Positions 1 through 40,300 of a DNA stretch of 40,300 nucleotides are shown here, one piece after another (positions within the stretch are counted from its first letter, which is position 1; each line of letters starts with the position of its first letter). The notes beneath the pieces were generated by a model. It ran no database searches, was not told the origin of the DNA, and saw only the letters and a program-made list of their open reading frames with translations. The position numbers and the translations under genes were made by a program. Location: NCBI GenBank assembly GCA_945917765.1, contig CAMEHU010000014.1, positions 1 through 40,300 on the forward strand, written 5' to 3'. Source of the stretch: an uncultured Lachnospiraceae bacterium. Its GTDB lineage: Bacteria > Bacillota > Clostridia > TANB77 > CAG-508.

Positions 1-399
1 AAGGCAACGACAAGCACATCGAAGCCGACAACGACAACAACCACGACAACCAAGGCAACGACAAGCACATCGAAGCCGACAACGACAACAACCACAACAA
101 CCAAGGCAACGACAAGCACATCGAAGCCGACAACGACAACAACTACGACAACCAAGACAACGACAACCACACCGAAACCGACCACCACAACGACAACAAC
201 AACTACCACAACAACGACCACCACAACGACCAGCACAACAACAACAACGACCACGACAACAACGACCACGACAACAACAACGACAACGACCACAACGACC
301 ACAACGACCACGACAACAACGACAACAACAACCACCACCACAACGACCACCACAACCACCACAACAACGACCACAACAACAACCTCAAACAACTGGACC
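1..399 (+). repeat. 51-bp tandem repeats plus poly-Thr codon array
   Basis: Copies of a 51-bp unit beginning AAGGCAACGACAAGCACATC start at 1, 52 and 103. A decayed copy starts at 154, and the array then becomes a long run of ACN codons to about 399. The coding strand is almost only A and C, with few T. The Thr codons are mixed ACA/ACG/ACC, so the amino acid run is kept without a simple trinucleotide repeat. The array probably continues left of the window and is prone to copy-number change. Confidence 0.9.
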
Positions 400-1416
400 C
401 CACCCGAAAAAGAAAGTTTAGTCCACAAAGATAAACAGATATCGGATGAAACTTATGATGTGTTAATTAACACTGCAAAACTTTTCGGAATAAACGAATA
501 TAAAATAGTATGGTCAGACCTGCCAGTAAGCTACGGATATACAGATCCTGGTTTATTCTATTGCATGAGACAGGGTATAGCACCATATTATGGAGTACAG
601 GTAATTCCTAGTTCAGAGGTTAAGACTGTTGTTCCAAGCAGTAGACGAATTGATGAATTAAATATGAAGCATTACGATTATATTTGCTACAGACCAATCG
701 TCGATAATGATAGCATAGACTATATAGAAGCGAATTACGACGATACAGAAGGAGCTATAAAGTATGATGGAAAAGTCGTAATGGCAATTGAAGACGTGGT
801 TGAACCACATAATGGTTCAGCAGATTCACATTATGAATTTGAGCTCTTTAGCTTAAATTTGGACAATTCATTTGAATTTTCCAATTGGTATTTAATCCCT
901 ACTGAAAATGGTGCAGAAAAATTAGAAATTGCCCCAGCAAATTATAATACCACTATAAAGCCAACAAAAGAGATTAAGCATTGGATCTCTAATGAAGACC
1001 TTACTGCTGGTGAAGTAGCACTTACCAGAGATGAGTTTAAGTCATTCACTAATACTGCTGAGCAGCTTAATATAAACAAATTTAAGATCGTGTATAATAA
1101 TCAGTCTTCCAATCCAATATTCTATGGATTTATGGCAGATGGAGTTGCAAGCGCAGAACTTAGAAATCAGGTTGCACTTCAGGTTATACCAACTGGTGAA
1201 ATAGGTAGATTGCTTGATGTTACAGGTGAAGAAGAATATTGGTACACCAGAAAATTATTCTACTGGACGCTTATTGAAAATTACGCTGGCTATACTGGCA
1301 CAGAAAAAACAAAGTATTACGTATTTCATTGGAGCGGACTTGACCAGTATAAGCAGTACTACATGATCCCAATTGATGATAATGGAAATGAGGTATATAA
1401 GCTTTATATCTCATAA
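1..1416 (+). CDS. Thr-rich-stalk surface/secreted protein, C-terminal part (partial)
   Basis: The reading frame is open from the first base to TAA at 1414-1416, so the true start lies left of the window. A GTG at 460 is only an internal Val codon. Residues 1 to about 133 are a Thr-rich stalk: three copies of a 17-residue Lys/Ala/Thr/Ser/Lys-Pro unit, then almost pure Thr. Such stalks are typical of extracellular linkers that hold domains off the cell surface. The last 330 residues are two related modules (about 427-940 and 980-1416). Each has an NTA motif, then a KIV strand, a YGY/YGF motif, a QVIP motif and later a YLIP/YMIP motif. I do not recognise the module family. No membrane helix or LPXTG motif is visible in this part, so any anchor or catalytic domain must be upstream. 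Base and codon use (ACG, ACC, AAG, TAC) is richer in G+C than in the genes that follow, which could mean transfer or just linker bias. Confidence 0.85.
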   Translation, partial: KATTSTSKPTTTTTTTTKATTSTSKPTTTTTTTTKATTSTSKPTTTTTTTTKTTTTTPKPTTTTTTTTTTTTTTTTTSTTTTTTTTTTTTTTTTTTTTTTTTTTTTTTTTTTTTTTTTTTTTTTTTTTSNNWTPPEKESLVHKDKQISDETYDVLINTAKLFGINEYKIVWSDLPVSYGYTDPGLFYCMRQGIAPYYGVQVIPSSEVKTVVPSSRRIDELNMKHYDYICYRPIVDNDSIDYIEANYDDTEGAIKYDGKVVMAIEDVVEPHNGSADSHYEFELFSLNLDNSFEFSNWYLIPTENGAEKLEIAPANYNTTIKPTKEIKHWISNEDLTAGEVALTRDEFKSFTNTAEQLNINKFKIVYNNQSSNPIFYGFMADGVASAELRNQVALQVIPTGEIGRLLDVTGEEEYWYTRKLFYWTLIENYAGYTGTEKTKYYVFHWSGLDQYKQYYMIPIDDNGNEVYKLYIS

Positions 1417-1420
1417 GTAA

Positions 1421-1451
1421 AAAAGCCAACTCTTTTTGAGTTGGCTTTTTT
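1421..1451 (+). terminator. Rho-independent terminator of the Thr-stalk gene
   Basis: A 12-bp perfect stem (AAAAGCCAACTC with GAGTTGGCTTTT) with a five-T loop is followed by a T run, four bases after the TAA stop. It is the clear 3' end of the first gene. Confidence 0.93.
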
Positions 1452-1454
1452 ATG

Positions 1455-1494
1455 GTGTGATGGACATGTCATTTTGAGTGGTGGCGTGAGAGGG
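1455..1494 (+). mobile_element. Degenerate group IIC intron 5' fragment (putative)
   Basis: Starting three bases after the terminator T run, GTGTGATGGACATGTCATTT matches 15 of 20 positions of the intron start at 40248, and every difference is a transition. A GGCGTGAGAG stretch follows about where GGTGAAAGTC follows at 40248. Both also resemble, from memory, the 5' end of the Oceanobacillus iheyensis group IIC intron (GUGUGCCCGGCAUGGGUGCA, then GGGUGAGAGUCCC). Group IIC introns insert just behind terminator hairpins, which is the placement here. Only about 40 bases are recognisable and no reverse transcriptase follows, so this would be a dead remnant. Chance similarity in low-complexity DNA remains possible. 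Confidence 0.4.
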
Positions 1495-1561
1495 AAAAAA
1501 ACATTTTAAAAAAAGTTTAAAAATTACAAAACCCTATAATCCCTAAGAAAAAAACTGATTT

Positions 1562-1643
1562 ATTTCAAATATTACAAAAATAAGTCGAAATCTTAATGTA
1601 AATGTAATAAAAGAGAATTATGCTTTTTCCGTAGATTATATAA
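1562..1643 (+). promoter_or_regulatory. Upstream regulatory block, copy A (shared with 23756-23832)
   Basis: Four motifs occur in the same order as upstream of the gene at 23914: ATTTC-AAATATTAC-AAAAT, AAATGTAATAA (1600-1610), TTTCCGTA (1626-1633) and GATTATATAA (1634-1643). The gap between the second and third is 15 bases here and 16 there. The block ends 22 bases before a TTGCAA -35 element, where an activator or operator site would be expected. The regulator is not identifiable. GATTATATAA could itself be a second -10. Confidence 0.6.
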
Positions 1644-1665
1644 GAAAACATTAAAAATAGTGGTA

Positions 1666-1693
1666 TTGCAAACGAAAAAAAATTCTTTATAAT
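1666..1693 (+). promoter_or_regulatory. Sigma-A-type promoter of the RCC1/Cna-B giant gene
   Basis: TTGCAA (1666-1671), a 16-base spacer and TATAAT (1688-1693) lie 45 bases before the start codon. A strong GGGAGGAAAG ribosome binding site precedes ATG at 1739. The equivalent TTGCAA is present upstream of the gene at 23914. Confidence 0.7.
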
Positions 1694-1738
1694 GTATTAC
1701 AGTAAACAAAATTCAATTTTTGAGGGAGGAAAGAACTT

Positions 1739-4700
1739 ATGAAAAATTTAGAAAGGAACACAATTATTAAGAAAATATTGGTAGCAATTTTAATCTTAAC
1801 TATGATAATACCATATTTTCCTATGTCAGTTTTTGCAGAAGATGAAGGTAATAATCAACAACCTATAACATTTACTGCAAAATGGTCAAGCAACAATGAA
1901 ACAGAACAAGGTACAACTAATGACACATTTGGTATTGATTTTTCAATGTCATTTAATAATATAAATGGTTTCCAAAATGTGGGATTAGTAATTAAAACAG
2001 ATGGAGGAACTGACGCTTTTGATACTGTTACTGTACAAGGAATTACAGGTGCTACAGTAGATGAAAATAGTACACATTTAGGAAGTGGTCAAGCTATTTT
2101 AGACCTTGGAAATATTAATTCAGGTACTTCAATAGGTGGTACTGCAAGTGTAAGCTTCAAAAATTTAGATGCTATTAAAGATAGAAAAGTTACTGTAACT
2201 TTAACTGGAACTTATAGAGATAATAATGGAGATACACATACAATTGAAAGAGAAATTGCTGAAAAAACATTAAATGCAAGAATAACACCAGCAGCTGTTA
2301 TTACACCATTTAGTGCTGATTTAACATGGCAAAAAGTTATGGAAAATGGCGTACTAAAAGATAAAAAATCTACAATTACTGCCAATACAACAAAAATAAA
2401 AGAGAGAATAAATCCAGATGATACTTATGAAAAAGAAGTAGGTTTTTATACTAATGATATAACAGTACAATACCCATTAACAATAAGTTCATATGAAAAA
2501 ACTCAAAAATTAGAATTGAATATAACAATTAATCGTTATGTATATGATGATAATAATGATGTGGTTGGAAAATTAAGTGAAGGTTATACACCAGATTGGG
2601 GAGCTTTAGCAACAGACTTTGGTACTCCAACAGAAACTACAAATGCAGATGGTTCAAAAACATATACATTTATTAAAGGAACGGATTCAAATACATATGA
2701 TAGTGAAAATGTATTTACTTTAGAAAAAGATTATGTTGTTTCAATTAAATATGATACACCAAATACAAATCCAAAAACATCATCAAACGCTGACTTTAAA
2801 ACATATACAGATTTTAAAGCAGATTTAACTGCAAAAGGATTTAAATTAACAAAACAATTTGGAGGGCAAGAAACTTCAGAAGCTATTACAGAAACAAGAA
2901 CAATTACAACAGTAAATAATATAAATTTATATAGTTATACACCAGGAGATCATGCTTGGGTAAGTATTTATGCAGGTGGAAGTAATATTTATAGTGGAGA
3001 TAATGCTTCACAAAAAATTGATCAAAGTATAAGAACAAGTTTAAAATCTACAGGAACAGCAAGGATAACAGGATATGTTAAAATGGATTACATCGATGGT
3101 GTTAGATCAACAGAAACAGGTTCAATTAAATTTAATCAACCTACATTAAAATATTTAGATGGAAATGGTGTTTTACAAACTGTTACATTAACATCTTCTC
3201 AAATGGCTATTAATTCAGTAGTAGAAAATGGATATGGATATAATGTAACAAAACAACCAATTAGCGAAACAAATGGATTTAGAATTGATTTTGAAGATTT
3301 ATTAAGTAATACAAGTGATAGAAATTTAAGTGTAACTTATACATTATCAGGATTAACAGATGAACAAATAGATAATATCCAAGGAATATATGTTAACTAT
3401 GTAGCAACAGGTTCAAGTTGGATTTCAGGAAGAGATTCAATCAGTATTGAAAGAAAAACAGATGTATCAGAAAATTTATATTCTTATATGGAATTAAGTT
3501 TAGGTGAAAATTTTGATGTTACATCAGAAAGATTAAATAAAAAAGAGAATAGAACACTTACATTGAAAATGTATAAAAATGAGGATGTTCTTGCAAATAC
3601 TGCAACAGATAGAAATTATGTTGTAAATGTAAATCCAATTTTCTATGTAGTATTACCAGCAGGATTTACTTATAAATATGATATGGAATCATCAAATCCT
3701 GATAGTTTAGATATTGATTGGGATAATGTTGATGATGGTGTAACACAAAATGGTGAAACATATTTAAGAATTCCTTGTATAGGAACATATGATAGTAGAG
3801 TTTCAAGAGGAATTGATATAACAATCCCTTTAACAATGAAATTAACAAATGCAAATAGTAGAAAATGTGATATAAAAGCATATATGATTACAGATAATGA
3901 AAATTATTTTACAGAAGTTTCAAATTCAAATAGATTTAACAAAGTAAGTGGAGAAATTCCTGAAAAATTATTTTTATCAAGTGCAAGCTTTAATGTTACA
4001 GGTTTAAAAAGAAATCTAGCTGAAACAAAAATTGAAAGAGATATAGAAGGTTCTAGATTTTCAGTAATACCAAACCCAGCAGATGAAGTAAGAAATTGGG
4101 CAGAAAAAGAACAACCAGCAATTGTTTCAAGTAATTCTAAAGTTACATTTGTATCACAAATTACAAATGAAAATGAAAGCTTAAAAAATGTAAGCATTAT
4201 TGCAAGATTACCAATTGCGGATAATACATTTATACAAGATAGTAATTCAAAATTAATTGAAGATGGTTATAAATTAGATTCACAATTCTATAGTGAATAC
4301 GGTTCAAAAGTAAATGGATTTACAGATGGTGCTACAATTACTCAAGTTGATATGGAGAATTTAAATATCATTGGTGTATTTAAAGAAACACAAGGAAAAT
4401 CAGATGATTGCACAGACAAAGCAAAAATTTACGTATCAACAGATGCAAATGCAGACTTTGATTCTACAAGCTTTCAAGAATACATACCAGGAACAACATC
4501 TTTAACAGGTGTAAAAAATATTAAAGTAGTATTAGATTCAACAGAAACATTAGAGTCTGGACAAAACTTATTATTAAAATATGAAATGACAATGCCAAAT
4601 CAAAAAGGTATGGTAGGTGCTCAAACAGCTGTACAATGTACAAAATCAGAAGAAACAAATGCACAATTATTATATTCAGCAGCTGCATATGTTATTAATG

Positions 4701-7700
4701 GTCAAGATAAAGGTACAATTAAAGTACAAAAAACATTTGAAAACTATGCAGAAGGTGTTGTACCAACAGAATATGGTGTTTCAAGTTTAGCTGGAATTCA
4801 ATTTAAATTACAATATTTTGATGAAGCTGAAAATGGAAGAGTATTCTTAAAAGATAGCAATAATCAAGATGTAGTAGCTACTACAGATGCAAATGGTGTT
4901 GTAACATTTACAGATGTTCCAGCAGGAAAATACTATTTATATGAAGTAACAGAATTTGAATACTATGCAGGTATTGGTAATGTAAATGTTGTAGATTTAC
5001 AACCTTCTGAAACAGAAAACATAACAGTAGAAAATAGATTAAAAAGAGGAAAAATTGTAATTAACAAAACATGGGAAAATGTTGAAAACAATGAACATGA
5101 AAGAAAAGCAACATTTAATATTACAAGAAATAAAAGAGAAAATGAAACTTATCAAGAAGTTGGAACAAGTGTAATAACAATTGATAATAAAGCATATGCA
5201 ATTAATTTACCATATGGTGATTATACAATTGATGAATATTCAACAGAAGATGGATGGGCTCCAGAAGTTGCAAGCAAAAATATTACATTAAAAGAAGAAG
5301 TACATTCAGCTTCAGATACAACTTTTAAGAACCAATTAATAAATAATGGTGTATTAAAAATTACAAAAACAGTACCAGATGGTGAAAGTGTTAATGGATT
5401 AAAATTCCATATTACAGGTAGTGGTGTTGATAAACATCCTGAAGATTTAAATGTTAATATTAATGCTGATATTACATTTACAATTGGAGAATCATCAACT
5501 TATCCAAGTAATGTTAGTGTAAATGTATATGGAACAACTGCAATAATAACAGTTGAAGATTTATACTTAGGATATTACACTATAGAAGAAATTGAAATTC
5601 CAACAATAGGTGAAACAGAGGTTGAAAAATATATTCCTGTAAAATCATTTGCAAGAATTACAAAAGAAAATGTTTCTGAACCTGTAAGTGTTACTTTAAC
5701 AAACTCATACAAATATGGAACAATTCAAATTAATAAAACAGCAAAATTAAGAGATGGAGAAACATTAACTGATATTGCAGATTTAAGTCAGTTCAAAGTT
5801 CATGTAACAGGAACATCAGATTATGGACATACAGTTGATGAATATATCTCATTAAATGAAGAAGGATTTGGAAGACAAAGATTTGAAATAGGAACATATA
5901 CTTTAACAGAGGTTCCAGTAGATGGTTATACTACATATTATGGAACAAATTCAAGTGCTTCAACAGATGCACCTACAAATGTTAGAGTTGATTATAATAA
6001 AACATATACACAAGACTTATATAATGAACATACAGGTGTTGGATTTGTAAGAGTTGAAAAAAGCTTAGAAGGAATAACAGATCCACAAAAAGTTGTAGAT
6101 GCTGGAATTAAATTTAAAGTAATTGGTAGAAATGTTGCAGGTCAAAAAATTGGTCCTGAAGGAAAAGGTGTTGAAATTGAAATTAACGAAATAGATACAG
6201 AAAAGAATGTAGCTTATGGTATTTCACCAGCAATTTCAACAGGTGGAGAATATGAATTACAAGAAATTCCTGAAACAGTACCAGAATATTATGAAGCAAT
6301 TGAACCAAGAGAAATTGAAATAAAATCAACAAATACATCAGTAAAACCACTAGTTGTAACAGCTGTTGATGAAAGAATAAAAGGTAACTTAGAAATAGTT
6401 ACAACAACAAACCCAGCAGGTGGACCTTTAAAAGGAATCAAATACACTGTAACACCAGTAAAAATCAATTCAGATGGAACATATCAAGCAATAGGTGATA
6501 CACAAGAAGTTGAAGGAAGTAATGAAGACTATAATCCAAGTTTTGCAAAATTAGAAAATATTAATGCAGGATACTATGTTGTTGACCAAAAAGAAGACTC
6601 TATTCCTACAGGATGGGAAAAAGATGTAAAACAAATTGTTGAAGTACCTGGATATAATACAGGATATGCAAACTTTGAAATTACAGAAAAATCAAGATTA
6701 CGTAATAACAAAGTTATTATAAACAAAGAATTATTAAAACCAAGTGATTCTGGATTTGTTCAAGCAACTTCAGAAGATATTACAAAAGCTAAATTAAATG
6801 AAAATGAACAATTTGAAATTAAAATAAGAAATATAAATACAAGTCAAGTTTACTATGTATTTACTTCAGTGGCAAACCCAGGTGTAATCCAAGGTTTAGA
6901 AACTGGAACATATGCAATTGAAGAAGTATTTAAACCTAAATATTTATTAGAAGGATATTATGCAACAACTGTAGTAACACCAAATGTTGATGTTCCTGAG
7001 CTTCAAACTGTAACAAGAAAAATCGATGAAACAGAAGGAAAAGGATACTTATTTGAAGTTAAAGATGTTAATGGAGTTGCAACAGATGTTACAATTACTG
7101 TAAAAAATGTTATTAATACATCATTTGGATTTGGTGGACAAGATAATAAAAATAACTTAAGTAAAACAGAAGTTGATGTACAAAATATTCCAATTATTAC
7201 AAAAGCAGTTGTTTATGTTGTAGATGAAAACAATGAAGCTGTATCTGGAGTTAAATTTAAATTAGTTAACTCAAGAGGCGAAACAGTTGTTATTAACGAA
7301 CTTGGAACAGTATACGAAATTCCTGACAAAAAATTAGTTGTTAGAGGATTAGAACCAGGTGTATACACATTAAAATGTGTAGAATACCCACAAGATAAAT
7401 ATTTAAAACCTGATGATAAGCAAATTGTTGTTTATAATGATGCTTCATTAGTTGGTAGAGTTGAAGTACAAAGAAACATTCCTCGTGGAAGTTTAACATT
7501 ATCTACAACATATATAAATAAAGCAGGTGAACAAGATTATACATCAAAATCTAAATATAAAATAGTAAATTCAGCAACAGGTGAACTTCTAAAATTTGTA
7601 AGAACTGCAACAGGTGATTATAAAAAATCAAACTTAGAGGATGCTTCACCAGTAATAGTTCTAAAAGCTGGACCAGTTGAAGTTGAAGGAATTGAAACAG

Positions 7701-10700
7701 GTGATTATGAAGTAGGTATTGTTGATGTAACAAAAGGATTTGGAATTACAAAAACAGAACCTGAATATATAACACTTGCTCAAAATGAAGAAAAAGCTGT
7801 TAATGTTAGAGTTATAAAGAAAACTGTTAAAAGCATTGGAGCTGGAGCAAATGCAACATGGTATTTAAATGAAAATGGGGATTTATATGTAATTGGAAAT
7901 TTCACAGATTATGTAAATGGTAGTACAGATAGTAAATTTAAGAAAATATCTTTCCCTGTTGATGATGTTAAAATCGAAAAATTTGAAGTAAATGATTATG
8001 ATTACTATTATCCTTCAATTGGTTGTGCAATTGATAAAAATGGGGATGCATGGATAATTACAAATAATGCTGTACCAGAATGTATTACAAATCAAGGAAT
8101 GTTTGCTGGAGAAAGACAAAATAATGTAAAATTCGTTGATATACAATATGTAAGCATGTCTGAATCACAAGTAATTGTATTATTAGATAATAAAGGAAGA
8201 GTATGGACATATGATACAACTAACAGAAGTACAAAAATACTTTATTCTCAAGAAGAAAATCCTGCAGTAAAATTGGCTGAAATTAAATATTCACGCAATA
8301 ATCAAAATAAATTAGGATTTATAGATTCAAAAGGTAAAGTATGGATTGATGGTTCATGGGTTGGATATAAGTTCTTAGGAGAAGAATATTACAGTGATAA
8401 TTATTCATTAGTTTGTATTTCAGATGTAACAGATATCAGAGATGAAATTATCGAAGATTTTGTAATTGCAAATGATAGTATTATGGTAAAAGACTCAAAT
8501 GGCTATTTATGGATTTGTGGAAATAGAAATGATATTTTAACAATGCAAGGATTTGGAACAGATAGTTATAATTACAATAAATTTAGAAGAGTTAGTTCAG
8601 CTTATTTTGGAGGAGCTAAGGTTGATAAAATTATGAGTAATTGTGATTACACTGGAAGTATTGCTACTGTTATTGATGAATATGGAAGAGTATGGATTTG
8701 GGGATATGGAAATAACGGAAGTTTAGGAAATGGTGCAACAGAAAATAATTCAACTCCTATATGTATTTCAGATGGCGAAACTGAAAAATTATATGGTACT
8801 CAAATAACAGATATAGATTTCTCATATAATGGTAACTATAGTGCATTTAGAGCTGTAGCCCTAGATTCAGAAGGAAGAATATGGACTTGGGGTGGAAAAT
8901 CTGAGTATGGTGAAAGTGGTAGCACTAATAGAGATTATATAAAAGAACCAAAAATATTAGATGTAACATATGATGCTCACTTAGAATATAATCTTAAATT
9001 TTCAAAAGTTTTCATATCTGATCAAAATAAGGGATATTTCGCAATAGATGAAGATGGAAAACTATGGTCATGGGGAGAAAACAGCTATGGTAGATTAGGA
9101 TATGGACGTTCAACAAATAATAGAGTGGATGTTCCTACAATTGTAGATATTCCAGGTTCTCCTAAAATGAAAAAAGTTGCTTCAATATATGGCACATCAT
9201 TATTCTTAAGTGAAGATGGACGAGTATATATATGTGGTTCATATTATACAGATGGAAATGGTAACACATGTGATAACAAAGATGGTATAATTGAAATAAC
9301 AGATAACTTTAATTTACCAGCAAATGTTACTATAACAGATGTACATATTTTATCAAATTCATCTAGCCCAACATTTTATGCAATAGATTCAAATGGAAAA
9401 GTTTATACATGGGCATATTCTTCAAATGCATATTATTTAGGAAGAACAGATAATGAAAATTATGCATATATAGAATGTATTTCAGATGATATAACAGAAA
9501 TTTTACATGGAAAAAATGTTATAAAAATTGCTACAAAAAATAGCAATCAAGCAATAGCATTAACTTCTGATGGAAGTATTTATAATTTTACTACAAATGG
9601 TGAACCAGAATTATTAAGTGACGGAAATAATTTTGTTGATGTATTTGCAGATACATTATTAGATAACCAAGGAAGAATTTGGAAGCTTAATGATACTACA
9701 TTAACTTGTATAAGTAATACAGAAGGAAACGTATTAAATGATAATTTAGAAAAAGATTCTTCATATAAGATTACTAACTTATACCCAACAGATAATAATT
9801 ATTATGGAATAATAAAAGATAGTAATGGTAACTATTATAGTATTGATTATAGTTCATATGAAAAATATACAGTACCATATGATGGTGTAAAAGATATAGC
9901 AGGAACTTTAATTATAGACGAAAATGGACAATTATGGAATGGCGATAGAAATATGGCTGTTGCAAGTAAAAATGATTTATATGGTATCAAATTTGAGCAT
10001 ATAGACCCTAGTAAATATACAGCAAAGAATGATGGTTTAAAATCATATTTAAAATATGAAAAAGGACGCGAAACAATTTCTTATGCAAAATACAATTCAT
10101 TTGAAATTGCTGTTGATGATAATGATAAATTATGGTATTGGTATTCATATGATGGAACAAAAGTATGTTATAATGATGAATCTACTGAGTTAGCAGATGT
10201 ACACTTCGTAAAAGTATGGTGCCCACTAAATAGTAATACATTCTTTGCATCAGATAGCAATGGAAAATTATGGGCATGGGGACTTAACTCATCAGATGGT
10301 CTTGTTGGAAATAATTCATCAGACTATGTAAGCTCTCCAGTTTGCTTAAGTGATATTTCTGGATATGATATATCAAATATTACAAGTATCGAAAAATCAG
10401 GAAAATCTAATGCTTTAATTGCAAAAGACGATAATGGAAATGTATGGATGTGGGGAAGTGGCTTTATAGGAAATGGCTCAGCATATACATGTTACAAACC
10501 ATATCATGTTAATACAGGAATAGGTAATAGAATGATAAAAGATATGAATATATCTGCTGGTTTATTATTATGTACAGATGGTACTGTATATAGAAAGAAT
10601 TCTACTAGCTGGAGTTATGCAAGAACAGCTGAAGGTGCAACAAATGTAGATAATGGTGTAATATATGGAAACAACAAAATTTGGATTATAAATAATAGTT

Positions 10701-13264
10701 ATTATCCAGGTGTTGAAGATACAACTATACCAACATTGATTTCTTCAGATATTACAATCGATAAATTCATTAAGTATCCTGGATTAGATTGGTATTATCA
10801 AACTATTCTTGATACAAATGGAAACATTTGGTATTGGACAAATAATCCAAATGCTACAGAAGCAATAACAAAATTAGTGTCAGATGATAGATTTGTTGCA
10901 ACATGTGATAAAAACTCGACTGTAATTACAGACAAGGGAATTATAAAAAACACTTACGGAGATGTAGATATTTCTCAATATGTAGTAGAAATGTATGGTG
11001 AATTAACAGATGCAAATATTAGAAAATTTGCTGATTTAATAAATGATATAAATGATACAAATTTATTTAAAATAGTTGATGGAAAGGTATGGAAAGCAAC
11101 ATATGATTCATCACGTGGATTTAAAACGTTTCAAAATCTAAGTGATAGAGCTGGAAGTGAAATGGCTGGAAAACAAATTGTTGAGCTTAATGATTACTCT
11201 GATGCTACATGTGCATTAGATTCAGAAGGAAATCTATACAGAATTTCTGATGGAAAATGTTTAACAACAACTGAATATTTAACAGAAAGTACAGTAAAAT
11301 TCAGACAAGCATTAGCAAATAATCCAGATGATAATAAAATATATGGATTAAAATTCAAAGAATTATATAATGATAGATTTGCTAAAGATGTAAATGATAA
11401 TATGTGGTACTTCAGCCAATCAGGTAATGCAATTAATTTAAGTGAAAACGAAACTGGTGTAATAAACCCATTATATGTTGCAGGCGGAATTAAAAGATAT
11501 TTAAATGCTAACCATTATTTAACTAATGATAATAAAGTATGGATGGTTAAAGATGGAAATGTAACTGAAGTATTTGAAATTCCAGAAAATATTAAGATTA
11601 CTTATGAATGGTATAGCAATGGATATGAATTTTTCGTTGGAACTGACGAAAATGGCAGATTATGTTCATGTGGAGCAAATACTACTGGATATTTAGGAAA
11701 TAATGATACAACAACAAATGGTCAACTAGTTTACTTAAGTGATGTTGAAGGAACAGCTTTACATGATGCAGTAGAAGCTAATCCAAATTTAACATTTAAG
11801 TGTTATAAAGAACTTAATACTATAGTTGCTATAGATAGCACAGGAAAAGTATGGGTTTGGGGATATGATGATGGTAGAGTAGAAGCTAACAAAGCTAAAA
11901 TATACTCTCCTGTATGTGTATCAGATTTAGAGGGTAGCACATTTAAAGAAGCGTATGAGAATAATATTTTATTCCAAGATTTTAACGGAACATATTATAT
12001 AGATCAATACAAAAAACAATGGAGATACAATACTAGTTCTAAAAAATTGGAAAAAAGATATGATATATCTAGTTATACTGTTGATGGTTTAGATGAAAAT
12101 ACAGGGGTTGAAAAAATCTTTAGTGGTTCTCCAACTCATAATGCTTATATATTTGCTTCTAATGGAAATGTGTATATTAAAGACGCTACTGATACAGTAT
12201 ATAAAAAGGTAAATGGATTAGAAAATGTACAAAGTTTTGACTATCTTACATATTCAGGTCCTACAAATACAGATAATGGAAAATTATACACAATAAAATA
12301 TCGTGCTATTGCAGATAATAAAATGTATATTTTAACAAGAACATATTATACACAAACTCAATCAGGAACAACAGTATATACTAATGATACAATTAATATA
12401 GAACAGGTTTCAAATGGTAATGTTAATAATTATATAGATTCATTTGGTTTATTCTATGATTTTGAAAATGATGGAAAAATTTACTATAGTGGTAATAAAT
12501 CATATCCACCTATTACAATCCCTAGTGGAACACCTACTATTGTTGACCATTATTGCTTAAATGATGTTGCAAATTCACCATTTTATAATAAAACAATTGT
12601 AGAATTTAAACTTTTAAGAAATTGCTATATAGCAGTAGATTCTGAAGGAAATGTTTATAAATGGGCTACATCAGATACAACAAACGTACATACAAGAAAA
12701 GCAATGACTGATTATAGTAATTATGAAGAAGCTCTTACTACAATCTATGGAGAAGCAAATGCTGAAAACATGGTGAAATTATTAAATGATTCAAAACAAG
12801 TAACAAAAACTCAAGATGTAGTTACATATAATGGAGAATTATATTCTATTACTAGAGATGGTACAAAAGTTGTTGCAACAGAAATGGATGCTTCAAAACA
12901 ATATTTAAACGGAATTGGAGCTATAACAGATGTTGTTGGTGAATATGAAATCAAAACAAGTGATGGAAGAATTTATAGAGTAAATCCAATCAGCACTAAA
13001 GATTATGAACTTTCAAGAACTAGAACAACTACTCCATTCGAAACAGCAGAACCTGATACTTCAGTAGTATTAGATGGTATAAATGTTAAAAAACAAACAC
13101 AACATAAAGCATTAGATACTGAAGGTAATTTATATGCTTGGGATGAATATACTGGATTAATTAAAGATACAGACGGAGTTGTAAACGTAACAGAGGAAGA
13201 ATACAGTATTGAACCAATATATGTAAATTCAACAGGATGGACAGTTATTAGAAGAGAGTTTTAA
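1739..13264 (+). CDS. Giant secreted surface protein: adhesin head, Cna-B/SpaA repeats, RCC1-like propeller array
   Basis: A 3,841-residue protein with a strong GGAGG site. Residues 1-34 form a signal peptide ending VFA before EDEG. Residues 35 to about 990 are a beta-rich, Thr/Asn-rich head of unrecognised families. About nine Cna-B/SpaA-like domains follow (starting near 992, 1104, 1203, 1326, 1434, 1551, 1658, 1821 and 1916), with strands such as INKTW and closing motifs such as YTIEE or YTLTE. In this family a Lys and an Asn are cross-linked by an isopeptide bond with Glu/Asp catalysis. The last domains seem to have lost the Lys. From about 2028 to the end are roughly 36 blade-like repeats with the pattern D-x-x-G-x-(L/V/I)-W-x-W-G. 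Only six or so are canonical RCC1 blades (for example WGYGNNGSLG and WGENSYGRLG). There is no LPXTG motif, C-terminal helix or obvious wall-binding module, so retention is unexplained. Likely role: cell-surface binding or matrix scaffold (inference). Confidence 0.93.
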   Translation: MKNLERNTIIKKILVAILILTMIIPYFPMSVFAEDEGNNQQPITFTAKWSSNNETEQGTTNDTFGIDFSMSFNNINGFQNVGLVIKTDGGTDAFDTVTVQGITGATVDENSTHLGSGQAILDLGNINSGTSIGGTASVSFKNLDAIKDRKVTVTLTGTYRDNNGDTHTIEREIAEKTLNARITPAAVITPFSADLTWQKVMENGVLKDKKSTITANTTKIKERINPDDTYEKEVGFYTNDITVQYPLTISSYEKTQKLELNITINRYVYDDNNDVVGKLSEGYTPDWGALATDFGTPTETTNADGSKTYTFIKGTDSNTYDSENVFTLEKDYVVSIKYDTPNTNPKTSSNADFKTYTDFKADLTAKGFKLTKQFGGQETSEAITETRTITTVNNINLYSYTPGDHAWVSIYAGGSNIYSGDNASQKIDQSIRTSLKSTGTARITGYVKMDYIDGVRSTETGSIKFNQPTLKYLDGNGVLQTVTLTSSQMAINSVVENGYGYNVTKQPISETNGFRIDFEDLLSNTSDRNLSVTYTLSGLTDEQIDNIQGIYVNYVATGSSWISGRDSISIERKTDVSENLYSYMELSLGENFDVTSERLNKKENRTLTLKMYKNEDVLANTATDRNYVVNVNPIFYVVLPAGFTYKYDMESSNPDSLDIDWDNVDDGVTQNGETYLRIPCIGTYDSRVSRGIDITIPLTMKLTNANSRKCDIKAYMITDNENYFTEVSNSNRFNKVSGEIPEKLFLSSASFNVTGLKRNLAETKIERDIEGSRFSVIPNPADEVRNWAEKEQPAIVSSNSKVTFVSQITNENESLKNVSIIARLPIADNTFIQDSNSKLIEDGYKLDSQFYSEYGSKVNGFTDGATITQVDMENLNIIGVFKETQGKSDDCTDKAKIYVSTDANADFDSTSFQEYIPGTTSLTGVKNIKVVLDSTETLESGQNLLLKYEMTMPNQKGMVGAQTAVQCTKSEETNAQLLYSAAAYVINGQDKGTIKVQKTFENYAEGVVPTEYGVSSLAGIQFKLQYFDEAENGRVFLKDSNNQDVVATTDANGVVTFTDVPAGKYYLYEVTEFEYYAGIGNVNVVDLQPSETENITVENRLKRGKIVINKTWENVENNEHERKATFNITRNKRENETYQEVGTSVITIDNKAYAINLPYGDYTIDEYSTEDGWAPEVASKNITLKEEVHSASDTTFKNQLINNGVLKITKTVPDGESVNGLKFHITGSGVDKHPEDLNVNINADITFTIGESSTYPSNVSVNVYGTTAIITVEDLYLGYYTIEEIEIPTIGETEVEKYIPVKSFARITKENVSEPVSVTLTNSYKYGTIQINKTAKLRDGETLTDIADLSQFKVHVTGTSDYGHTVDEYISLNEEGFGRQRFEIGTYTLTEVPVDGYTTYYGTNSSASTDAPTNVRVDYNKTYTQDLYNEHTGVGFVRVEKSLEGITDPQKVVDAGIKFKVIGRNVAGQKIGPEGKGVEIEINEIDTEKNVAYGISPAISTGGEYELQEIPETVPEYYEAIEPREIEIKSTNTSVKPLVVTAVDERIKGNLEIVTTTNPAGGPLKGIKYTVTPVKINSDGTYQAIGDTQEVEGSNEDYNPSFAKLENINAGYYVVDQKEDSIPTGWEKDVKQIVEVPGYNTGYANFEITEKSRLRNNKVIINKELLKPSDSGFVQATSEDITKAKLNENEQFEIKIRNINTSQVYYVFTSVANPGVIQGLETGTYAIEEVFKPKYLLEGYYATTVVTPNVDVPELQTVTRKIDETEGKGYLFEVKDVNGVATDVTITVKNVINTSFGFGGQDNKNNLSKTEVDVQNIPIITKAVVYVVDENNEAVSGVKFKLVNSRGETVVINELGTVYEIPDKKLVVRGLEPGVYTLKCVEYPQDKYLKPDDKQIVVYNDASLVGRVEVQRNIPRGSLTLSTTYINKAGEQDYTSKSKYKIVNSATGELLKFVRTATGDYKKSNLEDASPVIVLKAGPVEVEGIETGDYEVGIVDVTKGFGITKTEPEYITLAQNEEKAVNVRVIKKTVKSIGAGANATWYLNENGDLYVIGNFTDYVNGSTDSKFKKISFPVDDVKIEKFEVNDYDYYYPSIGCAIDKNGDAWIITNNAVPECITNQGMFAGERQNNVKFVDIQYVSMSESQVIVLLDNKGRVWTYDTTNRSTKILYSQEENPAVKLAEIKYSRNNQNKLGFIDSKGKVWIDGSWVGYKFLGEEYYSDNYSLVCISDVTDIRDEIIEDFVIANDSIMVKDSNGYLWICGNRNDILTMQGFGTDSYNYNKFRRVSSAYFGGAKVDKIMSNCDYTGSIATVIDEYGRVWIWGYGNNGSLGNGATENNSTPICISDGETEKLYGTQITDIDFSYNGNYSAFRAVALDSEGRIWTWGGKSEYGESGSTNRDYIKEPKILDVTYDAHLEYNLKFSKVFISDQNKGYFAIDEDGKLWSWGENSYGRLGYGRSTNNRVDVPTIVDIPGSPKMKKVASIYGTSLFLSEDGRVYICGSYYTDGNGNTCDNKDGIIEITDNFNLPANVTITDVHILSNSSSPTFYAIDSNGKVYTWAYSSNAYYLGRTDNENYAYIECISDDITEILHGKNVIKIATKNSNQAIALTSDGSIYNFTTNGEPELLSDGNNFVDVFADTLLDNQGRIWKLNDTTLTCISNTEGNVLNDNLEKDSSYKITNLYPTDNNYYGIIKDSNGNYYSIDYSSYEKYTVPYDGVKDIAGTLIIDENGQLWNGDRNMAVASKNDLYGIKFEHIDPSKYTAKNDGLKSYLKYEKGRETISYAKYNSFEIAVDDNDKLWYWYSYDGTKVCYNDESTELADVHFVKVWCPLNSNTFFASDSNGKLWAWGLNSSDGLVGNNSSDYVSSPVCLSDISGYDISNITSIEKSGKSNALIAKDDNGNVWMWGSGFIGNGSAYTCYKPYHVNTGIGNRMIKDMNISAGLLLCTDGTVYRKNSTSWSYARTAEGATNVDNGVIYGNNKIWIINNSYYPGVEDTTIPTLISSDITIDKFIKYPGLDWYYQTILDTNGNIWYWTNNPNATEAITKLVSDDRFVATCDKNSTVITDKGIIKNTYGDVDISQYVVEMYGELTDANIRKFADLINDINDTNLFKIVDGKVWKATYDSSRGFKTFQNLSDRAGSEMAGKQIVELNDYSDATCALDSEGNLYRISDGKCLTTTEYLTESTVKFRQALANNPDDNKIYGLKFKELYNDRFAKDVNDNMWYFSQSGNAINLSENETGVINPLYVAGGIKRYLNANHYLTNDNKVWMVKDGNVTEVFEIPENIKITYEWYSNGYEFFVGTDENGRLCSCGANTTGYLGNNDTTTNGQLVYLSDVEGTALHDAVEANPNLTFKCYKELNTIVAIDSTGKVWVWGYDDGRVEANKAKIYSPVCVSDLEGSTFKEAYENNILFQDFNGTYYIDQYKKQWRYNTSSKKLEKRYDISSYTVDGLDENTGVEKIFSGSPTHNAYIFASNGNVYIKDATDTVYKKVNGLENVQSFDYLTYSGPTNTDNGKLYTIKYRAIADNKMYILTRTYYTQTQSGTTVYTNDTINIEQVSNGNVNNYIDSFGLFYDFENDGKIYYSGNKSYPPITIPSGTPTIVDHYCLNDVANSPFYNKTIVEFKLLRNCYIAVDSEGNVYKWATSDTTNVHTRKAMTDYSNYEEALTTIYGEANAENMVKLLNDSKQVTKTQDVVTYNGELYSITRDGTKVVATEMDASKQYLNGIGAITDVVGEYEIKTSDGRIYRVNPISTKDYELSRTRTTTPFETAEPDTSVVLDGINVKKQTQHKALDTEGNLYAWDEYTGLIKDTDGVVNVTEEEYSIEPIYVNSTGWTVIRREF

Positions 13265-13272
13265 TTAATAAA

Positions 13273-13328
13273 TGCACAATTGGGGACGCGTCCCAATTGT
13301 GCATTTTGCACATTTTGGGACATATCTT
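13273..13328 (+). repeat. Palindromic REP-like element, GGGACGCGTCCC family (copy 1)
   Basis: A near-perfect 31-bp palindrome (TGCACAATTGGGG, then ACGCGTCCC, then AATTGTGCA) is followed by TTTTGCACA and GGGACATATCTT. It starts eight bases after the stop of the giant gene. The same 56-bp element occurs at 32618, 33098 (reverse strand) and 35009. It may serve as the transcript 3' end, as no other terminator is visible here, but it lacks a clean T tract. Confidence 0.85.
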
Positions 13329-13403
13329 CTTGATTTGTGGAAAAGTTGATATTGTTATGTGAGTTTTTTGCAGGAGACATCAATAAAACAAGAAGCTTCT
13401 GAC

Positions 13404-13432
13404 TTGCATTAATATAAAATATATAGTATAAT
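13404..13432 (+). promoter_or_regulatory. prfA promoter
   Basis: TTGCAT, a 17-base spacer and TATAAT. The -10 ends 35 bases before the ATG, and an AGAGGAGAGAG ribosome binding site lies between. Confidence 0.85.
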
Positions 13433-13467
13433 AGTGTAAGTGTAAATTAAAAGAGGAGAGAGATTTT

Positions 13468-14526
13468 ATGTTTCAAAAATTAGAAGATGTTGAAAAGAAA
13501 TATATTGATTTAACTGAAAAGATTAGTGACCCTGATATTATAAACAATAATCAGAATGAGTGGAAAACTTATATGAAAGAGCATGCTGAGATAGAGCCTA
13601 TTGTTATGAAATATAGGGAATATAAGAAGGTCAAAAAAGAGTTTGAAGATGCAAAAGAAATGATGAATGACCCTGAACTTAAAGACTTAGCTGAAATGGA
13701 AATGCTTGAGAAAAAAGATATGATTCCTCAAATTGAAGAAGAATTAAAAATATTGTTAATCCCTAAAGATCCAGATGATGAAAAAAATGTTATTTGCGAA
13801 ATTAGAGCAGGAACAGGTGGGGATGAGGCTGCATTATTTGCTGGTACATTATTTAGAATGTATAGCATGTATTGTGAAAGAAAACACTGGAAATTAGAGG
13901 TTTTAAATGAAAATGAAACAGGTTTAGGTGGTTATAAAGAAATTTCTTTTATGATTACAGGAAAAGGTGCATATAGTAGAATGAAGTTCGAAAGTGGTAC
14001 ACACAGAGTTCAAAGAGTTCCAGATACTGAAAGTAGTGGTAGAATTCATACTTCTGCTGCAACTGTTGCTGTTTTACCTGTTGTTGAAGATGTTGAAATA
14101 GATATTAACCCAGCTGACATCAAAATGGATGTGTTTAGAGCATCTGGTGCTGGTGGACAACACGTTAATAAAACATCATCAGCTGTAAGACTTACACATA
14201 TTCCTACAGGATTAGTTGCTGAATGTCAAACTGAAAGAAGCCAAGTTCAAAATAGAGAATATGCTATGAGATTGCTTAAATCTAGATTATATGAAATAGA
14301 AAAAACTAAGAGAGATTCAGAATTAAGAGACGCAAGAAAATCACAAGTTGGTTCTGGTGATAGAAGTGAAAAAATTAGAACTTACAATTATCCACAAGGT
14401 CGTATTACAGACCATAGAATTGGTATGAGTATTTATCAAATGGAGGATTTTCTAAATGGAAATTTGGATGAAATGATAAATAATTTGATTGCAGCTGATA
14501 GAGCTGAAAGATTGAAAAATGAGTAA
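13468..14526 (+). CDS. prfA: Peptide chain release factor 1 (RF1)
   Basis: A 352-residue protein of normal RF1 length. RF1 reads UAA and UAG in the ribosomal A site and triggers release of the finished peptide. The tripeptide anticodon motif is P185-D186-T187, the PxT form that marks RF1; RF2 has SPF. The catalytic GGQ loop is G229-G230-Q231 within [12 protein letters not shown], which also contains the Gln that PrmC methylates in this family. The N-terminal helical domain (about residues 1-100) and the C-terminal Arg/Lys-rich segment ([15 protein letters not shown]) are intact. The gene has its own promoter and terminator. In many Firmicutes prfA sits next to prmC, but here it stands alone between two giant surface-protein genes. 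It was probably present before the surface genes on either side expanded (inference). Confidence 0.99.
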
Positions 14527-14562
14527 TTGCACAAATGTTAATATTAATAAAATTATAAAAAT

Positions 14563-14615
14563 AAAAGTCTTTTCAAAGTAATGCATATTTGGCTTACTTT
14601 GAAGAGACTTTTTTT
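14563..14615 (+). terminator. Rho-independent terminator of prfA
   Basis: A long stem (AAAGTCTTTTCAAAGTAA with TTACTTTGAAGAGACTTT, one G-T pair) and a 12-base loop are followed by a T run, 36 bases after the prfA stop. Confidence 0.92.
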
Positions 14616-14876
14616 ACCAAAAACGACAATATAAAAAACATTTCAAACAAAAAAACTATCCCTAAAGCCACAAATCCGTAAGAAAACGCCAAAAATTGAT
14701 AAAAAATGATATATAAACTTAATATTATAATAAAACACTGCGGAAGTAATAATTATAAGATTTTTATATATTTTTGAGATATTGATAAATACATAAGCAA
14801 TCCATTAAAATAAAAGTAATATACAAAGAGAATTACAAGCTTTAAGAACATAAAAAAAAACGAGAGAGGTATAGAT
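14616..14876 (+). other. AT-rich leader region before the beta-helix/InlB-type giant gene
   Basis: About 260 bases without a gene. It contains AATCCGTAAGAAAA near 14681, which resembles AATCCCTAAGAAAA near 1538 upstream of the first giant gene. A possible promoter is listed separately. Apart from the GAGAGG ribosome binding site just before 14877, I see no riboswitch, tRNA or strong hairpin. Confidence 0.5.
14782..14811 (+). promoter_or_regulatory. Candidate promoter of the beta-helix/InlB-type giant gene
   Basis: TTGATA, an 18-base spacer and TAAAAT, 65 bases before the ATG. The whole stretch is very AT-rich, so other -10-like hexamers occur, and this assignment is weak. Confidence 0.35.
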
Positions 14877-17800
14877 ATGTTAAAAAAGCAGTCTAATAAT
14901 ATTAAGTTAATAGCATTATTTATTGCAATAATTTTAATAATTATCGCTCTTGTTTTTGGTGTCTCAAAATTTATTCTTAAAGACCAAGATGAGAACACTC
15001 CAATTCAATTTAACGAATATAAAGTTCAAGAGCAAGAAATAGTGTTATCATCAGAGGAATACACAGGAGACTCTATAATAGTTACAGTAACACCAAGTAT
15101 TTTGCCAGTTGTAAATAGCGGTAAAACCGGAATAGATGTAATGAAATTACAATATCAAATAACAGAACCAGATGCAATATTAAGCAATAATGATAATGAC
15201 TGGATAGATTACATAGAACCAGTTGAAGTAGACCATAATTCTACATTTAACACAAGACTAGTAACAAGAGGACACACAGATACATCATTAGAGATGGATT
15301 ATACAAGCCCTGTTACAAGTCGAGAAATAAACAATATTGCAGTAGCACAATTAGGAAACAAAACATATAAAACATTGGCAGAAGCAATAACAGCATGGGG
15401 AGATTTAACAACAGAAGAAAAACAAACAAGTACAATTCAAATGTTAGCAAATACAAGTGAGAATATAATAATTCCACAAACAGAAGAAATAAAAATAGAT
15501 TTATGTGGATTTGATATAATAGAAGAAAGTTCAGAAACACCAACAATAATAGTTAATGGAGTGCTAAATATAGTAGATTCAGGAAAAACAGAAAATAATA
15601 GTACAACATATGGAAAAGTTACATCAACATCAAACACAGCAATAAAAGTAACAGGAGCTAATTCAGAATTAGTACTAGGAACGAATGAATCAGCAAATGG
15701 AGAAGATGACGAAGAAGTAAACAAAGAAGGACCAGTGATAAATGGTGGAACAGGAAGCAATGGTGTTTTAGTAGAACAAGGTGGAAATTTAGAGTTTTAT
15801 GATGGAAAAATAACAGCACCAAAAACAGCACAAGCAGGAGCAAATACAGCAATAGTTGTGAATAATACACCTGTAGGAAATGAAAATGGTAATTTAATAA
15901 CAGTGCCAACAGGGTATAGATTAGATTTAAGTGATGATGAAACTGCTGGAAGAGAGATTGCAACAGTAGTTAAGAAAATGATGGTAAGTTTTGATAGTAA
16001 TGGTGGAGAACCAAGTAATATAGCTGATATTGAGGTCGGCGAAGGTAAGGCTTATGGAAAATATGCTGAGTGGCCTAGTGATCCTACGAGAGAGGGGTAT
16101 ACATTTAAGGGGTGGAGCACAAATTTAGCAGATGTAATAAGTGAAAATAATTATTCAATTTATAATTTTGATAATAGAACTACAAGTGAGTTTAGAAATG
16201 ATGGTGAATTTTTAGGATTAACAAATCAGCCATATATTAGAATTAAAGGAAATGAAAGTAATTCTAATATAGATACATTGTGGTCAATAAGTGCAAAAAA
16301 TGAAATTAATGTAACAGCAGGAAAAAAATATATATTAAGTTTTTATGCAAGAAGTGAAAACTCAATTCGTACACAGTATATTGGAATGTATTCAAATAGT
16401 GTTAGTGGAAAGACATCAATAGGCTGGAGTGATGGGTCAATAACATATTTGGAGGAGGATATTAATTTTGACAATGATGGTGAATGGCATTTAATTACAA
16501 AAGAGTTTATTGCGCCGGATAATGTAAGTACTGGGAAAATAAAAATTGGTAATGATATACCAAATATTTATGGTACAAACAGTTACATTGATATAGCTAA
16601 TATTCATTTTTCAGAGGATGAATCAATAGTGCCATATATTACACAATCAACACCAGTAACACAAACACAAGACCACACACTAAAAGCTGTATGGACACCT
16701 AATACATATAATACACGATTTGTATCAGGTAATTTAATGGACGGGTATAAACTAATTAGAAATGATTGTAGTAGTTTTAGCGAATCGGATAATCAATATA
16801 CATTAACAACAAATACAACTACAGGTGGATGCTATATTCCAGAAGGCATTTTTGAAGACGGAAAAACATACAGATTAAGCTATAATATTCGAAAAATATC
16901 AGGGGAATTAATAAATATCGCAGGTCACTCTACGGCAGCGACTGAAAAAGTATACTTAGTCGATGGGGTAGAACAAGAAGGAAACTATCAAACTCCATTT
17001 TGGATGGAGAATGTAAATAATCTACCAGATGATGAAAACATACATAATGTTGTTTTTGAATTTAAATATGAACCAAATAAAACAAATAATACTAACAAAA
17101 AAATTTACATTCAACCAAATCGTTCTATTACTACAAGTGTAACTGTTGAACTATCAGACGTTCAAATATATGAAATAGTAGAAGATAGTCAAAAAGTATA
17201 TGGAACACAATTAGGCACTTTACAAACACCAGAAAGAACAGCATATTTATTTGACGGATGGTATACACAGCAAACAGGTGGAACAGAAGTTACAAGTTCA
17301 ACTAATGTACCATCACAAGATACAACATATTATGCACATTGGACACCAGCTGTAGCAAGTACAACAATAAATGGAACAACATCATATTATAGAACAGTTC
17401 AAGCTGCGATAGGTGCAATACCTGCAGATGGAACAGAACAAAGTGAAGGCACACTAGGAACTGTAACATTGTTGTATGATGGAACAAGAGAAGAATCGGT
17501 AGTAGTTTCAGAAGGACAAAATGTTGTGCTTAATACTAATGGAAAAACATTAGGAGCTGAAAATGAAAGCTCAACAATAACAAACTCAGGAAAATTAACA
17601 ATTACAGGAAATGGAATAATAACAAGTACTGTGGTTGATAAGACTACTATAGATAATAAGAATAAATTAGAAGTAACAAGTGGAACAATGTCTTCAACAA
17701 ATAGTATTGCTATAACAAACAGCTTAACAGGTACAATAACAATTTCTGGGGGAAATATTACAGCTAAAAGTAACGCAATAAAAAATTTGGGTACATCAAA

Positions 17801-20800
17801 TGATATAAATGATCCAGCTATAAGGATTACAGGAGGTAGTTTAACATCTACAAATGGTACTGGTATATATAGCAGTTCAACTGGAACAATTACAATTGCA
17901 GATACAACAATAACAGGAGGCGTATTAGGAATCCAAAATGACGGAACAGAAACAATCATTATTTACAGCGGGGATATTATAGCAAATGGAGGACATGGAA
18001 TTAGAAATCAAAATGGTAACATAACAGTTTATGATGGAACAATTACTTCAGTAAGTAACGATGGAATTTGGATGGTCAATGGAGGAGGCATTCAAGTATT
18101 AGGAGGCACAATAATAGGGAAAACAAATGGGGTTGTAATAACTAAAAGTGATTTAACAACAACCATAAGAGGAGGAAGAATTGTAGCAACGGATGGACCG
18201 GGCGTAAACTCAAATGGAATTCTTATAATAGGGAATAATGAAGATGAAAATATTGCAAACAGAACATCACCTGAAATTATAGGAAGTACGAAAGGAATCA
18301 GCTTTACAGGCTCAATATTTAAATTTTACGATGGTATAGTAAAAACAACAAGTACAACAAGAATTACAGGAACTCCTACAGAAACACCAGAAGGATATCA
18401 ATTAATTAATGGAGAAGATGAAGTGATAGATGGAAAAACATATCACACTGCATATTTAGATAACCATTATACAGTTACATATGATTATAATGGAGCAACA
18501 TCAGGAAATACGGTGATAAACAAAACAGTAGGTTATGGAGAAAATTATGGAACACTGCCACAACCAGAAAAAACAGGATATACATTTGAAGGCTGGAATG
18601 GAAAGAACTTGTTCAATAAGGATAATGTGGTTAATTTGGCATTAGAAATTCGAGAATCTCAGCAGAATCTTACGGTGGTACAGAATGATGCATATAGAGG
18701 CTATTACATTCCATGTAATTCAGGAGATGTTTTTAGTATCAGTAGAAATGAAGCAACGAACAATAGATTTAGAGTTGTATTTACTGCAGAAGAACCAGCA
18801 GAAGGAGTTCAGGTTTTTGGTGGAACTGGAATGGTAGAAAATTATGATTCAAGCTTGAAAATAGAAAATATAGTTGCACCATCAAATGCTAGATATATAT
18901 TTATATATTTAAGTAATCAATCAGACGATTTACCTTCAGATATACAGTTGGAAAAAAGTTCAACAGCTACAGAATACGAGCCATATCTTGTAACATCATC
19001 AACACCAGTAACACAAGCACAAAACCACACATTAAAAGCAATCTGGACACCAAAATATACTGTAACATTTGATGCAAATGGTGGTACAATGAACAGCACT
19101 ACGCCAACTACAGCATATACACAAAATTATGGCACAACGATAACAATGAATAACCCAACAAGAGATGGATATCAATTTATGGGATGGGTATCAGACCAAA
19201 GGCAAAATGTTACAACAGCAGGTTATTGGACTTATGCGAATTCAATTGATCCGTTAACTGGGGAAAGATTAGAAATTATAAATGACGATGATCATAGGTT
19301 AAATGGATATGCTGGTGGTACGGCGTATGTAGCTGATCCAACTAGTCCGTCAGGATGGTATATAACATCGGCTGGAACAGGAGCAACTGTAACTACCTCA
19401 ACTGTAAATTATACTGAAGAAGACCCAAATCCATTATGTATAAATGCAACATCTTTTTATAGAATAACTAGAGAGTCATATACGGATGCTAGATTTTCAT
19501 ATGGTCCTATCAAAAATATGCCGTTTATCGAAAGAGATGTTAATAAAATATATGTTATAGTGGCAAGGTTCCCAGAGGGATGGATATTGACGCATGTAGC
19601 TAATTCAGGATTAGGAAAGCAGAAATGGTTAACATCAAATGCGGGAACAGGCGATTGGGAAACATATGTAGCAGCAGTGGAATCTAGCGATAATGCCGCA
19701 TATCAAAATTCAGGATTTTTTTACATATCGAATACTAATTCAAACACAAATACAGTTAATCCAACATTAGATGTTGCATATTTACAAGGATATTTTACCA
19801 ATAAACAATCTGAAACAGCAAATGTAAACCAATTTAAAGTGGGAGCAATTAATGAAACTCTAACGGCAAAATGGCAGGCAGTTAATCAGTCTGTTGTAAT
19901 TAATGAAAGTGATAGCAATGCATCATATAAAGTAAATGCAAGTAATTTATTTGATAAGACAGACATGATAATAACAAATAGCAAAATAGTATCAAAAAGT
20001 CCTGCATATACTGGAGCATCAATTAATCAGGCAGATGATACACATTTTATTTCTGGTTTAATAAGAGTGATACCAGGTGCAACATATAAAATAACTGGTG
20101 CAACTGAAGATGGATTGGTAGAATGGTTTACTACAGGAAAAAATGCTAGTCTCTATTCACTAGAAACTCAAGCAACAACATATACTAATGATACCAACTT
20201 CACACCACCAACTACATATACATCATACTCTAATTCATCAACACAACCAGTAACATACACATACATGAGATTCCATGCAAAAACATCAGACATAAACAAT
20301 ATTCAATTACAAATGGTAGATTCACCTACTTATACAGGAAATAAAACATTCGTATTCCCAAATAATGCAAGTGTAGATGTAATTTCAACACCACTAGCAG
20401 GTTACACAACAGCAATAACAAAAACATCAGGACTTGGAACATTTACAACATCAACGAGTGGAGATATAGTGACAGGAAGTTTAGCGAATGTTGCGGGAGC
20501 AGCAAGCACAACGAATTTAGCTATAACAAATACGCCAACAGTTAATCCAAACAATGGAACATTAAATCGAACAAGAGGAGCAGTAAACAGCTTAATGTCT
20601 ACAAATATGAATAATTTTGAAGCAGAAGCAATCGATACAAACAACGGAACGACTGAATCAGAAACAGTAGAATCAAATATTAGTAGCTATAATTACGAAG
20701 TAATACCACAACAGGAAAATGGCACAGAACATGAAGTTGCAGCAACTCTAGCAGATGCAATAGCAACTGCATCAAGTGGTGAAATAATAAAAGTAATTAA

Positions 20801-21902
20801 TAGTGTTACAGAAGATGAAACTGCAACGAACTCTGCTGGAAAAACAATAACGATAGATTTAAATGGTAAAACAATAACAAGTACAGCAACAAACACTATC
20901 AACAACCAAGGAATCCTAACAATTAAGGGAACTGGTATTATAAAAAATGAAATTGAAAACGGAATAGTAATTTATAATACAGGAAGCCTAAATATGGAAG
21001 ATGGTGTAGTTACAACCGCTGAGAATGGAGGAAAAGCAATTTCTAATAATGGGGATGGTTCTAATTATCAGGGTTCAGACACGAATAATGTCGAAAAATC
21101 TGGAACTGTTAACATTAAAAGTGGAAAAATTGTAACAGAAGGTATTGGCGCAATTGGATTATATAATGCAAATAATGCTAAAGCTAACATTTCTGGTGGA
21201 ATTTTTGAAACTCGAAATTATGCAAGTAAAGCTATTTACAACGATTCAGAATTAGAAATCGAAAACGCAAAAGTTGTTGTTTCAGATTATGATTCAATAG
21301 GAATTTATAATGGAAAAAATAGCAAATCATGTATCATTAAAGAAACAGAAATCTTTATTGAAGCTGAGGAAATTGAAAACTATGATTTAATTAAAAATAC
21401 AGATCAATTTAAAGAATATATTGATAAACTAAAACCAAGTTATGGTATATATAATGATAGTGATTCAGAAGTTATAATTGAAACAGCTACAATAAAGGCA
21501 GAAAGATTAAAATCTGTTGGTATTATGAATAATGCTAAGGGAACAGTTACTTTTGGTGTTGACGAATCTAAAGATGGTAAAGAAATCGAATTAAATAATG
21601 CTTCACCAATAGTGTATGCAATTTCAGATAATACTACGGCAATAATCAATAACAAAGATGGTATAATTAATTTCTATGATGGTAGAGTTCTTTCTACTAG
21701 TACAATAAAAAATATGATAGTAAATGTATTAAATAATTATGAAATCTATGAAGAATTAAATTCTAATGTTATAAATACTACTTTGAGATTGATTGTGGAG
21801 GAGGTAGAGAGAGGTTCAGTAGATAGTAATTCTGAGGAAATCAGTGAAAATGAGTCAAGTGAAGAAAATGAAAATGTAGATAATGAAAGTGAAGATATAT
21901 AG
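14877..21902 (+). CDS. Giant membrane-anchored surface protein: beta-helix and interrupted InlB-type repeats
   Basis: A 2,341-residue protein with GAGAGG before the ATG. An uncleaved-looking N-terminal helix (about residues 9-33) follows MLKKQSNN, so it is probably tethered to the membrane with the rest outside. Three stretches start with a (T)LAEAI- or VQAAI-like motif, lead to an 'I-DL-x-G' or 'LNTNGK' strand and continue as short beta-helix rungs rich in GG, IT and NG (about 165-365, 835-1170 and 1915-2300). Between them are InlB/Flg_new-type repeats: VSFDSNGG near 370 with GYTFKGW at 408-413; TAYLFDGW ending at 795; VTYDYNG near 1201 with TFEGW near 1240; and VTFDANGG near 1395 with FMGW near 1436. 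Most are split by 150-230 residue jelly-roll-like inserts. One insert ends in the IQLEKSSTATEYEPY motif seen in phage and surface carbohydrate-binding-like modules. The C-terminus is acidic (NESEDI) with no sorting signal. Adhesion or glycan binding is inferred. Confidence 0.92.
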   Translation: MLKKQSNNIKLIALFIAIILIIIALVFGVSKFILKDQDENTPIQFNEYKVQEQEIVLSSEEYTGDSIIVTVTPSILPVVNSGKTGIDVMKLQYQITEPDAILSNNDNDWIDYIEPVEVDHNSTFNTRLVTRGHTDTSLEMDYTSPVTSREINNIAVAQLGNKTYKTLAEAITAWGDLTTEEKQTSTIQMLANTSENIIIPQTEEIKIDLCGFDIIEESSETPTIIVNGVLNIVDSGKTENNSTTYGKVTSTSNTAIKVTGANSELVLGTNESANGEDDEEVNKEGPVINGGTGSNGVLVEQGGNLEFYDGKITAPKTAQAGANTAIVVNNTPVGNENGNLITVPTGYRLDLSDDETAGREIATVVKKMMVSFDSNGGEPSNIADIEVGEGKAYGKYAEWPSDPTREGYTFKGWSTNLADVISENNYSIYNFDNRTTSEFRNDGEFLGLTNQPYIRIKGNESNSNIDTLWSISAKNEINVTAGKKYILSFYARSENSIRTQYIGMYSNSVSGKTSIGWSDGSITYLEEDINFDNDGEWHLITKEFIAPDNVSTGKIKIGNDIPNIYGTNSYIDIANIHFSEDESIVPYITQSTPVTQTQDHTLKAVWTPNTYNTRFVSGNLMDGYKLIRNDCSSFSESDNQYTLTTNTTTGGCYIPEGIFEDGKTYRLSYNIRKISGELINIAGHSTAATEKVYLVDGVEQEGNYQTPFWMENVNNLPDDENIHNVVFEFKYEPNKTNNTNKKIYIQPNRSITTSVTVELSDVQIYEIVEDSQKVYGTQLGTLQTPERTAYLFDGWYTQQTGGTEVTSSTNVPSQDTTYYAHWTPAVASTTINGTTSYYRTVQAAIGAIPADGTEQSEGTLGTVTLLYDGTREESVVVSEGQNVVLNTNGKTLGAENESSTITNSGKLTITGNGIITSTVVDKTTIDNKNKLEVTSGTMSSTNSIAITNSLTGTITISGGNITAKSNAIKNLGTSNDINDPAIRITGGSLTSTNGTGIYSSSTGTITIADTTITGGVLGIQNDGTETIIIYSGDIIANGGHGIRNQNGNITVYDGTITSVSNDGIWMVNGGGIQVLGGTIIGKTNGVVITKSDLTTTIRGGRIVATDGPGVNSNGILIIGNNEDENIANRTSPEIIGSTKGISFTGSIFKFYDGIVKTTSTTRITGTPTETPEGYQLINGEDEVIDGKTYHTAYLDNHYTVTYDYNGATSGNTVINKTVGYGENYGTLPQPEKTGYTFEGWNGKNLFNKDNVVNLALEIRESQQNLTVVQNDAYRGYYIPCNSGDVFSISRNEATNNRFRVVFTAEEPAEGVQVFGGTGMVENYDSSLKIENIVAPSNARYIFIYLSNQSDDLPSDIQLEKSSTATEYEPYLVTSSTPVTQAQNHTLKAIWTPKYTVTFDANGGTMNSTTPTTAYTQNYGTTITMNNPTRDGYQFMGWVSDQRQNVTTAGYWTYANSIDPLTGERLEIINDDDHRLNGYAGGTAYVADPTSPSGWYITSAGTGATVTTSTVNYTEEDPNPLCINATSFYRITRESYTDARFSYGPIKNMPFIERDVNKIYVIVARFPEGWILTHVANSGLGKQKWLTSNAGTGDWETYVAAVESSDNAAYQNSGFFYISNTNSNTNTVNPTLDVAYLQGYFTNKQSETANVNQFKVGAINETLTAKWQAVNQSVVINESDSNASYKVNASNLFDKTDMIITNSKIVSKSPAYTGASINQADDTHFISGLIRVIPGATYKITGATEDGLVEWFTTGKNASLYSLETQATTYTNDTNFTPPTTYTSYSNSSTQPVTYTYMRFHAKTSDINNIQLQMVDSPTYTGNKTFVFPNNASVDVISTPLAGYTTAITKTSGLGTFTTSTSGDIVTGSLANVAGAASTTNLAITNTPTVNPNNGTLNRTRGAVNSLMSTNMNNFEAEAIDTNNGTTESETVESNISSYNYEVIPQQENGTEHEVAATLADAIATASSGEIIKVINSVTEDETATNSAGKTITIDLNGKTITSTATNTINNQGILTIKGTGIIKNEIENGIVIYNTGSLNMEDGVVTTAENGGKAISNNGDGSNYQGSDTNNVEKSGTVNIKSGKIVTEGIGAIGLYNANNAKANISGGIFETRNYASKAIYNDSELEIENAKVVVSDYDSIGIYNGKNSKSCIIKETEIFIEAEEIENYDLIKNTDQFKEYIDKLKPSYGIYNDSDSEVIIETATIKAERLKSVGIMNNAKGTVTFGVDESKDGKEIELNNASPIVYAISDNTTAIINNKDGIINFYDGRVLSTSTIKNMIVNVLNNYEIYEELNSNVINTTLRLIVEEVERGSVDSNSEEISENESSEENENVDNESEDI

Positions 21903-21937
21903 AAAAGTGCAATTAGTTTATGCTAATTGCACTTTTT
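21903..21937 (+). terminator. Rho-independent terminator
   Basis: A 14-bp perfect stem (AAAAGTGCAATTAG with CTAATTGCACTTTT), a six-base loop and a T run directly abut the TAG stop of the preceding gene. Confidence 0.93.
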
Positions 21938-21939
21938 AA

Positions 21940-21968
21940 TTGACAAATATTCAAAAAAGTGATAAAAT
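21940..21968 (+). promoter_or_regulatory. Promoter of the AbiE toxin-antitoxin operon
   Basis: A consensus TTGACA, a 17-base spacer and TAAAAT start right after the upstream terminator. AbiEi-type antitoxins usually repress their own promoter. I see no clean inverted repeat here that would be the operator. Confidence 0.75.
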
Positions 21969-22030
21969 ATTACTATAATATGAATAAAACGCAAAGAATA
22001 TCATAAAATAGTAATAAAGAGGTGATAAAA

Positions 22031-22679
22031 ATGAATTGCTATAATATGGTTTTGGAGTATATAAATAATGCTGGACAAGGTATACCAATTTTTATAAATG
22101 AGATTAAAGAATATATAATAAACTTATATCAAGAAGCTAATAGAGAAAAAGTTTTTAATAATATCAAAGCAATTCTAAATAGAATGAATAAAGAAGGTAT
22201 TATTGAAACGGCTTATAAAGGCATATATTATGTGCCAAAAGAAAATATATTCGGCAAAATGTTATTAGGAAACAGACAAATAATTCAATATAAATATATT
22301 ATGGACAAAAAACGGAAATATAAAAGGTTATATAACTGGAGCAAAACTATTTAATGATGTACATTTAACAACACAAGTTCCAAATATTATTGATATAGCA
22401 ACAAATGAATGTAAAAATTTTAATAAATATGAGAATAAAAATTTAAATGTTATAATAAGAAAACCGAAAATCCCAGTCAATAATGATAATTATAAATATC
22501 TACAATTATTTGATTTAATTGAAAACAAGGATAATATTAATATTGAGGATAATAATCCAGATGAAATAATTTACAAGTTTATTATTGAGAATAAATTAGA
22601 TTTTGAGAAAATAATAAAATATGCAATGGATACTAAGAGTAGAACAGTTATTAATAAGATACTAGTTTTAGCTAGATAG
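22031..22679 (+). pseudogene. abiEi: AbiEi-like antitoxin, broken by a one-base frameshift
   Basis: The start is ATG at 22031, with AGAGGTG seven bases upstream; the GTG at 22022 overlaps that site. The first frame encodes a winged-helix-like N-terminus (to the YYVPKEN motif) and stops at 22354. The run of six A at 22307-22312 is the likely break point: with five A, the frame would read DKNGNIKGYITGAKLFN and continue through LTTQVPNIIDIATN to TAG at 22677-22679. GYITGA-x-LFN and LTTQVP are typical of the AbiEi antitoxin C-terminal domain. The downstream toxin gene is intact and starts 10 bases after the stop, as in a normal AbiE operon. In this family the antitoxin is a transcriptional repressor and neutralises the toxin without direct binding (type IV). 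The frameshift may be a real loss, a slippage-controlled switch or a sequencing error in the A run. Confidence 0.85.
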
Positions 22680-22689
22680 GAGGAGAGAA

Positions 22690-23637
22690 ATGAAGTTACA
22701 CTTAAATAAAGAATTGTTTAAAGATTTTATAGATAACTTAAATACACGAACTGGTATTGATTCTGATATTATTGAGAAAGATTATTATGTGTGTACAATA
22801 CTGAGAGAATTATCAAAAAATCAAGATGAGATAAATGCATATTTCAAAGGAGGAACAGCAGTATATAAAATATTAGATACCATGAATCGTTTTTCAGAAG
22901 ATATAGATTTAACTGTTAAAGTTCTTTCAGAACAATCAAATACAAAAAACAAAAATAGATTAAAGCAATCAGCTCTAGGATATAAAATTGAAGGATTGGA
23001 ATTATCAAAAGATGAATGCCTTGATAATAAAGGTAGTGTAACTGGAATATATAGATACAATTCCATTTATGATACTAATAAGGATCCTCTTCATAGAGCT
23101 GGAATTATACAAGTAGAAGCTACATCTTTTACTGTTAGTGAACCATATAAAAAGTACAATATAGAACCATTATTATATAAATTATCAAATGAAAATGAAA
23201 AGAAAATATTAGAGGAAAAATTTGAAGTTTCTAAATTTGATATAAATATAATTAGTTTGGAAAGAATGTTCATAGATAAACTTTTTGCAACTGAATTTTA
23301 TTATATTAGAAGTATGTACACTGATACTTCAAAACACTTGTATGATATTACTGTACTGTTACAAACAAAAGAAATTCAAAACTTGATATCAAATAAAAAG
23401 GAGTTGGATTTGTTAACATCATATAAAAGACAAGAGGAAAATATTAGAAAAGGAGGAATTGATTCGAATTTAAGAATTAAAGATTTTTTATATTTAAAAC
23501 AAGAATTCAATGAAGATTTATTAAATGCTTTTTATAATATGCAGAACAAATATGTGTTAAATGATAAATATAAGGTTGATATAAATAAGGTAAAAGAGGC
23601 TTTAGATATTATAAAGTATAACAATTTTTTCAATTAA
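22690..23637 (+). CDS. abiEii: AbiEii/AbiGii-family nucleotidyltransferase toxin
   Basis: A 315-residue protein with GGAGGAG directly upstream. The nucleotidyltransferase signature is complete: G54-G55-T56 in FKGGTAVYKIL, then the metal-binding D71-x-D73 in RFSEDIDLTV. The later LERMFIDKLFA segment and the helical C-terminus also fit the DUF1814/AbiEii family. Characterised relatives stop growth by transferring nucleotides to RNA (for example tRNA acceptor ends) and can protect against phage. The gene follows the frameshifted antitoxin by 10 bases, so it should be co-transcribed from 21940. An apparently intact toxin with a broken antitoxin is unexpected unless the antitoxin is still made by slippage, or the toxin is weak or silent. 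Confidence 0.93.
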   Translation: MKLHLNKELFKDFIDNLNTRTGIDSDIIEKDYYVCTILRELSKNQDEINAYFKGGTAVYKILDTMNRFSEDIDLTVKVLSEQSNTKNKNRLKQSALGYKIEGLELSKDECLDNKGSVTGIYRYNSIYDTNKDPLHRAGIIQVEATSFTVSEPYKKYNIEPLLYKLSNENEKKILEEKFEVSKFDINIISLERMFIDKLFATEFYYIRSMYTDTSKHLYDITVLLQTKEIQNLISNKKELDLLTSYKRQEENIRKGGIDSNLRIKDFLYLKQEFNEDLLNAFYNMQNKYVLNDKYKVDINKVKEALDIIKYNNFFN

Positions 23638-23647
23638 ATATAATAAA

Positions 23648-23693
23648 TAGAACCGTCTCGGAAATATTTTTTTAAATTTCCGGGACGGTTCTA
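23648..23693 (+). terminator. Terminator-like hairpin, GGGACGGTTCT family
   Basis: TAGAACCGTC-x-CGGAAAT pairs with ATTTCCG-x-GACGGTTCTA around a T-rich loop, 10 bases after the abiEii stop. No long T tract follows, but on position it is the likely operon end. The same GGGACGGTTCT motif recurs in the hairpin at 35079, and GGGGACGGTCT in the one at 37162. Confidence 0.75.
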
Positions 23694-23755
23694 AAAATTT
23701 AAAATCACTAGGGAAATAAGAAATGTAGACGATTCACTCAAATTTGTTACAGTAT

Positions 23756-23832
23756 ATTTCGTAAATATTACCAAAATGACATCTAAATGTAATAATATTC
23801 TTTCAAAGGTCTTTCCGTAAAGGATTATATAA
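23756..23832 (+). promoter_or_regulatory. Upstream regulatory block, copy B (shared with 1562-1643)
   Basis: The same ordered motifs as copy A: ATTTCGTAAATATTACC-AAAAT, AAATGTAATAA (23785-23795), TTTCCGTA (23812-23819) and GATTATATAA (23823-23832). Three extra bases separate the last two. The block ends 20 bases before the -35 element. Sequences between the motifs differ, which points to selection on the motifs rather than recent duplication. Confidence 0.6.
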
Positions 23833-23852
23833 ATATGTATATAATAAGGGGA

Positions 23853-23881
23853 TTGCAAAGTTTTTTTTCGTGTTGTAAAGT
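23853..23881 (+). promoter_or_regulatory. Candidate promoter of the NlpC/P60-DUF11 giant gene
   Basis: TTGCAA (23853-23858), a 17-base spacer and TAAAGT. The -10 is weak, which would fit a need for the upstream block as an activator site. An AGGAGG ribosome binding site lies at 23902-23907. Confidence 0.5.
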
Positions 23882-23913
23882 GGAGTTAATAAAATATTTC
23901 AGGAGGAATTGAT

Positions 23914-26900
23914 ATGGAAAGAAGAAATGTGAAAGGAAAAAGTTTAATTGTTGTCGCAGCAATTGCATTAGTAATGATGTTCGCATCAGTATTAATTAAG
24001 AATGCTTTTTTTGCAAAAAGAAGTATTGAAATTGCAAACAATGAACAACAAATTGAAGCAGCTGGCGGAAATAATGTATTAACTAGTGAGTTAGTCATTT
24101 CTCAAGCTTGCAAATTGCTAGGAACACCTTATGGTGGCGGATTGAATAGTGGAGTAAATGGTAAAGGTGTTACTGGTAATCCATGGAGTGGAAGTTATGG
24201 TAGTTTCAAAGAACCTAACGATATTAGAGGAATCGATTGTAGTGGATTGATTTATTGGTCTTTAGGAAGCTTAGGAGCTACTTCTAGTAACTTTTATCAA
24301 AATAATCCTATTCCAATGGATACTTTTGGATGGAAAGGTTGTGCTACTAGCCAAGGAAGAACTACATTAGTAAATTCAAAAGTTGATACTTCAAATTGGA
24401 AAATTAATTATAATGGAAAAGCTTATGCAGTAACAGCTTTAAAGAACCAAGATGTTATTGGAGATAATGGTTTAAGATATTATGAATATGGAGAAAAAGG
24501 TCAATATCTACCTGCAGGTGTTGTTATTATTTCTGCAGGAAATCAATTATCAGGTTTAATACTTCCAGATGGTTCAAGTGTTAGAACAAGAGATGACCAT
24601 GCTTGGTTAACTTTAGGATATTTAAATACTGATGATCCAAAAGAAGTTGCAAATTATTTAAAAACATTAGGTGTAGAAGAAAGTAAGCTTGTTGTTGGTT
24701 ATAGACAAGGAAATATTATTGTTGATGAACAAGGAAATGATATTACTTCTACAGCTACTGTTATAAAAGAAGGAGATTGTAAATACTGGAGAATAGAAGC
24801 AAAAGTTGGACAAGGTGTTATTGTAGATAACGGTGACCCTGATGCTGAAACTGTTACAGTAAATGGTGTTGGTAAGGCAATGGGACCAATCTATGCTTTC
24901 CACTTCACAGAAGAAGTAAAAGGTGATTACGTATTCTCAATCAACAAAACAGATGAAAATGGAAACATATTAGCATTAACTGCAGATACATTCAGAATCT
25001 ACAGAAATGACGAACTTCTTTCTAATAATGATTATATAATTTCAGGAAATAAAATTGTTATAACAAAAGATTTAACAAAAGTTTTTGAAGGTGCTAGTGA
25101 TAATTTTGTAGTAGAAGAAAATGTTGCACCTGAAGGATATGTAAAATATGAAAAAATAATTGCTTTTGATATAAAAACTGAATATAATCCAACATTAGGT
25201 AAAAAAGTTGGTGTTGTTGATCCAGATACTTTCTATATTAATGAAATAAAACAAAACTTTGTAAATGGTGAATATCAATTTGATGGTGGACAAATCCATT
25301 TAAATGATATTGATTTATCAGGAAATAAAACTGGAGATGTAAACTTAAAAGTTAAAAATAAAAAATTAGCTGGAAAATATGATTTAAGTATTTATAAAAC
25401 TGATGCTTCTGGAAAAGAGATGAATGGAGCTAAGTTTACAGTTAAATCAATTTCAAATAATTCAAATAATACTTTTGAAGGAAATTGGGAAACAAAAAAT
25501 CTTATTGAAAATGAATCATCATTTACATTAAAAGATAATGTAGAAATTAATTCAGTAGATACAAAAGATGTTTATGAAATTGTTGAAACACAAACACCTG
25601 CTGGATATATTGGATTAAACAAAAAAATAGTTTTATTAGTAGAAAAAGAAATTAAAGATAATAAATATGTAATTTCTAATGTAAAAGTATATGCTTTTGA
25701 TTCTAATGAAGAAGTTAGTGGAAGTGCTTTAGCAAATGATACAAATTTAATTGGAACAGCTAATAATTTTGGAACAGAAAATGAAAGAAAAGTTAATTAC
25801 GATGTTGATGGAAAAACATTTAATGTTGTTTTACCAGAAAGTGATAGCGTAAATTCTTCAATAAAAGTTTTTGTTCAAAATAAATTTGTAGATTTAGCAT
25901 TAAAGAAAACAATTACAAAAGTTGATAATATTGATGTAAGTAAAGCAAATAGTTTTAACACAGGAAGATTACTTTCTGAATTAGGAAATGCTGTAAGAGA
26001 TTTAACAGCAGAGGGTGTTGACCTTTCACCACTTGAAACTTCAACAAATGCTTCATATTATATGAATAAAAAACCTGTTGAAGTTGCAGCTGGACAAAAA
26101 ATTGAATATTCAATAAAAGTATTTAATGAAGGTCAAGTAAGAGCAAGAGCTAGCAAAATTGCAGATTATATTCCAAATGGATTAAAAGTAATTGGTGTTA
26201 AATATGATGATAGTGATTTAGTTGCTAATACTGATTATACTTATGATGAAGCAAAAGGTGTTTTAAATATCGATTTAACAAATAAAGGACAATTAACTTA
26301 TCCAAGAACAAATGGTAGAATTTTCTATGATGAAGTAATTGTAATATGTGAAGTTAAAGATAATGCAACAGGTGTTTTAACAAATGTTGCTGAAATAACA
26401 GAATATATGGATGAAAACGGAGTTATTGAAAAAGATATTGATTCTACACCAAATAACTGGAATGCTCCAAATAATGAAAGTAAATTAGAAAATACAAAAG
26501 ATAGTTCATCTTGGAGAGAATACAATACAAATCCAAATGCTGATGAATGGGATTATGACTATTTAGCACAAGATACAGGTTTAAATGGTAATAAAGGTGA
26601 TGACGATGACTTTGATAAAGTTATTGTTGCAAAAGATAAAAAATATACATTAACAATAAGAAAAATAAATGCTCAAAATGAAGAAGCAATTAATGATGTA
26701 TTATTTAATATTACTAAAACAGTTAACCATAATGATGGTACAGCTGAAGAAATATCAACTTTAAATAATGTTAACTTTGTTGATGAAAAAATTGTTCAAG
26801 ATGTTACATTTAATGAATTAAAATCTGGAAAAGTAACATATATTCTTGAAGAAGTTAAAAATGCGGATAACAAATACATTCAAATTGAAGGTAAAATCAA

Positions 26901-29900
26901 AGTAGACGTAGATATCGTACCAGGAAAAATAGACCATATTAGTGTATATTATGCTCAAAAAGATAGTGATAATTATACATTATTAACACCTTCTGGAGTT
27001 CGCCAAGGTGGTTGTGAATTAAAAATTGAAGGTGTAAATGTACAATTTGGAGTAACAAATGACAATGTTGTTGCTATAATTCCAAATAAAGTAATAACAA
27101 ATTCAAAATATGGATTAAGATTAAGAAAGATTTCATCAGGCAACAGAAGTGCATTAGCTGGAGTAGAATTTAGTGGAACAGAAAATAATTCTCAATTAAC
27201 ATTTGATGCTACTGATGCAAATGGTTATACAAATCAAATTACTAAAGATATAACATTAGATAATTATGAAACAACTGATAGTTATGTAATTAATGAAATT
27301 AATTTAGGTTCAAATCAAAATTATACAAAATTAAATAAAAGCATTAATGTTGATGTTAAAAAAGAATTAACAAAAACAGGTGAATTAAAATTAAAAGAAT
27401 TTGACATTTATGTTGATGGAAGTGAAATTACTTTAAAAGATACAAATGTATCTGATACAATTAATGTTACAGATGCTAATGGTATAAAATATACTATTGA
27501 AGCAAAAGTTGAAGCAATTAATGATATTAAAACATTAACATTAACTGTTCCAAATGCACCTGATACAACAGTTGGATTAAAATTAGTTAAAGTTAATAAA
27601 AATGATGAATCACCAATTGCAGGAACAGGATTTAGTATTTATAAATATGGAACAAGTTCATTAGTTTATAATGGTGAAACAGTTGCAACAACAGATGGAA
27701 TTCTTGTTGATGATAAAATTGAAGCTGGAACAAGAACAATTGAATATGAAATTTACGAAGATTATGCAGCAGCAGGATTTGTAAATACTTTAGCAGATAA
27801 AGTTTTAAAATTAACTGTTCAAGAAACAGATGGTGTTGTACAAAGTGCAGAAGTTAAAGTTTTAAATAAAGATGAAAACAGAACAGAAGCTGATGACCAA
27901 ACACTTGCAACTGCTACAGTTCAAGATGGTAGAGCTGTTGTAAAAATCGCAAACCCTCCAGTTGAGAAAGATGTTGACTTAGCTTTAAAGAAAGTTATTA
28001 CAAAAATAGATGGACATGAAGTTAAAGCAAATTCAACACATAGATTTGGTGAAATATATGAAAGAACAACAGAAGGAAAAATGAGAATTGATACTACTCC
28101 ATTACAAAATGGTGGTCATGATGCAGAATATTATTTAAATAAAACACCAATCTTAGTAGTAAGAGGAAGTAAAGTAACTTATGATATCAATATCTATAAC
28201 GAAGGTAAAGTTGATGCAACAGCAGGTGAAATTGTAGATTTCCTTCCAAATGATATGAAATTTGATAGAGTTCTTTATAAAGGACAAGAGTTAACAGCAG
28301 GAACAGATTATACTTATAATGAAAATACTAATACATTAAGAATTAAAGTATTAGCTAATAAAGAATTAATACCACATTATGATGCAACAGAAAATAAATT
28401 ACATAGCGAAACTGTAACTGTTGAATGTACTGTTAAAGATAGTGCAAAAAGTAACTATAATTTGACAAACATTGCAGAAATTACACAATATATTGCAAAA
28501 GATATAAATAATAATAGCAACAGTGTAATCGATACTGATATAGATTCAACAGCAGGTAACTGGAGTTATTTAACAGCACTTGATTATTATCATAAAAAAA
28601 TAACATCTGATGTTGCTGAAAGATATGATAGAAGTGGATTAAACTGGGCTAATTATATAGGTTTATTAGTAGGAGAAAGAACAAATACATTTGAAGAAGG
28701 CGTGTTCAAAAACTACTTAGGAGAAGAAGACGATGATGACTTCGAAAAAGTAAGAGTTATTGAAGTTGACTTAGCGTTAAAGAAAATTATTACACAAGTT
28801 GGAAATAAAACAGAAAATACATTTGGAGAAGGATTTACAAGATTCCAAGATGTAAATGGTGAAAGAGAAGTAAAAACAGATGTTAGAGCATTAACAAGAT
28901 TATCAGATGTTACAGATGCTGAATATTACTTAAATAAAACACCTATTACAGTAGCAATTGGAGATACAATTTCTTATCAAATAAGAATTTATAATGAAGG
29001 TTCAATTAACGCTACTGCAAGTGAAATTAAAGATTATATTCCTAAGGGATTAGAATTTGAAAGTATTTATTCAAGTGATGGAACTGAATTAACAACAGGA
29101 TTTGATTATAATAGAGCTACAAATGTATTAACAATTACATCATTAAAAGATAACTTTATAGAATATTATAAAGGAAATGCTAGTGAACAAGGTCAAATAC
29201 CACCAGAATATAACTATGTAACTGTAAAATGTAGAGTTACAGGTGCTGTTACAGGTGTATTAACAAATGTTGCTGAAATTTCTGAATATCAAACAGAATT
29301 TGGTACAACAACAAGAGATGTTGATTCACAAACAACAGGTGAAGGTGAATGGAAAGCTCCTGAAGGAACAAATAAAGAAACTTTAGAGGGAAAATCTAGT
29401 AAAGATTGGGCAGATTACTATGATGGAGTTGAAGAAGGTAAATTCAACAACTATCCAGGACAACAAGATGATGACGATTTTGAAAAAATCATGGTAATTG
29501 GTTATAGATTTAAAGTTAAAAAATTCAGTGATTGGGCTAGACGTGGATTATCAAATGTTACATTTAAAGTAAATGGACAAGAATATGTAACAGATGAAAA
29601 TGGTATAATTGATTTTGGATGGCAAGGAATGAATTCAGACAACACAGTTGCTGGAGAATATAATGTTGAAGAAATTAGTGCTGATGGATATGAAATGCTT
29701 GAAAGAGCAGTTTCATTAAAGTTAAAACAATCTATAGTTGAAGGTCAAACAGTTATATCTTCATATGAGTTAACTTTTGGTGAAGCTGAACCTTTTGAAA
29801 TAGCAGTTGACGGAAATCACCACAATTACATTAAATATATTGATATTACAAAAGGTCAATATATGGTTCTAAATATTGATAAAGACGAAAATGGATGTTA

Positions 29901-32562
29901 CGAAATTCAATTAGAATTTTCTAACAGACATAAAGATTTAGATTATGAATTATATATTAGAAAAGTAGATAGTTTACAATCAAACCAAGGAATTGGTGGA
30001 AGTAGATTTACTGTTGAATCATTTAAAATGAACAAAAAACAAGATGATTTAGTATGGAGACTTGGTATGAAGGAATCTTTTGAAACAAGAGATGACGGAT
30101 TAGTAAAAGTTTCAAAAACAAAATTAAATATACAAGATTTTATACTTGCAGGAAATAATGAAACATATGATATTTATAAAATAGAAGAAGCTGAAACTCC
30201 ATATAATTACTTCAAAATTGCAGATGATCAAGATATCTACTTAACTGTTAACAAAAAAGCAACAACTGATGAAAATGGAAATTATACAGGTATTAAAGTT
30301 GATAGTATTAAATTAACTTTAAATAGAGGTACAGAAGATGAAGTATCAACAGAAGCTGGTAAAACAGTTACATTGGAAAATGTAAAACTTGAAAAACAAA
30401 TCAAAACAGTTGATATTAAAGCACAATTAATTGAAGTTACAAATGATGAAACTGGTGAAGTAATGCCAACAATTATTGTAACAGTTCCAAATGTTAAGAA
30501 AGAATTTGACTTAAGTCTTCGTAAGCATATTATAGAAGATAAAGAAAAATTCAGTGTTAATAGATGGTCAATGCCACAAGTTAATGCAGAAGGAATCTTA
30601 AATGGTTCTGCTACAACAGCTATTTACAATAATGCTAAAGAACCAGCAATTGAAGTAGAGAGAAAAGATATAGTAAGATATGGTATTAGAGTTTACAACG
30701 AAGGCGAATTAGGTGGATATGCTGAAGTTGTAAAAGATGATATACCAGAAGGATTAGAAATGATTGCACCAGAATATGATGATAATGGAATGCCTTTAAA
30801 TACAAATGCTATGTACAGATGGGTAATGTTAGATAAAGATGGAAATGAAACAAATGACGTTACTAAAGCTGAATGCATTGTATCAGACTTCTTATCAAAA
30901 GCACATGGTGAAGAATTATTGCCAGAAGGTTCAATTCAAGAAAATCCATTCTATATGATAGCATTTGATACAAATACAATGACATCTCCAGTAAGTAGAG
31001 AGGTTCAAGTAGAATTTAAAGTAAAAGATACAGCTAAAGAGGGAGAGGTTATTATTAATAAAGCTCAAATTTCTAAACATTCAGATGAATTTGGTAACAC
31101 AAGTGATGATGGTGTTATAGATAGAGACTCAACTCCTGATGTTTGGGAACCAGCTCCAAGAGATGATGACCAAGATACTGAAAAAATAGTTGTATTAAGA
31201 GATAAAATCTATGATTTAGCATTAAGAAAATTCATCACTAAAGTAAATGGTGAAGAAATTGCTAATTCAAGAGAACCACAAGTTGATTGCAGAAACTTAG
31301 TTGCAGGCGGACATGATGCAGATTATTATCATACAAAAGATCCAGTACTTGTAAATCAAAATGATATAGTTGACTATACATTAAGAATTTACAATGAAGG
31401 TAAAGATGATGCTTATGCTGAAACAATCTATGACGATGTTCCTGCAGATACAGAGTTCGTACAACCATTATATGATGAAAATGGAAAACCATTAAACTTA
31501 AATGCTGAATATGGTTGGAGAATGTATAGAAAAGCTACAGAAGAAGAAATTAAAGAATTAGAAAATGTTGAAAGTAAAAATATTTTAGTATATGATGATG
31601 TAGTATATATCCCTACAGAAAAAGCTGAAGAAGCAGTTTTAGTTGCAACAGATTATTTATCAATGGGTAATGGTGCTGATAAAAACTTAATTAAAGCATT
31701 TAACCCAGCAATTGGCCAAATGACTGTTGAAAACTATAGAGATATTAAGTTACAATTTAAAGTTAAAGAACAAGAAAACATTTCAGAAGAAAAAATTATT
31801 ATCAACTATGCACAAATAGCTAAAATGCTAGGTGAGGGCGGTAACCCAGTTATAGATATCGACTCTACACCAGGTAAATGGATTGATACTGATGATGACC
31901 AAGATATTGAACAATTAAAATTAGGAAAATTTGACTTAGCTTTATATAAATGGGTAAGTACAGCTATAGTTACTGAAAATGGAAAAACAACACAATATGA
32001 AAGCGGACATAACCAAGCTGATAAAACTAACTTAGTAAACGTAAGTATTCCAAAGAATAGTTTAAATAAAGTATCAGTTAAGTTTAAATATCAACTTAAA
32101 GTTGAGAACCAAGGTTCAATTCCTGGAAAAGCATTAGAAATTAAAGATCATATTCCAGCTGGATTAAAATTTGTTGAAGAAGACAACAAGGAATTCAGAT
32201 GGGTTGCAGTTGATGATAAAACAATTGTAACAGACTACTTAAAAGATACTGAATTAAAACCAGGTAAAGCTACAGAGGTAACAGTTGTTTTAACATGGAT
32301 TAACGGTTCTGAAAACTTCGGAACAAAGGTTAACTATGCAGAGATTAGTAAAGATTACAATGATTTAGGATGGCCTGATATTGATTCAACACCAGATAAC
32401 TTTACTGGAAAACCACAAGAAGATGATGAAGATGAAGATGAAGTAAAATTGACAATTAGAACTGGTGTGCAAAGTGTGGTTTATGTGGTAATTGGAGTTG
32501 CTGTTATGGCAATCGTTGCTGGTGGAGTTTTAGGAATTAAGAAATTCGTTGTTAGTAAATAA
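23914..32562 (+). CDS. Giant surface protein: NlpC/P60-like domain, SpaA-like domains, six DUF11-like modules, C-terminal membrane anchor
   Basis: A 2,882-residue protein. An N-terminal hydrophobic segment (about residues 9-31) is an export signal or anchor. Residues about 57-245 resemble an NlpC/P60 cysteine peptidase/amidase: C109 in GIDCSGLIYW and H229 in DDHAWLTLG are the expected catalytic pair, with an unusually long spacing. SpaA/Cna-B-like domains follow near 335-430 and 488-600. Six DUF11-like modules begin with (V/F/Y)DL-(A/S)-L-x-K near 659, 1354, 1618, 2198, 2433 and 2673, with more SpaA-like domains between some of them. Most modules close with D-x-DS-T-P and then an Asp cluster (DDDDF or DDDQD near 895, 1606, 1851, 2416 and 2660; DDEDEDE near 2836). 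The C-terminus is a membrane helix (VVYVVIGVAVMAIVAGGVLG) ending KKFVVSK, with no LPXTG. It is likely a wall-spanning fimbria-like rod carrying a peptidoglycan-acting or thioester/amidase-like head (inference). Confidence 0.93.
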   Translation: MERRNVKGKSLIVVAAIALVMMFASVLIKNAFFAKRSIEIANNEQQIEAAGGNNVLTSELVISQACKLLGTPYGGGLNSGVNGKGVTGNPWSGSYGSFKEPNDIRGIDCSGLIYWSLGSLGATSSNFYQNNPIPMDTFGWKGCATSQGRTTLVNSKVDTSNWKINYNGKAYAVTALKNQDVIGDNGLRYYEYGEKGQYLPAGVVIISAGNQLSGLILPDGSSVRTRDDHAWLTLGYLNTDDPKEVANYLKTLGVEESKLVVGYRQGNIIVDEQGNDITSTATVIKEGDCKYWRIEAKVGQGVIVDNGDPDAETVTVNGVGKAMGPIYAFHFTEEVKGDYVFSINKTDENGNILALTADTFRIYRNDELLSNNDYIISGNKIVITKDLTKVFEGASDNFVVEENVAPEGYVKYEKIIAFDIKTEYNPTLGKKVGVVDPDTFYINEIKQNFVNGEYQFDGGQIHLNDIDLSGNKTGDVNLKVKNKKLAGKYDLSIYKTDASGKEMNGAKFTVKSISNNSNNTFEGNWETKNLIENESSFTLKDNVEINSVDTKDVYEIVETQTPAGYIGLNKKIVLLVEKEIKDNKYVISNVKVYAFDSNEEVSGSALANDTNLIGTANNFGTENERKVNYDVDGKTFNVVLPESDSVNSSIKVFVQNKFVDLALKKTITKVDNIDVSKANSFNTGRLLSELGNAVRDLTAEGVDLSPLETSTNASYYMNKKPVEVAAGQKIEYSIKVFNEGQVRARASKIADYIPNGLKVIGVKYDDSDLVANTDYTYDEAKGVLNIDLTNKGQLTYPRTNGRIFYDEVIVICEVKDNATGVLTNVAEITEYMDENGVIEKDIDSTPNNWNAPNNESKLENTKDSSSWREYNTNPNADEWDYDYLAQDTGLNGNKGDDDDFDKVIVAKDKKYTLTIRKINAQNEEAINDVLFNITKTVNHNDGTAEEISTLNNVNFVDEKIVQDVTFNELKSGKVTYILEEVKNADNKYIQIEGKIKVDVDIVPGKIDHISVYYAQKDSDNYTLLTPSGVRQGGCELKIEGVNVQFGVTNDNVVAIIPNKVITNSKYGLRLRKISSGNRSALAGVEFSGTENNSQLTFDATDANGYTNQITKDITLDNYETTDSYVINEINLGSNQNYTKLNKSINVDVKKELTKTGELKLKEFDIYVDGSEITLKDTNVSDTINVTDANGIKYTIEAKVEAINDIKTLTLTVPNAPDTTVGLKLVKVNKNDESPIAGTGFSIYKYGTSSLVYNGETVATTDGILVDDKIEAGTRTIEYEIYEDYAAAGFVNTLADKVLKLTVQETDGVVQSAEVKVLNKDENRTEADDQTLATATVQDGRAVVKIANPPVEKDVDLALKKVITKIDGHEVKANSTHRFGEIYERTTEGKMRIDTTPLQNGGHDAEYYLNKTPILVVRGSKVTYDINIYNEGKVDATAGEIVDFLPNDMKFDRVLYKGQELTAGTDYTYNENTNTLRIKVLANKELIPHYDATENKLHSETVTVECTVKDSAKSNYNLTNIAEITQYIAKDINNNSNSVIDTDIDSTAGNWSYLTALDYYHKKITSDVAERYDRSGLNWANYIGLLVGERTNTFEEGVFKNYLGEEDDDDFEKVRVIEVDLALKKIITQVGNKTENTFGEGFTRFQDVNGEREVKTDVRALTRLSDVTDAEYYLNKTPITVAIGDTISYQIRIYNEGSINATASEIKDYIPKGLEFESIYSSDGTELTTGFDYNRATNVLTITSLKDNFIEYYKGNASEQGQIPPEYNYVTVKCRVTGAVTGVLTNVAEISEYQTEFGTTTRDVDSQTTGEGEWKAPEGTNKETLEGKSSKDWADYYDGVEEGKFNNYPGQQDDDDFEKIMVIGYRFKVKKFSDWARRGLSNVTFKVNGQEYVTDENGIIDFGWQGMNSDNTVAGEYNVEEISADGYEMLERAVSLKLKQSIVEGQTVISSYELTFGEAEPFEIAVDGNHHNYIKYIDITKGQYMVLNIDKDENGCYEIQLEFSNRHKDLDYELYIRKVDSLQSNQGIGGSRFTVESFKMNKKQDDLVWRLGMKESFETRDDGLVKVSKTKLNIQDFILAGNNETYDIYKIEEAETPYNYFKIADDQDIYLTVNKKATTDENGNYTGIKVDSIKLTLNRGTEDEVSTEAGKTVTLENVKLEKQIKTVDIKAQLIEVTNDETGEVMPTIIVTVPNVKKEFDLSLRKHIIEDKEKFSVNRWSMPQVNAEGILNGSATTAIYNNAKEPAIEVERKDIVRYGIRVYNEGELGGYAEVVKDDIPEGLEMIAPEYDDNGMPLNTNAMYRWVMLDKDGNETNDVTKAECIVSDFLSKAHGEELLPEGSIQENPFYMIAFDTNTMTSPVSREVQVEFKVKDTAKEGEVIINKAQISKHSDEFGNTSDDGVIDRDSTPDVWEPAPRDDDQDTEKIVVLRDKIYDLALRKFITKVNGEEIANSREPQVDCRNLVAGGHDADYYHTKDPVLVNQNDIVDYTLRIYNEGKDDAYAETIYDDVPADTEFVQPLYDENGKPLNLNAEYGWRMYRKATEEEIKELENVESKNILVYDDVVYIPTEKAEEAVLVATDYLSMGNGADKNLIKAFNPAIGQMTVENYRDIKLQFKVKEQENISEEKIIINYAQIAKMLGEGGNPVIDIDSTPGKWIDTDDDQDIEQLKLGKFDLALYKWVSTAIVTENGKTTQYESGHNQADKTNLVNVSIPKNSLNKVSVKFKYQLKVENQGSIPGKALEIKDHIPAGLKFVEEDNKEFRWVAVDDKTIVTDYLKDTELKPGKATEVTVVLTWINGSENFGTKVNYAEISKDYNDLGWPDIDSTPDNFTGKPQEDDEDEDEVKLTIRTGVQSVVYVVIGVAVMAIVAGGVLGIKKFVVSK

Positions 32563-32617
32563 TTGTGAGCTATAGTAGTTTGTGATTTTGGGTGAAAATA
32601 AGAGGATAATATAGAAG

Positions 32618-33153
32618 TGCACAGTTGGGGACGCGTCCCAGCTGTGCATTTTGCACAGTTTGGGACATATCTTTGCTTATACACTTTAAATATAGGCAAG
32701 CACAACCTTGTTTTTCATTATATTGTTTCATTAAAATATATCGATAATTGCTTTGGAATACTTTTAAAATGTTTTTTTGGGGGTGGTTGCCGAGAGAAAA
32801 AATAATAGAAAATTTAAGAATTTTGAAAACGTAATCTTCGGGGTATAACAGTTTCTAATGGTTGCACCCTTGAGCCTCTCCGCAGAGGGCACTTGCGCAC
32901 CCTCAAGAGGTGCAATGCATAAGAAACTGTAATACCCCTACGTTAACATTTTCAAAATTCTTAAATTTTTATTATTTTTTCTCCGAGGGGGTGTGGGGGA
33001 AACATTTTAAAAATATTTCAAAGTAATGGGGGGATTTTAATGAGACTTTATAATGAAAAACAAGGTTGTGCTTGCCTATATTTAAAGTGTATAAGCAAAG
33101 ATATGTCCCAAATTGTGCAAAATGCACAACTGGGACGCGTCCCCAACTGTGCA
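32618..33153. repeat. 536-bp inverted repeat with REP-element tips (MITE-like or giant hairpin)
   Basis: The outer 105 bases of each arm (32618-32722 and 33049-33153) are inverted copies with only two mismatches. Inner arm stretches still match, for example 6 differences over 36 bases around TTTTGAAAA...ACAGTTTCT. The core nests shorter stems: TTGCACC (32862-32868) with GGTGCAA (32909-32915), then CTTGAG with CTCAAG, then GCCTCT-CCGC-AGAGG. The tips are two copies of the 56-bp GGGACGCGTCCC element. Each arm could encode a similar 62-residue peptide, but this follows from the repeat and I do not call a gene. No transposase or clear target duplication is visible. It lies downstream of the giant gene ending at 32562 and may also end its transcript. 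Confidence 0.88.
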
Positions 33154-33322
33154 GGCTCAAATTGTTATCTAAATGTTATAAAAATTTAATAAAAGAATAT
33201 TTTAGAGTATCCCTAAGACAGCACAGGATTTGTCTGTTTTTGTGGGCTTTTTTTTACTTAATGAATATAATAAAATTATATTAAATGAAAAAGTAACCAT
33301 TAAAAAAGAGAGGGATTTTTCA

Positions 33323-33535
33323 ATGAAAAAGAATTTTTGTGTAAAGGTATTTTTAGGAGTTGTAATTGCTTTTGTAACTATTACTGCAATTGCTATTACA
33401 GCTAGACTAGGTGTTGGAAGTACTAGTAATAGTGTTTTAAATTTAACACCTGAAGACAAAAGAGCAATGTCTTACAACTTAGTAACAGATGAAAGTACAG
33501 TCTACTATCTTGACATAGTACAAGAAAAGACATAA
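33323..33535 (+). CDS. Small exported or membrane peptide, unknown
   Basis: A 70-residue reading frame starting at ATG 33323 with a GAGAGGGA site upstream. The open frame extends back to 33230, but nothing supports a start there. The N-terminus is MKKNFCVKVFLG followed by a hydrophobic stretch (VVIAFVTITAIAIT), so it is a signal peptide or single membrane anchor. The short tail contains NLTPEDKRAMSYNLVTDEST and ends in DIVQEKT. I recognise no family. The tail could be a decayed remnant of a larger secreted protein. It sits just beyond the long inverted repeat and upstream of the DUF4143 ATPase. Confidence 0.6.
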   Translation: MKKNFCVKVFLGVVIAFVTITAIAITARLGVGSTSNSVLNLTPEDKRAMSYNLVTDESTVYYLDIVQEKT

Positions 33536-33595
33536 AAACTTTGAATTCGTGAAAATAAGACAAAATAAAAAACTTGAAAACGTGATAATAGATGC

Positions 33596-33624
33596 TTGAA
33601 AAAACAATGATTTCGTGATATAAT
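33596..33624 (+). promoter_or_regulatory. Promoter of the DUF4143 ATPase gene
   Basis: TTGAAA, a 17-base spacer and TATAAT, 31 bases before the ATG with a TAAGGAGAG site between. Related TTGAA...CGTGA(T/A)A motifs occur about 32 bases apart upstream, so earlier promoter copies may be present. Confidence 0.85.
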
Positions 33625-33655
33625 TAAAACATGAAAAAAAATAAGGAGAGATTTT

Positions 33656-35008
33656 ATGAAAAGAAAAATTTATAATGATCTTTTAGAATGGAAAAAGAGA
33701 AGTAATGGTAAGACTGCAATACTTATAGATGGAGCAAGACGTATAGGTAAAAGTTATATAGCAGAAGAATTTGCAAAAGAAAATTATGAAACATATATTT
33801 TAATAGATTTTTCTAAGGTACCACAAGCTATAAAAGATTTATTTGAAAACTATTTGGATAATCTGGATTATCTTTTTACATATCTGTCACAATATTTTGG
33901 AAAGAAGTTATATGAAAGGAATACTTTATTTATATTTGATGAAGTTCAATTTTGTCCACGAGCAAGAAGTGCTATAAAACATTTAGTGGCGGATGGTAGA
34001 TATGATTATATAGAAACAGGTTCGCTTATTTCAATAAAAAAGAATGTAAAAGATATTTTAATTCCCTCGGAGGAACACATATTGAAAATGAAACCTATGG
34101 ATTTTGAAGAATTTATGTGGGCAATGGGAAATAGTACAATGATGGATTTTATAAAAAAATGTTATGAAACAAGAGAACCACTAGGGCAAGCATTACACAG
34201 AAAGGCTATGGATTATTTTAAAGAATATTTAATAGTAGGCGGAATGCCACAAGCGGTTGAAATTTATTCACAAACGCGTGATTTTGAAATGGTAGATGAA
34301 ATCAAAAGAGATATTTTGACTTTATATAGGCAAGATATAAGAAAATATGGAGAAGAAGTAGCTTTAAAAGCTGAAAAAATATTTGATGAAATACCAAGCC
34401 AACTTCAAAAACATGAGAAAAAATTTAATTTAGCATCAGTAGATGTAAATGCTAGATATAGGGAATATTATGGGGCATTTTATTGGCTTGATGATGCTGG
34501 TTTAATAAATATTGCATATAATACAACAGAGCCAAACATTGGATTAAATTTAAATAAAGACTCAAACTCTTTTAAATGTTATATGTTTGATACAGGTCTT
34601 TTGCTATCAATGGCATTTGATGAAAAAGGAATTGTATCTGAAGAAATTTATAAGAAAATATTATTTGATAAATTGACATTTAATGAAGGAATGATGATTG
34701 AAAATATAGTGGCTCAAATGCTTGTTAATGCTAAAAGAAAATTATATTTCTTTTCAAGAACAGATAGAGATAATTCTGAAGATACGATGGAAATAGATTT
34801 TCTAATTGCAAAAAGTAAAATTACTTCAAAACATAATATAACTCCAATAGAAGTAAAATCTGGAAAAAACTATACTTTTTCGTCATTAAAAAAATTTAAA
34901 AACAAATACAAAGAGTACTTAACATATTCCATAATAATCCATCAAGAAGATTTAAAAGAGGAAAATGGAATTTTGTATATGCCAATTTATATGACGGAAT
35001 TGCTGTAG
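33656..35008 (+). CDS. AAA+ ATPase with C-terminal DUF4143 (nuclease-fold) domain
   Basis: A 450-residue protein. Walker A is G26-ARRIGK-S33 and Walker B is LFIFDEVQ with D95-E96. The C-terminal third has a PD-(D/E)xK-like arrangement: D381 in EIDFLIAK, then E399-x-K401 in PIEVKSGK. This is the usual AAA_14 plus DUF4143 layout, common and often multicopy in gut Clostridia and Bacteroidetes. Its biochemical role is unsettled; links to DNA transactions or defence are suggested by the folds only. It has its own promoter and no partner gene in the same operon. The TAG stop touches the first base of a REP-like element at 35009. Confidence 0.93.
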   Translation: MKRKIYNDLLEWKKRSNGKTAILIDGARRIGKSYIAEEFAKENYETYILIDFSKVPQAIKDLFENYLDNLDYLFTYLSQYFGKKLYERNTLFIFDEVQFCPRARSAIKHLVADGRYDYIETGSLISIKKNVKDILIPSEEHILKMKPMDFEEFMWAMGNSTMMDFIKKCYETREPLGQALHRKAMDYFKEYLIVGGMPQAVEIYSQTRDFEMVDEIKRDILTLYRQDIRKYGEEVALKAEKIFDEIPSQLQKHEKKFNLASVDVNARYREYYGAFYWLDDAGLINIAYNTTEPNIGLNLNKDSNSFKCYMFDTGLLLSMAFDEKGIVSEEIYKKILFDKLTFNEGMMIENIVAQMLVNAKRKLYFFSRTDRDNSEDTMEIDFLIAKSKITSKHNITPIEVKSGKNYTFSSLKKFKNKYKEYLTYSIIIHQEDLKEENGILYMPIYMTELL

Positions 35009-35064
35009 TGCACAGTTGGGGACGTGTCCCTATTGTGCATTTTGCACAATTGGGGACATATCTT
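35009..35064 (+). repeat. Palindromic REP-like element (copy at 35009)
   Basis: TGCACAGTTGGGGACG, then TGTCCC, ATTGTGCA, TTTTGCACA and GGGGACATATCTT. It begins at the base after the DUF4143 stop. The central ACGCGT has changed to ACGTGT, so this copy is slightly decayed. Its orientation relative to the upstream gene is the same as at 13273 and 32618. Confidence 0.85.
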
Positions 35065-35078
35065 CCTTGTGAATAATC

Positions 35079-35120
35079 GGGACGGTTCTAAAAATAATTT
35101 TGAATTTTTAGAATCGTCCC
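35079..35120 (+). repeat. Hairpin of the GGGACGGTTCT family
   Basis: GGGACGGTTCTAAAAA pairs with TTTTTAGAATCGTCCC (one mismatch) around a 10-base loop. It ends 20 bases before the SprT-like start codon, close to its GAAGGTGAT ribosome binding site, so it could act as a terminator or as a leader structure. Confidence 0.75.
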
Positions 35121-35140
35121 TAAAATTAGAAGGTGATAAC

Positions 35141-35701
35141 ATGCAAGAAAAACTAGAAAAATTATTTAATCAATGTATAAATGAATTAAAAAGCATAGGT
35201 TTAAATGTATCAAAAGAAAATGTTGGTGATATAAAAATACAAATTTCAAAAAGAAATAATAAAAGATATGGTTGTTGTAAGCAAGAGGAACCTGATGAAA
35301 GATATAAAGTTATTCAAAGGATTGGCAGAAGAAGAATTGTTAAATATGAAAAATTTAACAAACATACAATTGAAGTAAGCAAATGGGTTTTGGAATTAAA
35401 TGATGATATTATAAAAAATACTATCATGCATGAGATTATTCATTGTTTTCCTTATTGTAATAATCATGGAAGTGAGTTTAAGAAGTATGCAAGATTTATA
35501 AATGCTAGGTTGGGGTATAATATATCTAGAGTTGGTAACAAAAAAGAGGATTATGAGAAAAGTGATATGGATTATAAGGAAAAAGAGTATAAATATGTTA
35601 TAAAGTGTACTAATTGTGGAAAACTAATCTATAGAAATAGGTTAGTGATGGATTTTTTTAAGAAGTATAGATGTCTTTGTGGTGGAAAGTTGGAGATGTA
35701 G
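35141..35701 (+). CDS. SprT-like zinc metallopeptidase
   Basis: A 186-residue protein from ATG 35141, which has a GAAGGTGAT site. The open frame runs back to 35024, but that part is the palindromic repeat and hairpin. The zinc-protease motif is H97-E98-x-x-H101, with H109 in HGSEFKKYARFIN as the likely third ligand, the SprT/Spartan arrangement. The C-terminus is a zinc ribbon (CTNCGK, then RCLCGGKL). Eukaryotic SPRTN cuts DNA-protein crosslinks; the role of bacterial SprT-like proteins is less certain. The neighbouring PC4-like single-stranded DNA-binding protein is in line with a DNA-related role, but the two have separate promoters. Confidence 0.9.
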   Translation: MQEKLEKLFNQCINELKSIGLNVSKENVGDIKIQISKRNNKRYGCCKQEEPDERYKVIQRIGRRRIVKYEKFNKHTIEVSKWVLELNDDIIKNTIMHEIIHCFPYCNNHGSEFKKYARFINARLGYNISRVGNKKEDYEKSDMDYKEKEYKYVIKCTNCGKLIYRNRLVMDFFKKYRCLCGGKLEM

Positions 35702-35759
35702 AACATGAAAAAAACTACAAAATTTGTAACGAAAAAATCACAAAACTTGCCATAAAATA

Positions 35760-35788
35760 TTGCTATTTTTAGGTATATATGATAATAT
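35760..35788 (+). promoter_or_regulatory. Promoter of the YdbC-like gene
   Basis: TTGCTA, a 17-base spacer and TAATAT, 38 bases before the ATG. A TAGGGGGAG ribosome binding site follows. Confidence 0.65.
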
Positions 35789-35826
35789 TTAATTAAATTA
35801 ATACAAACTTTTTTAGGGGGAGTAAA

Positions 35827-36051
35827 ATGAACGAAATTAAATATGAAATTGTAGAACATATTGGAGTATTATCTGAATCTGCAAAAGGTTGGAAAATAGA
35901 GCTTAATTTGGTTAGCTGGAATGAAAGAGAGCCTAAATATGATTTAAGAAACTGGTCTGAAAATCATGAAAGAATGGGTAAAGGGATTGCATTATCTAAA
36001 GAAGAAGTTCTTAAATTAAAAGAGATTTTAAATGATAATGTTAAAGAATAG
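35827..36051 (+). CDS. YdbC/PC4-like single-stranded nucleic acid-binding protein
   Basis: A 74-residue protein with a strong ribosome binding site and its own terminator. The sequence pattern (KYEIVEHIGVLSES, then GWKIELNLVSWN, KYDLRNWSENHERMGKGI and LSKEEVLKLKEIL) matches YdbC-family proteins. The Lactococcus YdbC has a PC4 fold and binds single-stranded DNA as a dimer. The four strands and the final helix appear complete. Its cellular role is not settled; transcription or repair cofactor functions are proposed for the fold. Confidence 0.85.
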   Translation: MNEIKYEIVEHIGVLSESAKGWKIELNLVSWNEREPKYDLRNWSENHERMGKGIALSKEEVLKLKEILNDNVKE

Positions 36052-36079
36052 TTTATAAAGCTTTTTAATGTAATTTGTG

Positions 36080-36104
36080 AGGACGATGTAAAAATCGTCC
36101 TTTT
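36080..36104 (+). terminator. Rho-independent terminator of the YdbC-like gene
   Basis: GGACGAT pairs with ATCGTCC around GTAAAA, followed by four T, 28 bases after the stop. Confidence 0.85.
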
Positions 36105-36176
36105 GTAATGAGAGGAATAAATAAAGTAATTGTTTATTTTTTGCTCGATTTTAGCGATACATGAGGCAGAGGAGGA

Positions 36177-37130
36177 ATGTTATTATTTATGAGTAATATT
36201 GAAAATGATGAATATATAAATAAAAAAATTAATGATAATAGGCAATATTTAAATATGATGCTAAAAAAGCAGTATAATCAAGAGGAAATTGATAGAATAC
36301 TTGCTGGATATAACGTAAAAAGAAAAGTGACAATACGAGTTAATACTATTAAATCGAATAAAAATAAGATTATAGAGGAACTTGCAAAAATCGGTGCTGA
36401 ATTTGATGAAGTAAAATGGAGCGAAAATGCTTTAATTATAAATAATAAAAGTGAAAAAGATTTGGAGGATTTAGATATTTACAAAAATGGTGAAATATAT
36501 CTTCAAAGTTTATCATCAATGTTACCCCCAATTGTTTTGAATCCACAGGAAAAAGAGGATATTTTAGATATGACTGCTGCACCGGGTGGGAAGACTACTC
36601 AAATTGCAGCTCTAACAAATAATAATGCTAATATAACAGCATGCGAGTTAAATGCGATTCGTGCTGAACGATTGAAATTTAATGTTGAAAAGCAAGGTGC
36701 AAGCTCTGTTTTTGTTATGCAAAAGGATTCTAGAAATATTGATGATTATTTTTCATTTGACAAAATTTTGCTTGATGCACCATGTAGTGGTAGTGGAACT
36801 TTAGATTTTAATGACGAAACAACATTTAAATTTTTTTCGCAAAAGCTTGTTGAAAAATCACAAAAGGCTCAATTGACTTTATTAAATAAGGCTTTGAAGG
36901 TATTGAAACCAGGTAAAGAGATGGTTTATTCTACTTGTTCAATATTGAGTTGTGAAAATGAGGATATTGTGAATCAAGCTTTGAAGCTTGCGAATGCTAA
37001 GATTGTGCCTATTGAATTTGAGGGAATGGAAGATTTGCCTGTATTACCAACTAAAATTGAAGGTACAATTTGTGTGTGTCCTAATGAGTTTTTTGAAGGC
37101 TTTTTTGTCGCAAAAATTAGGAAAAACTGA
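36177..37130 (+). CDS. RsmB/NOP-family RNA cytosine-C5 methyltransferase
   Basis: A 317-residue protein. SAM-binding motif I is DMTAAPGGKT (A135-P-G-G-K139). Motif IV is DAPCSGSGTL with C203, and motif VI is YSTCS with C254. The two cysteines are the release and attack residues of this family, which makes 5-methylcytosine in rRNA or tRNA. There is no N-terminal NusB-like domain as in RsmB; the short N-terminus and length are closer to RsmF/Nop2-type enzymes, so I give no symbol. Start choice is unsure: GGAGG is only one base from ATG 36177, while ATG 36189 is 13 bases away, so the protein may begin MSNIEND. It converges with the GH30 gene, sharing a hairpin. Confidence 0.93.
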   Translation: MLLFMSNIENDEYINKKINDNRQYLNMMLKKQYNQEEIDRILAGYNVKRKVTIRVNTIKSNKNKIIEELAKIGAEFDEVKWSENALIINNKSEKDLEDLDIYKNGEIYLQSLSSMLPPIVLNPQEKEDILDMTAAPGGKTTQIAALTNNNANITACELNAIRAERLKFNVEKQGASSVFVMQKDSRNIDDYFSFDKILLDAPCSGSGTLDFNDETTFKFFSQKLVEKSQKAQLTLLNKALKVLKPGKEMVYSTCSILSCENEDIVNQALKLANAKIVPIEFEGMEDLPVLPTKIEGTICVCPNEFFEGFFVAKIRKN

Positions 37131-37161
37131 TGGAGATGGATTTGATATTTTTTTCTCTGGG

Positions 37162-37230
37162 TGAGACATTTGGGGACGGTCTTTATTTGTCTCATTTTTG
37201 AGACAAATAAAGACCGTCCCCAATGTCTCA
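37162..37230. terminator. Bidirectional hairpin terminator between convergent genes
   Basis: About 32 bp of stem (TGAGACATTTGGGGACGG and onward, pairing with CCGTCCCCAATGTCTCA) with one bulged T and a four-base loop. It lies between the methyltransferase and the minus-strand GH30 gene, and its last three bases are the GH30 stop codon. It contains the GGGACGG core of the hairpins at 23648 and 35079. Confidence 0.88.
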
Positions 37231-38532
37231 TTCTATAATATAGCTAACCATAGAATCTCTTTCTAAAGTATCCTTAAACATAATATCTTTCATACATAGC
37301 TTAAAATCAACATTATTTCCACTTCCGTTAAACATAACAACAGCAATACTTCCATCTGGATTTTTAAATGAGGTTACATGTATATCACTTATATATTTAC
37401 TGTTTCCAATTTCTACAGCACCTGGTTTTATTACCTTGCTAAATTGACCGATGTAATAATATGCTAAAGTCTTTTTGTAATCTGAATTATCTGAATTTAG
37501 CATTACAGGGCTATTGCAGTAGTTCCTTTTATGGTTTGGACCACCAGTACTATCTAATAAAATATTCCAGTCAATATATCCATTTATACCTGAATTTAGG
37601 TCCTCAGATATATCATGTGCATATTGATTTGAAAAAGAATTGTTTGGGTCAAAGCTGAAGCACCCTTCTGTGTGTATTAATAGCTTTTCTGGATATAGTT
37701 CTCTACACAAAGATATGTTTTCAAAGTGGTTTCCAGAGTACCAATGAAAAGCTATTCCTGATGCTGCTTCTCTAGCTTCTGGTGTGCTAAATTCTTCCAT
37801 TGCCCTGTTCAATAATTTTTCTTTATTATGGTCATATATAAGAATTTTTGTATTTATTTCATTTTTAACAAATGTTGGGTATAAATAGTTTACTAAAAAA
37901 TCCACTTCATCTTTTGGGCTATATAAACATGATTCCCAAATAGGCATTGCATTTGTTTCATTTTGAATTGTTACAAAGTCTATATTTATTCCTAATTCTT
38001 TATAACTATTTAAATATTTTACAAAATAATCAGCATATGTTTGTTTATATTTTTTTAATAATTTACCACCTAATATCCTAATTTTAGTATTTTTCATAAA
38101 TCCAGGAGGACTCCATGGTGATGCTAAAAACTTAATGTTTGGATTTACTTTTTGAGCATCTTTTATAAATGGAATAATATATTTTTTATCTCTTTCAATA
38201 TTAAAATCTGATAAATCATGTTTTTTTGCATATGAATAACTGTTTAATGAAAAATCACAACTTCCTATTGTTAGTCTGCAAAGTGAGTAATTAATTTCTG
38301 AAAACATATCTTTCATATATTTTTCTTTTTTATCATCAGGTAATAAACTATATGCATATGCAGAACTTTCTGTTATACAGGCACCAAACCCATAAAACTC
38401 TTGGTGCTCGATGTCTGGATAGATATTTACTACAAATCTATCTGTCCATTTTGAATATTTTTTTTGCTTGACTTTTGTTTCATTAAAGTAATAATTTTTG
38501 CTTTTATTTGTTTCAATTTTTGTTATTTGCAT
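37228..38532 (-). CDS. Glycoside hydrolase family 30 beta-glycosidase (glucosylceramidase-like), cytoplasmic
   Basis: A 434-residue protein with AAAGGA before the start and no signal peptide. The GH30 features are the FYGFGACITESSA segment near 46, the SPWSPPGFMK strand near 138, the acid/base Glu E192 in TIQNET, the FHWYSGNHFENI segment near 262 and the nucleophile E289 in IHTEGCF. A C-terminal beta-sandwich (SIAVVMFNGSG) completes the fold. GH30 enzymes cleave beta-glucosides, beta-1,6-glucans, beta-xylosides or fucosides with retention; the exact substrate cannot be told here. Without a signal peptide it would act on imported oligosaccharides. No transporter gene is adjacent. The stop codon overlaps the terminator hairpin. 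Confidence 0.93.
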   Translation of the reverse strand: MQITKIETNKSKNYYFNETKVKQKKYSKWTDRFVVNIYPDIEHQEFYGFGACITESSAYAYSLLPDDKKEKYMKDMFSEINYSLCRLTIGSCDFSLNSYSYAKKHDLSDFNIERDKKYIIPFIKDAQKVNPNIKFLASPWSPPGFMKNTKIRILGGKLLKKYKQTYADYFVKYLNSYKELGINIDFVTIQNETNAMPIWESCLYSPKDEVDFLVNYLYPTFVKNEINTKILIYDHNKEKLLNRAMEEFSTPEAREAASGIAFHWYSGNHFENISLCRELYPEKLLIHTEGCFSFDPNNSFSNQYAHDISEDLNSGINGYIDWNILLDSTGGPNHKRNYCNSPVMLNSDNSDYKKTLAYYYIGQFSKVIKPGAVEIGNSKYISDIHVTSFKNPDGSIAVVMFNGSGNNVDFKLCMKDIMFKDTLERDSMVSYIIE

Positions 38533-38552
38533 TTTTATAAATCCTTTCTGCT

Positions 38553-38611
38553 AAGCGTTTTATAAATAATTGGTTTTATTATAATATATTTTTGTGTAAT
38601 TTTAAAGCGTT
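38553..38611 (-). promoter_or_regulatory. GH30 promoter with paired AAGCGTT sites
   Basis: On the minus strand, TTTAAA (38601-38606), a 17-base spacer and TATAAT (38578-38583) precede the start by 45 bases. The sequence AAGCGTT (plus strand) occurs at 38553-38559 and 38605-38611, 52 bases or about five helical turns apart. One copy overlaps the -35 element and the other lies downstream of the expected transcription start. AANCGNTT-type sites are typical of LacI/CcpA-family regulators, so sugar-responsive repression is plausible. Confidence 0.45.
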
Positions 38612-38817
38612 CGGGCGTATTATTTTATATAAAGTGTTAAACTCTAATCATTATAGTTAGTATAAACCTTATTATTGCTTTTTATTTTTACTTATGATAT
38701 CATTTTAATGAAAAAATATTGACTTTTACAAAATTAAAATTTTTTTCTAAATTAGATATGCTATTGTTAAATAAACACAAAAATAATAATTTATTGATAA
38801 TAGAAAGGGGAGTTTAA

Positions 38818-39615
38818 ATGGAAGAAGTATTAGATATAGCAAGTAAAATAGTAAATAATAATATTGTAAAATCAGTTATTGTTATTATAATAGCTTTGAT
38901 TATTTATAAGGTTCTAAGCAGTATTTTGTTAAAAAGTGAAAAAAAGAATAAATCGAGAAAATTTGGTCATAAGGATAAAACATATATTAGATTAATTAGA
39001 AATTTTCTGAAATATGCAGTTGCGATAATTACATTATTAGTTGTACTTCAAATTAATGGAATTGACGTAAGCTCTATGATTGCAGGAGTTGGTGTTTTAA
39101 GTATAATTGTAGGATTTATTGTTCAAGATGCTTTTAAAGATATTATTAGAGGAATTGATATTATTTCAGATAATTATTTTTCTGTTGGTAATGTTGTTAA
39201 ATATGGCGATATTGAGGGAAAAGTAATTATGGTAGGACTTAAAACTACAAAAATAGAAGATATTAGAACTCTTAATGTTGTATCTATTGCAAACAGGAAT
39301 ATTGAGCAAGTTGAAGTTGTTTCAAATGAGATATTAATCAGGATTCCAATGCCATATGAAGTAAAATTGGATAAAGCTGAAAAAGCGATTGATAATATTT
39401 TAGATGAATTTGGCAAAGATGAACGAATTGATGATTGCGAATATAGTGGGGTTGACAATTTTGCAAGTTCAAGTATTGAGTATTTGTTAAAAGTTAGATG
39501 TAAACCTGTTGAAAAATTGCAGGTTAGAAGAGATTGCTTAAGAACTATTTTAGTAGTGCTTAATAAGCATAAAATTGAGATTCCTTACCAACAAATTGAT
39601 ATTCATACAAAATGA
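38818..39615 (+). CDS. MscS-family mechanosensitive channel
   Basis: A 265-residue membrane protein with a GAAAGGGGAG site. Three helices are visible: about 18-38, 62-82 and a pore helix about 88-115 with the Gly/Ala-rich MIAGVGVLSIIVGFIVQDAF pattern. The beta domain signature NYFSVGNVVKYGDIEGKV follows, then the alpha/beta vestibule. Length and order match small-conductance MscS channels, which open under membrane tension to release solutes after osmotic downshock. The gene stands alone. A TTGACT at 38719 has no well-placed -10, so the promoter is unclear. Confidence 0.95.
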   Translation: MEEVLDIASKIVNNNIVKSVIVIIIALIIYKVLSSILLKSEKKNKSRKFGHKDKTYIRLIRNFLKYAVAIITLLVVLQINGIDVSSMIAGVGVLSIIVGFIVQDAFKDIIRGIDIISDNYFSVGNVVKYGDIEGKVIMVGLKTTKIEDIRTLNVVSIANRNIEQVEVVSNEILIRIPMPYEVKLDKAEKAIDNILDEFGKDERIDDCEYSGVDNFASSSIEYLLKVRCKPVEKLQVRRDCLRTILVVLNKHKIEIPYQQIDIHTK

Positions 39616-39629
39616 TTTAAAAGAAAAAC

Positions 39630-39658
39630 TTGAAATTTACATAAAATTATGCTATTAT
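39630..39658 (+). promoter_or_regulatory. Promoter of the 150-residue unknown gene
   Basis: TTGAAA, a 17-base spacer and TATTAT, just after the mscS-family gene. Confidence 0.7.
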
Positions 39659-39688
39659 ATACAAGAATAATTTTTATTCAATTAATAA

Positions 39689-39712
39689 ATTAGTGTAGGC
39701 AGTTACACTAAT
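39689..39712. promoter_or_regulatory. Inverted repeat, possible operator
   Basis: ATTAGTGTA and TACACTAAT form a perfect 9-bp inverted repeat with a six-base centre, about 25-30 bases downstream of the expected transcription start. It could be a repressor site blocking elongation or a small leader hairpin. Confidence 0.5.
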
Positions 39713-39749
39713 GAAAAACCATAATAAATTTTTTAGGAGGTTTTTAATT

Positions 39750-40202
39750 ATGTTCTTGATTAAAAATATTCGGGTATATGGTGAAGATGCACATTCGATT
39801 GAAGTTTTTGATGGTATATATGTTTATCAAAATGATCGCATATATACAACAAATGGCTTCACAGGAATTAATTTGCAGATAGACTTTGATACAGATAAAA
39901 AGAAGCTGTTTGCAAATAATAATGGAAGATTTTTCATTGACAAGGTAGATGATATTTTAGGATATCAGGATAAAAGACTGATTAAAATGTCGATAAATGG
40001 CAAATCATCTGAGTCTGTCGAGGGAGCTCTTGTATTTATTAATGCACCATTAGTAAAATCCAAAATTCTTAGTGATGGAGTGAATTTCTTAAATAAAAAT
40101 GTCAACGAAGCTGTGATTTTTTTTAGTTCAGTAAGAGACAAGATTTATATAAGTAATTCAATTCTGTCTTTTGAATATGGAGACCTGGAAATTATTAGAT
40201 AA
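39750..40202 (+). CDS. Unknown 150-residue protein
   Basis: The start is ATG 39750, nine bases after an AGGAGG site. The open frame reaches back to 39711, but that ATG lies on the inverted repeat and has no ribosome binding site. No signal peptide or membrane helix is visible. The sequence alternates short strands (FLIKNIRVYG, IEVFDGIYVYQNDRIY, INLQIDFDTDKK) and reads as a beta-rich cytoplasmic protein ending FEYGDLEIIR. I do not recognise the family. It has its own promoter, a possible operator and a terminator, so it is a regulated single-gene unit. Confidence 0.75.
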   Translation: MFLIKNIRVYGEDAHSIEVFDGIYVYQNDRIYTTNGFTGINLQIDFDTDKKKLFANNNGRFFIDKVDDILGYQDKRLIKMSINGKSSESVEGALVFINAPLVKSKILSDGVNFLNKNVNEAVIFFSSVRDKIYISNSILSFEYGDLEIIR

Positions 40203-40211
40203 TCAAAAACA

Positions 40212-40247
40212 ACCCTCATTGTGTATACAATGAGGGTAATTCTTTTT
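40212..40247 (+). terminator. Rho-independent terminator, apparent group IIC intron target
   Basis: A perfect 11-bp stem (ACCCTCATTGT with ACAATGAGGGT) and GTAT loop are followed by AATTCTTTTT. It starts 10 bases after the stop, and the putative intron begins at the first base after the T run. Confidence 0.95.
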
Positions 40248-40300
40248 GTGCGACGGGCATGTCGTTCAGTTAATCGGTGAAAGTCCGTAGTGGAGGTTTA
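40248..40300 (+). mobile_element. 5' end of a group IIC intron (cut by window edge)
   Basis: GTGCGACGGGCATGTCG begins directly after the terminator T run, and GGTGAAAGTCCGTAGTGGAGG follows about 30 bases in. This matches the domain I start of group IIC introns (GUGYG, then GCAUG, then GGUGA-AGUCC, remembered from the O. iheyensis intron). Insertion right behind a terminator stem is the known target preference of this class. The ribozyme body and any reverse transcriptase would lie beyond 40300, so completeness cannot be judged. Confidence 0.78.

Follow-up and report, generated by a model that had tools for sequence, protein, structure and literature searches.

A palindrome of 536 bases lies at positions 32618–33153 of the window, by which we mean the whole stretch of 40,300 nucleotides analysed, and it raises the question of whether so long a hairpin is a mobile element, a structured RNA or a chance arrangement of neighbouring repeats. 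It sits between the 3' end of a gene for a 2882-aa protein with SpaA and DUF11 domains (23914–32562) and a small ORF that is followed by a DUF4143 ATPase gene. The inverted repeat reported in the original prediction is real. Its arms (32618–32737 and 33034–33153) are 120 nt long and 96% complementary, and the folding energy of the whole feature is -328.8 kcal/mol, against -128.1 +/- 6.5 kcal/mol for shuffled sequences (z = -30.9), with none of 100 shuffles as good. The palindrome is far beyond chance. As had been claimed, the outermost 105 bases of the arms have exactly two mismatches, at 32642 and at 32658, and the inner arms, although diverged, still pair, as 32747–32774 with 33000–33027 and 32798–32860 with 32918–32980. 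The mismatches cluster in the core-proximal third of the arm, as would be expected had the outer part arisen later or undergone more recent correction. No transposase gene was found inside 32618–33153, in keeping with the original prediction. The possibility that arms copied the 3' coding end of an adjacent gene (L064) was dropped, since that gene ends before the palindrome. The 2882-aa protein encoded at 23914–32562 has a C-terminal hydrophobic segment in addition to its DUF11 and SpaA (prealbumin-like) domains and is likely a surface protein.

Searching the genome from which the window comes (G000) separated the palindrome into three layers of different origin. The outermost layer is a pair of inverted 56-nt REP caps, the left one at 32618–32673 on the forward strand (TGCACAGTTGGGGACGCGTCCC...GGGACATATCTT) and its inverted copy at 33098–33153 on the reverse strand. 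Next come the copy-specific middle arms, the left at 32674–32774 (forward) and the right, its complement, at 32999–33097 (reverse), for which no other occurrence was found in the genome. The innermost layer is a hairpin of ~200 nt, here called core 1 (32792–32988), bounded by the left and right termini of a shell that we call S1, GGTTGCCGAGAGAA at 32785–32798 and TTTCTCCGAGGGG at 32978–32990. Inside core 1, the two strands of an internal loop, CGTAATCTTCGG (32830–32841) and CCTACGTTAACA (32937–32948), are non-complementary and near-invariant in 31–34 copies, and an apical domain (32861–32915) holds short nested stems; core, termini, loop strands and apical domain are all given on the forward strand. 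Loop bases CGC and a downstream GCG in the apical domain, read by eye, co-change in most core copies, and a pseudoknot is possible there.

Core 1 is a repeat in its own right. It has nine copies in its own genome and about 25 more in five congeners (G005, G006, G009, G013 and G014), while the other genera sampled gave nothing beyond short chance-like matches. In GTDB r220 (84,980 species), a strict first DNA pattern for core 1 had no match and a looser one found 23 loci, confined to a handful of MAGs of gut Clostridia (rabbit, roe deer rumen and one other sample); no viral contig carried the core-1 pattern. Among 243 sampled genomes of the family, those with multiple copies of the terminal motif TTGCCGAGAGAA were essentially limited to one subclade of the genus. 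Rfam gave no credible family match at either gathering or permissive thresholds, which agrees with the earlier view that this is not a known RNA. Judged from these searches, core 1 is a previously undescribed repeated DNA hairpin limited to one small group of gut bacteria. Of the suggested new MITE family, the part that is supported is a new repeat family: the ~200-nt core recurs and its copy number suggests mobility, although no other full-length copy of the 536-bp unit was found in the window's own genome. The arms flanking the core differ by locus, being long and nearly perfect in many copies and ranging in length from none to >120 nt, and palindromes comparable to that of the window are present in independently assembled genomes.

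The caps belong to a 56-nt GGGACGCGTCCC repeat of the GGGAC type, of which the genome has tens of copies, and their identification as REP elements in the original prediction is corroborated by a RAYT-like Y1 transposase gene of the same genome, since the same repeat lies on both sides of it (REPs at C42:10521 and 11637, Y1_Tnp gene at C42:11011–11334). On contig C9, a Y1 gene lies between mirrored copies of another REP family (GGGACGGT). Both Y1 proteins hit NF047646, the NCBIfam model of REP-associated tyrosine transposases, with scores of 49 and 57 bits, which are below its cut-off of 80. The window element thus ends in two inverted REPs of one family, as a REPIN does, and that family is associated with a RAYT-like gene. 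The whole REP-spacer-REP unit is not multicopy in its own genome, where the middle arms are single; a comparable unit is multicopy in G014. Mirrored REPs end the arms of three of the nine core-1 copies in the window's genome (the window copy, L084 and L086) and of most G014 copies. The GGGAC-type cap is absent from most core-1 copies in G009, G013 and G006, so that a REP/RAYT system cannot be acting alone. The window-type REP has two more copies in the window, at 13273–13328 and 35009–35064, and positions 37170–37223 form a perfect 25-bp hairpin with a 4-nt loop (TTGGGGACGGTCTTTATTTGTCTCA), from a second, GGGACGGTC-type REP family. Repeats of the GGGACGGT type adjoin the Y1_Tnp genes of contigs C9 and C44 (L095 and L096), that is, Y1 genes besides that of C42, which suggests that a single genome holds at least two REP/RAYT pairs.

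The S1 termini, GTTGCCGAGAG...CTCCGAG, have the form of the terminal inverted repeats of a MITE and are not peculiar to core 1. They also enclose three other cores: core 2 in seven copies in G006 and one in G000, core 3 at three loci (L184, L247 and L329) and core 4 at two (L248 and L355). As a multicopy pattern, the left terminus is essentially confined to a genus subclade. Cores 3 and 4, which have the motif CTGGC...GCCAAACTGCGC in common, are abundant genus-wide (L316–L355), mostly in other shells (S2, S3 or REP-tipped arms, as sorted by a rough regular expression). The S2 shell ends in GACTACTCTAC and the S3 shell has the ends GTTACA...GGTGC...GCACC...TGTAAC. A class-wide scan for the core-3/4 motif found many copies in the window's own genome only; in viral contigs the loose core-3/4 pattern had too many matches to be specific. 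The complement of the S2 end contains two GTAG tetranucleotides, like the GTAG-tagged REPs. Since the S1 termini surround four cores and cores 3 and 4 also occur in other shells, the family is modular.

The cores also differ between species at three orthologous gene spacers. For example, the dnaK-dnaJ spacer carries core 1 in G000, G005 and G009, a remnant in G013 and core 2 in G006, all within the same arms of ~30 nt; in the remaining congeners, the spacer holds just small hairpins that are unrelated. At pheS-pheT, core 3 in G000 is matched by core 2 in G006, and the cores in the spacer of loci L085 and L121 are swapped between species likewise. Copies at orthologous positions such as dnaK-dnaJ represent residence rather than movement, and the dnaK-dnaJ spacers that lack the element have diverged too far for an empty site to be delimited and compared for a target duplication. 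It is possible, and we put it forward tentatively, that the outer shells (S1, S2, S3 and REP arms) and the inner cores (1–4) recombine freely, as a class of modular foldback element not described before, with hairpins nested in hairpins. Mobile hairpins might insert within the loops of other ones; alternatively, template switching or arm conversion might exchange cores at a given site. The conserved loops, being unpaired, would serve as a single-stranded recognition site. Some hairpin, of unrelated sequence, is found in the dnaK-dnaJ spacer of nearly every congener (L097–L109), which suggests that this spacer favours or needs one.

Alternatively, the hairpin could be co-transcribed with the gene upstream of it and act as a structured RNA, noncoding or cis-acting: a processing site, a stabiliser or a regulator. 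If pairing were selected in a single transcribed strand, G.U should be tolerated more readily than A.C. The covariance analysis of arm changes that the original prediction had called for found two or more Watson-Crick types at 31 of the 62 pairs of core 1, yet no G.U bias. Among the core cells, 1998 were Watson-Crick, 13 were G.U (in 9 columns) and 12 were A.C (in 11 columns); the arms had 25 G.T and 18 A.C among 1468 cells. By contrast, the stems of 29 tRNAs of the same genome, treated alike as a control, had 27 G.T and 3 A.C. Fisher tests against this control gave p = 0.002 for the core and 0.004 for the arms, values that are indicative only, as the cells share ancestry. The one-strand signature of an Rfam-type structured RNA is therefore lacking, and the near-equality of G.U and A.C argues against selection on one RNA strand and for repair of the palindrome at the DNA level, for example by template switching. 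Between the G014 copies compared, matched differences in both arms are about as many as differences in one arm. Taken at the level of sequence, the pairing looks to be maintained in DNA rather than as a functional RNA.

Several features speak for an RNA. The unpaired loops CGTAATCTTCGG/CCTACGTTAACA and a terminal CGA/CGA mismatch are conserved; homogenisation of the arms should erase unpaired loops, yet they persist, so they are probably recognised by something, whether an ssDNA-binding nuclease or transposase, or as RNA. The core points in the direction of transcription in 14 of the 17 spacers that are strictly co-directional (hand count), and copies have resided long between dnaK and dnaJ, pheS and pheT, and other genes. 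In Firmicutes most genes run with the replication fork, so that the orientation bias would fit lagging-strand insertion of a single strand as well as an RNA effect. The conserved loops and the bias may leave room for function. Against an RNA stand, besides the missing G.U excess and the missing Rfam match, the position of some copies behind the upstream gene's own intrinsic terminator and the change of core identity at one spacer between species. The structured RNA offered in the original prediction is thus weakened by the strand symmetry and still favoured by the non-complementary loops, and on balance we consider it unlikely.

The reading that we favour, with somewhat better than even confidence, is that the feature belongs to a non-autonomous foldback family restricted to the genus, as one copy set within a longer palindrome that an inverted REP closes at each end: a REPIN/MITE-like composite in which an unusually long hairpin is the spacer, spread as hairpin ssDNA and with arms kept by template switching. 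The likeliest agent of spread as folded ssDNA would be a RAYT or another Y1 transposase acting in trans; the mirrored REP caps at G014 copies, which resemble the REPs mirrored around the C9 Y1 gene, support this. Intrastrand fold-back template switching during replication would keep the arms complementary, and by copying changes and neighbouring sequence, REPs included, from arm to arm it could make the arms grow as well as repair them. The creation and correction of hairpin stems by template switching is a mechanism that has already been proposed (PMC8794818). Decay might proceed by internal deletion, as in L080, L081, L082 and the solitary left ends, and any effect on the host could be incidental or mild, such as a roadblock or an RNase III-type processing site in gene spacers.

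A classical MITE, in which the shell termini are terminal inverted repeats for a DDE transposase and the palindromic arms are incidental, would explain the copy number and why the termini GTTGCCGAGAG/CTCCGAG are common to four unrelated or distantly related interiors. It is a doubtful candidate, however, since homology and pairing often reach far past the termini, the elements seen with these ends in a non-exhaustive survey are short elements and end relics with no autonomous partner, and neither a target-site duplication nor a clean empty site was seen at the copies compared. An artefact of assembly or amplification, a fold-back chimera, might be suspected in a draft genome of 77 contigs (completeness 100, contamination 5.49) whose core-bearing relatives are MAGs, but it is very improbable, given that the arms differ at many positions and that similar palindromes occur in independently assembled genomes, also at the same orthologous spacer. 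REPs are abundant in the genome, but a chance head-to-head meeting of two of them around unrelated DNA, which the original prediction had named as its own undoing, is scarcely credible and is ruled out by inner homology, as the middle and inner arms pair too, the core recurs elsewhere and mirrored REP caps recur at other copies.

The feature is a real, well-defined, REPIN/MITE-like foldback repeat; it is not a product of chance, and it is not an RNA that is already known. BOX elements of streptococci resemble the window's family in having conserved ends and variable interior modules. The modules of the window's family differ in being nested hairpins, and the likeness drawn here is one of architecture. 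The ERIC, YPAL and NEMIS-type MITEs are, like it, intergenic, non-coding, long imperfect palindromes that are multicopy and often found at orthologous sites. The window's family is distinct in its interchangeable cores in common shells and its locus-specific extended arms. Reviews of such MITEs are PMC10969869 and PMC2229807. REPINs and BIMEs (PMC3116915, PMC2817692) consist of REPs paired in inverted orientation, which RAYT moves in trans. The window element is alike in its two inverted multicopy REPs flanking a palindromic spacer, in a genome with REP-flanked RAYT-like genes, but its spacer is a nested hairpin of ~420 nt holding an independently repeated element, its REPs are of the GGGAC type, and many core copies are without a GGGAC-type cap. 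In a REPtron, tnpA-REP is bordered by its own REPs (PMC8266576); the C42 and C9 Y1 genes likewise have REPs on both sides, whereas the window element has no gene between its REPs.

What is most novel in the feature is the shell/core modularity together with the strand-symmetry evidence. Through it, REP/RAYT biology is connected with far larger palindromes, and it supplies natural test material on the question of how near-perfect long inverted repeats are preserved. With many copies and fast-changing matched arms, the strand test (G.U against A.C) can separate template switching from RNA selection, and strong covariation alone is no proof of a functional RNA in a long palindrome.

Two minor observations concern the placement of copies. 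Solitary S1 left ends in G009 (L171, L180, L186, L187, L188, L214, L224 and L240) are often cut at a similar point, with the promoter of the next gene following; they were considered as ends of larger transposons, an idea that was dropped because ordinary genes come next. Core 1 repeatedly adjoins the 3' end of asparagine-synthase-type genes (protein starts MCGFVGF/MCGITGF) in several species (L065, L068, L070, L071 and L076).
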